A stretch of 64,000 nucleotides of DNA, taken from Cryomorphaceae bacterium (GTDB taxonomy: Bacteria > Bacteroidota > Bacteroidia > Flavobacteriales_D > Parvicellaceae). Positions within the stretch are counted from its first letter, which is position 1. Each line of letters begins with the position of its first letter. Below the pieces are notes generated by a model. It did no database searches, was not told where the DNA came from, and saw nothing but the letters and a program-made list of their open reading frames with translations. Positions 1-64,000 of this stretch are shown here, piece after piece. The stretch lies in the NCBI GenBank assembly GCA_905182525.1, contig CAJJBV010000001.1:124001-188000 (forward strand), in the 5' to 3' direction. The position numbers and the translations under genes are program-made.

Positions 1-89
1 GGACGTAATACCTCGTTTTGAAACAATTCATTTTCCAAATGTATTTCTGGTTTATTGTCAATATTTACAATTGGTCTTTTTTTAGCCAT
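1..89 (-). CDS. N-terminal fragment of an unidentified protein
   Basis: A minus-strand reading frame begins with an ATG at 89 and stays open to the window edge (29 complete codons). It starts MAKKRPIVNI and is rich in charged residues, with no signal peptide, so a cytoplasmic protein is likely. I do not recognise the family from this fragment. It lies 48 bases downstream of the cupredoxin gene on the other side of its start, in the same orientation. Confidence 0.5.
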   Translation of the reverse strand, partial: MAKKRPIVNIDNKPEIHLENELFQNEVLR

Positions 90-136
90 TATATCTAATT
101 AATTAGAGTGCAAAACTAATAAAGAATCTAGGATAA

Positions 137-742
137 TTACATATTGGTATTTAATATCAACTTAAAGTGTTTAGGGACATCAGCTAGAATAATTACATTA
201 TATAAACCGCTAGATAAATATGAAATATTAATATTAGTTTTTGTAGTTCCTTTTGAAACAAGCAAACCTCTATTGTCATAAATATGATATTCTAAATTTA
301 ATAGAGTTTGATTAAAATTAATAAGACCTATGGTTGGGTTAGGATATAATATTGGAGAATTTATAAATGGATTATTAATAATATTAGATGGGTTACCAAC
401 CACATTAAACCTTCCTGTCATTCCATTAGCAATATGAGGCGTGCAAACATATTCATATAATCCAATTTTTGCAGGTATATATTGAAAGAAAGTATCTGCT
501 GGTGCTTGCCAAATTTGGTCAAAAGGAATCGCACCATTAGGAATATTAGTAGAAGTTACCGTATGTACCATTGTTGGCACATCTAGTGGATGCCACTCAA
601 TAGTATCTCCTAACTGAACTGACGTCAAATTACTAGGCATAAATTGCATGTATCCATTCCATACTAGTATTTCATGTATCGTAGATTTTAAAGAATTTGA
701 AACCAATAAAAACAAAGGTATTATGATTAGATTTTTTAACAT
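137..742 (-). CDS. Secreted plastocyanin-like copper protein with T9SS type A sorting domain
   Basis: A 201-residue protein with an N-terminal hydrophobic signal peptide (about residues 1-20). The middle is a cupredoxin (plastocyanin/azurin-like) domain: the type 1 copper ligands are visible as H60 and the C-x2-H-x4-M cluster C100, H103 and M108, in the order expected for the family. Residues from about 131 (ILYPNPTIG) to the end form a type A T9SS C-terminal sorting domain. Inference: it is exported through the Sec system and T9SS and either anchored on the cell surface or released, acting in electron transfer or copper binding; the partner is unknown. No neighbouring oxidase or copper gene is present to narrow this down. 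The start ATG gives a well-formed signal peptide, so I accept it. Confidence 0.85.
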   Translation of the reverse strand: MLKNLIIIPLFLLVSNSLKSTIHEILVWNGYMQFMPSNLTSVQLGDTIEWHPLDVPTMVHTVTSTNIPNGAIPFDQIWQAPADTFFQYIPAKIGLYEYVCTPHIANGMTGRFNVVGNPSNIINNPFINSPILYPNPTIGLINFNQTLLNLEYHIYDNRGLLVSKGTTKTNINISYLSSGLYNVIILADVPKHFKLILNTNM

Positions 743-784
743 TGAATTAATTTACGAGAAAAAATTGACATTGTAAATAAATAG

Positions 785-1750
785 CTAGTTCCATCTTTCT
801 TCTCTCCACTTCGCTTGATCATCTTTAGAAAGAAAAGTCCAGGCCACAATTCTAGTAGATTTATTTCCTGTTCCCATTGGTATAGTTTTTATAAAATAAG
901 CTCCTGTTTTATCAATTAGTTTATAAGTTCGTTTAAGGTTTGTTTGCTTAGACACCAAGGTTGAGAACCAATAGCAGTTTTTAGAGTACTTTTTGCTTTC
1001 ATTAATAATATTCTCTAAAAATTTAATTTCACCACCTTCAAATATGATTTCGTTGCTAACTCCGGCAAAATTAACATGTGTTTTTTTTAGTTTTTTATCT
1101 GAAAGGTTTCTTAATTTTCTAAGAGTTGATTTTTGGGCTTCTTCTTTTGAAGAGTGGAATGGAGGATTACATATAATCAAATCAATTTTCTCATCTTCAT
1201 TTATTATATTTTTAAATATTAAATTTTTATTTTTTTGTAACCTACATTCTATGTTGTCTTTTATTAACGAATTAGAATTAATAATTTTTTTAGCCGATTT
1301 AATAGATTTTTCATCAATATCTGAAGCTATAAATTTCCAACCATACTCTATAGCACCAATTAAAGGATAAATACAGCTAGCTCCCATCCCAATATCAAGA
1401 CAAGTCACTTTATCTCCCTTTGGAATATTACTCAAATTATTTTCTGCTAATAAATCTGCAACATGATGAATATAATCTGCTCTTCCAGGGATTGGAGGAC
1501 ACAAATTATCATCTGGGAATTCCCAATTTTTAATACCATAGTAATGATTTAGCAAAGATTTATTTAATTCTCTTACAGCAACAGGGTTAGAAAAATTAAT
1601 TGATTTACCACCATATTTATTTGGCCTAATGTGTTGCTTTAATTCTGAGTTTAGTTCAGTTAAAGCAGATAAGTCATACCTATCTCTATTCTTATTTCTT
1701 GGATGCAAACGAGTTTTTTCTTGATTAGATTTTTCTGGTGTTTTTTTCAT
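785..1750 (-). CDS. rlmF: 23S rRNA (adenine(1618)-N6)-methyltransferase RlmF
   Basis: A 321-residue protein matching the RlmF family in length and in order of motifs. The conserved N-terminal LHPRN segment is followed by the SAM-binding motif I (LDIGMGASCIYPLIG), and the catalytic NPPF motif typical of N6-adenine methyltransferases appears as CNPPFHSS. The family uses S-adenosylmethionine to methylate A1618 (E. coli numbering) in 23S rRNA. It is cytoplasmic and acts on ribosome assembly intermediates. It shares orientation with the flanking genes but is separated from the upstream DUF3078 gene by a strong terminator, so it is probably transcribed from its own promoter. Confidence 0.93.
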   Translation of the reverse strand: MKKTPEKSNQEKTRLHPRNKNRDRYDLSALTELNSELKQHIRPNKYGGKSINFSNPVAVRELNKSLLNHYYGIKNWEFPDDNLCPPIPGRADYIHHVADLLAENNLSNIPKGDKVTCLDIGMGASCIYPLIGAIEYGWKFIASDIDEKSIKSAKKIINSNSLIKDNIECRLQKNKNLIFKNIINEDEKIDLIICNPPFHSSKEEAQKSTLRKLRNLSDKKLKKTHVNFAGVSNEIIFEGGEIKFLENIINESKKYSKNCYWFSTLVSKQTNLKRTYKLIDKTGAYFIKTIPMGTGNKSTRIVAWTFLSKDDQAKWREERWN

Positions 1751-1793
1751 AAAATTTAATTATAAGAAAGTAAACTAATAACTATTAACTCAA

Positions 1794-1827
1794 TAAAAAA
1801 AGGGAGAAGTATATTACTTTTCCCTTT
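1794..1827 (-). terminator. Intrinsic terminator of the DUF3078 gene
   Basis: A 13-bp stem (1799-1811 with 1815-1827, one G-U pair) closes a 3-base loop. On the minus strand it is followed by seven T residues (the A run 1795-1801). It lies 41 bases past the stop of the DUF3078 gene at 1868 and before the rlmF start at 1750, so it should separate the two transcripts. Confidence 0.85.
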
Positions 1828-1867
1828 CTATTATATTTCCACAAATAATTTAGCTATAAATAGCTTA

Positions 1868-3028
1868 TTAAAATGAAAAAGATAACCCAACCATCCAATA
1901 TTCTAAAAATTGTAATGATGGTCCTGATTTAACAATTTTGAAGCCATTATCAGTGAATCCATCTCCATCTACGTCAAAATCTGTATAACCAATATAATTT
2001 ACACTATTTGTTCCGTCTCCAGACCAGTCAAATCCGGGGTTTGCATAATATTCATTGTATTCTACAAAATAATGATTACCTCCAATTCGAGGGTCGACTT
2101 GACCGGCTGGTCTTTCTAAATAAACAGGTGTTAAATCACTGTTGTATCGTGGGATATTTATATCATGATCGTAAATTAAATAACTCTGAAATGTTACACT
2201 AAAAAATTTATTTATTGAATAGGAAAGTAAAAACTCACATGTCACATCAATATTTCCAGGTTCTTCTAGATAGTTTCCAAATAGAGTAACATCGGACATG
2301 AAGTGAAGATTTTTAATATTAAAAAGACTATCATGAGTGTATAAAAGATTTAAATAAAGACCAGCTTCCGTTCTTATATTTTCACCTGCATCTAGGCCAA
2401 AAACACCAACTCTAGATAAAGAATCATCTAAAACTATTGTATTCTTAACTGTTAGTGGAGATACATCGACAGTTAAGTGATTAGAGACATGAAAGTCTAG
2501 TCCTAAACCAAAAATTGGATAAATTGGAGATAAGAAGTTGTCCATATAGTTACGGGCTTTTCTATCCCACTCTGTATAGTAGCCATAAGCAAACTGAGTT
2601 CTAACGTCTACTAAAAAAGTATAATCCCAGAGGTGATTTGTTCTTCTAGCAAATTTAGTTCTAACTTGAATTAAATCGTCATTTTTAAGCCAAACACCTT
2701 CATCGCCATAACCCTGTTTAAAAACTCCAAATTGAATATTTATAAAATTATTCCAATGAAATTTATTGTGCCTGTAGTCAAATCTAAGATTAGCTAGACC
2801 GTGAAGTTCCATAAAATTCATTCCACCTGCAGCCCAATTATAAAGGTGTACTCTATTTAAACCCAAATAAACTTCTGAGTGATTGTCCCAATAGCTAGAA
2901 TCATTGGTAAGTTCTATTTCTTTATTAATTATATAGTTTGCATTCTCATCATTATTTTGAGCATAGTTAAAGTCTAATAAAAATGTTAAAATAAATAGAA
3001 AGCAAATTTTAAAAGTATTATAAAACAT
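1868..3028 (-). CDS. DUF3078 family outer-membrane protein
   Basis: A 386-residue protein with a signal peptide (MFYNTFKICF start, cleavage probably after NYAQ). The mature part begins with the W-rich motif (YWDNHSEVYLGLNRVHLYNW, AAGG) and the alternating aromatic strands typical of the Bacteroidota DUF3078 family, which is predicted to form an outer-membrane beta-barrel. The substrate or role of the family is unknown. I moved the start from a TTG at 3049 to the ATG at 3028: the TTG lies inside a TAAATTTG promoter box, and the ATG gives a clean signal peptide. Near the C-terminus there is an Asp/Gly-rich stretch (DFDVDGDGFTDNG) resembling a calcium-binding loop. It appears to be a single-gene transcript ending at the terminator at 1794-1827. 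Confidence 0.85.
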   Translation of the reverse strand: MFYNTFKICFLFILTFLLDFNYAQNNDENANYIINKEIELTNDSSYWDNHSEVYLGLNRVHLYNWAAGGMNFMELHGLANLRFDYRHNKFHWNNFINIQFGVFKQGYGDEGVWLKNDDLIQVRTKFARRTNHLWDYTFLVDVRTQFAYGYYTEWDRKARNYMDNFLSPIYPIFGLGLDFHVSNHLTVDVSPLTVKNTIVLDDSLSRVGVFGLDAGENIRTEAGLYLNLLYTHDSLFNIKNLHFMSDVTLFGNYLEEPGNIDVTCEFLLSYSINKFFSVTFQSYLIYDHDINIPRYNSDLTPVYLERPAGQVDPRIGGNHYFVEYNEYYANPGFDWSGDGTNSVNYIGYTDFDVDGDGFTDNGFKIVKSGPSLQFLEYWMVGLSFSF

Positions 3029-3046
3029 AGTGTTTGATTTAATTTT

Positions 3047-3054
3047 CAAATTTA
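3047..3054 (-). promoter_or_regulatory. Bacteroidota -7 promoter box (TAAATTTG) for the DUF3078 gene
   Basis: On the minus strand the sequence TAAATTTG matches the Bacteroidota primary sigma factor -7 consensus TAnnTTTG. A TTTT element, a partial match to the -33 TTTG, lies about 19-20 bases further upstream. The ATG at 3028 would then follow after a short leader. This rests on motif matching only. Confidence 0.6.
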
Positions 3055-3191
3055 ATAAATGTTATTTTAAAAGTTCATAACTTAATGAAGTTATTTCATC
3101 ATTAAATTTAATGCATTTGTCAAATATGATTATTTCAATAACAAACTTTATCATTTTTTAGTTAAATTGCAGTAAATTAAAACTAATCAAA

Positions 3192-4103
3192 ATGAAAAAA
3201 TTTATAATTGCTGCTACAGTTCTTTTTTCTTTTTCTGTAATTTCCGCTCAGGAAAAAGGCGAAAAAAATGAAAAAGGAATTAAGACAGAAAAATCTAACA
3301 ACGAAAAATACGATGGAAACAGTTGGAAAACTGATAAACTTGAAAAAGAAGATAGACCTTACGTATCTCCTGAAGACAGAAAGCCAACAAATGATAAAGG
3401 TTATTCACCAAAAAAGCAAAATCCCACTTTAGATAATGAAAAGAGTTCTTCAAGAGCTTCTAAAGCTGGTGTTGAAGCTGCTAAAGGTTCTGCTAAAGGT
3501 CCTAAGCAATCTAAAATGGAGCCATCTTCAAAGGGTTCAGTAAACTCTAAAGGTTCTTCAAGAGCTTCTAAAGCTGGTGTTGAAGCTGCTAAAGGTTCTG
3601 CTAAAGGTCCTAAGCAATCTAAAATGGAGCCATCTTCAAAGGGTTCAGTAAACTCTAAAGGTTCTTCAAGAGCTTCTAAAGCTGGTGTTGAAGCTGCTAA
3701 AGGTTCTTCTAAAGGTCCTAAGCAATCTAAAATGGAGCCATCTTCTAAGGGTTCAGTAAACTCTAAAGGTTCTTCAAGAGCTTCTAAAGCTGGTGTTGAA
3801 GCTGCTAAAGGTTCTGCTAAAGGTCCTAAGCAATCTAAAATGGAGCCATCTTCAAAGGGTTCAGTAAACTCTAAAGGTTCTTCAAGAGCTTCTAAAGCTG
3901 GTGTTGAAGCTGCTAAAGGTTCTGCTAAAGGTCCTAAGCAATCTAAAATGGAGCCATCTTCTAAGGGTTCAGTAAACTCTAAAGGTTCTTCAAGAGCTTC
4001 TAAAGCTGGTGTAGAAGCTGCTAAAGGTCCTTCAAAAGGTCCTAAGCAATCTAAAATGGAGCCATCTTCTAAGGGTTCAGTAAATTCTAAAGGAAAGAGA
4101 TAG
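3192..4103 (+). CDS. Secreted low-complexity cationic protein with six 36-residue repeats
   Basis: A 303-residue protein with a signal peptide (residues 1-20, ending VISAQ). A charged linker rich in K, E, N and D (21-85) follows. Residues 86-301 are six head-to-tail 36-residue repeats, each containing SSRASKAGVEAAKG and SKMEPSSKGSVNSKG, and the protein ends KR. The mature protein is dominated by Lys, Ser, Gly and Ala, with almost no hydrophobic residues beyond one Val, Met and Pro per unit, so it is strongly basic and probably disordered. I do not recognise a family; the repeats recall histone H1-like tails, but a signal peptide argues for an exported protein. There is no T9SS tail or lipobox. 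It is a single-gene unit ending in a strong terminator. A function in binding polyanions such as extracellular DNA or acidic polysaccharide is speculation. Confidence 0.85.
   Translation: MKKFIIAATVLFSFSVISAQEKGEKNEKGIKTEKSNNEKYDGNSWKTDKLEKEDRPYVSPEDRKPTNDKGYSPKKQNPTLDNEKSSSRASKAGVEAAKGSAKGPKQSKMEPSSKGSVNSKGSSRASKAGVEAAKGSAKGPKQSKMEPSSKGSVNSKGSSRASKAGVEAAKGSSKGPKQSKMEPSSKGSVNSKGSSRASKAGVEAAKGSAKGPKQSKMEPSSKGSVNSKGSSRASKAGVEAAKGSAKGPKQSKMEPSSKGSVNSKGSSRASKAGVEAAKGPSKGPKQSKMEPSSKGSVNSKGKR
3447..4094 (+). repeat. Six tandem 108-bp in-frame repeats
   Basis: Six consecutive units of 108 bp encode the 36-residue repeats of the secreted cationic protein. Copies are almost identical at the DNA level: differences are a GCT/TCT or CCT codon (Ala, Ser or Pro in the KGSAKG position), TCA versus TCT before AAG, and small changes in the last copy (GTA for GTT, AAT for AAC). 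This indicates recent expansion or homogenisation. Confidence 0.95.
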
Positions 4104-4126
4104 TATTATTAATTTAATGTATTTAT

Positions 4127-4154
4127 AAAAGCCCTCAAATGAGGGCTTTTTTTT
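4127..4154 (+). terminator. Intrinsic terminator of the cationic repeat protein gene
   Basis: The stem gccctc/gagggc (4131-4136 and 4141-4146) with loop aaat is extended by A-T pairs and followed by eight T residues (4147-4154). It lies 24-28 bases after the stop codon of the gene ending at 4103. Confidence 0.93.
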
Positions 4155-4540
4155 GTTGTAAATTAAAATAAACTATGTACCGTAGAATTTAGAAAAAATA
4201 TAATATCATATGAACACAACATACTATTTATTATAAACCATAGATCAATCATTAAATCATAATAAAATTTATAATATGTTATGTATTTTTAAATAGAGAA
4301 AGTGTTTTATTAAGTTTTAATATTAATTTATAATAATTTATATTATGACTCCAAAATATTAGATACAATTTCATTAAACCTTTAATTTTAAGGTTATGCT
4401 TAACCTTGTTACATATGTTAAATGAAGTCCCTCATAAATTATTTATAATACTAAATAGATGATCTATAAATATTAAAAGAAATGGATTTAAAAATCTAAA
4501 GTAAATTAAAAAAGATTTAATAAATTAAAATCAATGTTAG
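4155..4540. other. Gene-free AT-rich spacer
   Basis: About 390 bases between two convergent transcription units. I see no reading frame or RNA gene. A small perfect hairpin (aaggtta/taacctt, 4390-4396 and 4401-4407) lacks a following T run on either strand, so I do not call it a terminator. The rest is low-complexity A/T sequence. Confidence 0.5.
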
Positions 4541-7500
4541 TTATCTAACTATAGAAATGGTACCATCCTTTTTAAGATTTCCTGTTTCATCGAAAATCCT
4601 ATAAACATAAGTTCCATTTGGAAGAACTTCATTTGTATAAGTTCCATCCCAATTCATATTATTAATTGTGCTTTTATAAAGCATTTGTCCCCACCTATTG
4701 TAAATTTCTATTTCTAATTTATCAGTATCTAAACCATAAACTTTAAAAACATCATTAACTCCATCACCATCTGGCGAAAAAGAGGTAGGAATGAATAATT
4801 TATAACAATTGGTTACCCCATTATTTTCTACATTTAAATTAAAACTACATGTTTCAACGTTCCCAAGGGTATCGACAACATTGAATGATATAATTTGAGT
4901 ACCAATAAAATCAATTATTGAATCAGCAGAAGGTTTTTGGTAAACTGTTTTAGAACTTTTACATAACTCTCCAACTAAAAGTTGATTTGAAAAGTCTGGT
5001 ATTGATAGCTTACAGTTATCATCTAACATTCTAAAGTCATCATTAGGGCAAATTAATTGAGGAACATCTACATCTATAATCTTAACACTAAAACTACAAG
5101 TTGATGAGTTTCCAGATGAATCTGTTACGTTGAAAGTTGTAGCAAAACTATCTGTTAATACAGTATTTTCAGATGGAAACTGGGTTATTGTTTCAATTCC
5201 ACAATTATCATTAGTAAATACTAAGTCAGAATAGTCAGGAACTAAAAATTCACAGTTTTGGTCAAAAGACCCGACAGTATCATTTGGACAAATTATTTCA
5301 GGAAATTCAATATCATTTACCAAAACATAAAAATTACAAGTTCCAGAATTACCTGCCAAATCAGTAACTTGATAAATATTATTGGTTATGCCTATAGGAA
5401 ATAATGAACCTCCTGGTAAACCAGAAATTAAGCTTGTAGTACTAGCACAATTATCAGTTCCAATTGGAGTTGTATATGAATAGATTGCTCCACATTGTAA
5501 GGTGTCATTATCTAAAACTTTACTTCCTGGACAAATTATTAGCGGGTTAATAGTGTCAATCAATAACACTCTAAATTCACAAATAGAATTATTTCCAGCA
5601 TCGTCAGTAACTGAAATAACAATCAATGTATCAACACTTAAAGTACTTCCAGGTATCGGGATTTGAGAAATTAGTAAAGATGTATCACAATTATCTGAAG
5701 ATATAATTGAATCCATAAAGTTTGGTAATATATAGTTACAACTTTGATCTAAAAATATATTCTGTGTTGAAAGACAGTTAACTATTGGCCTAATAGTATC
5801 AAGTATAGTTAAGCTAAAAAAACATGTATTAAAATTACCACTTTGGTCCGTTGAAGTTATTGTAATTACAGTATCAGAATAAATAACTGTCCCTAAACTT
5901 GGGTTTTGAGTTAAAACAGCATTATAATCACAATTATCAAGAGTTGATGCGTTTAGAGTATAATCAGGTAAAATGAATCCACAAGATGAATCATAGTATT
6001 CAATCTTAGCTGATGGGCAATTTATTGATGGTTTAATGGTGTCTAATAATTCAAGATTAAAAGTACAAGTTGTTGAATTATTTGATATATCAATCACTGT
6101 TAATGATATAACAGTATCGGTAATTATAAAAAGATTAGGAGAAGGAGTTTGTATTATATTTTGAATGTTATTACAATTTTCATTGATTATAACTCTATTA
6201 GTATAATCTAAAACTGTATGAAGACAATTTGCACTAAGAATTCCCGATGTGTCTCTAGGACAACTGATTACAGGTTTAATAGTGTCTAATAAATTAAGAG
6301 TAAAACTACAACTACTAGAGTTTCCAGAAATATCTGTTGCAGTTAATGTAATAACAGTATCGTTAAAAACCTCCGTTCCTACAGTTGGTGATTGTGTAAC
6401 TATTGGTATATTATCACAGTTGTCGGTAAGGTTAACTCTATTTGTATAATCAATTATATTAAAAGAACATGAATTATTATAATAATCAATAGTATCTGCA
6501 CTACAAGAAACTATTGGCGCTATGTTATCACTTAAAGTTAAATTAAAAGAACATGTGCTTAAATTATTTGAAGCATCCGTAACAGTTAAAGTAATTACTG
6601 TATCTGTATTTACAATAGAACTTGAAGTTGGAAATTGAGTTACTGTAAGAGGATAATTACAATTATCATTTACAGTTGCAAGTGTTGTATAATCAAGTAA
6701 ACTAAAGCTACAAGTAGCGTTATAATTATCTGTTTGGGTAATAGGACATATAATAGTAGGATCTGTATAATCGTTAATGTCTAAATTTAAAGTTACTACA
6801 CTATCGCAACCATTAGAAGCAATAAGTGTGTGTGTGTATGCACCATTTGCAGTATACCAAGTTCCATACCAAAATAAGCTATCACAATCAATTACTGAAA
6901 GACTTCCAGTGGTTGGTTGAATAATTGTAAGGTTTAGTGTTACTACACTATCGCATCCTACTGTATTTGTTGTAGTAAAGTTGTATGATCCTGAAGTGTT
7001 GTAATTAGATCCATTCCAATTATAAGAAACACAAGATGTAATATTTTCAGTTGAATCTTGGTTAGGTCCAACTTCTGTATAATCTGAAATACTATTTCCG
7101 TTAATGTCCGCTGGTGTTGTATAACCATCAGTTCCACTACTTACAGTTCCATTAGCATTGAATGTTGGTGATGCTGCACCTAGTATGCCATCTCCATTAT
7201 CGTCTGTGTAGACTGCTTCTACTACGTCATTACATCCATCGCCATCACTATCTAACTCTAAGTAATCTGCTATATTATCACTATCACTATCTGGCTCTGT
7301 GGTAGATTCTGTATTATCTGCCATTCCGTTTAAATTAATATCTAAATAGCCAGCGTCATTAAAATCTACTTTTCCATCATTATTTGTATCAAAAGCACCA
7401 TCCCCACCTTCAACAACATCAAATATGCCATCGTTATCACTATCTAGATCTAAGTAATTTGCTATATTATCACCATCAGTATCTCCATTTCCTTCGTCAG

Positions 7501-8533
7501 TATCTTTAATGCCATCATTATCATCGTCGATATCACAAAAATCAGAAATATTATCACCATCATTATCACTACCAATAACAGTCACAATTGCTGTATCCGT
7601 AGAAAAATTACCGCTAAAGTCTGTAACAGTTAATACTACTTTATTAGACCCTAACTGAGTGCAAGATAATGAGCTAGGAAAAACACTTAAGGTCAAAGGA
7701 TTACAATAATCATTATCTGAAGAACCACCGTCAATTTGAGCTGCTGTAATATTTATGTTACCTAGAGAATTTAAATTAACAGTTAAGGGTTGAGTAACAA
7801 CAATTGGAGATATAGTGTCTCTAATATCAACAGTAGCATTTCCAATTGACGGAACGGAATTATTATCATCAACTGTTAATGTAACATTATTATTTCCCAA
7901 GTTGTTACAACCAAAAGAGTTTGGAAAAACACTTAAAGCTAATGGGCCACAAGCATCAGAAGAACCATTGTTAATATGATCTGGTGTAACTGACGCAATT
8001 CCTAATGCATTTAAATATAATATGGTATCCTGAGTAATAACAATAGGTGATATTGCGTCAATCACAGTAACGATAGAAGTATCAGTGGAAATATTTCCAT
8101 TTACATCAGTTACAATTAAAGCAATTTTTCTTGTGCCTAAGTCTGAACAATTAAAAGAACTATCATTTAAAGACAAACTTGCAATTGAACAATCATCGAA
8201 AGAACCTAAGTCAATATTTGTTGGTAAAATATTAGCATTCCCTGAAGCATCTAGATTAACATTAATTGAAGGTCTAAGAGAAACTATTGGCTTTACAGTG
8301 TCATTTAAAACAAAATTTATGTTTCCTGTATAAACACCTGTGTTATTACAATCTCCTACGCTACCACCATATTCAACAAAATATCCCTGAATATCCAAGA
8401 CCTGAGGGATCTTCAGGAGCAATTTTTGGAAATCATTCCAGTAATCCATCTGACTTTGGAAATGAGCATAATCTTCGTGTATATTTCCTGCATTTGTAGG
8501 GATAATTATCATTTGGCTCTCCAGCTGCCCCAA
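4541..8533 (-). CDS. C-terminal piece of the giant adhesin: HYR-like repeats, calcium-binding repeats and type B T9SS sorting domain
   Basis: The open frame of 1330 codons covers the last third of the giant protein. It begins inside the C-type lectin domain (HEDYAHF, GYFVEYGG). Next come Ig-like segments ending in SGN/TVT motifs, then thrombospondin type 3-like calcium-binding runs (DxDxDGxxD) at about residues 320-480. About eight HYR-type repeats of roughly 80 residues follow, each with an IxCP start, an internal C, a DNC and a CSF motif. The last 85 residues (FIPTSFSPDGDGVNDVF to SIVR, with YNRWGQ) form a type B (gliding motility-associated) T9SS sorting domain. The apparent TTG start at 8533 is not real: it lies just after a frameshift in the lectin domain. 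Confidence 0.8.
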   Translation of the reverse strand: MGQLESQMIIIPTNAGNIHEDYAHFQSQMDYWNDFQKLLLKIPQVLDIQGYFVEYGGSVGDCNNTGVYTGNINFVLNDTVKPIVSLRPSINVNLDASGNANILPTNIDLGSFDDCSIASLSLNDSSFNCSDLGTRKIALIVTDVNGNISTDTSIVTVIDAISPIVITQDTILYLNALGIASVTPDHINNGSSDACGPLALSVFPNSFGCNNLGNNNVTLTVDDNNSVPSIGNATVDIRDTISPIVVTQPLTVNLNSLGNINITAAQIDGGSSDNDYCNPLTLSVFPSSLSCTQLGSNKVVLTVTDFSGNFSTDTAIVTVIGSDNDGDNISDFCDIDDDNDGIKDTDEGNGDTDGDNIANYLDLDSDNDGIFDVVEGGDGAFDTNNDGKVDFNDAGYLDINLNGMADNTESTTEPDSDSDNIADYLELDSDGDGCNDVVEAVYTDDNGDGILGAASPTFNANGTVSSGTDGYTTPADINGNSISDYTEVGPNQDSTENITSCVSYNWNGSNYNTSGSYNFTTTNTVGCDSVVTLNLTIIQPTTGSLSVIDCDSLFWYGTWYTANGAYTHTLIASNGCDSVVTLNLDINDYTDPTIICPITQTDNYNATCSFSLLDYTTLATVNDNCNYPLTVTQFPTSSSIVNTDTVITLTVTDASNNLSTCSFNLTLSDNIAPIVSCSADTIDYYNNSCSFNIIDYTNRVNLTDNCDNIPIVTQSPTVGTEVFNDTVITLTATDISGNSSSCSFTLNLLDTIKPVISCPRDTSGILSANCLHTVLDYTNRVIINENCNNIQNIIQTPSPNLFIITDTVISLTVIDISNNSTTCTFNLELLDTIKPSINCPSAKIEYYDSSCGFILPDYTLNASTLDNCDYNAVLTQNPSLGTVIYSDTVITITSTDQSGNFNTCFFSLTILDTIRPIVNCLSTQNIFLDQSCNYILPNFMDSIISSDNCDTSLLISQIPIPGSTLSVDTLIVISVTDDAGNNSICEFRVLLIDTINPLIICPGSKVLDNDTLQCGAIYSYTTPIGTDNCASTTSLISGLPGGSLFPIGITNNIYQVTDLAGNSGTCNFYVLVNDIEFPEIICPNDTVGSFDQNCEFLVPDYSDLVFTNDNCGIETITQFPSENTVLTDSFATTFNVTDSSGNSSTCSFSVKIIDVDVPQLICPNDDFRMLDDNCKLSIPDFSNQLLVGELCKSSKTVYQKPSADSIIDFIGTQIISFNVVDTLGNVETCSFNLNVENNGVTNCYKLFIPTSFSPDGDGVNDVFKVYGLDTDKLEIEIYNRWGQMLYKSTINNMNWDGTYTNEVLPNGTYVYRIFDETGNLKKDGTISIVR

Positions 8534-8811
8534 TTACTATAACTAAGACTCGTTCCATCGACCCATTGCCAATTACCTCCAGGTTCAGCAAGATTATTGG
8601 GTTGTGACAATCCTATCCATCCTGAAAGATTAATATTATTAAAAGCAAAGTCTTGTTCTAATTGATTGGTAATAGTAACCAAATAACCTGCTCTTCCTAA
8701 ATAAGTACTAGCTTCTGCAGCTGCTTTTAGCATCAGTCCATGAAATATTGGTTGCAGAAATAAATTTATAGAAATGACCATTACTAGGATTGTAAGTAGT
8801 TCCATCGTCAC
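8509..8811 (-). CDS. Fragment carrying most of a C-type lectin domain (part of the giant adhesin)
   Basis: The real coding part is below about 8728: a C-type lectin fold with AGYLVTITNQLEQDF, GWIGL, and WQWVDGTSLSYSNWG, the family's core WIGL and W-NW motifs. Above 8728 this frame is noise. Removing one A/T from the run 8725-8728 joins it to an upstream frame reading NGHFYKFISATNISWTDAK, the normal N-terminal strand of the domain. Below, restoring one G in the run 8528-8531 gives GEPND, the expected calcium/sugar-binding EPN motif. Removing one base in 8499-8501 restores NYPTNAGNIHEDYAHF. An EPN motif usually indicates mannose-type sugar binding in animal lectins; applying that here is inference. 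Confidence 0.65.
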   Translation of the reverse strand: MTMELLTILVMVISINLFLQPIFHGLMLKAAAEASTYLGRAGYLVTITNQLEQDFAFNNINLSGWIGLSQPNNLAEPGGNWQWVDGTSLSYSNWGSWRAK

Positions 8812-8846
8812 GTTTAACAGTATAGGTAGCTGTTGCTATATGATTA

Positions 8847-11417
8847 TTATTTCCAGTTGGTGTGTAAGAAGTAGGATCCATCAAAATTATCTATAATAGT
8901 TCCAGAAGATGGAGTATTAATAAAATCTACTTGTAGTGCTGGAAAAAGAGAATTATATGGATCGGTATCATTGGAAATAATATCGGATTCAGAAAAAGTA
9001 ACAGTATCATTACAGCTATAAATATTCACTACATCATCAACTGTAATAATTGGTAAAATATCGTTTACTGTAACATTAAAAATAGCAAATGAAGAGTCTA
9101 AATTATTATCAACTACAAATAAAGTATCTACGTTATTTCCAATATTAGAGCAATTAAAATTATACTTTGATAAAGTTAAATTAGGGCTATTTGTGCAATC
9201 ATCATTTGATCCATTGTTAATTTGATTTGCGGTAATTGTAGCATTACCAGTTGCATCCAAAGTTACTATATGATTAGGTTTTGCAATAGCAATTGGAGGG
9301 TTGTTAACGACTGTTACTTGTGCAGAAAGAGAGTCTGTAATATTATTAATGTCATCAACTTTCAACCAAACTGTGATTGTAGAGCCAACATCACTACAAT
9401 AAAGTGTGTCCGGTCTTACCCTGTAATTGGTTAATCCACAAGCAGAATAGGATCCATCGTCAACTTGAGATGGTAAAATAGTAATCCTTGCTGTTAAGAA
9501 ATTTAAGTTTATAGAAATATTTTTTGTTTTCATAAAAACACCTGCTTCCATAAAGTCATAAATACCAGAACCATTAGAATCTAATGGAATTGTGTAACCA
9601 TCTACTCTACTAATAACTTTCCCGTCAGTATCAACTGCTGGAGGAGCTAATGAACCGAGTAGTGAATCTTTATTATTATCAGTGAAACCTGCTTCACTTA
9701 CATCTCTACATCCGTCACCGTCGGAATCTAAATCTTGAAAATCTTTTTTACCATCTAAATCTGTGTCAGGTTCTAATGTAAGTTGAGTATTGTCATCCAT
9801 TCCATTATTATCAGAATCTATAAAACCAGCATCGTTTACATCGACAACCCCATCATTATTAGTATCAAATATTTCATCCCCACCTTCAATGACATCATGA
9901 ATTCCATCGTTATCACTATCTAAATCGAATTTATCAACAACAAGATCCCCGTCGGTGTCACCATAAGATAAATCATCGACTCCTAAAATGAAATAAACAA
10001 AATCTCCGCCAGAATTAATATCAAAGGTAAATTTTGAAAAACTTCCGTTCAACCTGACAATTGCATTACCGCTTAAATTATTAATATTTTCAATTTTATT
10101 TCCAGTTTTTATAATATTACTGGACCAAAGCACATCAATAGGATCATAAAATTGAATATCCACAACTACTGATGCAATTTTACCAACATCTGAAAATAAA
10201 ATTATTGGGTTATTTACAGGCTGATTAAAAGTTATAGTGTTAGAGTTATTAACCGTCACTTGAAAACAATTTTGAATAGGAACAGGTTGACTAGGGACAC
10301 CATATGAAATAGGAAAATCAGTTGGATTTGGTAGAGTTGAAGTTTGAATTACTGAATTAGGTGAGTTAGTGTAACCAACACTATTTATTATACCAGTAGC
10401 AGTAGGCGGGTTTAAAGTTGGTATATTTGACCATTTAATATCTGAAGTTGTAAATTCGTCAGTATCATAAATGCCATCGTTGTCATCATCAAAATCACAA
10501 GGATCAGGTACACTATCACCATCTTGATCAGATCCACTTACAGTAACTTGTCCAATTCCTGTTGTTGTAATCCCATTTACTGTGATGCTTAGGGTAACAT
10601 TTATAGGATTATTCGGAACATCATCACATGTGAAATCATATCTACTTAACGATCTCGTAAATAGTCTCCCACATGGATCAACAGATCCATCGTCAATATC
10701 ATTTGTATCTATACTAGCACTTCCAAAAGCGTTTAACTGAACAGTAATATCCTTAGTTTTTACTATTACTCCTGGCTCCATAAAGTCATACAAACCATCA
10801 GAATTTAAATTGTCTGGTTCTGTATATCCATCTACTCCACTAGTAACTTTACCATTTAAATCAACTGTTACAGGACTTGGTCCAAGTAAAGAATCGGAAT
10901 TACTGTCTGTAAATCCAGCTTCAATCACATCACTACATCCATCGGCGTCACTATCTAAATCTACATAATCAAATTTACCATCAAGGTCTGTATCATATGG
11001 GAATGTTGCAAATGAAGCATCATTCATTCCATCATTATCTAAATCTGTAAAACCTGGGTCATTAATATTTACTACTCCATCATTATTTTTATCCGAGGCA
11101 CTATCTCCAGCTTCAATAATATCATAAATTCCATCATTGTCACTATCTAAATCTAAATGGTTAGCAATTCCATCATTATCAAAATCCATATAACCTCCAC
11201 AATTTAAAGACAAATTTAAAGGAGTGGAATTATCAAAACTATTATCAATAGTTGAAATTTTCAAATAGTCTGTAGTCATTTTAATCTCCCAAAATTCAGA
11301 AGCTTGATCAGTTCCAGAACCATTAAATAATAAGTTTCCACCAAAATCTTGAACAATAAGTAAGTCACTATTAGGATCATAAATTTCAAATAATCTACTA
11401 TTTACCAGTAAGTCTAG
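8847..11417 (-). CDS. Middle piece of the giant adhesin: calcium-binding and Ig-like repeats
   Basis: An open frame running from about 11417 (LVNSRLFEIYDPNSD) to a stop at 8847. It contains three long DxDxDG-rich clusters of the thrombospondin type 3 sort (for example DFDNDGIANHLDLDSDNDG, DTDGDLVVDKFDLDSDNDG) separated by Ig-like segments with conserved NCS/SCN cysteines. The final residues (GTIIDNFDGS) lead into the lectin domain; removing one T from the run at 8869-8870 restores the normal DGSYSYTPTG junction. An internal ATG at 11279 could be mistaken for a start, but it has no signal peptide and the homologous sequence continues upstream. Confidence 0.7.
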   Translation of the reverse strand, partial: LDLLVNSRLFEIYDPNSDLLIVQDFGGNLLFNGSGTDQASEFWEIKMTTDYLKISTIDNSFDNSTPLNLSLNCGGYMDFDNDGIANHLDLDSDNDGIYDIIEAGDSASDKNNDGVVNINDPGFTDLDNDGMNDASFATFPYDTDLDGKFDYVDLDSDADGCSDVIEAGFTDSNSDSLLGPSPVTVDLNGKVTSGVDGYTEPDNLNSDGLYDFMEPGVIVKTKDITVQLNAFGSASIDTNDIDDGSVDPCGRLFTRSLSRYDFTCDDVPNNPINVTLSITVNGITTTGIGQVTVSGSDQDGDSVPDPCDFDDDNDGIYDTDEFTTSDIKWSNIPTLNPPTATGIINSVGYTNSPNSVIQTSTLPNPTDFPISYGVPSQPVPIQNCFQVTVNNSNTITFNQPVNNPIILFSDVGKIASVVVDIQFYDPIDVLWSSNIIKTGNKIENINNLSGNAIVRLNGSFSKFTFDINSGGDFVYFILGVDDLSYGDTDGDLVVDKFDLDSDNDGIHDVIEGGDEIFDTNNDGVVDVNDAGFIDSDNNGMDDNTQLTLEPDTDLDGKKDFQDLDSDGDGCRDVSEAGFTDNNKDSLLGSLAPPAVDTDGKVISRVDGYTIPLDSNGSGIYDFMEAGVFMKTKNISINLNFLTARITILPSQVDDGSYSACGLTNYRVRPDTLYCSDVGSTITVWLKVDDINNITDSLSAQVTVVNNPPIAIAKPNHIVTLDATGNATITANQINNGSNDDCTNSPNLTLSKYNFNCSNIGNNVDTLFVVDNNLDSSFAIFNVTVNDILPIITVDDVVNIYSCNDTVTFSESDIISNDTDPYNSLFPALQVDFINTPSSGTIIDNFDGSYFLHTNWK

Positions 11418-12586
11418 TTAATATTGTCATCACTACTAAATTTATTTATTGAAGAAAGCTTATGTTTTAAAATAATTGTAACAGGTGACGAAAAAGTAAA
11501 AATGATATTTTGATTATTTGCAATTTCAATATCTCCATTGGAATAACCGTTAATAGTTGGTGAGGATTTCACCATATTTACAGTTATAATTTTTTTGGTT
11601 TCTTGATCGAAATAAGTAGATGTTGTACTTAATGCATTTCCAATAACAGATAAATCCATTGGAAAAGTACAGTCTAATGACTCTTCTAAATCGGTAATAC
11701 CATCATTATCATCGTCTATGTCACAAACATCTGAATAAGAATCACCATCTGAATCCGTAGCTTTAACCGTGACTGTTGCATTTGCTTTATTAAAATTTCC
11801 ATTTACATCGTAAATTGTTAATTCGATAGTTTGTAAACCAATATCATGACAATCAAAAGTGCTTTTATCTAAAGTAAATTGAGACGGATCTAGCCCACAA
11901 ATATCAGTCGAACCGTTATTAATAAACACAGGAGTTATACTAGCAACTCCAAAAGCATCTAAATAAACATCAATATTTTTTGTTAGAACTGTAGGTTTGA
12001 TAGTATCTAAAACAGTGACTAAAGCATTTATAGATTTATTATTACCGTTTATGTCGGAAACAGTTAAAACCACTGTTTGGTCATGTGATGTGTGAGTACA
12101 ATCAAATGAAGTTCTATCTAGAGACTTAGAATTAATTCCACAATTGTCAGATGAACTAATCTCAACTTGGCTAACGGTTAAAGTTGCATTCCCAGTTGCA
12201 TCTAAATATATTGTATCAGGTTGTGTAGCTACAATTGGTGATATAGTATCTATTACATTAACAATTGATGTTGCAGTATTTATATTACCATTTATATCTG
12301 TTATCGTTAATGTAACTGTATTGGCACCAACATTAATGCATGTAAAATTAGATATATCTATAGTTTCTGTGTTTATTCCGCAATTATCAAAGGAACCATT
12401 ATTAACTTCTGCTGCAGAAATGGAACCAACTCCTAGACTGTTTATATAAACAGTTTCATTTTTAGTTATTACTGTAGGAAGAATAATATCTTGTGATGTG
12501 ACTATAACTTGATCAGTATTAGAACAATTATTGGCATCAGTTCCTGTAACAGTGTATGTATTAGCTCCTGCAGGTGGTACCGGATT
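11414..12586 (-). CDS. Piece of the giant adhesin: Ig/HYR-like repeats
   Basis: The frame is open from the frameshift at about 12589 down to a stop at 11414. It begins NPVPPAGANTYTVTGTD, which directly continues the Ig-like domain (VWDNSITDGV) that ends the upstream piece. Three similar segments of about 85 residues follow, each with a TVYINSLG or IYLDATG strand, a DNCG or DICG motif and a VTD-NGN strand. A DxDxD calcium-binding stretch (DIDDDNDGITD) and a SprB-like beta segment come next. The apparent start at 12073 is a GTG inside a repeat. Confidence 0.65.
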   Translation of the reverse strand, partial: NPVPPAGANTYTVTGTDANNCSNTDQVIVTSQDIILPTVITKNETVYINSLGVGSISAAEVNNGSFDNCGINTETIDISNFTCINVGANTVTLTITDINGNINTATSIVNVIDTISPIVATQPDTIYLDATGNATLTVSQVEISSSDNCGINSKSLDRTSFDCTHTSHDQTVVLTVSDINGNNKSINALVTVLDTIKPTVLTKNIDVYLDAFGVASITPVFINNGSTDICGLDPSQFTLDKSTFDCHDIGLQTIELTIYDVNGNFNKANATVTVKATDSDGDSYSDVCDIDDDNDGITDLEESLDCTFPMDLSVIGNALSTTSTYFDQETKKIITVNMVKSSPTINGYSNGDIEIANNQNIIFTFSSPVTIILKHKLSSINKFSSDDNIN

Positions 12587-12588
12587 TA

Positions 12589-15500
12589 TTAAACACCATC
12601 AGTTATAGAATTATCCCAAACATAATTTCCACCTAATCCTGCCCCACTTCCATTAACAAAAGTAGTGGTACCTGGACATATAGTTTGAGGTGGTCCTGCT
12701 GAAATATTTGGCAATGCATTTACTGTGATTGTTTTAGTAGCTGTTACCAAACCACAACTTCCTCCACTTGTTGTTAATGTCAAGGTAATACTACCCGATT
12801 CTGATGCATCTGCTGTATATCTTGCATTTACTTCATCAGTAGCACTTGTCCATGTTCCTGCTCCTCCACTCCATGTTCCACCTGTGGCTCCTCCACCTAC
12901 CGATCCGTTCATTATAGCAGATGTTGTTCCTTGACATATAGCTGCTAAAGCTCCTCCAGATGTTGCTGTTGACAACGCATTTACTGTGATTGTTTTAGTA
13001 GCTGTTACCGAACCACAACTTCCTCCACTTGTTGTTAATGTCAAGGTAATACTACCCGATTCTGATGCATCTGCTGTATATCTTGCATTTACTTCATCAG
13101 TAGCACTTGTCCATGTTCCTGCTCCTCCACTCCATGTTCCACCTGTGGCTCCTCCACCTACCGATCCGTTCATTATAGCAGATGTTGTTCCTTGACATAT
13201 AGCTGCTAAAGCTCCTCCAGATGTTGCTGTTGACAACGCATTTACTGTGATTGTTTTAGTAGCTGTTACCGAACCACAACTTCCTCCACTTGTTGTTAAT
13301 GTCAAGGTAATACTACCCGATTCTGATGCATCTGCTGTATATCTTGCATTTACTTCATCAGTAGCACTTGTCCATGTTCCTGCTCCTCCACTCCATGTTC
13401 CACCTGTGGCTCCTCCACCTACCGATCCGTTCATTATAGCAGATGTTGTTCCTTGACATATAGCTGCTAAAGCTCCTCCAGATGTTGCTGTTGACAACGC
13501 ATTTACTGTGATTGTTTTAGTAGCTGTTACCGAACCACAACTTCCTCCACTTGTTGTTAATGTCAAGGTAACACTACCCGATTCTGATGCATCTGCTGTA
13601 TATCTTGCATTTACTTCATCAGTAGCACTGGTCCATGTTCCTGCTCCTCCACTCCATGTTCCACCTGTGGCTCCTCCACCTACCGATCCGTTCATTATAG
13701 CAGATGTTGTTCCTTGACATATAGCTGCTAAAGCTCCTCCAGATGTTGCTGTTGACAACGCATTTACTGTGATTGTTTTAGTAGCTGTTACCGAACCACA
13801 ACTTCCTCCACTTGTTGTTAATGTCAAGGTAATACTACCCGATTCTGATGCATCTGCTGTATATCTTGCATTTACTTCATCAGTAGCACTTGTCCATGTT
13901 CCTGCTCCTCCACTCCATGTTCCACCTGTGGCTCCTCCACCTACCGATCCGTTCATTATAGCAGATGTTGTTCCTTGACATATAGCTGCTAAAGCTCCTC
14001 CAGATGTTGCTGTTGACAACGCATTTACTGTGATTGTTTTAGTAGCTGTTACCGAACCACAACTTCCTCCACTTGTTGTTAATGTCAAGGTAATACTACC
14101 CGATTCTGATGCATCTGCTGTATATCTTGCATTTACTTCATCAGTAGCACTTGTCCATGTTCCTGCTCCTCCACTCCATGTTCCACCTGTGGCTCCTCCA
14201 CCTACCGATCCGTTCATTATAGCAGATGTTGTTCCTTGACATATAGCTGCTAAAGCTCCTCCAGATGTTGCTGTTGACAACGCATTTACTGTGATTGTTT
14301 TAGTAGCTGTTACCGAACCACAACTTCCTCCACTTGTTGTTAATGTCAAGGTAATACTACCCGATTCTGATGCATCTGCTGTATATCTTGCATTTACTTC
14401 ATCAGTAGCACTTGTCCATGTTCCTGCTCCTCCACTCCATGTTCCACCTGTGGCTCCTCCACCTACCGATCCGTTCATTATAGCAGATGTTGTTCCTTGA
14501 CATATAGCTGCTAAAGCTCCTCCAGATGTTGCTGTTGACAACGCATTTACTGTGATTGTTTTAGTAGCTGTTACCGAACCACAACTTCCTCCACTTGTTG
14601 TTAATGTCAAGGTAATACTACCCGATTCTGATGCATCTGCTGTATATCTTGCATTTACTTCATCAGTAGCACTTGTCCATGTTCCTGCTCCTCCACTCCA
14701 TGTTCCACCTGTGGCTCCTCCACCTACCGATCCGTTCATTATAGCAGATGTTGTTCCTTGACATATAGCTGCTAAAGCTCCTCCAGATGTTGCTGTTGAC
14801 AACGCATTTACTGTGATTGTTTTAGTAGCTGTTACCGAACCACAACTTCCTCCACTTGTTGTTAATGTCAAGGTAATACTACCCGATTCTGATGCATCTG
14901 CTGTATATCTTGCATTTACTTCATCAGTAGCACTTGTCCATGTTCCTGCTCCTCCACTCCATGTTCCACCTGTGGCTCCTCCACCTACCGATCCGTTCAT
15001 TATAGCAGATGTTGTTCCTTGACATATAGCTGCTAAAGCTCCTCCAGATGTTGCTGTTGACAACGCATTTACTGTGATTGTTTTAGTAGCTGTTACCGAA
15101 CCACAACTTCCTCCACTTGTTGTTAATGTCAAGGTAATACTACCCGATTCTGATGCATCTGCTGTATATCTTGCATTTACTTCATCAGTAGCACTTGTCC
15201 ATGTTCCTGCTCCTCCACTCCATGTTCCACCTGTGGCTCCTCCACCTACCGATCCGTTCATTATAGCAGATGTTGTTCCTTGACATATAGCTGCTAAAGC
15301 TCCTCCAGATGTTGCTGTTGACAACGCATTTACTGTGATTGTTTTAGTAGCTGTTACCGAACCACAACTTCCTCCACTTGTTGTTAATGTCAAGGTAACA
15401 CTACCCGATTCTGATGCATCTGCTGTATATCTTGCATTTACTTCATCAGTAGCACTGGTCCATGTTCCTGCTCCTCCACTCCATGTTCCACCTGTGGCTC

Positions 15501-17472
15501 CTCCACCTACCGATCCGTTCATTATAGCAGATGTTGTTCCTTGACATATAGCTGCTAAAGCTCCTCCAGATGTTGCTGTTGACAACGCATTTACTGTGAT
15601 TGTTTTAGTAGCTGTTACCGAACCACAACTTCCTCCACTTGTTGTTAATGTCAAGGTAACACTACCCGATTCTGATGCATCTGCTGTATATCTTGCATTT
15701 ACTTCATCAGTAGCACTGGTCCATGTTCCTGCTCCTCCACTCCATGTTCCACCTGTGGCTCCTCCACCTACCGATCCGTTCATTATAGCAGATGTTGTTC
15801 CTTGACATATAGCTGCTAAAGCTCCTCCAGATGTTGCTGTTGACAACGCATTTACTGTGATTGTTTTAGTAGCTGTTACCGAACCACAACTTCCTCCACT
15901 TGTTGTTAATGTCAAGGTAACACTACCCGATTCTGATGCACCTGCTGTATATCTTGCATTTACTTCATCAGTAGCACTGGTCCATGTTCCTGCTCCTCCA
16001 CTCCATGTTCCACCTGTGGCTCCTCCACCTACCGATCCGTTCATTATAGCAGATGTTGTTCCTTGACATATAGCTGCTAAAGCTCCTCCAGATGTTGCTG
16101 TTGACAACGCATTTACTGTGATTGTTTTGGTAGCTGTTACCGAACCACAACTTCCTCCACTTGTTGTTAATGTCAAGGTAACACTACCCGATTCTGATGC
16201 ACCTGCTGTATATCTTGCATTTACTTCATCAGTAGCACTGGTCCATGTTCCTGCTCCTCCACTCCATGTTCCACCTGTGGCTCCTCCACCTACCGATCCG
16301 TTCATTATAGCAGATGTTGTTCCTTGACATATAGCTGCTAAAGCTCCTCCAGATGTTGCTGTTGACAACGCATTTACTGTGATTGTTTTAGTAGCTGTTA
16401 CCGAACCACAACTTCCTCCACTTGTTGTTAATGTCAAGGTAACACTACCCGATTCTGATGCACCTGCTGTATATCTTGCATTTACTTCATCAGTAGCACT
16501 GGTCCATGTTCCTGCTCCTCCACTCCATGTTCCACCTGTGGCTCCTCCACCTACCGATCCGTTCATTATAGCAGATGTTGTTCCTTGACATATAGCTGCT
16601 AAAGCTCCTCCAGATGTTGCTGTTGACAACGCATTTACTGTGATTGTTTTAGTAGCTGTTACCGAACCACAACTTCCTCCACTTGTTGTTAATGTCAAGG
16701 TAATACTACCCGATTCTGATGCATCTGCTGTATATCTTGCATTTACTTCATCAGTAGCACTGGTCCATGTTCCTGCTCCTCCACTCCATGTTCCACCTGT
16801 GGCTCCTCCACCTACCGATCCGTTCATTATAGCAGATGTTGTTCCTTGACATATAGCTGCTAAAGCTCCTCCAGCTGTTGCTGTTGGTAAAGGGTCTAAA
16901 CTAAAAGACCGAACAGCGCGAACATAGTTGGTGGCGCTCTTAACGTTGGTGGACTGGCTACCACTGCCGAAATACTGTTCCCACGCACTGACGTTATCGT
17001 TCTCCGTAGAACTCCAATAGAAGTTATTAGCAAAACCGCCAATTGCAACTCTGTTAATATATAGTTTATTTAACTCATCCTTACTTGGCAAATACCAATC
17101 ACTGTATGAACCAAGAGTTAAATTTGCACAATGATCAGCAGCTATTCCAGGCGTTGTACATCCAGCATCTATATTTATAGTGTTTTGATTCCCTGTTCCT
17201 ATTGCTATTCCCGCAATAGCAAGAACTGTACCAGAACAACCCCATGATCCTGATTGGTCAGTTGGTGCAGCAATAAGACCCTTCTGAACATTAGCATCAT
17301 AACCAGGATCACCAACTTGTAAGATGTAACCTACGATACCACCCTGAAAAGAATCGCCAATAGAAACTGGTGTACCAATTAGAGCATAAAAACTTTTTGA
17401 AAAAAAGAATATAAAAATTATAAAAACAAATTTTAGCCAGTTAAGAAAAAAATTAGTTTTTATGAAATTCAT
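12589..17472 (-). CDS. N-terminal piece of the giant adhesin: signal peptide, DUF1566-like domain and sixteen 87-residue repeats
   Basis: This intact open frame of 1627 codons starts with a signal peptide (MNFIKTNFFLNWLKFVFIIF). Residues 30-190 resemble the DUF1566/Lcl C-terminal domain (GGIVGYILQ, SDWYLPSKDELNKLY, FYWSSTE, YVRAVRSF). Sixteen nearly identical 87-residue repeats follow, each with GGALAAICQGTTSAI, GGTWSGGAGTW and GSCGSVTATKTITV. They look like Ig/PKD-type beta-sandwich units with two cysteines that could pair. It ends at a frameshift within a further Ig-like domain. Inference: the repeats form an extended stalk that holds the lectin and other domains away from the cell. The base composition of the repeats and of the DUF1566 region is visibly richer in G and C than in the neighbours. 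Confidence 0.85.
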   Translation of the reverse strand: MNFIKTNFFLNWLKFVFIIFIFFFSKSFYALIGTPVSIGDSFQGGIVGYILQVGDPGYDANVQKGLIAAPTDQSGSWGCSGTVLAIAGIAIGTGNQNTINIDAGCTTPGIAADHCANLTLGSYSDWYLPSKDELNKLYINRVAIGGFANNFYWSSTENDNVSAWEQYFGSGSQSTNVKSATNYVRAVRSFSLDPLPTATAGGALAAICQGTTSAIMNGSVGGGATGGTWSGGAGTWTSATDEVNARYTADASESGSITLTLTTSGGSCGSVTATKTITVNALSTATSGGALAAICQGTTSAIMNGSVGGGATGGTWSGGAGTWTSATDEVNARYTAGASESGSVTLTLTTSGGSCGSVTATKTITVNALSTATSGGALAAICQGTTSAIMNGSVGGGATGGTWSGGAGTWTSATDEVNARYTAGASESGSVTLTLTTSGGSCGSVTATKTITVNALSTATSGGALAAICQGTTSAIMNGSVGGGATGGTWSGGAGTWTSATDEVNARYTAGASESGSVTLTLTTSGGSCGSVTATKTITVNALSTATSGGALAAICQGTTSAIMNGSVGGGATGGTWSGGAGTWTSATDEVNARYTADASESGSVTLTLTTSGGSCGSVTATKTITVNALSTATSGGALAAICQGTTSAIMNGSVGGGATGGTWSGGAGTWTSATDEVNARYTADASESGSVTLTLTTSGGSCGSVTATKTITVNALSTATSGGALAAICQGTTSAIMNGSVGGGATGGTWSGGAGTWTSATDEVNARYTADASESGSITLTLTTSGGSCGSVTATKTITVNALSTATSGGALAAICQGTTSAIMNGSVGGGATGGTWSGGAGTWTSATDEVNARYTADASESGSITLTLTTSGGSCGSVTATKTITVNALSTATSGGALAAICQGTTSAIMNGSVGGGATGGTWSGGAGTWTSATDEVNARYTADASESGSITLTLTTSGGSCGSVTATKTITVNALSTATSGGALAAICQGTTSAIMNGSVGGGATGGTWSGGAGTWTSATDEVNARYTADASESGSITLTLTTSGGSCGSVTATKTITVNALSTATSGGALAAICQGTTSAIMNGSVGGGATGGTWSGGAGTWTSATDEVNARYTADASESGSITLTLTTSGGSCGSVTATKTITVNALSTATSGGALAAICQGTTSAIMNGSVGGGATGGTWSGGAGTWTSATDEVNARYTADASESGSITLTLTTSGGSCGSVTATKTITVNALSTATSGGALAAICQGTTSAIMNGSVGGGATGGTWSGGAGTWTSATDEVNARYTADASESGSVTLTLTTSGGSCGSVTATKTITVNALSTATSGGALAAICQGTTSAIMNGSVGGGATGGTWSGGAGTWTSATDEVNARYTADASESGSITLTLTTSGGSCGSVTATKTITVNALSTATSGGALAAICQGTTSAIMNGSVGGGATGGTWSGGAGTWTSATDEVNARYTADASESGSITLTLTTSGGSCGSVTATKTITVNALSTATSGGALAAICQGTTSAIMNGSVGGGATGGTWSGGAGTWTSATDEVNARYTADASESGSITLTLTTSGGSCGLVTATKTITVNALPNISAGPPQTICPGTTTFVNGSGAGLGGNYVWDNSITDGV
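12715..16890 (-). repeat. Sixteen tandem 261-bp repeats
   Basis: The period is exactly 261 bp (87 codons), repeated sixteen times within one frame. Copies differ at only a few sites. Three linked variants define types: an Ile/Val codon (ata/aca on the plus strand), a Ser/Ala-Gly/Asp site (cat/cac), and tgt/ggt after the agcac run. The three copies at about 15857-16588 share all three minority variants; copies at 15335, 15596 and 13508 share two; the rest carry the majority type, and the first copy (16640) is mixed. Such near-identity means recent expansion or ongoing gene conversion, and copy number may vary between cells. Confidence 0.97.
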
Positions 17473-17494
17473 TTATTGATAAAATATTTTAAAA

Positions 17495-18007
17495 TTATAT
17501 TTTAGAAAACATATAAGTTTCAGAACCATATTTAATTAAATATAGTCCATTTGAAATATTCGATAAATTTAAATTATTTATTCCAGGTTTCAAGTAGAAA
17601 GATCTAATAATTTTTCCAGAATAATCATAAAATATAATAGAAGAATTTTTATCTACTTCCACATTTAAATTATCGGAATTTAATGGATTTGGATAAAAAT
17701 CAAAATTTGTAATTGAATTTTCATTAACAGAGACAGCCTGACTTACATCACTTGAACTTCTAGGTAAAAGCTTAAATTCACTAAAACTAAAATCTACAAT
17801 TCCAGTTACGTTATATGCTGTATTTGATGTAGGATTTGGATAATCGTATAATAAATCGTCAACATTAATATCTCCAGATCCATCATTTATTACCCACTCT
17901 CCAAAACCTGCATTAGTATTATTGCAAACTGCATTAGATACTTTTACTAAACAACCCTCAAACTCTTCAGTACTAACTGCAGCAGTATTGCAACTATTTG
18001 CACTTGG
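17495..18007 (-). CDS. C-terminal piece: end of second OB-fold-like unit plus T9SS type A sorting domain
   Basis: The frame begins PSANSCNTAAVSTEEFEGCL, which continues the unit interrupted by the frameshift at about 18008. It runs through GFGEWVINDGSGDINVDDLL and FKLLPRSSSD, then a linker, and then a type A sorting domain (FYPNPLNS, IIFYDYSGKII, LSNISNGLYLIKY). There is no start codon of its own, so this is a gene remnant or an artefact, not a separate gene. Confidence 0.65.
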   Translation of the reverse strand, partial: PSANSCNTAAVSTEEFEGCLVKVSNAVCNNTNAGFGEWVINDGSGDINVDDLLYDYPNPTSNTAYNVTGIVDFSFSEFKLLPRSSSDVSQAVSVNENSITNFDFYPNPLNSDNLNVEVDKNSSIIFYDYSGKIIRSFYLKPGINNLNLSNISNGLYLIKYGSETYMFSKI

Positions 18008-18900
18008 TTAAGTTTCCCGATGAACTAATCTTTTGAAATTTGTTATGTTTTTAAGCTCCGTCAGTTCAAAATACTCAACAACTTCGGCATTTAAAGTAAC
18101 AGAATCACCAACATTTAAGTTGAAAAGATTAGAAAATACGTAAATTCCAGACCATGGACCAGAACCACTAGATAAATAAAATGTACTATCACTTCTTACA
18201 GCAGTAACAATTCCCCCAGTATAAACTTGGCTACCATCATAACTTGAAGCACCATTAGAATTGGGAGTATATTGAATATTATAAATAGAAACAGTATCTA
18301 AACCGGTTGGTGGCGGAGGTGGCTGATTTGAAATATTAATATCTGATGCATTTCTAGGAAGTAATTTGAAATTTCCAAAATTAAAATCGATAACACCAAC
18401 AACATCATATACTGTATTTAAAGTAGGATTTGGATAATCGTATAATAAATCGTCAACATTAATATCTCCAGTTCCATCATTAATTACCCACTCTCCAAAA
18501 CCAGCATTAGGATCATTGCAAACGGCACCTAACACTTTTACCAAACAACCTTCAAATGCTTCTGAATTTGCAGATGCAGAACTACAAATATTTGCAACTA
18601 CACTATTTGATGAACTAATGTTTTGAAAATTTGTTACGTTTTTAATCTCAGTTAAATCAAAAAACTCCACTACTTCACCTTTAAATGAAATTGAATCTCC
18701 AATATTTACAGTATATAAATCAGAAAAAACATAAATTCCAGACCATGGCCCAGAACCACTAGATAAATAAAATCTACTATCACTTCTTACAGCAGTAACA
18801 ATACCGCCAGTGTAAACTTCTAATCCGTCATAAATTGAATTGCCATTAGAATTAGTAGTATACTGAATATCGTAAATAGAAACAGTATCTAAAGCAGTTG
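17770..18900 (-). repeat. Two direct copies of an OB-fold-like unit
   Basis: Two adjacent segments offset by about 590-594 bp share long stretches with almost the same bases, for example the sequence around 17831 and 18425 and that around 18151 and 18741. Protein motifs recur in order in both copies. The DNA similarity points to a fairly recent duplication of one domain within the gene. Confidence 0.8.
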
Positions 18901-19024
18901 GAGGTGGTGGTGAAGTCCCTTCGTTAATTTGAATATTATCTATTTCCCAAGTACTTCCATCTGTATTAGAACCTGTGTATTCAAAGGCAATATAAGTAGT
19001 ACCTGAAATATAACTGGTTAAATC
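18008..19024 (-). CDS. Middle piece: first and most of second OB-fold-like unit
   Basis: The frame is open from the frameshift at about 19038 to a stop at 18008. It carries the end of the anchor J domain (GSTWEIDNIQI), a proline linker, one complete unit (VSIYDIQYTTNSNG to FKLLPRNASD), another proline linker, and most of a second unit. An apparent GTG start at 18670 is internal. The last ten residues before the stop are out of frame. Confidence 0.65.
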   Translation of the reverse strand, partial: DLTSYISGTTYIAFEYTGSNTDGSTWEIDNIQINEGTSPPPPTALDTVSIYDIQYTTNSNGNSIYDGLEVYTGGIVTAVRSDSRFYLSSGSGPWSGIYVFSDLYTVNIGDSISFKGEVVEFFDLTEIKNVTNFQNISSSNSVVANICSSASANSEAFEGCLVKVLGAVCNDPNAGFGEWVINDGTGDINVDDLLYDYPNPTLNTVYDVVGVIDFNFGNFKLLPRNASDINISNQPPPPPTGLDTVSIYNIQYTPNSNGASSYDGSQVYTGGIVTAVRSDSTFYLSSGSGPWSGIYVFSNLFNLNVGDSVTLNAEVVEYFELTELKNITNFKRLVHRET

Positions 19025-19472
19025 TACACCTCCAGATGGGTGTCCAACTCCCCCAGGCAGTATTATCTACGTCCCAAGTAGCTAAAGAAGTAATATCTGT
19101 CCAAGTACCTTGAGAATTAGGATTACTTGTTCCGTCATAATCTGTAGAAACATGTAAAACTAAAGCATCACCTGGAAAATTCATTATGGTTTCAAAGCTT
19201 AGAAAAGGCGTTGATGCAGATGAAAGATCAACTGAATTTGATATTAACCAAGTATTTGCAGAACTGTTTTGATTATTATTATAATTTGAAATTTTAACAA
19301 AATCATCTCCACTAAAAGAACTTGCAAACCAATCAGTAGTTCCAGTAATAATTTGAGTAGTCCACCCCCCAGATGTAAGACTTAGGTCATTGAAATCTTT
19401 ATTTAAATATTGTTGAGCATTAACACAGAAATTAATTAAAATTAGGTTTGAAAGTAAAATGAATTTTTTCAT
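18981..19472 (-). CDS. N-terminal piece: signal peptide and choice-of-anchor J domain
   Basis: A 163-codon frame starting MKKFILLSNLILINFCVNAQ, a clear signal peptide. The following residues (YLNKDFNDLSLTSGGWTTQ, NTWLISNSVDLSSASTPFLS, VSTDYDG) are typical of the choice-of-anchor J / cleaved adhesin domain that occurs in many T9SS substrates. After about position 19038 the frame is wrong (PIWRCRF), and the homologous sequence continues in another frame. Confidence 0.7.
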   Translation of the reverse strand: MKKFILLSNLILINFCVNAQQYLNKDFNDLSLTSGGWTTQIITGTTDWFASSFSGDDFVKISNYNNNQNSSANTWLISNSVDLSSASTPFLSFETIMNFPGDALVLHVSTDYDGTSNPNSQGTWTDITSLATWDVDNTAWGSWTPIWRCRFNQLYFRYYLYCL

Positions 19473-19622
19473 GATTTATTTTATAAAATTTTAAGAGTTT
19501 AAATTTAATATTTTTATCTAATAGTAATAAACAAATATTGATTTTTGTGTAAATTTATTAATACATTTTAAAAACTTTATTTATTATCTATATTTAAATA
19601 AAAGAATAATTAAGCATTAATT

Positions 19623-20702
19623 ATGGACATCATTGATAAGGATATTAAAATTGCCCATACTTTAGATGGTGACTTTTACCATTCAGAAAAATATTTTGAG
19701 CTTTCTAAAGAAAAAATTTTTGCTAAATCTTGGCAACTTATTTCCGATGAATCTAATTTAGATTCTGAAAATTCAATAAAGCCAGTTGAATATCTAGATT
19801 CTTATATTTCTGAGCCGTTACTTCTTGTAAAACAGGCAGACCATAGCGTAAAATGTTTTTCTAACGTATGTACTCACAGAGGAAATATATTGGTAAATGA
19901 AAGTTGTAAATTAAAAGAGATAACATGCAAATACCATGGTAGAAGATTCAACAACAAGGGGGAGTTTGTTTTTATGCCAGAATTTAAAGAGGCTCTCAAT
20001 TTTCCATCTAAAAAAGATAATCTTACAGAGTTAAAAATAAATAAATGGAAACAATTTTTATTCACGTCATTAAACCCAGCAATAAATTTTAATTCTCTTA
20101 TTTATGAAATGGATAAAAGAATTGGATGGATGCCAATAGAGAAATTTAAACTTGATTTAAAAACTTCAAAAGATTATTATGTTAAAGCTAATTGGGCATT
20201 ATATTGTGATAATTACCTAGAAGGATTCCATATCCCTTTTGTACATGAAGATTTAAATAAAACTATCGATTACAGTCAATACCAGACTGAAATTTATAAA
20301 TATTCAAATCTACAGTTAGCCAACGGAAGTTCAAATGAATCTTGTTTTAATCTCCCCAAAGAATCTCCAGATTTTGGGAAAAATATAGCTGCGTATTATT
20401 TTTGGGTGTATCCCAATATGATGTTTAACTTCTACCCATGGGGACTCTCTGTTAACATAGTAAAACCACTAAAAACAAACTTAACCAAAGTTGAGTTTAA
20501 AAGTTATGTTTGGGATGAAAACAAAAGACAATCTGGAGCAGGATCTATTCTTGATAAAGTAGAAAAAGAAGATGAAGAAATTGTAGAGAATGTTCAAAAA
20601 GGAGTTAAATCTAGATTTTATAAAAACGGGAGGTTTTCACCAAAAATGGAAAAAGGAGTACATCATTTCCATAAACTAATTAGTAATTTTATCCTTACTT
20701 AA
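19623..20702 (+). CDS. Rieske [2Fe-2S] aromatic-ring/amine oxygenase, large subunit type
   Basis: A 359-residue protein. Rieske cluster ligands are seen as CTH (C83, H85) and CKYH (C102, H105), and the mononuclear iron site as DNYLEGFHIPFVH (D196, H203, H208). This two-domain layout (Rieske, then SRPBCC catalytic domain) is that of ring-hydroxylating dioxygenase alpha subunits and of choline/carnitine monooxygenase-like enzymes. The protein has no signal peptide, so it is cytoplasmic. The substrate cannot be told: no reductase, ferredoxin or beta subunit gene is adjacent. It is divergent from the giant T9SS operon (150-bp gap), and its 3' end overlaps the convergent nhaC gene by 27 bp. Confidence 0.85.
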   Translation: MDIIDKDIKIAHTLDGDFYHSEKYFELSKEKIFAKSWQLISDESNLDSENSIKPVEYLDSYISEPLLLVKQADHSVKCFSNVCTHRGNILVNESCKLKEITCKYHGRRFNNKGEFVFMPEFKEALNFPSKKDNLTELKINKWKQFLFTSLNPAINFNSLIYEMDKRIGWMPIEKFKLDLKTSKDYYVKANWALYCDNYLEGFHIPFVHEDLNKTIDYSQYQTEIYKYSNLQLANGSSNESCFNLPKESPDFGKNIAAYYFWVYPNMMFNFYPWGLSVNIVKPLKTNLTKVEFKSYVWDENKRQSGAGSILDKVEKEDEEIVENVQKGVKSRFYKNGRFSPKMEKGVHHFHKLISNFILT

Positions 20703-22139
20703 TTTAGCAATTTTGATATTGCCGTAAGCAAAAATTAAGGTCATTACAGGGCTAATTAAATTAAAAAAACAATACGGCAAATATATAAAAGTAGAAATCC
20801 CTAACACTCCAGCATGGGTTGCTCCACAAGTGTTCCAAGGAACTAAGGGCGAAGTTACAGTAGCAGTATCTTCCAAGGTCCTACTAAGATTTTTAGGATC
20901 AAGACCATATTTTTTATACGAACTTGCAAACATTCTACCTGGAACAACAATAGCTAAATATTGATCTGATGCAGTAATATTTAAAAATAAGCAGGTGCCA
21001 GATGTAGTTAAAATCAATGATTTTTGAGAATTTACAAATTTCATTAATGAATTTGTGATTGTAGATAGAAATCCTGTTTTTTCCATGATTCCCCCAAAAC
21101 TCATAGCACAAATTATTAACCAAATAGTATTAAGCATTCCCGACATTCCAGATGTAGATATTAAATCATTTACTGCAATATTACTGGTTTGAATATCTAC
21201 ATCAACTGTCATTGCATTAACAACAGCTATGTAGGAGTTTTTTATATAATCTAAAGATGAAACTGATACACTTCCTGAAATTTCTTCAATAATATTAGGT
21301 TGAAAAATAGCCCCATAAAGCCCACCTGCAATGGAGCCAAATAAAAGCGCAGGAATTGCTGGAACTTTTTTAATTATCATAATTATAACAATAATGGGAA
21401 CGATAAAGGTCCATAAACTAATATTAAAACTAGTTGATAAAGCATCTTGAAGAGATTCAATTTGAGTTAGTTGGCCCACTTGAGCGTCTAAATTTAAACC
21501 AATAATAAAAAATATAATTAATGTTATAATTATTGAAGGGATTGTAGTCCACATCATATACTTTATATGGCTTATTAAATCTGTGCCTGCCATTGCTGGA
21601 GCAAGATTTGTTGTATCTGATAATGGTGACATTTTATCACCAAAATATGAACCTGAAATTATTGCGCCACAAGTTAAACCTTCATTTATCCCTAAAGCAT
21701 TTCCAATTCCTAACATTGCAATACCAATTGTAGCAATAGTAGACCAACTACTTCCTGTGGCAAGAGAAACAACAGAGCATATTATACAAGCGGCAAAAAG
21801 AAAAATACTTGGGCTTAATAATTTTAATCCAAAATAAATCATTGAAGGAACGATTCCACTCATCATCCATGTACCTGCCAAAGATCCAATTAAAAGTAAA
21901 ATTATTAAAGCACCCATAGCAGATGAAATACTTTCAATTGCACCATCTAACATCTCTTTATAATTTGAACCGTAGAATAAACCTAAAATTGATGCAAAAG
22001 CTGCAGAAATCAGTAAAGTTAATTGGTTTGAACCAGAAGTTGTATTATCACCAAAAATCAAAACATTAATTGAAAGTAATGTAATTAATAAAAAAATTGG
22101 TAATAATGCTATGGCTAAACTTGGCTTTTTAATGCTCAT
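20676..22139 (-). CDS. nhaC: Na+/H+ antiporter, NhaC family
   Basis: A 487-residue integral membrane protein with about a dozen hydrophobic segments. The family hallmarks are present: ATGSSWSTIATIGIA near the first third, and the SGSYFGDKMSPLSDTTNLAPA motif region right after it. NhaC proteins exchange external protons for internal Na+ (some exchange malate or lactate with Na+/H+), in the inner membrane. This fits a marine setting, though one gene does not prove it. It is a single transcription unit whose 3' end runs into the Rieske oxygenase gene on the other strand. Confidence 0.9.
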   Translation of the reverse strand: MSIKKPSLAIALLPIFLLITLLSINVLIFGDNTTSGSNQLTLLISAAFASILGLFYGSNYKEMLDGAIESISSAMGALIILLLIGSLAGTWMMSGIVPSMIYFGLKLLSPSIFLFAACIICSVVSLATGSSWSTIATIGIAMLGIGNALGINEGLTCGAIISGSYFGDKMSPLSDTTNLAPAMAGTDLISHIKYMMWTTIPSIIITLIIFFIIGLNLDAQVGQLTQIESLQDALSTSFNISLWTFIVPIIVIIMIIKKVPAIPALLFGSIAGGLYGAIFQPNIIEEISGSVSVSSLDYIKNSYIAVVNAMTVDVDIQTSNIAVNDLISTSGMSGMLNTIWLIICAMSFGGIMEKTGFLSTITNSLMKFVNSQKSLILTTSGTCLFLNITASDQYLAIVVPGRMFASSYKKYGLDPKNLSRTLEDTATVTSPLVPWNTCGATHAGVLGISTFIYLPYCFFNLISPVMTLIFAYGNIKIAKLSKDKITN

Positions 22140-22269
22140 TATTTTTCTAAATTATGTATTTTAAAATCATTATGCATTATTTAATAACCTATAAATTAGA
22201 ATTTAATATTTAAAACATGTATTTTAGGATATTATATATGACATTTAAAGATCACATAACTATTTAATT

Positions 22270-22812
22270 TTGAAGAAAATATCAATTACAAAATACTTTT
22301 TAATTATTTTATTCCTTCCTTTTTCAATTCTAAGTCAATCTAATGATTTAAATCAAAGTAAAGTTTCCAAGTATGAACTTGAAGACCACAGACTTCATAT
22401 AAAAGGGAAATCTTTTAACTCAACTGGTAAAGTACACAATGTTAGAATTCGAATTGTCCATGACGATGGAGTAATTGACACATTACTTTCTAGTAATGGT
22501 AAATACAACTTGCATTTAGAAATGAATCATAAAATTCTCATTGAATTTGAATGTCTAGATAATATGCATTATATAAAAAGAATTGCTTTTAACACCCAAG
22601 TTCCTGACGATATTAAAAGAATTCCATTCTTTGATTTAACTATGAATTTAGTTGAGAAAAATCTTTGGGAAATTAATGATTCTGATTTAGATCTTCTTGA
22701 TATGCCAGTAGCATATTTGAATTATGATTTAGAAAAAGGTCTATGGTATGATAAAAATGCTGCTTTCAGTAGAATTATTAATAAAAAAATAAAAAGTTAC
22801 GGGATATATTAA
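22270..22812 (+). CDS. Small secreted protein of unknown function, first gene of the PKD/PorP cluster
   Basis: A 180-residue protein with a signal peptide (MKKISITKYFLIILFLPFSI, cleavage near LSQS). The mature part contains a short beta-rich segment (GKVHNVRIRIVHDDGVIDTL, SNGKYNLHLEMNHKILIEF) resembling carboxypeptidase-regulatory or transthyretin-like folds of secreted Bacteroidota proteins. I do not recognise a named family. The TTG start at 22270 also forms the end of a TAATTTTG box; I keep TTG because no other start would preserve the signal peptide. The next gene begins 36 bases downstream, which suggests co-transcription with the PKD giant. Confidence 0.7.
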   Translation: MKKISITKYFLIILFLPFSILSQSNDLNQSKVSKYELEDHRLHIKGKSFNSTGKVHNVRIRIVHDDGVIDTLLSSNGKYNLHLEMNHKILIEFECLDNMHYIKRIAFNTQVPDDIKRIPFFDLTMNLVEKNLWEINDSDLDLLDMPVAYLNYDLEKGLWYDKNAAFSRIINKKIKSYGIY

Positions 22813-22848
22813 TTAATTTTAGCAATCTAAATAATTTTTTAGGCTAAA

Positions 22849-25800
22849 ATGAAATATCTGAGTTTAATTTTTATTCTAATAAACCTTAACCTTTATTCTC
22901 AGGTAAATGCTACTTTCAACGCTAATAACGTAAGTGGTTGCTCACCGCTTAGTGTTCAGTTCACTAATACTTCAACTAACGGAGTTTCATTTTTATGGGA
23001 TTTTGGTAATGGCACTTCTTCAATTCTTAATAATCCATCTGCTATATTTACTAATCCTGGATTTTATACTGTAAAATTAGTAGCATACAATGGTCCAGAT
23101 TCTGATTCAATTATTGCTGTTAATTATATTGAAGTATTAAATAAACCTACTGCAAATTTTAATTATACAATTATAGAGGGTTGTGAGGAAAATAATTCAA
23201 TTGACTTCTCTAATACTAGCATAGGTTCTAATTCTTGTGTTTGGGATTTTGGTAATGGAGATACTAATTCTTTAAATAATCCTAATTACAGCTATTTTCA
23301 GCCTGGAAGTTACCCTGTTACCTTAATAGCTTATAATGGATTAGGATGTAGTGATGATACAGTTATTGGTCCAATAGTTATTAACCCAACACCTATTTTA
23401 AATGCTTCTTCAGATACTACTATAATTTGTGACAGTTCTTATAATTTCACATTTACAGGAACATCTTCAAATACTACTATTACAAACTGGCAATGGGACT
23501 TTGGGGATGGCATTAATACATCATCAACTTTTAATTCAATTCAATATGTTTATGATTCATCAAGTACATTTAACCCTAGCGTTACTGGAATTTCTTCAGA
23601 CGGATGTATAGACTCAATTAATTTAGATGAAATTGAAATATTACCTTTTGAAATTTACACGCTTTCATCAAGTACTAATTTGGGGTGTCCCCCTTTAGAT
23701 GTGGTCTTTAACATTAGTCCAACTGATTCTATTCAGAATATAAACTGGGACTTTGACGACGGAAATTTACTTTCTGGAAACTTATCTCCAACAAATCAAT
23801 TTCTTAACAATGGTGTTTTTCACCCTTTTGTAATAGTTGAAAATTTAAATGGATGTTTTCAACAAGTTGATTTAATAAATTCAATTAATATTAACAATTC
23901 GCCAAGTGCAACTTTTAATTTATTAAATACATCTGGTTGTCCCCCATTATCGGTTGGGTTTGATGTTTTTACATCAATTACAAACGTACTTAATATAGAT
24001 TTTGGAGATGGGAATCCTAATTCTAATCTTAATAACATTATACATACATACACAGACAATGGAATATTTTATCCGATTTTAACTATCACAGACACCAATA
24101 ATTGTCAAAGTATTTATAATATGGATACTGTCTATTCTGGAATTTCTAATATTGATTTTTCTGCTTCAAAAGTAAAGGGTTGTGCTCCATTAAAAGTAGA
24201 TTTTTCAAGTATTGCTCCATCTGCAACTTCATGGTCATGGGATTTTGGAGATGGACACACATCTAATGATGAAAACCCTGAAAATACTTATGACAGTGCA
24301 GGTAGTTATTCTGTGACATTAGTTGCTTATGACGTAAATAGTTGTTTTGACACATTAATAAAAATGAATTATATTTTAGTTGAAAAAGAAATAGTTGATG
24401 TAGTAACAATTGACACAATTATAGCCTGTTCTCCATATGTTTTTAATACTGATGTTTACAATATTGGCGTTAATTTTTGGGATTGGGATTTTGGAGATGG
24501 TAATATAAATAATGGGCAAAGCATTAGTCATACATATGATCAGCCAGGTACTTATAACATTTCATTATTTACTGATGCACCAAATGGCTGTAAATACGAT
24601 TTAAATAATTTTGCTTTTTTAAAAATTGATGGAGTTGATATTAATGTAAATATAAATTCTAATTGCAGCACTGGTCTTGTAAATATTGTAAATAATTCAA
24701 CAGGAGTTACACAACATTTATGGAATATGGGAGATGGTGTTACTTATACAACAGCTAATGTTCAACATACATATAGTACATCACAGTCTTATGTTATAAC
24801 CTATGAATCTATTTCTGAAATTGGCTGTAATAACTTTGAATATTATTCTGCTATTGTTGATTGTAATCCTGCTAACCCATTAACAATTACAATGCCACCG
24901 CAAAACCCAATTAATCCATTGATTGATCCAATTACAAATTTACCTATTGGACAAACATGTGGACCAGAAAGTGTAAATTTAAATTCTCCATTTCCAACTG
25001 CAATTTCATGGACATGGGATTTTGGAGATGGGCAAACATCGACTATACAAAATCCTTCAAATTTTTACTCTGTTGCTGGAAAATATGATCTTCAGCATAC
25101 TGCCACTTTTGCAGATGGATCAGTTAAAACAATGACGATTTTGAGCTTTATAGATCAATATACTTTAGATGCCAATTTTTCACTTCTTAAAAATGAATTT
25201 TGTAATAACAACACATATATATATGAAACATTTAACGATTCAGCAGCCAGTTATGAATGGAGTCTTGACACCAACATTATTTCAAATATTTTGAAGGATA
25301 GTATTAACCTTCAATTAAACGATTCTGTAAGTGTTTTAAGTTTAAAATTATCCGATCAATATGGATGTGTAGCTGAATCCCAGCAAAACATATTTTTATA
25401 TCATCCTTTGGCAATAATTAAACAAGACACATTTGCTTGTTTTGGATCTAATATTTTTGTTGAGTGTAGTGTTAAAGACGAACCAATTCATAATTGGGAT
25501 ATGAAAGATGGTAATTTAATAACATTAGACACAACATTCACACATGAATATCAACAATCTGGATGGTTTAATCCAATACTAACTCTAAATAATACTGGTT
25601 GTATAAGACAGATAGTATTAGATTCAATTGAAATATTTGAACCCGATGCTACTTTTAGTCCAATTAATATTCCACCAATATGTAAAAATGACAGTGCCCT
25701 ATTTGTTGCAAATAATAGTTCTTATAGTAACAGTAGTTACAATTGGTCAGGTGGATTGGTTTTGGGAACTGGCGATTCCACATGGATAAAAATTAATACA

Positions 25801-28704
25801 AGTTCTAGTCAAGCTATAATCTCTTTAAATATAAATAATAGAGGATGTAACAGTACTTTTAAATCAGATACTATTATTGTAAATAATGCATACGCTAATT
25901 TTAGTTATAATATTTCTAATAATTGTGTTCCAATTGATGTTAATTTCCAAGATTCTTCTATAAACCCCACTGATTGGAAATGGGATTTCAACAATGGCTT
26001 ATCTTCAAATTTACAAAACCCGACTCAACAATTTACAAGTTTTCCAAATGATAGTATCCAATTAAAAATTACGGATTTAAATGGATGTTCTGATTCTATT
26101 AGAAAAAAAATTAAAAATGATTTTAATGCAGATTTTACAGTAAGTGATACTCTCATTTGTGCAAGATCCAATATTATTTTTAATCCATTAAGTGAAATTG
26201 TTAACAGTTGGAGTTGGGATTTTGGAGACGGAAATATATCAACAGACTCTACTCCATCACATAATTATCTATCTCCTGGCATTTATAATGTAAAATTAGT
26301 AGCTTCTGATGGCCAAGGATGTATTGATACTGTAGTGAAAACAGCAATTATTACAGTTAATGAAGTAATTGCAGATTTTTCATTTAATATTAATGGAACC
26401 TGCCCACCAGTAATAACTCAATTTATAAACAATAGCTCTGGTGCTTCAAATTATTATTGGGACTTTGGAGATAATTTAAATTCTATTAATACAGATCCTA
26501 CACACGTCTACAATAAATCTGGATATTTTGATGTTTCATTAATATCAACTAACAATTTATGCTCAGATACTTTATTAATTAATAATTTAGTATTTATTCC
26601 TGGCCCTGTTTTAAATTTTAGTGTAAATCAACTCACTGGCTGTGATAGCTTAAACATTTCAATATCTGATAGTTCATTAAATACTGTTTACCATAAATAT
26701 TTTTTTGGTGACGGAGATACTTCTAACTTACAAAATCCAACCCATACTTACACGAGCCCTGGTGCATTCCAAATTACCTTAAGAGGTGAAGATTCTGCGG
26801 GATGCCAAAAAACATTAACCTCTAGTAATATCATTAAAATTGACCTCACTCCTATTATAAATTTTCAAGTTTCTGATAGTATTTTATGTGTTAATTCATC
26901 ATTTTCTGTTACAAATAATTCTTTAAATACAAGTAATCATTCATGGTTATATGGCTCGTTAAATTCTAATATTATGTCACCTAATTTTATTGCAAATTTA
27001 ATTGGTAGTAACCCTTTGCAATATATTGCGAAAAGTGCTAATTCAATTTGTTTCGATACTTCTTATGTAAATATTAATACATCAGATATTCCTAATGTTT
27101 CAATTACTAACCCTGGAATTTTATGTACAAACCAAGGTCCATTTGACTTGAATTGTTTAAATGATAGCATATACAGTAATTTAATTTGGAGTGGAAATGG
27201 AATAATTGATAGTAATAATGGAATAATTGCAACATCGATATTAATTGACTCTACAACAATTTATGTAAGTCACGATAGTATATGTTCCTCCACCGATAGT
27301 ATTATAATAATTGTAGACATCCCACCTAATGCATCGATACTAACTAACGATACTTCATACTGCGAGGGATCAAGTATTCTTACTCCATTAGTAGTTAATG
27401 ATAGTGGATATTGGCTAGGACAAAATGTAGATTCTTTAACTGGAAACGTGGTAAATAATTTAATTCCAAATAATTATTTATATCAATATGTTTTAACTAA
27501 TAATAACAATTGTAAGGATACTGGAAGTTATCAAATTCAAATAATAGCCAATAGTGATGCAACTATTATAAATCCAGGAATCATATGTAACAACCTAGAC
27601 TCGTTACAGCTATATACAAATGAAAATGGCGGAATATGGACTGGTTTAAATGTAAATAACGGCTTAATTGATATAAATGCACTTGGAACTGGAATTCATG
27701 ATTTTATTTACACAATAAATGGTGTCTGCCCTGATGAAGACACATTAAGTCTTGAGATTTTTGAGTTTATACAAGCTCAAACAAACCCAATTGTCGATTT
27801 TTGTGAAGGAACAGATTCAGTACAATTTTCCGCAACTACAAATATTGGATATTGGGCTGGTTTACCATCCTTAGACTCTCTTTCAGGTTTGCTAATTTCA
27901 GATACTGTTCAAGATGGTTTATACTCTACATATTACATAATTGATGGCAACTGCCCAAGTATTGATACACTAAATTTTACTATACTTCCAAAACCTGATA
28001 TTAGTATTTCATTTTCTCAATTGCTCCCTTGTGTTGGTTTTCAACTAGATGTTATAAACTCATCGAATAATATATCTAATGAAGATTTTTCTTGGTATAT
28101 AAATGATAGTCTTTATTATCTAAATTTTAATGAACCATATTTTAATTTAGATACTGGATTTTATAAAATAAAGGTACTAGCTACAAATCAATTTAATTGT
28201 TTCACTGAAGAAATTTTATATGATTCTTTTCCTATTTATGACACTACTAAACTTGTTGAATCAGAAATTATTAGAACGACAGTCATAGAAAATACAAATA
28301 TTTACACAGAATGGTTTTCAACTAAAATTAAACTTAATCCATTATTGGAATATTCTATTTTTAGATCAGAAAATGGAAACTTATTTGAATTTATTACAAC
28401 TTTAGATAGCTCAATTAATAATTATACAGACCTCAATGTTGACGTAATGAATAGTCAGTATGATTATATTATAGTAAATAAAAATATTTGCAATGCAAAT
28501 TCTCTTAATTCTAATTTAGGAAATTCAATTTTATTAAACTTTCAGAGATTAACAAACTTCCGAACTAAACTAAACTGGAACTTTTATAACGGTTGGATAG
28601 ATAATCCAAATAGATACGATATACAAAAGTTGAACTCTGACGGAAATTGGGAAACAATCCAAAGTAATGTAAATACTCAAAATGAAATTATTATTAATGA
28701 ATAA
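22849..28704 (+). CDS. Giant secreted PKD-repeat protein lacking its own sorting domain
   Basis: A 1951-residue protein with a signal peptide (MKYLSLIFILINLNLYSQ). It carries at least a dozen PKD-type repeats, recognisable by WDFGDG or close variants (for example WSWDFGDG, WTWDFGDG, WDWDFGDG) and by the TYxxxGxYxVxL strand. The last 450 residues are more Cys/Gly-type Ig-like modules and part of a fibronectin III-like module. The protein stops at NEIIINE without any T9SS C-terminal domain, unusual for such a protein. The next gene, 34 bases away, supplies the missing part of the fibronectin-like module and a type B sorting domain on its own signal peptide. Inference: a cell-surface adhesin or motility-type filament exported by T9SS together with the neighbouring PorP/SprF protein. 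Confidence 0.9.
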   Translation: MKYLSLIFILINLNLYSQVNATFNANNVSGCSPLSVQFTNTSTNGVSFLWDFGNGTSSILNNPSAIFTNPGFYTVKLVAYNGPDSDSIIAVNYIEVLNKPTANFNYTIIEGCEENNSIDFSNTSIGSNSCVWDFGNGDTNSLNNPNYSYFQPGSYPVTLIAYNGLGCSDDTVIGPIVINPTPILNASSDTTIICDSSYNFTFTGTSSNTTITNWQWDFGDGINTSSTFNSIQYVYDSSSTFNPSVTGISSDGCIDSINLDEIEILPFEIYTLSSSTNLGCPPLDVVFNISPTDSIQNINWDFDDGNLLSGNLSPTNQFLNNGVFHPFVIVENLNGCFQQVDLINSININNSPSATFNLLNTSGCPPLSVGFDVFTSITNVLNIDFGDGNPNSNLNNIIHTYTDNGIFYPILTITDTNNCQSIYNMDTVYSGISNIDFSASKVKGCAPLKVDFSSIAPSATSWSWDFGDGHTSNDENPENTYDSAGSYSVTLVAYDVNSCFDTLIKMNYILVEKEIVDVVTIDTIIACSPYVFNTDVYNIGVNFWDWDFGDGNINNGQSISHTYDQPGTYNISLFTDAPNGCKYDLNNFAFLKIDGVDINVNINSNCSTGLVNIVNNSTGVTQHLWNMGDGVTYTTANVQHTYSTSQSYVITYESISEIGCNNFEYYSAIVDCNPANPLTITMPPQNPINPLIDPITNLPIGQTCGPESVNLNSPFPTAISWTWDFGDGQTSTIQNPSNFYSVAGKYDLQHTATFADGSVKTMTILSFIDQYTLDANFSLLKNEFCNNNTYIYETFNDSAASYEWSLDTNIISNILKDSINLQLNDSVSVLSLKLSDQYGCVAESQQNIFLYHPLAIIKQDTFACFGSNIFVECSVKDEPIHNWDMKDGNLITLDTTFTHEYQQSGWFNPILTLNNTGCIRQIVLDSIEIFEPDATFSPINIPPICKNDSALFVANNSSYSNSSYNWSGGLVLGTGDSTWIKINTSSSQAIISLNINNRGCNSTFKSDTIIVNNAYANFSYNISNNCVPIDVNFQDSSINPTDWKWDFNNGLSSNLQNPTQQFTSFPNDSIQLKITDLNGCSDSIRKKIKNDFNADFTVSDTLICARSNIIFNPLSEIVNSWSWDFGDGNISTDSTPSHNYLSPGIYNVKLVASDGQGCIDTVVKTAIITVNEVIADFSFNINGTCPPVITQFINNSSGASNYYWDFGDNLNSINTDPTHVYNKSGYFDVSLISTNNLCSDTLLINNLVFIPGPVLNFSVNQLTGCDSLNISISDSSLNTVYHKYFFGDGDTSNLQNPTHTYTSPGAFQITLRGEDSAGCQKTLTSSNIIKIDLTPIINFQVSDSILCVNSSFSVTNNSLNTSNHSWLYGSLNSNIMSPNFIANLIGSNPLQYIAKSANSICFDTSYVNINTSDIPNVSITNPGILCTNQGPFDLNCLNDSIYSNLIWSGNGIIDSNNGIIATSILIDSTTIYVSHDSICSSTDSIIIIVDIPPNASILTNDTSYCEGSSILTPLVVNDSGYWLGQNVDSLTGNVVNNLIPNNYLYQYVLTNNNNCKDTGSYQIQIIANSDATIINPGIICNNLDSLQLYTNENGGIWTGLNVNNGLIDINALGTGIHDFIYTINGVCPDEDTLSLEIFEFIQAQTNPIVDFCEGTDSVQFSATTNIGYWAGLPSLDSLSGLLISDTVQDGLYSTYYIIDGNCPSIDTLNFTILPKPDISISFSQLLPCVGFQLDVINSSNNISNEDFSWYINDSLYYLNFNEPYFNLDTGFYKIKVLATNQFNCFTEEILYDSFPIYDTTKLVESEIIRTTVIENTNIYTEWFSTKIKLNPLLEYSIFRSENGNLFEFITTLDSSINNYTDLNVDVMNSQYDYIIVNKNICNANSLNSNLGNSILLNFQRLTNFRTKLNWNFYNGWIDNPNRYDIQKLNSDGNWETIQSNVNTQNEIIINE

Positions 28705-28738
28705 TTATAATTAATTTAGTAAAATATATTTAGATAAA

Positions 28739-29203
28739 ATGTTTTCAAAAATTAATATTTATACACTTTCAACATTTATACTATTTTTTAGCGTGTTTTT
28801 AAATTATGCTCAAAATAATAACGAAGTTGAGTACAATGAGAACTTAAATATTTATAGAATTGTCGCTCTTAGAAATCAAAATCAACAAATTGTAAGTGTT
28901 TCCAATGCTGTTTCTGTTGAGAAACCCTATTCTCTTTATGCTCCTAACGCTTTTAGTCCTGACGGGGATGGAATTAATGATTTTTTTAATATTTCAGGTC
29001 AAAGCTTATCAGATTTTCAAATTGAAGTTTATAATAGGTGGGGACAAATGGTTTACAAATCAAAAAATATTTCAGATAATTGGAATGGGAAATATAACGG
29101 TAAAGATTTACCACCTGGAACTTATGTTTATAAAATAAAAACAATAAGCGTTTTAACTAATGATAAATATGTTAAAAGTGGTACTGTTTCGTTAGTAAGA
29201 TAA
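28739..29203 (+). CDS. Short secreted protein: part of a fibronectin-like module plus T9SS type B sorting domain
   Basis: A 154-residue protein with its own signal peptide (MFSKINIYTLSTFILFFSVF, cleavage after NYAQ). Residues 27-65 (NNEVEYNENLNIYRIVALRN, VSNAVSVEKP) look like the C-terminal strands of the fibronectin III-like module that the upstream giant leaves unfinished. Residues 66-154 (YAPNAFSPDGDGINDFF, YNRWGQMVYKSKN, GTYVYKI) are a complete type B T9SS sorting domain. It lies between the PKD giant (34-base gap) and a PorP/SprF gene (18-base gap). In other Flavobacteria, export of type B cargo depends on a nearby SprF-like protein. It may be a detached tail of the giant, or an independent small T9SS substrate. 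Confidence 0.85.
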   Translation: MFSKINIYTLSTFILFFSVFLNYAQNNNEVEYNENLNIYRIVALRNQNQQIVSVSNAVSVEKPYSLYAPNAFSPDGDGINDFFNISGQSLSDFQIEVYNRWGQMVYKSKNISDNWNGKYNGKDLPPGTYVYKIKTISVLTNDKYVKSGTVSLVR

Positions 29204-29221
29204 TTCTTTAAATCTATTTAG

Positions 29222-30232
29222 TTGTTAAAAAAAATACTTTTTGTAATTACAATTTTTTTGAATTTCAATATTCAATCTCAAGATCCTGTTTTTACTCAGT
29301 TTTTTGCTAATGCATTACAATTAAACCCTGCTTTGGCGGGTAGAGATTTAAGTCCACGATTTCATACAACTTACAGGAATCAATGGCCTGGACTTAATGA
29401 TGCTTTTATAACTTACAATATTGAGTACGATCAATTTGCAGATAAACTTCATGGTGGATTAGGATTTCAGCTATTACATGATAAAACCGGAAATGGTTCA
29501 TTAAATACAACTTCATTTTCTTCAATATATTCTTATCAACTTATTATTAATAGACAGTGGTCAATGAATTTCGGATTGAAAGGTTCATTTGTACAAAAAA
29601 GCCTAGACTGGAAAAATGCTGTGTGGGGAGATCAAATAGACCCTTCGTTAGGGGCAGTAATGTCTACTCAACAACCACAGGGTAAAAATAGTTTATCATT
29701 TGACTTTAGCTCAGGATTAATTTTATTTAGCGATAAAATGTTTTTAGGTGCAGCTGTTGATCATTTAAATCGTCCTAACGAAACTTTTTTTTATAATATT
29801 AATAGCCAATCTAAAAGTAAAATACCTATTAGAGCCTCCTTTCATGGGGGTTATAAAATTAGAATTCTTCAAAATGGATTATTTCATAAAGAACTATTCT
29901 TATCCCCAGAATTTGTAATAGATCTTCAATCTAATTTAAAAAGATATAATTTTGGAACCTATTTTGTAGATGGGATTTTTGATTTAGGATTTTGGTATAG
30001 ACACACGAAATTTCTTGATTCAAATAATGAGTATTATTCTCCACAAGATGCATTTGTTGTTGTACTAGGAGTTGAAAAAAATAATTTAAGGTTTGGATAT
30101 TCGTTTGATATAAATATTTCTAACCTTGCTACATCATCATTAGGATCTCATGAATTATCTTTCACAATAGATCTTCCAGAAAAAAGAGTTCACAATTCTA
30201 AGTTTAGAGTTGTTCAATGTCCACAATTTTAA
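29222..30232 (+). CDS. PorP/SprF family T9SS outer-membrane protein
   Basis: A 336-residue protein with a signal peptide (LKKILFVITIFLNFNIQSQ). The N-terminal mature segment (DPVFTQFFANALQLNPALAG, TTYRNQWPG) is the hallmark of the PorP/SprF family, and the rest is an alternating-strand beta-barrel. Family members sit in the outer membrane; SprF is required for secretion or surface attachment of the type B cargo SprB in Flavobacterium johnsoniae, and PorP/SprF genes are commonly placed next to type B cargo genes. Here it follows such a cargo gene by 18 bases. The start is TTG at 29222, chosen because it keeps the signal peptide intact. Confidence 0.92.
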   Translation: MLKKILFVITIFLNFNIQSQDPVFTQFFANALQLNPALAGRDLSPRFHTTYRNQWPGLNDAFITYNIEYDQFADKLHGGLGFQLLHDKTGNGSLNTTSFSSIYSYQLIINRQWSMNFGLKGSFVQKSLDWKNAVWGDQIDPSLGAVMSTQQPQGKNSLSFDFSSGLILFSDKMFLGAAVDHLNRPNETFFYNINSQSKSKIPIRASFHGGYKIRILQNGLFHKELFLSPEFVIDLQSNLKRYNFGTYFVDGIFDLGFWYRHTKFLDSNNEYYSPQDAFVVVLGVEKNNLRFGYSFDINISNLATSSLGSHELSFTIDLPEKRVHNSKFRVVQCPQF

Positions 30233-30241
30233 ATTTCAAAA

Positions 30242-30697
30242 ATGGAATTAAAAATAGGTGATTTCTTTCCAGATTTCACACTTAAAGATGAGAATACTCA
30301 AGACTTTAATCTTAAAAATAACTTTAAAAATAATTATTTAGTCATTTATTTCTATCCAAAAAATGAAACTCCTGGTTGTACAAAGCAAGCATGTTATTTC
30401 AAAGAATTTTATGATGAATTTAAAGTTTTAAAGTGTGAAATAGTTGGTATTAGTAGCGATAATTATTTAAGCCATCAAAATTTTAAGAATAATTATAATT
30501 TACCTTTCAAATTACTTTGTGATGAAAATTCTAAATTAAAAAAACAATTGAAACTTCCCAAAGACTTTTTTGGTATGTCTCCTGCTAGAATCACATTTTT
30601 AATAAATAATAAAAATGAAATTTTATTAATCCATAGATCTTCTTTAAATATGAAAAGTCATATCAATTTGGTGTTAAAATTTTTAAATAATAATTAA
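30242..30697 (+). CDS. bcp: Peroxiredoxin, Bcp/PrxQ type
   Basis: A 151-residue cytoplasmic protein with the family signature PKNETPGCTKQAC: the peroxidatic cysteine is C46 and the resolving cysteine C51, five residues apart as in Bcp/PrxQ. It reduces hydrogen peroxide and alkyl hydroperoxides using thioredoxin. It begins 9 bases after the PorP/SprF gene and 30 bases before a peptidase gene, so it is probably in the same transcript, though functionally unrelated to secretion as far as can be seen. Confidence 0.92.
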   Translation: MELKIGDFFPDFTLKDENTQDFNLKNNFKNNYLVIYFYPKNETPGCTKQACYFKEFYDEFKVLKCEIVGISSDNYLSHQNFKNNYNLPFKLLCDENSKLKKQLKLPKDFFGMSPARITFLINNKNEILLIHRSSLNMKSHINLVLKFLNNN

Positions 30698-30727
30698 TTC
30701 GTTTATTTTACTTTAAATAATAACTAT

Positions 30728-32914
30728 ATGAAATCAAAAAACTTATTATTAGTTTCTTTACTACTAACAATTAACATAATTGGGCAATTAAATAATGAAT
30801 TAATATGGTCTACTGGCACCTTTTATCCTAAAACAATAAATGGAATAAACCCAACAAATGATGGAGAATATTATACATCCATTGAGAAAAATGGAAAAAA
30901 AATAGAAATTATTAAATACAGTTACAATAACAATCAAAAAGTAGCCACTATATTTTCTAATTCATCATTTAGTAATTTTGAATTTTCTGACTATAAAATA
31001 AGTAATGATCAAAACTGGCTACTATTATTTAACTCAAAAGAATCAATATACAGAAGATCGTCAAAGTCTTTTTATTTTTTGTACAATGTCAAAGAAAAAA
31101 GTCTAGTATCATTAGCAGATAGTACTTTAGGGAAGCAGAGATTAGCTAGTTTCTCCCCAGATAATGAGAAAGTTGCATATGTTAGAAATAACAATATTTA
31201 CTATACTTATTTAGATAATTTAAATGAGAAATCAATTACTGTTAGTGGTGAAATTAATAAAATTATTAATGGAGCTACTGACTGGGTCTACGAAGAAGAA
31301 TTTAGTATTCACAAAGGTTTTTTTTGGTCGCCAGATGGGAGTAAAATTTCATATTATCAGTTTAATGAGAAAGATGTAAAGCAATTTGAGATGGAAATAT
31401 ATGATAATTTATATCCCTCACAATACAAATTTAAATACCCAAAAGCAGGTGAGGGAAATTCAATAATTAAAATTAAAATATTTGATTTTAAAGATTTGAA
31501 AATCTATGATTTTGACATTGGCAAAAACTCTGATATATATATTCCTAGGATAATGTGGTCAAAAAATAATAATGAGTTGATTGTATTTAAAATGAATAGA
31601 TTACAAAATAAATTAGATCTTTTATCAGGTAAATTGAATTCTAAGAATACAAATGATTTTAAGATATCCGTAAATGAGATATATTCTGAAAGTTGTGAAA
31701 CATATATAGACATCCATGATAATACATTTTTTATAAGTCCAGATGAGTTTATATGGACAAGTGAAAAAAGTGGATATAACCACTTATATTTAATTAATTA
31801 TAAAAGCAACTCTGAAAATCAACTAACATTTGGGAATTGGGAAGTGACTAAAGTTTATGGTTTCAATCCTGAAAAAAGAAGAATTTATTTCCAAGCTGCA
31901 AAAGCTAACCCAAAACAAAGAGAACTTTATTATTATGATTTAAATAATAAAGAAATTAAATTGATTTCTAAAGTAAAAGGTACAAATGATGCAGACTTCA
32001 GCTCAAATTTTGAGTATTTTATAAATACTCATTCTGATGCAAATCATCCTTACACATTTTCTATAAATGATAGCGAAGGGGAAGTCGTAAAGTTTTTAGA
32101 AAATAATAATAATTTAAATAAGAAAATGAAGGGATTTGACTTAGTAGATCAAACTTTTTTCACTGTTAAAAACAGCATTGGGTTAGATTTAAATGCTTGG
32201 ATTATGAAGCCAAATAAAATAGAAAAAAACAAAAAGCTCCCTCTTTTAATGTATGTATATGGTGGCCCAGGGATAAATACTGTAAATGACTCTTGGTCAT
32301 CAATGAATTATTTTTGGTTTCAATATCTTGTGAAAAAAGGATTTGTCATTATTTCTGTTGATTCAAGAGGAACTGGGTACAGAGGAAAAGATTTTAAACA
32401 TTCAACCTATTTACAATTAGGTAAGCTAGAAACAGAGGATCAAATATATGTTGCAAAAGAAATAGGAAAATATGATTTTATTGATAGTGAACGAATTGGA
32501 ATTTTTGGTTGGAGTTATGGTGGGTATATGTCATCGTTGTGTATTACAAAGGGAGCTGATGTATTTAAATCTGCTATAGCAGTTGCGCCAGTTACCAATT
32601 GGAGATTTTACGATAATATATATACAGAAAGGTTTATGAGAACTCCTCAGGAAAACGGCATTAATTATGACGTAAACTCTCCTATTAATCATGTAGATAA
32701 AATTAAAGGTGATTTTTTATTAATTCATGGAACAGCGGATGATAATGTTCATTTTCAAAATTCCATGGAAATGGTTAATTCACTTGTTAAATCAAATAAA
32801 GAATTTGACTTTTTTGCTTATCCAAATAAAAATCATGGAATTTATGGAGGTTACACAAGATTGCATTTGTATAACAAAATGACTAATTTTCTGATTGATA
32901 ATTTAAAACTATGA
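30728..32914 (+). CDS. Dipeptidyl peptidase IV-like serine peptidase (family S9)
   Basis: A 728-residue protein with a signal peptide (MKSKNLLLVSLLLTINIIGQ). The N-terminal beta-propeller domain (to about residue 480) contains WVYEEEF, the double-Glu motif that binds the substrate N-terminus. The C-terminal alpha/beta hydrolase domain has the nucleophile S596 in GWSYGGY, an Asp in HGTADDNVHF (D671/D672), and H703 in KNHGIYGG. DPP-IV enzymes cleave X-Pro or X-Ala dipeptides from peptide N-termini, here probably in the periplasm or at the surface during peptide use. Its stop overlaps the start of the next thioredoxin-like gene by four bases (ATGA), so the two are probably translationally coupled. 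Confidence 0.93.
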   Translation: MKSKNLLLVSLLLTINIIGQLNNELIWSTGTFYPKTINGINPTNDGEYYTSIEKNGKKIEIIKYSYNNNQKVATIFSNSSFSNFEFSDYKISNDQNWLLLFNSKESIYRRSSKSFYFLYNVKEKSLVSLADSTLGKQRLASFSPDNEKVAYVRNNNIYYTYLDNLNEKSITVSGEINKIINGATDWVYEEEFSIHKGFFWSPDGSKISYYQFNEKDVKQFEMEIYDNLYPSQYKFKYPKAGEGNSIIKIKIFDFKDLKIYDFDIGKNSDIYIPRIMWSKNNNELIVFKMNRLQNKLDLLSGKLNSKNTNDFKISVNEIYSESCETYIDIHDNTFFISPDEFIWTSEKSGYNHLYLINYKSNSENQLTFGNWEVTKVYGFNPEKRRIYFQAAKANPKQRELYYYDLNNKEIKLISKVKGTNDADFSSNFEYFINTHSDANHPYTFSINDSEGEVVKFLENNNNLNKKMKGFDLVDQTFFTVKNSIGLDLNAWIMKPNKIEKNKKLPLLMYVYGGPGINTVNDSWSSMNYFWFQYLVKKGFVIISVDSRGTGYRGKDFKHSTYLQLGKLETEDQIYVAKEIGKYDFIDSERIGIFGWSYGGYMSSLCITKGADVFKSAIAVAPVTNWRFYDNIYTERFMRTPQENGINYDVNSPINHVDKIKGDFLLIHGTADDNVHFQNSMEMVNSLVKSNKEFDFFAYPNKNHGIYGGYTRLHLYNKMTNFLIDNLKL

Positions 32915-33471
32915 TCTTATTTAATAAATTTTCTTTTTTAGTGTTTTTTATGATTTGGTCGTTAAATATTTTTTCACAAAATAGTATTAATTGGATTACC
33001 TGGGATAAAATGATTGAAACAAGGGAAGCTGATTCGATAAAAAAAAAAGTTTTTATAGACTTCTATACCGGTTGGTGCGGATGGTGTAAAAGAATGGATG
33101 CTAGTACTTTCCAAGACCCCATAATTGTAAATTACATTAATTCAAGTTTTTATAGTGTTAAATTTGATGGAGAAACTAGAGATACAATACACTTTAATAA
33201 TCATTATTTTTATAGTTCAGATCCTCTATATTTAAAGAAAAGTTCTAATTCAAGAGGAAAAACACATTTGTTTGCTCACTCAATTCTTGATGGTAAATTA
33301 ACCTACCCTAGTTATGTTTTACTAGACGAAAATTTAACTCGTTTAATGATTTACAATGGTTATAAAAAAGTGGATGAAATGCTAGGGATATTACTCTTTT
33401 TTGGTTCAAATCAGTATAAATATTATCACAATCATTTAAATTCTAAATGGAATAATTCAAAAAAATCATAA
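32911..33471 (+). CDS. Exported thioredoxin-like protein with CGWC motif
   Basis: A 186-residue protein with an N-terminal hydrophobic signal (FLVFFMIWSLNIFSQ). The active site is FYTGWCGWCKRMD, a CxxC of the CGWC type in the DUF255/thioredoxin-7 class; a likely cis-Pro loop is seen in LTYPSYVLL. Such proteins act as thiol-disulfide oxidoreductases in the periplasm. The start overlaps the DPP-IV stop, and a second CGWC protein follows after 9 bases. Confidence 0.82.
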   Translation: MILFNKFSFLVFFMIWSLNIFSQNSINWITWDKMIETREADSIKKKVFIDFYTGWCGWCKRMDASTFQDPIIVNYINSSFYSVKFDGETRDTIHFNNHYFYSSDPLYLKKSSNSRGKTHLFAHSILDGKLTYPSYVLLDENLTRLMIYNGYKKVDEMLGILLFFGSNQYKYYHNHLNSKWNNSKKS

Positions 33472-33480
33472 ATTTGTTTA

Positions 33481-33990
33481 ATGAAAAATACAATCTTTCT
33501 AATATTATTTCTAGCAGTTCAAAATTTAAGTTCTCAGACTCAAGAATTAAAATGGCATACAGATCTTAAAGAAGCTATTAATATTTCTATGACTGAGAAT
33601 AAACCTTTGCTTTTATTTTTTACTGGAAGCGACTGGTGTGGATGGTGTGTTAGATTGAAAAATGAAGTTTTTAATTACGATGAATTTAAGAAATGGTCGG
33701 ATAAAAATGTTGTTTTGGTTGAGTTAGATTTCCCAAGAAGAAAGCAACAATTAGAAAATATTAGACAACAAAATAGAGAATTAGCTAGTATGTTTGGTGT
33801 TTCTGGATACCCTACTGTTTGGTTAGTAAATCCACAAATTAAAGATTCTTCAAAGATTAATTTATTTAAACTTGGTAAACTGGGGTATGTTGCTGGAGGA
33901 ACCAATAAATGGATATCCGAAGCAGAAAAATTCTTATCTTTTAATAAAAGTTCAAACATACAATCAACACAGGAATCAATAAATAACTAA
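33481..33990 (+). CDS. Second exported thioredoxin-like protein with CGWC motif
   Basis: A 169-residue protein starting MKNTIFLILFLAVQNLSSQ, a signal peptide. The active site reads FFTGSDWCGWCVRLKNEVF, and the cis-Pro loop is GYPTVWLV. These are features of the thioredoxin-7 (DUF255-like) family, with the extra residues between the strand and the CxxC that are common in Bacteroidota members. It differs in sequence from the preceding CGWC gene, so the pair is not a recent duplication. Role in periplasmic disulfide exchange is inferred from family and location. Confidence 0.85.
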   Translation: MKNTIFLILFLAVQNLSSQTQELKWHTDLKEAINISMTENKPLLLFFTGSDWCGWCVRLKNEVFNYDEFKKWSDKNVVLVELDFPRRKQQLENIRQQNRELASMFGVSGYPTVWLVNPQIKDSSKINLFKLGKLGYVAGGTNKWISEAEKFLSFNKSSNIQSTQESINN

Positions 33991-34018
33991 TTTTTCTGTA
34001 CTCTACATTTAATTAATA

Positions 34019-35701
34019 TTGAAAATATATCGTTACATACAAAATTATAAAGTTGAAATTCTAAAGGAAACTTTCAAACTAAGCGATTCCAATAACCTTA
34101 GTCACACTGCTAAAATTTCATTTTATGACATAAATAATAATTTAATTGACACTAAAAAATACGGTGTAATTCAGTTAGAAAAAATTTATGACCAAATATC
34201 TAAAAAAGAACCTGTAGATATTTCTAGATGTTATGTGAAAAACTTCTCATTAAGTGATTACCGATCTTTAAACAATATTTCTGAAAAAGAAAAAGTAGAT
34301 TTAATTGATTTTACTGCAACAGATTCAATTTTTGAATCTGAAAAAATAATAGACTTTTCTTTAGGAAACTTTATTGGATCAAAGGCTGACTTTTCAAATA
34401 CCCATTTTGGATTAGGTAATTTAAGTTTTTTAAAATCAGAATTTGGTGATTTTAAAGTTTTATTCAATGGCACTAGTTACAGTGAGGGGAATAATGTTTT
34501 TCAATATGCTAAATTCAATAATGGAAATGTTAATTTCGATAATGCAACTTTTGAAAATGGTAATTTAAGCTTTGTTAATACCTACTTTGGGGATGGGAAT
34601 ACTTCATTTAAAAATGTCCATTTCGGAAATGGTGATGTTTCTTTTGCCTTTGCATCTTTCAATAAAGGAAATATTTCATTTGATAAATCTATTTTTAATG
34701 GAGATGAAATTAGTTTTTCTAAGGTTGATTTCGGTTCTGGAAAAGTAGATTTCAGAAGAGTTGTTTTTGGAGATGGCGATGTTGACTTTGAGGAGATAAG
34801 TTTAGCAAAAAAAAATAAATTAGTATTTAGAAGAGCTGAATTTGGGTCTTCGTCAGTTAGTTTCAGAGATGCCCATTTAGAAGGTTGTTCAATTGATTTT
34901 GAAGAAGCTGAATTTAAAAGTGGTAAGCTAAATTTCTTTAAAGTTTCTGCTCAATCTATTTCATTAAATCATTGTTTTTTAAATTGTAATATAGATATGA
35001 GAATTGATGATTGTTATACAATCGATATGTCTCAGTCTATAGTACACAACATTATAGATTTAAATCCCGGTCTTACAAAAATGAATATTCACGAACTTAA
35101 TCTTTCTGGTGTTAGAAATATGGGTGATATATTTATAGCTTGGGATGACAATCATGTATTAGATTTAATTTCTAATCAAACTAAAACATCTCTTCATGAG
35201 AAAGCAGAACAATTTAGACTGTTAAAAGAAGAATTTAGAGATACTGGGAGGTATCTTGATGAAGATATTGCGTATGTATATTTTAAACGATATGAACTTA
35301 TGAGTGAGTATCAGTTAAATAAAGAAAAAGGAATTCTACATCTACTTCTTTTTATGCCTAATTTTATTTTCCAAAGATTGGTATTTGATAAAGTAGGGTT
35401 ATATGCTACAAATCCATTTAGAGTACTTTTTAGTATTGTCATTGTTAATTTTATATTTTCTCTTATTTATACGTTTTATTATTCTGTTGAAAACACACTT
35501 ACTTGCATGGATAATTCTGTAGGTATTTTTGATAAAATTTTAGGTAATTTATATTTTAGTGCAATAACTTTTTTCACTATTGGATATGGAGATTGTTCTC
35601 CGTTAGGATTTTTTAAAATACTAGCCCCTATTGAGGGATTTATTGGAGTATTTTTAATGTCCTACTTCACAGTTGCATTTGTTAGAAAAATACTGAGGTA
35701 G
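34019..35701 (+). CDS. Potassium channel with a large cytoplasmic-type repeat solenoid
   Basis: A 560-residue protein. Residues about 98-345 are a solenoid of short repeats, most with a 12-residue period of the form GxGxVxFxxxxF (for example GNGDVSFAFASF, NKGNISFDKSIF, GSGKVDFRRVVF), resembling pentapeptide-repeat or beta-helix proteins but not matching the 5-residue rule. Residues 385-430 form a helical linker (EKAEQFRLLKEEFRDTGRYL). Residues about 467-557 contain two membrane helices around the selectivity filter TIGYGD (520-525), typical of two-helix (Ion_trans_2) potassium channels. The start is TTG at 34019. Inference: the solenoid lies in the cytoplasm and could sense a ligand or partner to gate K+ flow. 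It is the last gene before the citrate synthase promoter. Confidence 0.85.
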   Translation: MKIYRYIQNYKVEILKETFKLSDSNNLSHTAKISFYDINNNLIDTKKYGVIQLEKIYDQISKKEPVDISRCYVKNFSLSDYRSLNNISEKEKVDLIDFTATDSIFESEKIIDFSLGNFIGSKADFSNTHFGLGNLSFLKSEFGDFKVLFNGTSYSEGNNVFQYAKFNNGNVNFDNATFENGNLSFVNTYFGDGNTSFKNVHFGNGDVSFAFASFNKGNISFDKSIFNGDEISFSKVDFGSGKVDFRRVVFGDGDVDFEEISLAKKNKLVFRRAEFGSSSVSFRDAHLEGCSIDFEEAEFKSGKLNFFKVSAQSISLNHCFLNCNIDMRIDDCYTIDMSQSIVHNIIDLNPGLTKMNIHELNLSGVRNMGDIFIAWDDNHVLDLISNQTKTSLHEKAEQFRLLKEEFRDTGRYLDEDIAYVYFKRYELMSEYQLNKEKGILHLLLFMPNFIFQRLVFDKVGLYATNPFRVLFSIVIVNFIFSLIYTFYYSVENTLTCMDNSVGIFDKILGNLYFSAITFFTIGYGDCSPLGFFKILAPIEGFIGVFLMSYFTVAFVRKILR

Positions 35702-35730
35702 AAGTTCTTTTAAATTCACTTTTAATTTAG

Positions 35731-35738
35731 TATCTTTG
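35731..35738 (+). promoter_or_regulatory. -7 promoter box (TATCTTTG) for citrate synthase
   Basis: TATCTTTG matches the Bacteroidota -7 consensus TAnnTTTG exactly and lies 32 bases before the gltA start. A partial -33 element (TTTT in cttttaaa) is at about 35707-35710, at the usual distance. This supports a transcript separate from the channel gene upstream. Confidence 0.65.
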
Positions 35739-35769
35739 CAAAGATCAAATTCTTTAATCTTTAATTTCT

Positions 35770-37056
35770 ATGAGTGAAACGGTTCAACTTACTATAAATG
35801 ACAAATCATACGATCTACCTGTAATAAAAGGTTCTGAAAATGAAAAAGCGATTGATATTTCTAAACTAAGAGCCCAAACAGGATATATTACTATTGACAC
35901 TGGTTTTAAAAATACAGGTTCTACAACAAGTGCAATAACATTTTTAGATGGTGAAAATGGAATTCTAAGATATAGAGGTTATCCGATTGAACAGTTGGCT
36001 GAAAAAGCGAATTTTCTAGAAGTTTGCTACTTATTAATCTATGGTAATCTTCCAACTAAAACTGAGTTTAGTTCATTTACAAATAATATTACTAATCACA
36101 CATTAGTTCATGAGGATATGAGATCATTTTTAAATGCATATCCTACAAAGGCTCATCCAATGGGAATATTGTCTGCATCACTATGTACACTTTCAACTTT
36201 TTACCCTGAGTCTCATGAACAGAATAGATCAGAAGAATCTGTTGACCTTACAATCTATAGGTTGCTAGCAAAATTACCAACTCTTGCTGCTTGGGCATAC
36301 CAAAATGCTGTTGGCCACCCAGTAATGTATCCTAAAAACAAATATAATTATTGTGAGAATTTCTTACAAATGATGTTTGCAATGCCAGCTTTTAATTACG
36401 AACCAGAACCAGTAATTGTAGATGCACTTAATAAATTATTAATTCTTCACGCTGATCATGAACAAAATTGTTCTACTTCTACTGTTAGAGTTGTCGGATC
36501 TTCCCAGGCTAACCTTTACGCATCAATTTCTGCCGGTGTTTCAGCTTTATGGGGGCCGCTTCATGGAGGTGCTAACCAAGCAGTAATAGAAATGCTAGAA
36601 AAAATATTAAATGACGGAGGAGGACTCAAAAAATGGGTTGAAAAAGCAAAGGACAAAGAAGATTCGTTTAGACTTATGGGTTTTGGACATAGAGTTTATA
36701 AAAACTTTGATCCTAGAGCTAAAATTATTAAAAAAGCTGCTGATGATGTTTTAAATAAATTAGGTATTGTTGATCCCGTGCTTGATATTGCGAAGGAGTT
36801 AGAAGAAGTTGCTTTAAATGATGAATATTTTCAATCAAGAGGTCTTTATCCAAATGTTGACTTTTATTCAGGTATAATTTACAGAGCATTGGGAATTCCA
36901 ACTGAAATGTTCACAGTAATGTTTGCAATGGGAAGACTCCCAGGCTGGATAGCTCAATGGAAAGAGATGATGAAGGACAATCAACCTATTGGCAGACCAA
37001 GGCAAATATATACAGGTGAAAAAGAAAGAAATTACAAATCAATAGAAAAAAGATAA
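35770..37056 (+). CDS. gltA: Citrate synthase
   Basis: A 428-residue protein of typical length for the hexameric bacterial citrate synthase. Catalytic regions are present: WGPLHGGANQAV with the oxaloacetate-binding His, and GFGHRVYKNFDPRAKII with the conserved His-Arg. The N-terminal part (GFKNTGSTTSAITFLDGENG) is the regular domain of the Gram-negative type. It condenses acetyl-CoA and oxaloacetate into citrate, entering the TCA cycle. A well-matched promoter lies immediately upstream. The convergent ytxJ gene ends 1 base after its stop codon. Confidence 0.97.
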   Translation: MSETVQLTINDKSYDLPVIKGSENEKAIDISKLRAQTGYITIDTGFKNTGSTTSAITFLDGENGILRYRGYPIEQLAEKANFLEVCYLLIYGNLPTKTEFSSFTNNITNHTLVHEDMRSFLNAYPTKAHPMGILSASLCTLSTFYPESHEQNRSEESVDLTIYRLLAKLPTLAAWAYQNAVGHPVMYPKNKYNYCENFLQMMFAMPAFNYEPEPVIVDALNKLLILHADHEQNCSTSTVRVVGSSQANLYASISAGVSALWGPLHGGANQAVIEMLEKILNDGGGLKKWVEKAKDKEDSFRLMGFGHRVYKNFDPRAKIIKKAADDVLNKLGIVDPVLDIAKELEEVALNDEYFQSRGLYPNVDFYSGIIYRALGIPTEMFTVMFAMGRLPGWIAQWKEMMKDNQPIGRPRQIYTGEKERNYKSIEKR

Positions 37057-37057
37057 C

Positions 37058-37402
37058 TCAAGGAATATCTTTCCAGTTTATATCTCCATGTGATGCGTTA
37101 AATATTGTTTTTCCGTCTTGGATTATTAAAACCTGTGGTGACTCATGAAAAACATTAAAATTAGTAGCAATATTATTAGATAGTTCACTGTTTTTCAATA
37201 AATCCAGAAGGTAACATTTTGATATTTTTGGATTATTAAATCCTGATTCTATTCTGTTTTTAGCCATAAAACTTATAGAGCACCTTGTAGAATGCTTAAA
37301 AATTAGGACTTTATCAATAAATGATAACTTTAAGATGTCTTGAAGTATCATTTCACTATTTAGGTCAATCCAACTTGTAGGTTGAGAAATAATACTTTCC
37401 AT
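37058..37402 (-). CDS. ytxJ: Bacilliredoxin-like protein, YtxJ family
   Basis: A 114-residue thioredoxin-fold protein. The motif FKHSTRCSIS places a single cysteine at the position where thioredoxins have CxxC, as in the YtxJ (DUF2847) family; the C-terminal part has the conserved HESPQVLII cis-Pro strand. Members are predicted to remove bacillithiol from mixed disulfides on proteins. Its presence suggests that the host uses bacillithiol, known from other Bacteroidota; no biosynthesis gene is in the window. It lies downstream of tRNA-His in the same direction. Confidence 0.85.
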   Translation of the reverse strand: MESIISQPTSWIDLNSEMILQDILKLSFIDKVLIFKHSTRCSISFMAKNRIESGFNNPKISKCYLLDLLKNSELSNNIATNFNVFHESPQVLIIQDGKTIFNASHGDINWKDIP

Positions 37403-37446
37403 AAAATAAGAATAAAAAGGAAATTAAATTAAAGTCTAATAATTAG

Positions 37447-37521
37447 GGTGGAAGACGGGATTCGAACCCGCGACCCTCGGTACCACAAACCGATACTCTA
37501 ACCAACTGAGCTACATCCACC
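37447..37521 (-). tRNA. tRNA-His (GTG anticodon)
   Basis: Folding the minus strand gives a normal cloverleaf: acceptor GTGGATG with CTTCCAC, D arm, anticodon arm TCGGT-TTGTGGT-ACCGA with GTG at the centre, and T arm with TTCGAAT. The extra 5' G (minus-strand base at 37521) and C at position 73 are the identity elements of histidine tRNA. A U-U mismatch appears at acceptor pair 6-67. CCA is not encoded. Confidence 0.95.
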
Positions 37522-37635
37522 ATATATGGGGGCAAATATAAAAAATTATAAATTACTTTAAGATATTTAACTAGGTAATAATCAAATAAGAATATTTATA
37601 ATAAATTCATTATTAAATATTAATTACTTTTAAAT

Positions 37636-38559
37636 ATGCAATTACTTAAGAAGCTTTGTAATATTCATGCTCCGTCTGGAAATGAAGTTAAAATGAAAGA
37701 ATTTATATTAGATTATGTGAATAAAAATAAAGCTACATGGAACATTGTTCCTGAAATTATTGAAGGAGAAAGTATTCAAGATTGTATAATTCTTAAATTC
37801 GGAGAACCTAAAACTGCTATTTTCGCACATATGGACTCTATAGGTTTCACTGTTAGATACGGGAAAGAATTAATCAAAATTGGTGGTCCAATAACTAATG
37901 ATGGAATTCAACTTGTTGGTAAAGATTCTAAAGGTGATATTAACACTGAATTATATAATTATGAAGATGAGAACGGAGTTACTCATATTGAATATATATT
38001 TAATAGAGAAATTGACAGAGCAACTGAACTTACTTTTAAGCCAGAATGGAGAGAAGATAAAGAATTTATTCAATGTTGCTATATGGATAACAGATTAGGT
38101 ATCTGGAATGCCCTAGAAGTTGCCAAAACTTTAGAAAATGGTGCTATTTGCTTTTCATGTTATGAAGAAGTAGGTGGAGGAAGTGTTGGATATCTTGGGA
38201 AATATATATATGAGAAATGGGGAATTAAACAAGCACTTATTTCTGATATTACTTGGGTAACTAATGGTGTAAAACATGGAAAAGGAGTTGCAATATCAAG
38301 AAGAGATTCTGGACTTCCTAGAAGAAGTTATGTAGATCGTATTATTAAATTAGCTAAAAAAGCTAAAGTTAATTATCAGATAGAAGTAGAATCTTCTGGT
38401 GGAAGTGATGGAAATCAACTACAAAAATCACCTTATCCTATTGATTGGTGTTTTATTGGTGCTCCTGAAGATAATGTTCATTCACCAGATGAAAAAGTTC
38501 ATAAAAAAGATATAGAGTCAATGGTTACACTTTACAAGTATTTAATGAAAAATTTATGA
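37636..38559 (+). CDS. M42-like metallo-aminopeptidase
   Basis: A 307-residue protein showing the co-catalytic metal-binding motifs of the M42 family in order: HMDSIGF (His), CYMDNRLG (bridging Asp), EEVGGGSVG (catalytic Glu pair), SDITWV (Asp) and NVHSPDE (His). The N-terminus LLKKLCNIHAPSGNE is also typical. It has no signal peptide, so it probably acts on peptides in the cytoplasm. It is somewhat shorter than the usual 340-350 residues of the family. Its last four bases overlap the start of the NlpC/P60 gene, indicating coupled translation. Confidence 0.88.
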   Translation: MQLLKKLCNIHAPSGNEVKMKEFILDYVNKNKATWNIVPEIIEGESIQDCIILKFGEPKTAIFAHMDSIGFTVRYGKELIKIGGPITNDGIQLVGKDSKGDINTELYNYEDENGVTHIEYIFNREIDRATELTFKPEWREDKEFIQCCYMDNRLGIWNALEVAKTLENGAICFSCYEEVGGGSVGYLGKYIYEKWGIKQALISDITWVTNGVKHGKGVAISRRDSGLPRRSYVDRIIKLAKKAKVNYQIEVESSGGSDGNQLQKSPYPIDWCFIGAPEDNVHSPDEKVHKKDIESMVTLYKYLMKNL

Positions 38560-39323
38560 TCAAATACGGTGTAAATATATTGGGTCTAATACCACTAAGG
38601 AAAAATCCTAATGACCAAAGTGAAATGATTTCTCAAATATTATTTGGTCAACATTTTAAAATCATTAGTTCCAATCCCAAATGGGTTCAAATAATCACTT
38701 CAAAAGATAACTATGAAGGGTGGATTTGTATTAAGCAATATCTAGAGATAAATAAAAACGAGTATGATAATCTTTCATCTAACAACTATCCAATAGCTTT
38801 AGATAAAATAAGTCAACTAATTGAAATTGATAACGATATAGAAATTAATATTCCAATGGGGTCTACCCTGCCCTTTTTTGAAAAGGGAGAAATCAAAATA
38901 AGTAATAAAAAATTTAAATTTAAAGGGCAAACTGCTTCAAAAAATTTAAATGATATTCTAAACTATTCTAAACTTTTAATGAATTCACCATATTTATGGG
39001 GAGGAAAAAGTATTCTTGGTATCGACTGCAGTGGGTTTACTCAGCTAATACATTCATTATGTGGAATTGACCTTCCTAGAGATGCATATCAACAAGCTAA
39101 AATGGGTAAAAAAATTAAATTTCATGAAATTATGCCTGGAGATCTTATCTTTTTTGAAAATGAATCTAAAAAAGTTAATCATGTTGGAATAAGATTAGAA
39201 AGCAATCATATTATTCATGCTTCAGGAAAAGTAAGAATTGACATACTAAATAAAAATGGAATTTTAAATCCAGACAATAATTTAATTTCTCATAAATATC
39301 ATTCAGCAATTACAATCAAATAA
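38556..39323 (+). CDS. NlpC/P60 family peptidoglycan endopeptidase with SH3-like domain
   Basis: A 255-residue protein. Residues 1-70 resemble a bacterial SH3 domain (KWVQIITSKDNYEGWI). The NlpC/P60 domain follows with the catalytic C158 in GIDCSGF, H209 in NHVGI, and H221 in IIHASG. Family members cleave cell-wall peptides (gamma-D-Glu-diamino acid bonds). No signal peptide is visible, so it may act on recycled muropeptides in the cytoplasm, which would agree with the coupled M42 peptidase gene, or it may be exported by another route. Confidence 0.9.
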   Translation: MIKYGVNILGLIPLRKNPNDQSEMISQILFGQHFKIISSNPKWVQIITSKDNYEGWICIKQYLEINKNEYDNLSSNNYPIALDKISQLIEIDNDIEINIPMGSTLPFFEKGEIKISNKKFKFKGQTASKNLNDILNYSKLLMNSPYLWGGKSILGIDCSGFTQLIHSLCGIDLPRDAYQQAKMGKKIKFHEIMPGDLIFFENESKKVNHVGIRLESNHIIHASGKVRIDILNKNGILNPDNNLISHKYHSAITIK

Positions 39324-39329
39324 TTGCAT

Positions 39330-39773
39330 ATGAGAAATTTATTTTGCATTGCTGTAATGGGCCTTCTAACAAGCTGTTTCTTATTGCAGAAGCAGAAAGT
39401 AGCAGATAACTGTATTCCTATTTATGATTTAATGCAAGATCAAGAACAATCTTGGAATGATGGGAATATTGATGATTTCATGAATAAATATTGGGAAAGT
39501 GACTCACTAATATTTATAGGGAAATCTGGTATTAATTACGGATGGAAAACTACGATATTAAATTACAAAAAGTCTTATAAAAATAAAACGGAAATGGGAA
39601 TTTTGAAATTTAAAAATATTATTTGCAATCCAATAAATGACTCTACTCATATTGTTACTGGGAAATGGAGTCTTTTAAGAAATGATTCGTTAGGAAGTAT
39701 AGGAGGTTATTACACATTAATTTGGATGAAAAAAAACGATTTTTGGAAAATAATTTATGATCACACATCTTAA
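39330..39773 (+). CDS. Putative lipoprotein with DUF4440/SnoaL-like (NTF2) fold
   Basis: A 147-residue protein starting MRNLFCIAVMGLLTSC, a lipoprotein signal with the lipobox LTSC. The mature part (QDQEQSWNDGNIDDFMNKYW, SDSLIFIGKSGINYGWKTTI, GKWSLLR, WKIIYDHTS) matches the DUF4440/NTF2-like fold seen in many small Bacteroidota proteins. I start at the ATG 39330, not the TTG six bases upstream, because it begins the lipoprotein signal directly. Function unknown; it follows the NlpC/P60 gene by six bases. Confidence 0.78.
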   Translation: MRNLFCIAVMGLLTSCFLLQKQKVADNCIPIYDLMQDQEQSWNDGNIDDFMNKYWESDSLIFIGKSGINYGWKTTILNYKKSYKNKTEMGILKFKNIICNPINDSTHIVTGKWSLLRNDSLGSIGGYYTLIWMKKNDFWKIIYDHTS

Positions 39774-39798
39774 ATTAAATAATTCTCAAACAAACAAT

Positions 39799-39806
39799 TA
39801 TATTTG
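39799..39806 (+). promoter_or_regulatory. -7 promoter box (TATATTTG) for ndk
   Basis: TATATTTG matches TAnnTTTG exactly and ends 27 bases before the ndk start codon. No clear TTTG -33 element is visible at the expected spacing. ndk would thus have its own short transcript ending at the terminator at 40276-40310. Confidence 0.6.
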
Positions 39807-39833
39807 CCTATCAATAATTAAATATAAAATATA

Positions 39834-40253
39834 ATGTCAGGAAACAGAACTTTTACTATGCTTAAACCAGATACTGTGGAGTCTAATAATATCGGTAACG
39901 TAACTCAGATGATTACAGACGCAGGATTTGTTATAAAAGCAATGAAACTAACTCAACTTTCAAAAGATCAAGCTAAAGAGTTCTATTCTGTACACAAGGA
40001 AAGACCTTTTTATGGAGAATTAGTTGAATATATGACTTCAGGACCTATAGTAGCCGCTGTACTTGAGAAAGATAATGCAGTCGAAGATTTTAGAAATTTA
40101 ATTGGATCTACAGACCCTTCTGAGGCTGAGGACGGAACAATTAGAAAAAAATATGCAGAGTCAAAAGGAAGAAATGCTGTACATGGTTCTGATTCAGATG
40201 AAAATGCTCAAATAGAAGCTGATTTTCATTTCAACAAAGAAGATTTGGTTTAA
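39834..40253 (+). CDS. ndk: Nucleoside-diphosphate kinase
   Basis: A 139-residue protein with the full family signature: [10 protein letters not shown] at the N-terminus and [13 protein letters not shown], where H117 is the phosphorylated histidine. It transfers the gamma-phosphate from ATP to nucleoside diphosphates, balancing NTP and dNTP pools in the cytoplasm. Length is as usual for the family. It stands alone between a promoter and a strong terminator. Confidence 0.97.
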
Positions 40254-40275
40254 TTTTTTTTCTTATTTAATAATT

Positions 40276-40310
40276 AAGCCAATTCAATTAATTGTATTGG
40301 CTTTTTTTTT
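40276..40310 (+). terminator. Intrinsic terminator of ndk
   Basis: An 8-bp stem (aagccaat, 40276-40283, with attggctt, 40296-40303) encloses a partly self-complementary loop and is followed by a run of Ts to 40310. It begins 23 bases after the ndk stop. Confidence 0.92.
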
Positions 40311-40339
40311 ATTTAATTCATAGATAATTACCTACCCTA

Positions 40340-41206
40340 ATGATGAAAAAAATATCCTTTTTGATATTAATTATGATTTTTGAATTACTAAGTACGTCTT
40401 TTAAAATTCAAGGGGAATATGATTTGCCAATTATTAAAAATAAAGCATTTCAAAGAGGTGAAAAGCTTACCTATAATTTACATTATGGTTTTATTGATGC
40501 AGCAACTGCAACATTGTCTGTAACTAATGAAAAAATTAAATTTTCAAATAGAGAGACTTATCATGTTGTAGGAGTTGGAAAAACAAATGGAATTACAGAC
40601 TGGATTTTCAAAGTTCGTGATCGTTATGAATCTTATATAGACGAAAAGGCTTTAGTTCCGTGGCTATTTACACGAAGAGTAAACGAAGGGGGGTACATAA
40701 TCAATCAAGATTATATTTTTAAAAGATTCGAAAATAAAGTTAAAACTGAAAAAAATAATACTTACCATATTTCAGATAATATGCAAGATATGATATCTGC
40801 TTTTTACCAAGCTAGAACGTTTGATTTTTCGGAAATAAAAATTGGTGATGAATTTTCTATAGATTGTTTTATGGATGAAGAAGTATTTCCTGTAAAAATA
40901 ATGTTTAAAGGTTATGAAAATATAAAAATTGAATTAGGTAAAATTAGATGCATGAAATTTATTCCATTACTTCAAACTGGAAGAGTATTTAAAAAAGAAG
41001 ATGATCTTAGTTTTTTCATTTCTGATGATGAAAATCATGTTCTTGTAAAGGCTAAGGCAGATATTCTCTTCGGAGCGATCGAAGTGGAGTTAATAGATTG
41101 TAAAGGACTTTTAAATCAGATTAATTACACTTTAAGTTTTTACAATATATTAAATCAAAAAAAAACTCATCCAAATAATAGGTTATTTATACTAACTTTA
41201 ATTTAA
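40340..41206 (+). CDS. DUF3108 family protein
   Basis: A 288-residue protein with an N-terminal signal (KKISFLILIMIFELLSTSF). The segment AFQRGEKLTYNLHYGFIDAA and the later RYESYIDEKALVPWLFTRR region are typical of DUF3108, a family of secreted or periplasmic proteins of unknown function that resemble outer-membrane lipid carriers in fold. It ends in a stop whose last A begins the next gene's ATG, so the two genes are coupled. Confidence 0.85.
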   Translation: MMKKISFLILIMIFELLSTSFKIQGEYDLPIIKNKAFQRGEKLTYNLHYGFIDAATATLSVTNEKIKFSNRETYHVVGVGKTNGITDWIFKVRDRYESYIDEKALVPWLFTRRVNEGGYIINQDYIFKRFENKVKTEKNNTYHISDNMQDMISAFYQARTFDFSEIKIGDEFSIDCFMDEEVFPVKIMFKGYENIKIELGKIRCMKFIPLLQTGRVFKKEDDLSFFISDDENHVLVKAKADILFGAIEVELIDCKGLLNQINYTLSFYNILNQKKTHPNNRLFILTLI

Positions 41207-42348
41207 TGTTGAAATGTCAAAAACCCCTATTTAGTTTAGATGAAAATGTTCATTATTTAAATTGTGCCTACAAAAGCCCACTTTTAAAAAATGGAGAAGA
41301 AATGGCAAAAAAAGCGTTATTAAGCGAAAGAAATCCTTTTAACTTAAAGCCTCATAGTTATTTTGAAATTTCAGATAAAATAAGAATCGAGTTTTCAAAA
41401 ATAATTCATTGTCATAAAAATGAAATAGCACTATTCCCTTCTACATCTTATGGATTTGCAAATGTTTTTAATAATTTGAAAGTAACTCAAGTTAAAGCAA
41501 TTACAGTCGAGAATGAGTTTCCAAGTGGTTTTTTTAGTATTAAAAAATGGAGCTTAGAAAATGAAATAATGTTACAAACACTAACAAGAAATAAATTGTC
41601 TGCTAAAGATTGGAATCAGAAAATACTTGATTCAATTGATGAAAAAACCAATGTAGTATTCATGTCCTCAGTTCATTGGATGGATGGAACTAAATTTGAT
41701 ATTAAAAAAATAGGTAAAAAATGTAAATCAGTAGGTGCCTATTTTATAGTAGATGGTACCCAGTCAGTAGGTGCGATGAATATTAATGTTAAAGAATTTA
41801 ATATTGATGCTTTAATTTGTGCAGGATATAAATGGTTGTTTGGCCCTTACTCTATGGCTCTAGGTTATTTCTCATCAAAATTCAACAACGGAACTCCAAT
41901 TGAAGAATCTTGGATGAATAGAACCAACGCTGAAGAATTTAGTAACCTTACAGATTATGACTCAAAATACAAAACTATGGCAGGCAGATACAATGTTGGC
42001 GAAACTGCAAATTTTGTTTTATCACCAATTATGTTAAATGGATTAAAACAGCTTAATAATTGGGGAATATCTAATATAGAATCTTATTGTAAAAAATTAG
42101 CAGATCCATTATTAAAGCAGTTAATTCCCTTAGGTATTAAGTTTGAAGAAAATAATTATTTTAATCCTCACCTATTTTCACTTGGTTTACCAGATTATAT
42201 TGACAATATAAATTTTAAAAAAACATTAGACAATAAGAATATTTATATTTCTTTAAGAGGAAAAAACATAAGAGTTTCGATTAATGTTTTTAATAATCAG
42301 AATGATATAAATATGTTAATTGAAGCAGTTAAAAGTGTTTTAAAATGA
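41206..42348 (+). CDS. Class V aminotransferase-fold PLP-dependent enzyme
   Basis: A 380-residue protein with the cysteine-desulfurase-like fold type I pattern. K209 in CAGYKWLFGPY is the expected PLP Schiff-base lysine, and VDGTQSVGA contains the Asp that pairs with the pyridine nitrogen. The family includes kynureninase, isopenicillin epimerase and cysteine desulfurases; no feature here picks one. The active-site cysteine loop of SufS/IscS desulfurases is not evident, so I do not call it a desulfurase. It overlaps DUF3108 by one base and converges on the class III aminotransferase gene. Confidence 0.82.
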   Translation: MLKCQKPLFSLDENVHYLNCAYKSPLLKNGEEMAKKALLSERNPFNLKPHSYFEISDKIRIEFSKIIHCHKNEIALFPSTSYGFANVFNNLKVTQVKAITVENEFPSGFFSIKKWSLENEIMLQTLTRNKLSAKDWNQKILDSIDEKTNVVFMSSVHWMDGTKFDIKKIGKKCKSVGAYFIVDGTQSVGAMNINVKEFNIDALICAGYKWLFGPYSMALGYFSSKFNNGTPIEESWMNRTNAEEFSNLTDYDSKYKTMAGRYNVGETANFVLSPIMLNGLKQLNNWGISNIESYCKKLADPLLKQLIPLGIKFEENNYFNPHLFSLGLPDYIDNINFKKTLDNKNIYISLRGKNIRVSINVFNNQNDINMLIEAVKSVLK

Positions 42349-43515
42349 CTATAAATCATCTAATACTTTTTTAATTATCTTACATGAGTCTAATATCTCT
42401 TCACGGGAAATATTTAAAGGTGGCGCAATTCTAAAACTTTCTGGACAAGAAAGAAACCAAAAACTTAGAACTCCATTTTTTTTACATCCCTCAACAACTT
42501 TTTGAACTGTTTCAGGACTTTCCATTTCAATAGCAAATAATAGTCCAATTCTTCTAATTTCAACTATTGTAGAGTGAGAAAGTAATTTTTCAAAGAGTTT
42601 ACCCTTTTCTTCTACCTTTTCAATAATGCTCTCTTTTTTGAGAACTTCTAAATTGGCTAATGCACCAGCACAAGAAACAGGATGTCCTCCAAAAGTTGTG
42701 ATATGCCCCAATGCTGGATTACTAGAAAATAAAGACATTAATTTTTGACTAGTTACTAATCCGCCTATTGGCATGCCTCCACCAAAAGCTTTTCCAATTG
42801 TTAATATGTCTGGAATTATTTCAAAATGTTCAAAAGCAAATAATTTACCAGTCCTACCCATACCAGACTGTATTTCATCCATTATTAATAATATACAATT
42901 GTCATCACAAATTTTTCTAAGTTTTTTTAGAAATTCAAATGAAGCAATTCTAACGCCTGCATCACCTTGAATAGGTTCAATTATAACTGCTGCAACTTTA
43001 TGATCAATAAAATCAAGAGCATCTACATCATTAAAGGGTAAATGAAAAATATCTGGAAGAAGAGGTCTAAACGCAAATTTTTTATTTTCATTTCCAGAGA
43101 CACTCAATGATCCATGGGTTGAGCCATGATATGCACCCTTAAATGCAATAATTCTTGATTTTTTAGTTGCTCTTTTAGCTAACTTTAATGCTGCTTCGTT
43201 AGCTTCAGTTCCTGAATTTACAATATATAAACAGTTAAGAGATTTAGGTAGTAAATTAGTAAGTTCTTCAGCTAATTTATTTTGAATTCCTTGGCTGTAT
43301 TCTCCAAAGACCATAACATGTAAATGCTTGTCAATTTGCTGTTTTATTTTATTTATTATATGAGGATGTTGATGTCCTAAGCTTGAAACAGCAATTCCAG
43401 CTATTAAATCATAGTACTTTTTTCCATGTTTATCATAAATAAAAGTGCCTTCTGCCCTATCTATTTCTATTCCAAATGGAATATTTGATGTATTGGCTAG
43501 AAATGGAGTGTACAT
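42349..43515 (-). CDS. Class III aminotransferase (acetylornithine/ornithine aminotransferase family)
   Basis: A 388-residue protein. Features of PLP-dependent class III enzymes: NSGTEANEAALKLAKR for PLP binding, IMDEIQSGMGRTG with the cofactor Asp, and K242 in TIGKAFGGGMPIGG as the Schiff-base lysine. The family covers argD, ornithine aminotransferase (rocD) and related diamine aminotransferases. The next divergent gene is pruA, so an ornithine to glutamate-semialdehyde role is plausible, but this is context only. Start ATG at 43515. Confidence 0.86.
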   Translation of the reverse strand: MYTPFLANTSNIPFGIEIDRAEGTFIYDKHGKKYYDLIAGIAVSSLGHQHPHIINKIKQQIDKHLHVMVFGEYSQGIQNKLAEELTNLLPKSLNCLYIVNSGTEANEAALKLAKRATKKSRIIAFKGAYHGSTHGSLSVSGNENKKFAFRPLLPDIFHLPFNDVDALDFIDHKVAAVIIEPIQGDAGVRIASFEFLKKLRKICDDNCILLIMDEIQSGMGRTGKLFAFEHFEIIPDILTIGKAFGGGMPIGGLVTSQKLMSLFSSNPALGHITTFGGHPVSCAGALANLEVLKKESIIEKVEEKGKLFEKLLSHSTIVEIRRIGLLFAIEMESPETVQKVVEGCKKNGVLSFWFLSCPESFRIAPPLNISREEILDSCKIIKKVLDDL

Positions 43516-43610
43516 ATTATTAATAAAATCCTAAAATAATTTAATTTCCACAACCTTTTAAGATTAATTGTATATAAATTCTAAATTCGTATAAATTTAA
43601 AATAATAACT

Positions 43611-45239
43611 ATGCCAAAAGGTTTTTATCAAATGCCATACCCAGACAATGAATTGGTCAGGAATTACGAGCCTAATTCTAGTGAATTAGATAGTCTAATT
43701 AATAAATACGATCAAATGTATAGCCAAGAACCTATTAAAGTTCCGTTATATATTGGAAATGAAGAAATTCATACTGATCATATACTTCCTATGAATCCTC
43801 CACACGACCATAAACATTTACTAGGACATTTTAGTATGGGTGATGGAAATCATGTACAAAAAGCTATAGACTGTGCATTAAATGCCAGATCAGCTTGGGC
43901 AAACCTTCCTTGGGAAAGTAGAGCTACTATATTTTTAAAAGCAGCAGATTTATTAGCAGGACCATACAGAGACGAGATGAACGCAGCCACTATGCTATGT
44001 CAGTCAAAAAATGTTTTTCAAGCAGAAATTGATGCTTCTTGTGAATTAATTGACTTTTTAAGATTTAATGTTGCCTACATGCAACAAATTTATGCAGAAC
44101 AACCAGAATCTGCTGAAGGCATATTAAATAGATTAGAATATAGACCTTTAGAAGGTTTTGTTTTTGCAATAACTCCATTTAATTTCACTGCAATAGCTGC
44201 TAACCTTTGTGCTGCACCTGCTATGATGGGAAATGTAGTAGTATGGAAACCAGCTGAATCACAAATGTATTCTGCAAATGTAATTATGAAATTGTTTAAG
44301 GAAGCTGGATTACCAGACGGAGTTATAAATATGGTTGTTGCAGATGGCCCAACTGCTGGTGATATTGTATTCAACCATAAAGATTTTGCCGGTTTACATT
44401 TTACAGGTTCGACTTCAGTATTTAAAAATCTTTGGAAGACCATTGGAAATAATATTGATAAATACAGGTCTTATCCTAGAATAGTTGGTGAAACTGGTGG
44501 AAAAGATTTTATAGTAGCTCATCCATCTGCTGATCCCCTAGCTGTTGCTACAGGTATTTCAAGAGGTGCATTTGAATTTCAAGGACAGAAATGTTCTGCA
44601 GCATCAAGAGTTTACTTACCTAAGTCATTGGAAAATAGTGTTTTAAATAGAGTTGTTGAAGATGTTAATTCATTCAAAATGGGTACATCTGGAGATCCAA
44701 GTAATTTTATAAATGCTGTTATTTCTGAAACTGCATTTGATAGAATAGCTGGATATATTGATTATGTAAAATCTGCACCAGAGGCAGAAATATTGGTTGG
44801 TGGCAAATACGATAAAAGTAAGGGGTATTTTATATCACCTACTGTTGTAAAAACTACAGATCCAAAATTTAAAACAATGTGTGAAGAGATTTTTGGGCCT
44901 GTTGTTACTATCTATATTTATGATGATAGGGATTTTGAAACTGTATTAGACATTGTGGATAGCACATCTGAATATGCCTTGACTGGTGCTGTATACAGTC
45001 AAGATAGATACGCCCTAAGCACTGCAATGAAAAGATTAGAAAATTCAGCTGGTAATTTTTATATTAATGATAAACCTACCGGAGCTGTTGTTGGTCAACA
45101 GCCTTTTGGAGGTGCTAGAGGATCAGGAACTAACGATAAAGCTGGTTCTTACTTAAATCTTTTAAGATGGGTATCTCCTAGAACAATTAAAGAAGCTTTA
45201 GTACCTGCAAAAGACTACCGCTATCCCTTTCTAGGTTAA
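43611..45239 (+). CDS. pruA: 1-pyrroline-5-carboxylate (glutamate-gamma-semialdehyde) dehydrogenase
   Basis: A 542-residue aldehyde dehydrogenase. The catalytic C328 is in EFQGQKCSAASR, the general base Glu in VGETGGKDF, and the cofactor-binding loop is in FTGSTSVFK. The N-terminus and total length match the eukaryote-type P5C dehydrogenase family common in Bacteroidota. It oxidises glutamate-gamma-semialdehyde, from proline or ornithine breakdown, to glutamate with NAD+. Its stop codon's last base is the first base of the next gene. Confidence 0.95.
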   Translation: MPKGFYQMPYPDNELVRNYEPNSSELDSLINKYDQMYSQEPIKVPLYIGNEEIHTDHILPMNPPHDHKHLLGHFSMGDGNHVQKAIDCALNARSAWANLPWESRATIFLKAADLLAGPYRDEMNAATMLCQSKNVFQAEIDASCELIDFLRFNVAYMQQIYAEQPESAEGILNRLEYRPLEGFVFAITPFNFTAIAANLCAAPAMMGNVVVWKPAESQMYSANVIMKLFKEAGLPDGVINMVVADGPTAGDIVFNHKDFAGLHFTGSTSVFKNLWKTIGNNIDKYRSYPRIVGETGGKDFIVAHPSADPLAVATGISRGAFEFQGQKCSAASRVYLPKSLENSVLNRVVEDVNSFKMGTSGDPSNFINAVISETAFDRIAGYIDYVKSAPEAEILVGGKYDKSKGYFISPTVVKTTDPKFKTMCEEIFGPVVTIYIYDDRDFETVLDIVDSTSEYALTGAVYSQDRYALSTAMKRLENSAGNFYINDKPTGAVVGQQPFGGARGSGTNDKAGSYLNLLRWVSPRTIKEALVPAKDYRYPFLG

Positions 45240-45892
45240 TGAAAAGAAAGATTGAAGCTGTTATTTTTGACATGGATGGTTTAATCATAGATTCTGAACC
45301 ACTTTGGAAAATAGCAGAAATTGAAAGTTTCAAAGAAATTGGGTTTGATTTCACTAAAGAAATGTGCGCATTAACAACCGGAATGAGAATTGATGAAGTT
45401 GTACACTACTGGAGAAAAAAACTAAAATGGGAAAGTCCTTCAGAAAAAGAAGTTGTTAATAGTATACAATCTAAAATGATTGATTTAATCAAAAAAAATG
45501 GTTCGTTACTCCCTGGTGTACTAGATACTTTAAAACTTTTAAAAGAAAAAAATATTCCAATAGCTTTGGCATCTTCATCGGCAATGGTATTAATTGATAC
45601 TGTTGTTAATTCTCTTGAAATTAAAGATTATTTTAAAATTATTCATTCTGCAGAAAACGAAAAAGCTGGAAAACCAGACCCTGCGGTATTTTTGACTACT
45701 GCTAAACTATTAAAAATAGAGCCAGAAAAATGTTTGGTACTAGAAGACTCTAAAGCTGGAATGGAAGCTGGGTTAAATGCTAACATGAAAACAATCGTTA
45801 TACCTGAAATTGGAACTAATCCTAAATGGATAGATAAAAGATGTGATTTTTTAAATAGTATGAATTTATTTTCTTTAGAACTTTTAAATTAA
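45239..45892 (+). CDS. hxpB: HAD-family sugar-phosphate phosphatase
   Basis: A 217-residue HAD hydrolase. The catalytic aspartates D11 and D13 are in VIFDMDGLIIDSEP; motif II ALASSSA, motif III lysine (ENEKAGKPDP) and motif IV VLEDSKAGM follow in order. The cap type and the AEIESFKEIG segment resemble HxpB/YniC-type hexitol- and 2-deoxyglucose-6-phosphate phosphatases; the gene symbol is therefore tentative. It overlaps pruA by one base and is probably co-transcribed. Confidence 0.82.
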   Translation: MKRKIEAVIFDMDGLIIDSEPLWKIAEIESFKEIGFDFTKEMCALTTGMRIDEVVHYWRKKLKWESPSEKEVVNSIQSKMIDLIKKNGSLLPGVLDTLKLLKEKNIPIALASSSAMVLIDTVVNSLEIKDYFKIIHSAENEKAGKPDPAVFLTTAKLLKIEPEKCLVLEDSKAGMEAGLNANMKTIVIPEIGTNPKWIDKRCDFLNSMNLFSLELLN

Positions 45893-45906
45893 TTATAATT
45901 TTATTC

Positions 45907-46887
45907 TTAATTTATTAGAGAATTAATTTCTAAAATCTCTTCTTTCCAGTCATACTTTGGAGTACGAGCTTTAATTTCATTTATTTTATGAAGTATTCTC
46001 TCTAAAAATATTAAATATTCCTTATTTACTCCAAATTTTGGCCGATGAGCTAATGCAGATCTTATTTTAGAAATATCTAATAATAAATCTAAAGAATTTT
46101 TATTTAGATGTTGTTTAGTAAATTTTTTCCATATAAAATCAACCGCCTCAGCCGAAGGGTGTATCCAATCTTTTCCATAAAACCTATAATCTCTCAATTC
46201 ATCCATCAAAAGTTCATAACTAGGGAAATAGCTTACTCTATCACTAAATTCTTTACAAAGCTGATCAATAGCTAATAATAAAACTGATTTACTTAAGTTG
46301 TTTTTAACTAGACCTTCTTTTAAGTGTCTTACCGGACTGACTGTTAAAATAACTTTATTTTTAGTGTTTTTTAATACTTCACGCCAACTATTTACAATTT
46401 CAATAATACTACATCTTCTTTTTAAAAATAATTCTTTAGACTGTTTATGACAATTGGCCACAACTTTCTTGCTTCCCTTTAACTCGTATAAATATGAGGT
46501 TCCAAAAGTTATAATTAAAGTTGCTTTTTTTTGAATTAGATTAAAAATGTCATTTTGTTCTTGGTTAATTTTTTTTAAGAGTAATTGACTGTCATTATTA
46601 TAATATTTACCACTATGATTCCAACTTAAATAAACATCATCATTTTTAATAATATCTTTTTGGGTAAAAGGTTGATTATTTAGAAGCTTTTTAATATTAA
46701 AAGCTACAGAAATAGGATTATATATAGTACCATACGGATTTAAAACATTAAAGCAGTTCTGTTTAAAAAGTTTAGACATTTCTAATGAAAAACAAGAGCC
46801 AATTAAAATAAAAGAATTTGAATGGTCAAAACACTTTAATGAATCTTTAAAATCTACTTCAGTTCTAAAATTTGGTGAATAACTCAT
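45907..46887 (-). CDS. GSCFA domain protein
   Basis: A 326-residue protein with the defining motif FILIGSCFSLEMSKLF followed by NPYGTIYNPIS, and the later HPSAEAVDFIWKKF segment typical of GDSL-like esterases. GSCFA proteins are Bacteroidota/Proteobacteria relatives of SGNH hydrolases: the Gly-Ser-Cys region and final His are at the positions of the catalytic Ser and His. The substrate is unknown. It is divergent from pckA. Confidence 0.88.
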   Translation of the reverse strand: MSYSPNFRTEVDFKDSLKCFDHSNSFILIGSCFSLEMSKLFKQNCFNVLNPYGTIYNPISVAFNIKKLLNNQPFTQKDIIKNDDVYLSWNHSGKYYNNDSQLLLKKINQEQNDIFNLIQKKATLIITFGTSYLYELKGSKKVVANCHKQSKELFLKRRCSIIEIVNSWREVLKNTKNKVILTVSPVRHLKEGLVKNNLSKSVLLLAIDQLCKEFSDRVSYFPSYELLMDELRDYRFYGKDWIHPSAEAVDFIWKKFTKQHLNKNSLDLLLDISKIRSALAHRPKFGVNKEYLIFLERILHKINEIKARTPKYDWKEEILEINSLIN

Positions 46888-46996
46888 ATATAGAAATTTA
46901 TAATTAAAAAATATACTTTGAATATAACATTTAAAAATGTTTAAAAATTGTGAATATCTAAAATAGAAGTAAGTATTTTAACCCCAAAACTGTATA

Positions 46997-47004
46997 TATA
47001 TTTG
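46997..47004 (+). promoter_or_regulatory. -7 promoter box (TATATTTG) for pckA
   Basis: TATATTTG matches TAnnTTTG exactly, 22 bases upstream of the pckA ATG at 47026. The TTG at its end would be read as an alternative start by an automatic tool, but it lies in the promoter. Confidence 0.6.
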
Positions 47005-47025
47005 AGCAAATTCTTAAAAGCAAGT

Positions 47026-48636
47026 ATGTATACTACTGGAAAAGTACCAGATTTTGATAATTTATTAGAACTAGGCTTAAAAAATATATCAAAAGCACAC
47101 TGGAATCTATCAACAAAAAAACTTTCTGAAATTTCAATTGCAAACAGTATGGGAGAAATTTCCTCAACTGGTGCACTTTCAATTAATACTGGAAAATTTA
47201 CCGGAAGATCACCAAAAGATAGATTCATTGTTAAAGATGATATAACTGAAAAAGTTGTTTGGTGGGGAGATATTAATATTCCATTTAACTCAAATAACTT
47301 TGATCAACTTTACAAAAAATCTATTGATTACTTACAAAATAAGGAAATATATGTAAGAGATGTTTATGCATGTTCTTTAAAGCCATTTCAACTAAATATT
47401 AGGGTTATAAATGAATATCCTTGGTCAAATCACTTTGTAAGCAATATGTTTAACGAGCCCAAAGATGAAGAGCTAAAAGCTTTTATTCCAGAGTGGCATT
47501 TAATAAATATTCCTGGGTTCGATGCTGACCCATCAACTGATGGAACTAGAAAGTCAAATTTTTCTATTATAAACTTTTCAAAAAAAATTATTCTTATCGG
47601 TGGAACTGGATATACTGGTGAAATAAAAAAAGGTATATTTTCAGTATTAAATTTTATTTTACCTCACCAAAAAAATACTTTATCAATGCATTGTTCAGCT
47701 AACCTTGGAAAAGAAGGTGATACTGCTGTGTTTTTTGGTCTTTCTGGAACAGGAAAAACAACTTTATCAGCTGACCCAGACAGATATTTAATTGGAGATG
47801 ATGAACATGGTTGGGATGAGGATACAGTTTTTAATTTCGAAGGAGGATGCTATGCTAAATGTATAGATTTATCAAAAGAAAAAGAACCAGAGATATGGGA
47901 TGCAATTAAAGAAGGTGCTATTTTAGAAAATGTAATATTTAAAAATAACTCGAATGAGGTTGATTTTAAAGATAGCTCTATAACCGAGAATACAAGGGTA
48001 AGTTATCCTTTAGATTTTATTAAGAATACTGCTAACGGAGCTATGGGTAGTAATATTAAAAATATTTTTCTTTTAACAGCAGATGCATTTGGAGTTTTAC
48101 CTCCAATATCTAAACTTGATAAGGGTCAAGCAATGTTTCATTTTATTTCTGGATATACTGCTAAAGTGGCGGGAACTGAAGAAGGTATAAATGAGCCATT
48201 AGTAACTTTTTCTGCATGTTTTGGAGCTCCATTCTTACCCTTACATCCAACAAAATATGCTGAGATGCTAGGCGATAAAATTGAATCCTCTGAATCTAAT
48301 GTCTGGTTAATAAATACTGGATGGACAAAAGGACCTTATGGAGAAGGTGAAAGAATGAAACTTGCTTATACTAGGGCTATGATTATGGCTGCATTAAATA
48401 ATGAATTAGAAAGTGTTAAATATATAAAGCATCCAATATTTGGGTTAAATATGCCTAAAACTTGTCCAAATGTTCCGGACATAACTCTTAACCCAAGAGA
48501 AACTTGGGTTGATAAAAAATCCTATGACAATAAAGCATTATTTCTTGCTAAACAATTCAATGATAATTTTAAGTCTTTTAAAGACTATGCATCTGAAGAA
48601 ATATTAAATGCTGCACCTATTACAAGTTTTGATTGA
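47026..48636 (+). CDS. pckA: Phosphoenolpyruvate carboxykinase (ATP)
   Basis: A 536-residue enzyme. The substrate-binding TGKFTGRSPKDRFIV, the P-loop FFGLSGTGKTTLSADP and the adenine-binding and metal motifs (GDDEHGWD, FNFEGGCYAK) are those of the ATP-dependent family. It converts oxaloacetate and ATP to PEP and CO2 in gluconeogenesis, and in many anaerobes it runs the other way. I chose the ATG at 47026 instead of the TTG at 47002 because the TTG belongs to the promoter box, and the resulting length is normal for the family. Confidence 0.95.
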   Translation: MYTTGKVPDFDNLLELGLKNISKAHWNLSTKKLSEISIANSMGEISSTGALSINTGKFTGRSPKDRFIVKDDITEKVVWWGDINIPFNSNNFDQLYKKSIDYLQNKEIYVRDVYACSLKPFQLNIRVINEYPWSNHFVSNMFNEPKDEELKAFIPEWHLINIPGFDADPSTDGTRKSNFSIINFSKKIILIGGTGYTGEIKKGIFSVLNFILPHQKNTLSMHCSANLGKEGDTAVFFGLSGTGKTTLSADPDRYLIGDDEHGWDEDTVFNFEGGCYAKCIDLSKEKEPEIWDAIKEGAILENVIFKNNSNEVDFKDSSITENTRVSYPLDFIKNTANGAMGSNIKNIFLLTADAFGVLPPISKLDKGQAMFHFISGYTAKVAGTEEGINEPLVTFSACFGAPFLPLHPTKYAEMLGDKIESSESNVWLINTGWTKGPYGEGERMKLAYTRAMIMAALNNELESVKYIKHPIFGLNMPKTCPNVPDITLNPRETWVDKKSYDNKALFLAKQFNDNFKSFKDYASEEILNAAPITSFD

Positions 48637-48640
48637 AAAA

Positions 48641-49405
48641 TTAAAACTTGTATATCATCATTAAATCAAAGTATCCTAATTTAAAATCTGAATAACTTTT
48701 ATCATAGTTATTATATTCTTTCATGGGATCAGAATTAGGAAAATCGTATGAGTTAAATATAAAATAACTAAACTGAGGGGTTATTTGTAATGTCAATAAT
48801 AAAGATTGGCTTAAGAATAAATCCATTCCAAAGGAGATATCCATTCCTGCTACAGTATAATTTGAGCTAATTTCACCATTAAATTCAACTAAAGAACTAT
48901 TTGAAAAGTTTGTGTTTAGCGAATAGTTTCCCAAACTATCTTTAAAAAAAGATTCATCTGAATAATTATATTTTTGTTTACTAAAACCAATAATTGCATC
49001 CATCCCAAAATGAAATCTTACAGAAGACAAATTCCTTATTTTCTCAAATCCAAATCTAATATCGTATTGATTATAATCAGAATAAAAATTCCTGAAACTT
49101 ATACTACTATCTGAAGATGATACTGGAACTCTAAAATTATAATCTTTAGTATTTAAATCATTTAGATAATTTAAGCTGGTTCTTAAATTAAAATTTCCAA
49201 AATTTCGTTTGTAAATTAAATTTGATTTAATATTTGAATAAATATTTTCATTGAAAAATCCTGCCATTAATGGGCTAAGATTAATACCAAAATAATTTCT
49301 TTCTGACTCATATTGGATTAAACTAGTATCAACTGGATTGTCTTGAGAAAAAATATGTAATGAAAACATATTTAGTAAAAGAAATAATGTGAGTTTACTT
49401 TTCAT
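48641..49405 (-). CDS. Putative outer-membrane beta-barrel protein
   Basis: A 254-residue protein with a signal peptide ([21 protein letters not shown]). The mature sequence has alternating aromatic strands ending in a C-terminal aromatic-rich strand (GYFDLMMIYKF), consistent with an outer-membrane beta-barrel. No named family is recognised. The first base of its ATG is the last base of the parC stop, so it is likely translated from the parE-parC transcript. Confidence 0.7.
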   Translation of the reverse strand: MKSKLTLFLLLNMFSLHIFSQDNPVDTSLIQYESERNYFGINLSPLMAGFFNENIYSNIKSNLIYKRNFGNFNLRTSLNYLNDLNTKDYNFRVPVSSSDSSISFRNFYSDYNQYDIRFGFEKIRNLSSVRFHFGMDAIIGFSKQKYNYSDESFFKDSLGNYSLNTNFSNSSLVEFNGEISSNYTVAGMDISFGMDLFLSQSLLLTLQITPQFSYFIFNSYDFPNSDPMKEYNNYDKSYSDFKLGYFDLMMIYKF

Positions 49406-52146
49406 TAAAATATTTTCATTTGACCATCTTCATCTGATTCTTTATTATCCTCATCTTTTACATCCCATTCGAGTTCAATTGAAGTTTCAGAATTAGTATC
49501 TAAATTGATATTTTCTTTTTCTTCTAAAATTTTAGTATTGGGTCCATCTACATTATTTGTTGAATTATTTTCATCTATAATACTATCTATATTTTTACTG
49601 TCCTCTTTTAGTTCTAAATTTTCACTAGGAATAATTTCTTCAGGCCATTCCTCACCTGGAATAACGTCAACTAAGGTGACATCTTTAACTTTAAGCTTAG
49701 TTAATTGATTCCCTTGAGCCTTATCACCTTTTACATCAATTATTTCATTTAAACTAACGATTTTGTCTTCCAAATCTTTAGTTTCTTTTAATCGTTTATT
49801 AAATGAAATTTTGACTTTTGGCATATAGTCAACACTAATTAAAACTAGTTCACAATTTTCATCAATAAAGGAATAACTTTTTGTAGTTACTTCAACTAGA
49901 AACCTTTTGACAAAATAAAGTTCTTTTGAGGGGTTCCAGTATACGCAAGCTAATGCTCTTGAGGGATGCCATTTTTCAATTAGAATTAAATCATCATTAA
50001 ATTTATTAGATAATTCAAATCCACTAATTAAATATTTACCAGATTTATAAATTGTTAATATTTTATCATCTCCTTTAAAACTACCTAATAGTTTACCTCT
50101 TTGGTCATTATTTAATCTTAAAACTACCTCATCCCACCAAATTTTTCTGGCAGCTAAAGTAGAACCACCTACTTCTCTTTGTTCTATTTTAGAAATGAAA
50201 TTTTTGGTGACTATATTTCCTTTACTACTTTTTGCTTTGATAATTAGCTCTGCAAAATCAATATCGATTTTTAATTTCTTTAATTTGGGACGAGGTCTTA
50301 ATTTTATTTGAACAGTTTCTCTTCTTCCATTAGGGTTAACAGAAAAATAATGAATTTTAGATTCTTTTGCATTGCCTACTAAATCATATTCTCTATCTCT
50401 TGTAATTGAACTCACAGAAAATCTTTTCATATATGACGGCGCCATTTTACCAGCTTGATAAATTAAATGGTAAATAGTTCTTTCATCTCCCTTTTTCCAA
50501 ACAGCAGTATGTAATATTCCTTTTCCTACAAATTTTTTGTCTGCAATTTTAGTGACAATCATTTTTCCATTTTCAAAAAACAGAATAATATCATCTAAAT
50601 CAGAACAATCTTCGATAAATTCATCTTTTCTTAAGGACCAACCTATAAAACCTTCAGCTTTATTGACATAAAGTTTTTTATTTGAAACTATTACTTTACG
50701 AGCAGTGATATTATCAAAGACTCTGATTTCTGTTTTTCTTTCTTTTCCTTCACTATACTTGTCCTTAACATCTTTGTAATATGCTATAGTGTATTGAATA
50801 AGATTAGATAAGTTTCTATTGACATCTTTTATTTGATCTTCAATTTTAATTAAATTATCCTGTGCTTTGTCGCTATCAAATTTCGAAATTCTCTTTATTT
50901 TAATTTCTGTTAACTTTACTATATCATCATCGTTAATTTTTTTCTTAAGGTTTTTTAAAAATGGTTCTAAACCTGTTTTTATAGCATTAATTACACCTTC
51001 CCAAGTTTCCTCATCTTCAATTTTTCGATATATTCTATTTTCAATAAATATTCTTTCTAAAGAAAGCCAATGCCATTGGTTTTGTAATTCTTGTAATTTA
51101 ATTTCTAGCTCTAGTTTTAAAAGTTCTACGGTTCTATCGACCGATTTTTTTAAAATTTGAGTAACTCCAATAAAAATAGGCTTGTTTCCTTCTATAACAC
51201 AAGAATTAGGTGAAATTGACATTTCGCAATTAGTAAATGCAAATAATGCATCAATCATTTTATCAGGTGAAACTCCAGCTGGAAGGTGAATTATAATTTC
51301 AGCAACAGCTGATGTATTATCTTCTATCTTCTTAATCTTTATTTTATTTTTTTCTGTGGCTTTAACTATAGATTCTATTAAAGTATCAGTTGTAGTTCCA
51401 AATGGTATTTGATTGATTACTAGTGTTTTATTATCTATTTTTATTATTCCGGCTCTTACCCTTACTTTCCCACCTCTTATGCCATCATTGTACTGTGTAA
51501 AATCTGCTAATCCTCCATTAGGAAAATCAGGAAATAATTCTATTTTTTTCCCTTTTAAAATATTAATTGACGCATCTATAAGCTCAATGAAGTTATGAGG
51601 TAATATCTTACAAGCCAAACCTACTGCGATACCTTCAGCACCATGATTGAGCAAAATAGGGAACTTAACTGGAAGATATTGAGGTTCTTTGTTCCTTCCG
51701 TCATATGAGCTAAGCCATTTAGTTGTTTTTGAATTATATAAAACATGACTTCCAAACTTAGTAACTCTTGCTTCAATATATCTTGGAGCAGCAGCACCAT
51801 CACCAGTCAATAAGTTACCCCAATTTCCCTGACAATCTATGAGTAAATCTTTTTGTCCGATTTGCACCATTGCATCTCCAATAGAAGCGTCTCCATGAGG
51901 ATGATATTTCATAGTATTGCCAATAATATTAGCAACCTTATTATATCGACCATCATCTAACTCTTTCATAGAATGTAAAATCCTACGTTGGACGGGCTTT
52001 AAGCCATCTTCCAATGCAGGAACAGCTCTTTCTAAGATAACATATGAAGCATAATCTAAAAACCATTCTTTATACATACCAGATAGATAGGTAATATTGT
52101 CTTTTTCGTTAGAATCATCTGAAATATTTGAATTTATCTCATCCAT
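49405..52146 (-). CDS. parC: DNA topoisomerase IV subunit A
   Basis: A 913-residue protein. The winged-helix/toprim-binding N-terminal domain contains PRYIEAR with the DNA-cleaving tyrosine Y123 and the preceding [14 protein letters not shown] quinolone-pocket region. The C-terminal part holds the DNA-wrapping repeats, followed by an acidic tail (about residues 850-913). Topoisomerase IV unlinks daughter chromosomes. Members of the Bacteroidota are often annotated as 'gyrase/topoisomerase IV A'. The adjacent parE and length support topoisomerase IV. It overlaps parE by eight bases. Confidence 0.92.
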
Positions 52147-54004
52147 TTTGTTCTGTATCCTCTAAAAAGTAATCTTCTTCGACTTTTAAATTGTCTATTA
52201 TAAAACCCTGTCTTTCAGGTGTGTTTTTGCCCATATAAAAAATTAATATCTCTTCAATAGACTTAGATTTGGACATTAGAACAGGCTCTAGCCTAATATC
52301 ATCACCTATAAAATACTTAAACTCGTCTGGTGAAATCTCTCCCAAGCCTTTAAATCGAGTAATCTCAGGATTTTTACCCAAATTATTAATTGCATCTTTT
52401 CTTTCTTCTTCATTATAACAATATCTTGTTTCTTTTTTGTTTCTAACTCTAAAAAGTGGTGTTTGAAGAATAAAAACATGGTTTTTCTTAACTAAATCAG
52501 GAAAAAATCTGAGGAAAAAAGTTAGTAATAATAATCTTATATGCATTCCATCGACATCTGCATCAGTAGCAATTATAATTTTATTATATCTTAAAGACTC
52601 CATGTCTTCTTCAATGTTTAAAGCAGCTTGAATTAAATTAAACTCTTCGTTTTCATAAACCACTTTTTTAGTTAAACCGAAGCAGTTAAGCGGTTTTCCT
52701 CTCAAACTAAATACTGCCTGAGTTTTCACATCTCTACATTTAGTAATAGATCCACTGGCAGAATCGCCTTCAGTTATGAATATTGAGGTTTCTTCTCTTC
52801 TTTCATTTTTAAAATCACTAAAATGAATTTTACAGTCTCTTAGTTTTTTATTGTGTAAGCTTACTTTTTTAGCTCTTTCACGAGCAAGTTTCCTAATGCC
52901 AGATAATTCTTTTCGTTCTTTCTCAGATTGCTTTATTTTAAATTCCATTTGCTGGACAACATTTGGATTCTTGTGAAGGAAATTATCAAGTTTTTCTTTT
53001 AGAAAATCCATAACAAAACCTCTTACAGATTTACCGTTTGGTTCGATTTCAGTGGATCCTAATTTAGTTTTTGTTTGGGATTCAAAAACAGGTTCAATAA
53101 CCTTGATACTAACAGCTGCAACAATTCCCTGACGAATATCAACAGGATCGTATTTATTAAAAAAATCTTTGATGACTTTAGCTATGGCCTCTCTAAATGC
53201 ACTTTGGTGAGTTCCACCCTGAGTTGTATGTTGTCCGTTAACAAAAGATGAGTAATCTTCTCCATAGCCTCTTGAATGAGTAAAAGCAACTTCTATATCA
53301 TCTCCCTCAATATGAACAATAGGATACAAAGGCGAGCCATCCATATTAGACTCTAAGAGGTCTTTTAAGCCATTTTTGGAAATGAACTTACTTCCATTGA
53401 ATTCAATTGTTAAATTCCTGTTTAAATAACAGTAATTCCAGAACATTTTTTCTAAGTAAGTATCTCTAAACTTAAAATTTTTGAATATCTCTTTATCGGG
53501 TTTAAATATAATTCTAGTTCCATTTTCTTGACTAGAAGACTCTAATGGTAAGTCATCTACTACTTCTCCCCTTGTAAATGATACTTTCTTTAACTCTCCT
53601 TCTCTTATAGATTCTACTAAAAATTCTGAGGACAAAGCGTTAACTGCTTTTGTACCTACACCATTTAAACCTACTGACTTTTTAAAAGCTCTTGAATCAT
53701 ACTTTCCTCCAGTATTCATTTTAGAGACTACATCTTTGACCTTTCCGAGTGGTATTCCTCTTCCGAAATCTCTTACCTGAACTACATCATCATTGATTTT
53801 GACAGAAATTCTTTTTCCGTTACCCATTACAAATTCATCAATTGAATTATCTACAACCTCTTTTACAAGTACATATATGCCATCATCAGAAGATGTTCCA
53901 TCACCCAATTTACCAATATACATTCCAGGGCGCATTCTTATGTGCTCCTTCCAGTCTAGAGAACGAATATTATCTTCAGTATATTGGACTTTATTTTCAG
54001 CCAT
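52139..54004 (-). CDS. parE: DNA topoisomerase IV subunit B
   Basis: A 621-residue protein with the GHKL ATPase domain ([23 protein letters not shown]), transducer region (QTKTKLGS) and Toprim domain ([17 protein letters not shown]). The length, without the gyrase B insertion, fits ParE. ATP binding drives strand passage together with ParC. It is the first gene of the parE-parC-OMP unit on the minus strand. Confidence 0.93.
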
Positions 54005-54110
54005 AATTAATTATGATGACTAAAAATACTTTTTTATACAAAAAATAGATTAATTAACAGAGTTACTTATCAACAGTTTAGGCTGAATATCGATAAAGTT
54101 TATAAAAAAC

Positions 54111-56528
54111 CTAGTTCAATGAATATTTTAAGACCTCTTCCATTTTTTTAACATAGTTAAATGTCAAACCTTTTAAGTAATCTTTTTTGATGTCTTCAAC
54201 ATCCTTTTTGTTAGAGTCTGGAAGTAGTATGTATTTAATACCTGCTCTTTTAGCAGCTAATATTTTTTCTTTAATTCCTCCAACTGGCAAAACTTCACCT
54301 CTTAAAGTTATTTCACCAGTCATTGCTAAGTATTTTTTAACTTTCTTTCCTGTGATTGAAGATGCCAAAGCTGTTATCATAGTTACACCTGCAGAGGGAC
54401 CATCTTTAGGAGTAGCTCCTTCAGGAACATGAATGTGAAAGTTACTTTTGTCTATTTCATCTTGATTTATTCCAAACTTATTGCCATTAGCCTTGATGTA
54501 TTCAAGAGCTATAATAGCTGATTCTTTCATAACATCACCAAGGTTACCCGTTAAGGTTAATTTACCTTTCCCATTGGTTTTAGAAGTTTCAATAAAAAGT
54601 ATGTCTCCACCTGTTCTAGTCCAAGCTAATCCAGTAACAACTCCAGGGATAATATGTTCAGAGTATTTTCTAGGATCCATACCAGGACCTAGAGATTTTA
54701 AGACATTTTCTTTGGTAATAACCATATCAAATTCCTCTTCAAAAGCAATTTGTTTTGCTCTATTTCTAATAATTTTAGCTAGTTTCTTTTCTAGTCCCCT
54801 TACCCCACTTTCGTTTGTGTATGATGTAATAACATTTTCTATGATATTTTGATTTAATTTAATATCTTTTTTAGAAATGCCATGGTCTTTTATTAACTTA
54901 GGCATTAGATGTTTTCTTGCTATCTGTATTTTCTCTTCAATAGTATAACCATTTATAGGAATGATCTCCATTCTATCTCTCAATGCTGGCTGAATAGTAG
55001 ATAAATCATTTGCTGTTGCAATAAATAATACTTTAGATAAATCATATTCTATTTCAACAAAATTATCTTGAAAAGTATCATTTTGTTCTGGATCAAGAAC
55101 TTCTAAAAGTGCCGAGGAGGGATCTCCATGCCCAGATTTACCAACTTTGTCAATTTCATCTAAAACAAATACAGGATTGGAGGAACCAACTTTCTTTAGA
55201 TTGTTAATCAACTTCCCAGGCATTGCACCAATATATGTTTTTCTATGCCCCCTAATCTCTGATTCGTCATGAAGTCCACCCAAGGACATTCTAACATATT
55301 TCCTGCCTATTGCTTCTGCAATTGATTTCCCTAATGAAGTCTTACCCACACCGGGAGGACCGTATAAACATAAAATAGGAGACTTCATATCACCTTTAAG
55401 TTTTAATACAGACAAATACTCAATTATTCTTTCTTTAACTTTTTCCAATCCAAAATGGTCTCTGTCTAAAACTTTCTGAACTTTATTAAGATTAAACTTA
55501 TCATTAGTATACTCACCCCATGGAAGATCAATAAGTAACTGACAATAATTTATTTGAACTCCGTATTCTGCACCAGAAGGGTTCATTCTCTCTAACTTAT
55601 CTAATTCTTTTGTAAAAGTTTTTTTTACATCTTTTGACCACTTTTTTGATAAAGATTTTTCTCTTAAATCATTTATTTCTTGCTGAACAGGATTTTCTCC
55701 CAATTGATTTTGAATTTCTTTCATTTGCTGATGGAGCAAATATTCTTTTTGTTGTTGATCTAAATCGGTTTTAACCCTAGATTGAATATCATTTTTTAAT
55801 TCTAACATTTGAAGCTCCTTATTTAAGTGCTTCAATAAGAGTTTAGCTCTATTATTTATATTTGGAACTTCTAACATTCTCTGCTTTTCATCAACTTCGG
55901 CATTCATATGAGAACTTATAAAGTTGATTAAGAAATTAGGGCTTTCAATATTTTTTACAGCAAATGAAGCCTCGGAAGGAATACTTGGAGAGTTCTTAAT
56001 TATGTTTAAAGCCATGTCTTTAAGAGAACCAAATAGAGCAACAGATTCTTTGGAAACATTTTTTAATTTTTTTTCATCAAACTCTTCAATTTTGGCAATT
56101 AAATACGGCTCATCAGAAATTTGCTCTACTAGTTTTAATCTTTTTTTACCTTGAATTATAATTGTGCTGCTACCGTCAGGCATTTTAAGCATTTTAACAA
56201 TTTGCGCGACTGTGCCTACCTCAAATAAATCATTATACTTTGGCTCTTCTACATTAGTATCTTTTTGCGATACTACTCCAATAATTTTATTTCCTTTACT
56301 AGCATCTTGAATTAGTTTAATACTTTTATCTCTTCCTAATGTAATTGGTATAACAACTCCGGGAAATAAAACATTATTTCTTAAAGGAAGAATTGGCAGT
56401 TTTTCGGGAACTTCTTCTAAATTCATTCGATCTTCATCTTCTGAAGATATTAATGGTATAAATTCTGTTTCACCATTAACTAAATCACTTAATTCATTCC
56501 AATTATTTTCTGTAAAAAAGTCACTCAT
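54111..56528 (-). CDS. lon: ATP-dependent Lon protease (endopeptidase La)
   Basis: An 805-residue protein of the LonA type. The order is an N-terminal substrate domain, an AAA+ domain with Walker A GPPGVGKTSLG (K396), Walker B FVLDEIDK and sensor motifs, and a C-terminal protease domain with catalytic S712 in DGPSAG and a Lys in GGIKEKIL. It degrades misfolded and short-lived regulatory proteins in the cytoplasm. Single-gene unit; I see no recognisable heat-shock promoter upstream. Confidence 0.96.
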   Translation of the reverse strand: MSDFFTENNWNELSDLVNGETEFIPLISSEDEDRMNLEEVPEKLPILPLRNNVLFPGVVIPITLGRDKSIKLIQDASKGNKIIGVVSQKDTNVEEPKYNDLFEVGTVAQIVKMLKMPDGSSTIIIQGKKRLKLVEQISDEPYLIAKIEEFDEKKLKNVSKESVALFGSLKDMALNIIKNSPSIPSEASFAVKNIESPNFLINFISSHMNAEVDEKQRMLEVPNINNRAKLLLKHLNKELQMLELKNDIQSRVKTDLDQQQKEYLLHQQMKEIQNQLGENPVQQEINDLREKSLSKKWSKDVKKTFTKELDKLERMNPSGAEYGVQINYCQLLIDLPWGEYTNDKFNLNKVQKVLDRDHFGLEKVKERIIEYLSVLKLKGDMKSPILCLYGPPGVGKTSLGKSIAEAIGRKYVRMSLGGLHDESEIRGHRKTYIGAMPGKLINNLKKVGSSNPVFVLDEIDKVGKSGHGDPSSALLEVLDPEQNDTFQDNFVEIEYDLSKVLFIATANDLSTIQPALRDRMEIIPINGYTIEEKIQIARKHLMPKLIKDHGISKKDIKLNQNIIENVITSYTNESGVRGLEKKLAKIIRNRAKQIAFEEEFDMVITKENVLKSLGPGMDPRKYSEHIIPGVVTGLAWTRTGGDILFIETSKTNGKGKLTLTGNLGDVMKESAIIALEYIKANGNKFGINQDEIDKSNFHIHVPEGATPKDGPSAGVTMITALASSITGKKVKKYLAMTGEITLRGEVLPVGGIKEKILAAKRAGIKYILLPDSNKKDVEDIKKDYLKGLTFNYVKKMEEVLKYSLN

Positions 56529-56673
56529 TACTTATATATTTTAACTTTTAATGACAATATGTCGTTGTAATTATAAAATGTTAAATATTTCTCCTTAAAA
56601 AAACTTTAAATAATACGATACCTAACAACTATTATTATTGCAATCTGAGTGCCAAACTCTTTAAGAATGACAA

Positions 56674-57846
56674 TTATTTGAAGAAATGCTTGTAAATATT
56701 TATAGTTTGATCGTCAAGCTCAACACCTCTTCTATTCATTACAATTTTAGCGACCTCTATGGCTTTATCAAATTTATAGGTTTCAAAGCCAGATTTACCT
56801 CCCCAAGAAAATGAAGGCACAAATTTCGGTGGAAAACCTGAATCAAAAATATTAACAAAGGATCCTACAACAGATCCAGTATTAAACATAGTATTAATAC
56901 CACATTTAGAATGATCTCCAATAATTAAACCACAATACTTTGTCTCTGTACTTTCAAATTCATTTGAGAAATAATCCCAAGATTTAACGATTCCATAATT
57001 ATTTTTCAAATTTGAGGTGTTAGAGTCTGCACCAAAGTTACACCAATGTCCAATCACACTATTTCCTATAAAGCCATCATGCGCTTTATTAGAAAAACCT
57101 TGAAAAACTACATTACTTAACTCACCACCAACTTTACAATGGGGACCTACTGTAGTTGGTCCATAAATTTTCGAACCCATTTTAACAATAGATTCTTCCA
57201 TTAAAACAAAAGGTCCTCTAATATTGGAGCCTTCCATTATTTCTGACGATTTATGAATAAATATTGGTCCATCATTACTATTTAAAGTAGACCCATTAAT
57301 TTTAGCTCCGTCTTCAATGTATATATTATCTCCAATCAATAAATTTCCAATACCGTACTCTGATTTTTTAAGATTTTTCTTGTTTATAAATTCTAAATCT
57401 TTTTGTGTTTCTAAACCATTTAGTAGAAATATATCCATTGGCCTTTCAATAATATCAATTTCTCCTACATACTGAATCAATTTATATTTACTTAGTTTAG
57501 ATTCCATTTCAGAATTATCCTCTGGAAGTGGGGATATCACAAGTACTTTACCATTTTTCATTACAATGGTATTTTCTTTAATATCTTTAATCACATCACA
57601 TAAATCTTGATTTGGCAAAAGGGAAGCTGAAATTCCGATCTGAGCTTCTTCATTAAATGAATTAAACTTTTTAGCTAAATATTGTTTAGTTCGAATTGAA
57701 ACATCACTTTTAAGAAAATTTGACCACTTTTGATGGATTTTAAATATCCCAACCCTCAAGTCCGAAACTGGCCTAGTTAAGGTTAAAGGCATTAATTTTT
57801 GATGATAAGAACCATCAAAAAGTACATATTTTAAAGTTTCTGACAT
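56674..57846 (-). CDS. GlmU-like sugar-phosphate nucleotidyltransferase/acyltransferase
   Basis: A 390-residue protein. The N-terminus (YVLFDGSYHQKLMPLTLTRP) is a divergent nucleotidyltransferase start as seen in the Bacteroidota 'GlmU family' proteins, which lack the full GxGTRM-type loop. The second half is a left-handed beta-helix of hexapeptide repeats (IGDNIYIEDGAKI, GPTTVGPHCKVGG, NSVIGHWCNFGADSNT) typical of N-acyltransferases. The family's exact reaction is not settled; UDP-GlcNAc-like sugar activation is inferred. It starts directly after the rpmE2 terminator. Confidence 0.85.
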   Translation of the reverse strand: MSETLKYVLFDGSYHQKLMPLTLTRPVSDLRVGIFKIHQKWSNFLKSDVSIRTKQYLAKKFNSFNEEAQIGISASLLPNQDLCDVIKDIKENTIVMKNGKVLVISPLPEDNSEMESKLSKYKLIQYVGEIDIIERPMDIFLLNGLETQKDLEFINKKNLKKSEYGIGNLLIGDNIYIEDGAKINGSTLNSNDGPIFIHKSSEIMEGSNIRGPFVLMEESIVKMGSKIYGPTTVGPHCKVGGELSNVVFQGFSNKAHDGFIGNSVIGHWCNFGADSNTSNLKNNYGIVKSWDYFSNEFESTETKYCGLIIGDHSKCGINTMFNTGSVVGSFVNIFDSGFPPKFVPSFSWGGKSGFETYKFDKAIEVAKIVMNRRGVELDDQTINIYKHFFK

Positions 57847-57853
57847 AGAGCTA

Positions 57854-57878
57854 CAAAAAAACCTTCTTAATGAAGGTT
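57854..57878 (-). terminator. Intrinsic terminator of rpmE2
   Basis: The stem aaccttc/gaaggtt (57860-57866 and 57872-57878) with a 5-base loop is followed on the minus strand by seven Ts (the A run 57854-57860). It lies between the rpmE2 stop (57911) and the start of the GlmU-like gene (57846). Confidence 0.9.
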
Positions 57879-57910
57879 AATTTATAAATATAAAGAATAA
57901 TAAATTAGAA

Positions 57911-58165
57911 TTATTTCTTTTGCTTAGAATATCTTGTTTTAAACTTATCAATTCTACCAGCTGTATCAACTAACTGCATTTTTCCAGTAAAGAAAGGATG
58001 AGACTTGTGAGAAATTTCTAATTTTATTAGAGGGTACTCATTTCCATCTTCCCATTTCATGGTCTCACTTGATGGAGCACAACTTTTACTAACAAAGGAA
58101 TAATCGTTAGACATATCCTTAAAAACGACTAATCTATAATTTTCTGGATGTATATCTTTTTTCAT
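57911..58165 (-). CDS. rpmE2: 50S ribosomal protein L31 type B
   Basis: An 84-residue protein of the type B (zinc-free) L31 family: it has [35 protein letters not shown] and [10 protein letters not shown] but no CxxC zinc-ribbon cysteines. L31 bridges the subunits in the ribosome. The terminator directly downstream makes it a single-gene transcript. Confidence 0.96.
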
Positions 58166-58272
58166 TTTAAAAGTTTAATGGCTGCAAATTTAAACTTAAT
58201 ATTAAATTAACAAAAAATATTATGATTAAAATAAATTAAAGTTTTATCAGTTGTATATATATTGCACAATAA

Positions 58273-59679
58273 ATGAAATTAAAACAAATATTATCTCTAT
58301 TTACAGTACTTACTTTTGTTTTTACTTACAGTTGTAAAAAAAACAAAATTCTCACAAGTTCAGTATACAATATTAGTACATCAATAGATACCTTATTATT
58401 TGACACCATATTTACTACTATAGGCTCTACCACTAAAAGATTTAAATGTTATAATAAAAATAGTGGAACCATAAATATTAGTACTATTTCAATATCAGAT
58501 GGGGAAAATTCACAGTTTAGAATAAATGTAGATGGAGAATCTGGAGTATTATTTAATGATATTGCTATTCTTCCTGGTGACAGCTTGTTTATATTTGTAG
58601 AAGTAACAATAGACCCTAATGGATCTCTACTCCCACTTGTTGTGGAAGATGAGATAGTATTTGAAACTAATGGAAACTCAAAAAAAATTATTTTAAATGC
58701 CTGGGGCCAAGACGCATATTTTCATGTCAATGAAATTGTTCAAGGCATTTGGAGAAATGACAAACCTCACGTTATTTATGGTTTAGCTGCTGTAGGCTAT
58801 CCAACTTTAGACTCTAACTTAACTTTAACTATAGAAGAAGGAACAAAAGTTCATGGACATTCAAATGGTGTTCTCTATGTTTATAAAAGTTCTTTAGTTG
58901 TTAATGGAAATTTAAACAATCCCGTAATATTTCAACAGGATAGAATGGAGGATTATCTACTATATCCTGCCGATTCGATTGCAGGTCAATGGAGAGGTAT
59001 TTATTTTTCTAGCGCCCTTAATTCTAATATTTCTCACGCTGAAATAAAAAATGCAATAATTGGTATTCAAGTTGATACATTCACAATAAATAATATTATA
59101 TCTTTAAATAAGGTAAAAGTTAATAACTCACTTTATTCCAACATTTTAACTCAAGGATCAAATGTTAATGCAACCAACTGCTTATTTGGAAATAGTGATA
59201 ACTATTCAGCCATAATTAGCATTGGCGGAAAAGTAAATTTTGATCATTGTACTTTTTCAAATTATTTTAATGGATTCAGATCTACTCCATCGTTTTTGTT
59301 TAAAGATTATTACAAAACTATAAATGAACAATTAATCTATAGACCTTTTGATATAGCAAATTTCACTAATTGCATTTTTGACGGTAATGCCTTAAATGAT
59401 TTTATTTGTGATACTATAGGATATAATTTAACAGGGTTTCAAACTAATGTTTTATTTGATTATTGTTCAATAAAAACAGAGGATACCATTCTTAACCCGA
59501 TATATTCTAATTGTTTCTTTAATCTTAATACATATTTTGTTAATCCAGGAAAATGGAATTTTGATTTAAAAGGATCTTCAGAAGTAATAGATTTAGGTAA
59601 ATCTTCTTTAGTAAATGATGACATACTAGATAGGTTAAGAAGTATTCCCAATGATCTAGGCTGTTACGAATATATGTAA
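58273..59679 (+). CDS. Lipoprotein with a right-handed beta-helix-like domain
   Basis: A 468-residue protein with a lipoprotein signal (MKLKQILSLFTVLTFVFTYS then C, lipobox TYSC). An N-terminal beta-sandwich part is followed by repeated N/D-rich strands (SHAEIKNAIIGIQVDTFTI, NATNCLFGNSDNYSAIISI, FTNCIFDGNALND) typical of parallel beta-helix or pectate-lyase-like folds in Bacteroidota lipoproteins. Substrate or partner unknown. It is convergent with icmF, with stop codons abutting. Confidence 0.75.
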   Translation: MKLKQILSLFTVLTFVFTYSCKKNKILTSSVYNISTSIDTLLFDTIFTTIGSTTKRFKCYNKNSGTINISTISISDGENSQFRINVDGESGVLFNDIAILPGDSLFIFVEVTIDPNGSLLPLVVEDEIVFETNGNSKKIILNAWGQDAYFHVNEIVQGIWRNDKPHVIYGLAAVGYPTLDSNLTLTIEEGTKVHGHSNGVLYVYKSSLVVNGNLNNPVIFQQDRMEDYLLYPADSIAGQWRGIYFSSALNSNISHAEIKNAIIGIQVDTFTINNIISLNKVKVNNSLYSNILTQGSNVNATNCLFGNSDNYSAIISIGGKVNFDHCTFSNYFNGFRSTPSFLFKDYYKTINEQLIYRPFDIANFTNCIFDGNALNDFICDTIGYNLTGFQTNVLFDYCSIKTEDTILNPIYSNCFFNLNTYFVNPGKWNFDLKGSSEVIDLGKSSLVNDDILDRLRSIPNDLGCYEYM

Positions 59680-62600
59680 CTACATATTTCTTCTATACTG
59701 ACCTCCAACTTCAAATAAGGCATTGGTAATTTCACCTAAAGAACAATATTTAGTAGCCTCCATTAATTCATCAAAAATATTTCCATTATTTATTGCAGAG
59801 AACTTAACTTTTTCAAGAGTCTTTTTTGCTCTTTTCTTGTTAAAAACATTAAAATCTTTAAGCATTTTAATCTGGTATTTCTTCTCTTGATCAGTAGCTC
59901 TTATAACTTCATTAGGGATCACTGTTGGAGAACCTTTTGAGTTTAGAAAAGTATTCACCCCAACAATAGGAAATTCTCCAGTATGTTTAAGAGTTTCATA
60001 ATGAAGTGATTCTTCTTGAATCTTACTTCTTTGGTACATTGTTTCCATAGCACCTAAAACACCACCCCTTTCATTGATACGATCAAATTCAATTAAAACT
60101 GCATCTTCAACTAAATTTGTCAATTCATCAATAATATAGGAACCTTGTAAAGGATTTTCGTTTTTAGCTAGTCCTAATTCTTTATTAATAATTAACTGTA
60201 TAGCCATTGCCCTTCTGACAGAATCTTCTGTAGGAGTTGTAATAGCTTCATCATATGCATTCGTATGAAGAGAGTTACAATTGTCATAAATGGCATATAA
60301 CGCTTGTAAAGTAGTCCTTATGTCATTAAAATCAATTTCTTGAGCATGAAGAGATCTTCCAGATGTTTGTATATGATACTTAAGTTTTTGTGCTCTTTCC
60401 CCAGCTCCGTATTTAAATTTCATAGCTTTTGCCCAAATTCTTCTAGCAACTCTTCCAATCACAGCATATTCAGGATCAATACCATTTGAGAAGAAAAATG
60501 ATAAGTTAGGTCCGAAATCATCAATTGACATCCCTCTAGATAAATAATATTCTACATATGTAAAACCGTTAGATAAAGTAAAAGCAAGTTGAGTTATTGG
60601 ATTAGCACCTGCTTCTGCAATATGGTAGCCAGAAATAGAAACAGAGTAAAAATTTCGTACTTTATTGTGGATAAAATATTCTTGAACATCTCCCATTAAT
60701 CTCAATGCAAATTCTGTAGAAAATATACAAGTATTTTGAGCTTGGTCTTCTTTAAGAATATCAGCTTGTACAGTACCTCTAACTTGAGAAAGGGTAGACT
60801 TTTTAATTTTATTGTAAATTTCCGATGGAAGAACTTGGTCACCAGAGACACCAAGAAGCATTAAACCCAAACCATTATTGCCATCTGGAAGTTTTCCTTG
60901 ATATATAGGAACAGGATTTTCACCATAAATATCTTTTATTATTGTTTTTATCTTTTCTTCAAGTTTATTTTCAATAATATATTTCTCACAATTTTGATCA
61001 ATTGCAGCATTCATGTAAAAACCTAAAAGCATAGGTGCTGGACCGTTAATAGTCATACTTACAGAAGTTGATGGGGAGCAAAGATCAAAACCTGAATATA
61101 ATTTTTTAGCATCATCTAAGCAGCAAATAGAAACTCCTGCATTCCCTATCTTACCATATATATCAGGTCTTATACCCGGATTATTCCCATATAAAGTTAC
61201 AGAGTCAAATGCAGTGGACAATCGTTTTGCAGGAAGCTCAAAACTTAAGTAATGAAATCGTTTATTTGTTCTTTCGGGACCACCTTCACCAGCAAACATT
61301 CTTGTTGGGTCCTCCCCTTCTCTTTTAAAAGGAAATAGTCCAGAAGTGAAAGGGAATTTTCCAGGAACATTTTCTTGATTTACCCATCTAATTATATCAC
61401 CCCAAGATGTTAGTTTTGGCAAGGCAACTTTTGGAATTTTAGAATTTGACAAAGATCTAGTAGCAGTTGCAATTTTAAATTCTTTCTTCCTAACAGTAAA
61501 CTTGTAAAACTCTGTTTTATAGGAATTATAAAAATCATTCCATTCATCGATTGTTTTTTGATTTCTAGGGTCAAAGTCAAGATTGATTTGGTCAATTTTA
61601 AGATTAATAATTTTTTTTAAATCATCATTTTCAACATCCTCTAATTCCTTCAATGTTTGAGTGAAAACATATAACTTGTCAGCTAACTCAACTTGGTAAT
61701 TTAACTTCTTATCAAAGTCTCTATTATTTTCGGAAATTTCTGATAGATATCTAACTCTGTTAGGGGGGATAATATATATTTTTTCTGAAAATTCATTGTT
61801 GATTTTAAAATTTGAAACAAAATCACTTTTAGATGATTTATCAATTAAACCAATTAAATGAAAGTATAAATTATTCATTCCAGGGTCATTGAATTGAGAT
61901 GCAATTGTACCGTGAACGGGGATTTCTTCATCGTTAGCGTCCCATAAATTATGATTTCTTCTGTATTGCTTCTTGACGTCTCTTAGAGCATCTAATGCAC
62001 CGCGTTTATCAAATTTGTTTAAAGCAACAACATCTGCAAAGTCTAACATGTCAATTTTTTCTAACTGAGTTGCAGCTCCAAATTCAGGAGTCATAACATA
62101 AAGTGAAACATCACTGTGATCTAAAATTTCGGTGTCAGACTGGCCAATTCCAGATGTTTCTAAAATTATTAAATCAAAATTTGAATACTTTAAAATATCA
62201 ACAGCTTGAGAAACATGTTTTGAAAGAGCTAAATTACTTTGCCTTGTAGCTAAAGAACGCATATAAACCCTATTGTTATTTATAGCATTCATTCTAATCC
62301 TGTCACCCAATAAAGCTCCACCTGTTTTTCTTTTTGAAGGATCTACGGAAATAATTGCTAATGTTTTGTCACTAAAATCATTTAAAAACCTTCTTACTAA
62401 TTCATCAACTAAAGACGATTTTCCAGCTCCACCTGTCCCTGTAATTCCAAGAACTGGAATATTACAGTTTTTAACTTTTTGTTTTATATCATTTAATAAT
62501 TCTAAATTACTAGGTCCAAAATTTTCAGCAGATGAAATGAGTTTACCTATCTGAAGATGATTATTTGATAGTATTTTATTTAAACTTTTTATTTTCTTTT

Positions 62601-63042
62601 CTCCAGTTGGAAAATCACATCTTTTTACTAAATCGTTTATCATTCCCTGAAGTCCCATTTTTCTTCCATCATCAGGATGGTAAATTTTAGATATTCCGTA
62701 ATCTTCAAGAACTTTTATTTCTTTAGGAAGAATAGTACCACCACCTCCGCCAAAAACTTTAATATGACTTGCTTGCTTTTTAGATAACAAATCATACATA
62801 AATTTAAAGTATTCGTTATGCCCACCCTGATAAGAAGTTATTGCAATTGCCTGAACATCCTCTTGAATTGCACAGTTAACAACCTCTTCAACACTTCTAT
62901 CATGACCAAGATGAATAACTTCACAACCTGTAGACTGGATAATTCGTCTCATTATATTAATAGCAGCATCGTGGCCATCAAAGAGAGAAGCTGCAGTGAC
63001 TATTCTAATTTTATTTTTGGGTTGATAAGGGATTAAATCCAT
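59680..63042 (-). CDS. icmF: Fused isobutyryl-CoA mutase (IcmF)
   Basis: A 1120-residue three-part protein. Residues 10-135 are a cobalamin-binding domain, with the ligand H24 in the DGHDAA motif. Residues about 195-420 are a MeaB-like G-protein chaperone domain with Walker [10 protein letters not shown] (202-210) and the NKFD motif for guanine. The mutase TIM barrel (about 570-1120) begins with [19 protein letters not shown]. The order B12 domain, G-protein, mutase identifies IcmF, not methylmalonyl-CoA mutase, whose domains are separate. It interconverts isobutyryl-CoA and n-butyryl-CoA with adenosylcobalamin. Substrate details cannot be confirmed from sequence alone. Confidence 0.92.
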
Positions 63043-63120
63043 TTACTTTAATTAGTCTAGTTAAATTGTAATGTTATTTTAATTTACTTATTTTCAGCAA
63101 AATTAATCATTATTAGCGAA

Positions 63121-63873
63121 GTGTTTTTCTTATTTTCTAAAATATTATCATTTTTAATAGATCCGCTATTTTGGGTTGTTATTTTATTTTTTCTTTCTAT
63201 AATTTTAAGAACAAAACTGATTAAAAAGAGATTTTTTATTTTAGGATTTATCATTTTATTAATTTTTAGCAACACATTTATTTACAACTTAGTAAATGAC
63301 TTATGGCTGGTTAAGTTTGAAAAAACCAAAAAAAATCATGACTATGGAATTATTTTAGGTGGGATGATTGATTTAGAGTCTGAGCATGACAATATTATCT
63401 TTTTAAATAATAATGACAGGCTACTAAATGCAATAGAACTGTTTTCTAAAGGGTTTATCAAAAAAATATTGATTACAGGTGCTTCTGGCAGTTTAACATC
63501 CAAGATGAAAGAAGCGGAAATTTTAAAAAATTATTTAATCGAAACCGGGATTCCAGACTCTTGTATTTTGACAGAAAACAAATCAAACAACACTTATGAA
63601 AATGCTATGTTCTGTGAAGGGACATTAAATAACATTCACCCAAATTCTAAACTATCATGCTTAATAATTACCTCGGATTTTCATATGAGAAGGACTATGG
63701 CTTGCTTTAAGAAAACCAAACTTAATGTTTATCCTTTTACTAAAAAATCAAAATTTAAACACTTTGACTTAGAAAAAATCATAATTCCTCAGTCAAAAAT
63801 ACTATTTAGATGGAAAATTTTATTTCACGAAATAATTGGCTACATGAGCTATAAAATATTTGGCTATTTATAG
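63121..63873 (+). CDS. YdcF-family protein (DUF218)
   Basis: A 250-residue protein with two N-terminal membrane helices (about residues 10-27 and 37-58). The DUF218 domain follows with ILGGMIDLES, ITGASGSLTSK, NKSNNTYENA and SDFHMRRTMA, the conserved acid and Asn/Asp/His residues of the YdcF/SanA/ElyC group. Members are linked to cell envelope maintenance, especially of lipid carrier recycling in ElyC, but this protein's role is unknown. It starts with GTG at 63121, chosen because the frame's hydrophobic start follows directly. Its end overlaps the convergent partial gene by 10 bp. Confidence 0.83.
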   Translation: MFFLFSKILSFLIDPLFWVVILFFLSIILRTKLIKKRFFILGFIILLIFSNTFIYNLVNDLWLVKFEKTKKNHDYGIILGGMIDLESEHDNIIFLNNNDRLLNAIELFSKGFIKKILITGASGSLTSKMKEAEILKNYLIETGIPDSCILTENKSNNTYENAMFCEGTLNNIHPNSKLSCLIITSDFHMRRTMACFKKTKLNVYPFTKKSKFKHFDLEKIIIPQSKILFRWKILFHEIIGYMSYKIFGYL

Positions 63874-64000
63874 TCTACCCTGTAGTCTTTTAGTAATGGA
63901 ATATCCATATTTAAAATTTTGTTAATTCTGGGAATTAAATTATTGTAGAAATGTAAAATCCTGTCTCTATTTTCTCCAGGTTGATGAACATAAAACCAAA
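63864..64000 (-). CDS. C-terminal fragment of an unidentified protein
   Basis: The only open frame on the minus strand reaching the window edge encodes the last 44 residues of a protein (starting WFYVHQPGENRDRILHFYNN, ending DYRVDYK) with a TAG stop at 63864-63866. It overlaps the YdcF gene end by 10 bp. The family is not recognised from this piece. Confidence 0.55.
   Translation of the reverse strand, partial: WFYVHQPGENRDRILHFYNNLIPRINKILNMDIPLLKDYRVDYK

Follow-up and report, generated by a model that had tools for sequence, protein, structure and literature searches.

A basic tandem-repeat protein with a signal peptide whose interior differs from that of positional orthologues in the same genus

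Introduction

Silaffin Sil1 of diatoms, a eukaryotic protein, combines a signal peptide with tandem Lys/Ser repeats that are built of shorter units than those considered here and contain modified lysines. Lysine-rich repeats have also been described in bacterial and parasite proteins. In the available excerpt of one study (PMC3293801), the lysine-rich repeats of mycobacterial HBHA bind heparin and vary between species: the proteins of M. tuberculosis and M. avium, which have different repeats, bind with KD values of 53 and 47 uM, respectively, heparin binding is weaker for M. smegmatis HBHA with its single penta-repeat, and the repeats are short (KAAAK/KAPAK). Excerpts of two further papers describe targeting sequences in Plasmodium that arise when lysine-rich repeats expand, with an efficiency that varies with the number of repeats (PMC5207086), and the Legionella collagen-like protein Lcl, an exported repeat protein that recognises sulfated glycosaminoglycans and has a positively charged surface on its C-terminal domain (PMC11162425).

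The gene described here lies in a 64,000-nt stretch of the genome of a Cryomorphaceae bacterium (positions 124,001 to 188,000 of contig CAJJBV010000001.1; hereafter the window, whose own numbering we use), and within the open-licence papers and terms used, no title dealt with its locus. It too encodes a signal peptide and lysine-rich repeats, and it occupies a place that it shares with genes of the same genus whose interiors are different.

Results

The focal ORF (exactly 3192..4103, + strand) starts with ATG, encodes 303 aa and is open throughout, with no frameshift or stop across its six repeat units. Its first 19 residues (3192..3248, +) read by eye as a signal peptide (i.e., MKK, a hydrophobic core and an SA-QE junction, with cleavage presumably before Gln20) and align with those of an orthologue in the genome G007. 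The 66-aa linker that follows (residues 20-85; 3249..3446, +; 16 K+R and 15 D+E) holds the protein's one Trp and all three Tyr, and residues 20-83 are charge-balanced (15 K+R vs 15 D+E). Six tandem 36-residue units, each with a net charge of +6, were delimited by a repeat scan and by reading of the sequence (3447..4094, +), and a terminal Lys-Arg and the stop codon (4095..4103, +) come after the sixth.

Tandem Repeats Finder placed 6.0 copies of a 108-bp repeat at 3440-4093, with 97% matches and a score of 1236. The units, which start at residues 86, 122, 158, 194, 230 and 266, have the sequence SSRASKAGVEAAKGSAKGPKQSKMEPSSKGSVNSKG, with SA replaced by SS in unit 3 and by PS in unit 6, and one quarter of the repeat region is serine. 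Units 1, 2 and 4 are identical in DNA, pairs of units differ at 0-7 of 108 nt, and unit 6 is the most divergent copy (5-7 of 108 nt from the others). These data confirm the six near-identical units that a sequence-only reading of this DNA had reported, and its proposal of a recent expansion also holds up: because the units are nearly identical, three of them completely so in DNA, and the unit is undetectable in G007, the array looks young. No donor for the new interior was found elsewhere in the genome, where the best DNA match beyond the array covers 35 bp (E 7e-4, query 3192-3560).

Two further ideas about the unit were discarded. That it is a doubled 18-mer was ruled out, since 639 of 2000 shuffles score as well; and although T-ending codons number 18 of 23 in the unit, against 13 of 26 in the signal peptide and linker and 1296 of 2804 (46%) in 11 other window genes, a case for high expression from codon usage was set aside, one unit being effectively one observation. 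A second, far larger recent array lies at 12708-16886, inside the ORF 12589-17472 (-), and has 16 copies of a 261-bp (87-aa) Gly/Thr/Ser-rich repeat (SGGALAAICQGTTSAIMNGSV...) with 99% matches; recently formed tandem arrays may be frequent in this genome.

The composition of the protein (K 19.5%, S 20.8%, G 11.2%, A 10.2%) and its pI, which is 10.2 for the mature protein and 10.8 for residues 84-303 (51 K+R, 12 D+E, net +39), bear out the earlier description of a basic Lys/Ser/Gly/Ala-rich chain. Among the 39 non-overlapping, ATG-started window ORFs of at least 100 aa, it ranks first for pI, for net charge per residue and for K+S+G+A content. A sequence scan found no Cys in the protein, and hence no lipobox Cys. 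A single-sequence AF2 model, which is weak evidence, has a mean pLDDT of 47.6 and no helix in the array.

Neither Pfam nor NCBIfam yielded a match to the protein up to E = 1, in agreement with the earlier statement that it has no known domain, and PDB sequences yielded none up to E 0.1; in its own genome, and in a set of 60 genomes (59 relatives plus its own), the full protein matched only itself. Among 395 genomes of the phylum (its own included), the self match was accompanied by three weak matches (E 7e-4 to 0.009; 20-24% identity, two with internal stop codons), which were dismissed as compositional, a product of low complexity, without their loci being read. Of 32 pattern stretches in genome_contigs and one in viral_contigs, none was confirmed. 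The sequence-only reading had suggested a search for relatives of the repeat family, and across the 60 genomes, the 395 phylum genomes, PDB sequences, Pfam and NCBIfam none was convincing; judged by its sequence, the protein is outside every known family tested.

With the N-terminal 84 residues as the query, the 39 family genomes returned the window's own and five further matches (E 0.02-0.48). The best of these, in G007 (E 0.023), was kept on account of its place; those in G012, G011 and G006 were dropped as unrelated ORFs at other places, and that in G060 (E 0.479) was dropped without its locus being read. The linker had no convincing relative in the 39 family genomes or the 395 phylum genomes.

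The focal gene is flanked by a divergent gene for a DUF3078 protein (1868..3049, -) and a convergent gene for an HYR-domain surface protein with a CHU_C type IX secretion signal (4541..8533, -). In G007, which is of the same genus, the orthologue (L041:5386-6234) lies between the same two neighbours, of which the DUF3078 protein is 68% identical to that of the window and the surface protein 65% identical over 219 aa, and by eye the gene order includes methyltransferase and copper-binding-type genes as in the window. By position, then, the focal gene is not an orphan. G007 also has, by eye, an acyltransferase-like gene between the methyltransferase and DUF3078 genes (L041:2846-4045) that the window lacks. 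The G007 product has 282 aa and a similar signal peptide: the alignment with residues 1-30 of the window protein scores 68, against a shuffle mean of 18.9, and none of 500 shuffles reaches it. Together with the reading by eye, this likeness upholds the signal peptide claimed from the sequence alone.

The locus was found in 5 of the 11 genus members (G000, i.e., the window's own genome, G001, G003, G006 and G007). Both neighbours were matched in G007; in G001, G003 and G006 the surface-protein neighbour was matched and the DUF3078 gene was not, and these three loci run into contig ends within or next to the repeats, as would be expected of short-read assemblies at tandem repeats. The other six members (G002, G004, G005, G008, G009 and G010; 63-92% complete) yielded neither the hairpin domain described below nor the specific surface-protein neighbour, three of them matching only the common CHU_C end, and they therefore have no bearing on the direction of change.

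Apparent surface-protein coding sequence at 8303-12598 (-) spans changing frames (12598-11417, 11417-8850, 8890-8711, 8835-8512, then from 8533), and the G007 orthologue of the 4541-8533 gene is a single 1638-aa ORF. These shifts reflect either a broken gene or uncorrected indels, and because they lie nearby, small sequence errors in the window are possible, although the focal reading frame is uninterrupted.

Between the divergent DUF3078 gene and the focal gene, the DNA at 3066..3191 (+) is conserved with that of G007, the one complete same-genus orthologue available for a 5' comparison: the local alignment scores 93, against a maximum of 45 in 300 dinucleotide shuffles, and 132 when 60 nt of coding sequence are included. 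It does not align with the corresponding DNA of G013 (L045), which is of a different genus, the score being matched by 96 of 300 shuffles for the window and 94 of 300 for G007. A palindrome within the conserved DNA, ATTTG-T-CAAAT at 3115-3125, is a possible regulator site; the aligned place in G007 reads TTTTG-T-CAAAA, both arms having changed symmetrically.

Past the stop codon lies a predicted intrinsic terminator, AAAAGCCCTCAAATGAGGGCTTTT (4127..4150, +), with a 10-bp stem and a T tail. Its fold is better than those of 200 of 200 shuffles (z -4.55), which sustains the earlier claim that the gene has its own terminator, although a consensus scan alone was within chance (one found vs a shuffle mean of 0.7). 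In the 2.19-Mb genome of the window, to which this count was confined, the stem AAGCCCTC-loop-GAGGGCTT has just one occurrence. Each of the five genus members with the locus carries it 20-28 nt past the stop codon, exactly in G000, G001, G003 and G006 and, in G007, with a single change that leaves a G-U pair. Because the stretch from the stop codon to the next gene, terminator included, does not align overall between the window and G007 (87 of 300 shuffles match the score), the shared stem stands isolated. The five genes from outside the genus that are described below have other hairpins after the stop codon. In all 10 genes a predicted hairpin (shuffle-tested in the window only) and then T's follow the stop, and the last residue is basic (Arg in six, Lys in four). 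On this evidence, the two ends of the transcription unit appear orthologous in the window and G007, and what lies inside is unalignable.

Inside, the relatives in the genus carry NRAA...NT.KAE-type repeats of 19 aa (G007), 21 aa (G001) and 27 aa (G003); the contig of G006 ends before the repeats, and its body is unseen. The G001 and G007 repeats are related (0 of 500 shuffles reach the score), and the G003 stretch matches G001 (E 1e-39) and G007 (E 1e-26), aided by the shared hairpin. The window protein has no NRAA-type repeat, and its unit aligned with five relatives no better than chance, the score being reached by 66 (G007), 204 (G001), 496 (G003), 242 and 457 of 500 shuffles. Because the single comparison of bodies between genera, G013 vs G007, was also unalignable (302 of 500 shuffles), the window case is special for falling within one genus.

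At the C-terminus of the products in G007, G001, G003 and G006 lies a helical hairpin that bears Cys and in which Cys, Trp, Gly and Tyr are conserved. Its alignment (A1) has 13 invariant columns across nine sequences, and the domain has two to four Cys and the pattern C-GW--GY...P-C...E-YK-GY; AF2 predicts helices at 22-40 and 61-76 within a block of pLDDT 81-94 (residues 21-77), and a PDB fold search with this model was empty (best E 4.5). No Pfam family matched the orthologues' hairpin above its cut-off. DUF2623 on the G013 hairpin (15.5 bits vs a cut-off of 25.7), an AIDA-I autotransporter adhesin model on the G007 repeats (E 4e-6, 24.5 bits vs a cut-off of 1200), a sulfur-globule model (G007 and L018) and two further weak matches (L045 and L018) were all treated as compositional.

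At E 0.01, the hairpin domain was found in 9 of 39 family genomes (with two weak matches in G036) and in 13 of 299 order genomes, five of them weak (G081, G098, G120, G217 and G270; E 2e-4 to 0.01) and, in the loci that were read (L018-L020), carrying it in other proteins; at E 0.001, it was found in 1 of 395 genomes drawn from the class, where the match is a different small protein. The window's own genome, which is 96% complete, had no match at E 0.01, and a frameshift hiding the C-terminal domain was ruled out, there being no C-GW motif or remnant in six frames of 4081-4560. Outside the genus, a basic low-complexity body with the hairpin at its C-terminus occurs in G013 (two genes), G021, G018 and G025. 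The G013 and G021 genes have a 35-aa spacing, and one gene in each of these genomes adjoins a DUF3078-like ORF by eye, as the G007 gene does by search. Small, apparently secreted proteins from other families of the order and class (L018:679-1902, L019:1486-1770, L020:1261-1893 and L064:1402-1686) consist of at least one copy of a C-GW--GY...P-CP...Y--G module and are perhaps related to the orthologues' hairpin.

In an unrooted, five-row tree of the last 480 residues of the neighbouring surface protein, G000 groups with G007 against G001, G003 and G006 (support 100/100), and the G000 protein is 62.5% identical to that of G007 vs 55-58%. Since G007 has repeats in common with G001 and G003, and its hairpin in common with all three and with other genera, the simplest reading of these sequences is that the interior was rewritten on the window's lineage, between conserved ends. 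Because the positional orthologues have a different repeat and a hairpin, this replacement is the more interesting event.

Discussion

The best reading of the function of this protein would be that, outside the cytoplasm, it binds an anionic polymer. It may be, though we put the case somewhat short of probable, that the product is an exported, disordered polycation that binds an anionic polymer of the envelope or matrix by charge and is selected for its bulk properties, not its sequence; charge and flexibility may then matter more than the exact order of residues. Signal peptides are recognisable by eye in the five complete genes (window, G007, both of G013, and G021), and the 10 genes examined have pI values of 8.5-10.2 (10.08, 9.61, 9.42 and 9.56 in the complete relatives, 8.51-9.66 in the five partial ones), with a low-complexity body in nine (that of G006 being unseen). 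Because charge, body, hairpin and last residue stay constant while the sequence changes, a function that depends on bulk properties is favoured. Against such a polycation, the conserved hairpin of the relatives suggests a more specific ancestral role, possibly lost here, and the unit is rich in Ser, with a charge that is only moderate.

If the protein acts in this way, its signal peptide, to judge from sequence and conservation, would take it across the inner membrane, and having neither a lipobox Cys nor a recognised type IX signal, it would stay in the periplasm or reach the surface or matrix by an unspecified route. The Lys/Ser/Gly/Ala units would bind an anionic polymer that belongs either to the envelope of the cell itself or to its surroundings (candidates being lipopolysaccharide, exopolysaccharide, algal sulfated polysaccharide and extracellular DNA) through many weak charge contacts, with the number of units setting the avidity. 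Selection would keep the promoter, export, positive charge, disorder and termination and leave residue order free; and because residue order would be unselected, the interior could be rewritten by repeat turnover. We are doubtful about a further possibility, namely that this locus preserves promoter, signal peptide, charge, disorder and terminator as mature sequence, repeat family and folded domain are rewritten between species of one genus, the product being a sequence-free exported polycation that is conserved in its properties and in which unit and unit number are freely exchangeable.

The loss of the hairpin could instead have left a relaxed remnant, i.e., a signal peptide followed by an array, selfish or neutral, that is expressed and of little use, the ancestral function being gone. 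Such a history would fit with the domain's presence at the locus in G007, G001, G003 and G006 and in two other genera of the family, with its absence from the window's own genome (at E 0.01) and from the six frames of 4081-4560, and with units so nearly identical that the array is young. However, the six units are free of frameshifts and stops, the upstream DNA and signal peptide are still common with G007 and the terminator with four relatives, and the new interior is still basic and of low complexity, as the relatives' repeats are, and we consider a remnant unlikely. Somewhat more unlikely still is a periplasmic filler or cross-linker, a basic chain that stays in the periplasm and has peptidoglycan, or the outer membrane's inner leaflet, as its ligand. 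The signal peptide, with no recognised type IX signal or lipobox Cys, and the Lys or Arg that comes last in all 10 genes are consistent with it; yet Pfam and NCBIfam yielded no peptidoglycan-binding domain, and the last residue is Arg in 6 of 10 genes and Lys in four, unlike Braun lipoprotein, a lysine-linked protein.

Many antimicrobial peptide families combine a conserved leader with a hypervariable mature part, and what we observe is a signal peptide that is conserved and a mature part that has diverged, as for an arms-race peptide that is directed against competitors or that escapes phage or grazers. But the mature part here consists of a long, hydrophilic run of Ser/Lys repeats with no Cys and no evident amphipathic pattern, the relatives retain a conserved hairpin, and the four Pfam-checked neighbours include nothing that looks like an immunity gene or a protease or transporter for maturation and transport; we regard an arms-race peptide as improbable, and the antimicrobial role that had been raised from the sequence gains no support. 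The sequence-only reading had also likened the protein to histone H1 tails. Its basic character stands, but the likeness is weaker than stated, since the units carry only +6 per 36 residues, the repeat region is one-quarter Ser, and residues 20-83 are balanced. A DNA-binding nucleoid protein with an uncleaved N-terminus would share the basic Lys/Ala/Ser-rich composition, and HBHA, a lysine-rich surface adhesin, is placed at the nucleoid too in the available excerpt of one report (PMC10665949). Here, however, the N-terminus has the look of a signal peptide and aligns with that of G007, and the Cys-bearing domain of the relatives would suit an oxidising compartment; because the signal peptide is conserved, a nucleoid role is disfavoured, and we regard it as very improbable.

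Genes that share a locus and a terminator and encode different basic bodies form a natural comparison series, in which the export signal and upstream DNA are common to at least one sister species. With such a series one could ask whether selection on exported polycations acts on their charge and flexibility rather than on their sequence, and how tandem-repeat turnover can replace the whole interior of a bacterial protein. Should the protein have algal or cell-surface polysaccharide as its ligand, it would also be relevant to the attachment of these small-genome Bacteroidota.

Set against the locus family of its genus (signal peptide, NRAA repeats and Cys hairpin), the window gene shares the place between the DUF3078 and CHU_C genes, the signal peptide (as compared with G007) and the terminator stem (5 of 5 with the locus), but its protein has no NRAA-type repeat and no Cys hairpin; with relatives beyond the genus it shares a basic low-complexity body, a hairpin terminator and a basic last residue. 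It differs from type IX secreted proteins in having no CHU_C/Por_Secre_tail sorting domain by Pfam or NCBIfam, whereas the window genes at 4541-8533 and 137-742 do match Pfam models of this type. A histone H1-like or other nucleoid protein would be cytoplasmic, with no cleaved signal peptide; the N-terminus here, read by eye as a signal peptide and conserved in G007, would speak against such a membership.

The likeness to mycobacterial HBHA lies in Lys-rich repeats, in the proposed binding of an anionic polymer and in repeat variation between species; compared by motif and by family models, the window protein differs in having no KAAAK/KAPAK and no Pfam or NCBIfam match. HBHA has an N-terminal domain and is not known to have a cleaved signal peptide, and neither feature fits the window protein. 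The lysine-rich repeat proteins of Plasmodium (GARP and others) belong to a eukaryotic parasite, and we would read their resemblance, like that of HBHA, as a likeness of working and not of descent. Lcl bears its positive surface on a folded trimeric C-terminal domain, and the window protein has no collagen-type repeats. Silaffin Sil1, for its part, resembles the window protein in joining a signal peptide to tandem Lys/Ser repeats, although its units are shorter.

Follow-up and report, generated by a model that had tools for sequence, protein, structure and literature searches.

What marks a protein as cargo of the type IX secretion system (T9SS), in definition and in genome annotation alike, is a C-terminal tail covalently attached to it. 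Type B cargo depends on a cognate PorP/SprF protein as its partner (PMC12618676), binding of type B proteins at the surface has been described for PorP-like proteins (PMC9143113), and according to a 2023 review the type B domain of ∼100 residues is insufficient, more than 200 residues being required (PMC10202324). Two described systems, SprB-SprF of Flavobacterium johnsoniae and PG1035-PorP-PorE of Porphyromonas gingivalis, resemble the locus analyzed here in that a type B domain adjoins PorP/SprF (PMC9143113, PMC12618676) and in that a giant repeat adhesin is the likely cargo; in both of them, however, the tail is covalent with the cargo, whereas here it sits on a secreted protein of its own and the cargo chain closes with a half-domain. 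Covalent FN3-CTD proteins of ∼700–2000 aa from the same class (L067, L068, L070, L177 and L180) have the same last FN3-like domain followed by a type B tail, but they are one chain, and their strands F and G usually contain Cys, a residue absent there from the split small proteins.

The window, i.e. the whole stretch of 64,000 nucleotides that was analyzed, contains three consecutive genes with the following features.

22849..28704, + strand: giant PKD-repeat surface protein, 1951 aa (open reading frame; orthologues are similar in length and have the same C-terminal end)
28264..28539, + strand: penultimate FN3-like domain of the giant (IIRTTVI...YTEW...), from alignments and AlphaFold strands
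28540..28701, + strand: first half (about strands A–E) of the last FN3-like domain of the giant, at the end of the chain, from the covalent-relative profile described below
28739..29203, + strand: small tail protein, 154 aa, composed of signal peptide, F-G arm and type B CTD (open reading frame)
28739..28810, + strand: signal peptide at the N-terminus of this protein, 24 aa preceding Q25, from the sequence and from a separate hydrophobic N-terminus in relatives
28850..28930, + strand: F-G hairpin arm, residues 38–64, IYRIVALRNQNQQIVSVSNAVSVEKPY, homologue of the half-domain that the giant is missing, from profile match, conservation and pLDDT
28940..29200, + strand: type B T9SS sorting domain (CHU_C / TIGR04131), from model matches
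29222..30232, + strand: PorP/SprF-family outer membrane protein, 336 aa, TTG start, 18 bases past the small gene

These open reading frames lie exactly as the original prediction had described them, and 34 bases separate the giant from the small gene, which is in a different reading frame. The giant begins with a Sec signal peptide (first ∼18 aa) directly followed by PKD-like sequence, and its Pfam matches were exclusively to PKD-type models, with PKD_4 in 13 stretches; models of type A, B and C sorting tails gave no match in its 1951 residues, in agreement with the claim that it has no T9SS tail. The penultimate FN3-like domain was the most conserved signature of the split giants in the alignments. 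The small protein scored above the curated cut-offs of both type B models (81 bits for CHU_C, PF13585, cut-off 27; 64.7 bits for TIGR04131, cut-off 35), and by inspection it has, like its relatives, a Sec signal peptide in the form of a hydrophobic N-terminus ending in AQ or similar, so that both parts ascribed to it were borne out. With its sorting domain, its signal peptide and a PorP/SprF gene nearby, it is a putative T9SS type B cargo. The product of the third gene matched PorP_SprF (PF11751) with 185.7 bits (cut-off 22.3) and TIGR03519 with 218.7 bits (cut-off 90.55), and is likely the cognate shuttle and anchor of the tail. A similar NE...NE segment on both sides of the split, which had also been pointed out, was confined to close relatives and not kept further away, and we regard it as incidental.

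In more distant homologues, the FN3-like domain runs directly into the type B tail within a single chain, and a profile was built solely from 13 such single-chain FN3+tail proteins (the covalent-relative profile). Tails of the giants matched positions 2–54 of this profile, and in 55 unique split giants the stop was projected to positions 51–55 (mode 53), a narrow range that partly reflects selection, the tails having been chosen as ending near the module end; the split itself was observed in unselected loci. The small proteins started mostly at positions 51–65 and continued to the end of the profile (182), and the F-G arm of the window's small protein matched about positions 54–97. When 42-residue arms alone were compared with the profile, the median score was 9.8 bits and 22 of 51 arms reached at least 10 bits, versus none of 1020 shuffled arms (maximum 5.8). 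Because giants and small proteins partition the covalent profile at ∼53/54, the break appears to fall in what would be the E-F loop, with strands F and G supplied by the small protein, and at this partition the acceptor lacks the very strands that the donor supplies. The Pfam fn3 model gave no match to the giant's C-terminal module; that the giant ends inside an FN3-like module, as had been claimed, is upheld by the division of the covalent profile between the two proteins. All relatives inspected share this break point, and they span at least 13 family-level groups of Bacteroidia; every giant C-terminus that was assembled, in the genus or in other genera and families of the order, had that same end. 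As for the proposed splitting of an ancestral gene, the homology of the two halves to one domain stood, while the split turned out to be ancient and not local, with fused forms found only in the more distant homologues.

The reading we favor, with a probability of roughly 0.74, is export in trans: docking of the small protein in the periplasm would complete the last domain of the giant, and the small protein would then take the giant through the T9SS. It is supported by half-domain homology, the fixed break, co-occurrence, mobile gene order, arm conservation and in silico conditional folding; physical binding, transport in trans, surface anchoring and a quality-control or gating role are what we infer. 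The pair would be a single T9SS type B substrate encoded as two chains, each of which would use a signal peptide of its own to cross the inner membrane via Sec. Once both are periplasmic, the small protein's F-G hairpin would fill in what is missing from the giant's truncated last FN3-like domain (non-covalent domain complementation), the PorP/SprF shuttle would read the type B tail of the small protein, and this tail would take the joined complex through the SprA translocon and hold it on the cell surface. Since natural type B signals reportedly need more than the ∼100-residue tail domain, the completed FN3-like domain may form part of the signal, so that the docked pair only would be exported. 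The covalent homologues, with their FN3-like domain before the tail, provide a candidate for the extra region of the type B signal, which, judging from these architectures, may be the FN3-like domain preceding the tail. To the more specific proposal of a split signal, made of the FN3-like domain and the CTD and formed only once the tail protein has completed the giant, which would allow assembly-gated export and the use of one tail for more than one giant and would have been kept across many Bacteroidia families, we give even odds.

Conservation was evaluated in 50 non-redundant small proteins, in which the arm (here residues 38–62) contained 2.52 bits per column, compared with 2.60 for the CTD and 1.32 for the signal peptide; Y39, R40, A43, S53, S55 and N56 were conserved in 96–100% of the 50 sequences. 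As the arm is conserved like the CTD, which would not be expected of a mere linker, it is probably under selection. Its fold was predicted by AlphaFold2 from a surrogate of the window, in which the giant tail, intergenic residues, signal peptide and small protein were joined as one chain with stops read as glycine and one +1 step, so that the halves were tethered and their proximity was imposed. In this surrogate, the pLDDT of the giant part was about 80–94 and that of most of the linker and signal peptide was below 50, and the three 10-residue blocks of the arm reached 90, 82 and 77 when tethered to the giant half (mean pLDDT of the five models from 59.6 to 76.9). The same arm residues had a pLDDT of 29–36 in the mature small protein alone, modeled with the same small-protein relatives, a control that gave a weaker model overall (mean pLDDT 54.5). 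Foldseek matched the surrogate to structures of tandem (three-)FN3 domains (E = 1.8e-9), this being a whole-chain match with low whole-chain TM-scores. The arm is thus predicted to fold only when the giant's half-domain is present.

This prediction bears on the possibility that the domain forms only at the cell surface or as an end-piece, the small protein being exported alone by the T9SS and then capturing or capping a giant that was exported by another route. A protein with a complete signal peptide and type B domain could indeed be a substrate alone. However, the giant has no other visible export signal, the CTD alone is reportedly insufficient for the secretion of a type B fusion (PMC10202324), and in the absence of the giant the arm is predicted to be disordered; we therefore consider surface capture unlikely.

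The two genes were then traced through other genomes. The small protein was a separate open reading frame of about 143–169 residues with its own signal peptide in 7 of the 10 other genomes of the genus searched, and in the three members without it (G005, G009 and G010) the split giant was absent too; in further genera and families of the order it was again a separate open reading frame with its own signal peptide. A GTDB scan identified Crocinitomicaceae and other Bacteroidetes MAGs as close relatives, and an order-wide search with the giant's C-terminal module gave 17 strong matches (E < 1e-38), none of which was fused to a tail. A fusion in close relatives, which would have spoken against the original prediction, was thus not found, and single-chain forms exist only in the more distant homologues. 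A search of a phylum-level sample matched the window's genome solely and was uninformative.

At the class level, a profile of the giant's C-terminal module (A4, penultimate FN3-like signature, threshold E ≤ 1e-28) detected the giant in 36 of 395 Bacteroidia genomes from 11 family-level groups, and a profile of the small protein (A5, counted when a stand-alone open reading frame of about 140–210 aa had the arm) detected the tail in 41 of the 395, from 13 groups. All 36 giant genomes were among the 41 tail genomes (hypergeometric 5e-46, phylogeny ignored), and the same stop point was observed in all 29 loci inspected at E < 1e-33 as well as in seven second copies. The remaining five tail genomes (G413, G456, G492, G729 and G537) also contained giants, which scored lower, bringing the tails accompanied by a giant to 41 of 41; among these five, truncation was read directly in G413, G729 and G537, the giant of the last being adjacent, truncated and more diverged. 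In 16 control genomes, where every candidate was scored, there were neither stand-alone tails nor split giants. Two members of the window's family (G022 and G028) appeared to have tails without a giant, but giant orthologues are present in both; their open frames extend over just 802 and 380 aa, as would fit C-termini lost at contig ends. With these contig breaks checked and G537 explained, a small protein without a giant, which would have spoken against the original prediction, was not found. Conversely, one genome with the giant (G015) had no detectable small gene on a contig that ends 199 bases past the giant's stop. In another genome (G484:C3:85189-85569), the giant's C-terminal module was observed with two in-frame stops (TGA and TAA) beside an intact tail gene, which reflects either a decaying gene or a sequencing error.

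Gene order and copy number varied. In the Crocinitomicaceae relatives and G729, the small gene directly followed the giant; in seven other family groups, and likewise in G537, it was upstream of the giant with both on one strand; in G030 and G059 the two genes were divergent; and in f34, f72 and f69 they were on different contigs. Most Crocinitomicaceae relatives, and a single further family (L182), had PorP/SprF close to the small gene, and in several families no PorP/SprF gene stood beside the pair. The pair has outlasted such rearrangements, which speaks for a functional bond and against operon inertia. In seven genomes, a single small protein was accompanied by two truncated giants, suggesting that two cargos can share a tail. 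The two giants in such genomes could also be taken to mean that the incomplete domain is filled by a second giant copy or another partner, in a self-assembly as in pili, and that the likeness of the arm reflects descent from a split ancestor only. We give this little credence, since the N-terminus of the giant has no evident free donor strand, PKD-like sequence coming right after the signal peptide, and the arm retains the invariant F-G residues.

It is also very improbable that the small protein is cargo in its own right, such as a short protein with a surface or signalling role comparable to P. gingivalis PorA, and that it shares no more than an operon with the giant. Stand-alone CTD proteins do exist, and PorA is likewise a small stand-alone protein with a signal peptide and a CTD; PorA, however, is confined to Porphyromonas, functions in signalling and contains a folded FimH-like domain of its own (PMC7712824). 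Response-regulator genes, which might favor such a role, occur near several of these loci. On the other hand, the arm is homologous to exactly the strands that the giant is missing, it is highly conserved where an independent cargo would have a mere linker, and the co-occurrence holds even where the pair is unlinked. Between the two possibilities originally put forward, a tail provided in trans by strand complementation is accordingly preferred over an independent cargo on the basis of arm homology, co-occurrence despite changed order, arm conservation and predicted conditional folding, while the secretion step would follow by inference. A recent gene split, frameshift or assembly error, with a chance hydrophobic stretch as the signal peptide, has the adjacency of the genes in the window and the existence of homologous single-chain architectures in its favor, and is dismissed because the same separation and break recur in dozens of species and many assemblies with varying gene order and strand; programmed frameshifting was likewise rejected, as gap lengths and frames vary and the genes are sometimes divergent or unlinked.

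Pilins are known to undergo donor-strand complementation, both in chaperone-usher pili and in the type V pili of Bacteroidia. In the in-trans reading, as in pilins such as Mfa1 (PMC5954841), a second chain would donate the strands that an incomplete Ig-like domain needs; unlike in pilins, the donated pair would be that domain's own natural strands F and G, borne by a dedicated export-tail protein, and no polymer is implied. Tat hitchhiker export of PaoABC (PMC4273604) is similar in that a signal-less subunit is carried over a membrane by a signal-bearing partner, and differs in the membrane and the machine, and in that the signal-bearing partner here would also complete a split domain. A literature search for a T9SS tail acting in trans, with subscription papers mostly outside its scope, found no report; the component parts are of known kinds and the arrangement, as far as we have seen, is new. 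If the tail does act in trans, counts of T9SS substrates based on the CTD all overlook giant surface proteins of this class, and a function emerges for small 'orphan' proteins with a CTD. The T9SS would then be able to move a non-covalent complex by a natural two-component export tag, and the content of the reportedly >200-residue type B signal beyond the CTD would become testable.

Several further observations were made around these loci. A secreted 180-aa gene (22270-22812) precedes the giant in the window, its position is conserved in close relatives, and in L090 a member of its family is found close to the giant. It was rejected as a third component: the family is widespread in Bacteroidia, many genomes with the pair do not have it and genomes without the pair can, and so it is not a strict partner. 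Response-regulator genes lie between the small gene and PorP/SprF in L038, L040 and L043, with a LytTR-like one inside the operon of one genus, and also beside L044, L090, L192 and L194, a recurrence hinting at regulated or surface-sensing roles. In L038 (G016), several genes including the giant and PorP/SprF appear in pieces, probably through assembly errors, and L092 (CATLPG010000040.1), titled 'uncultured Saccharospirillaceae', a gammaproteobacterial name, carries a Bacteroidia giant, so that the record name or the binning looks wrong. Finally, two tandem small proteins with a signal peptide and a type B tail were observed at G000:C5:39262-40343 (9212-9712 and 10033-10599 of L049, − strand); they have an unknown region of ∼70 residues (..YTYRINFLL..), one of their tails is 58% identical to that of the window, and they are possibly a second detached-tail system near repeat-rich proteins.
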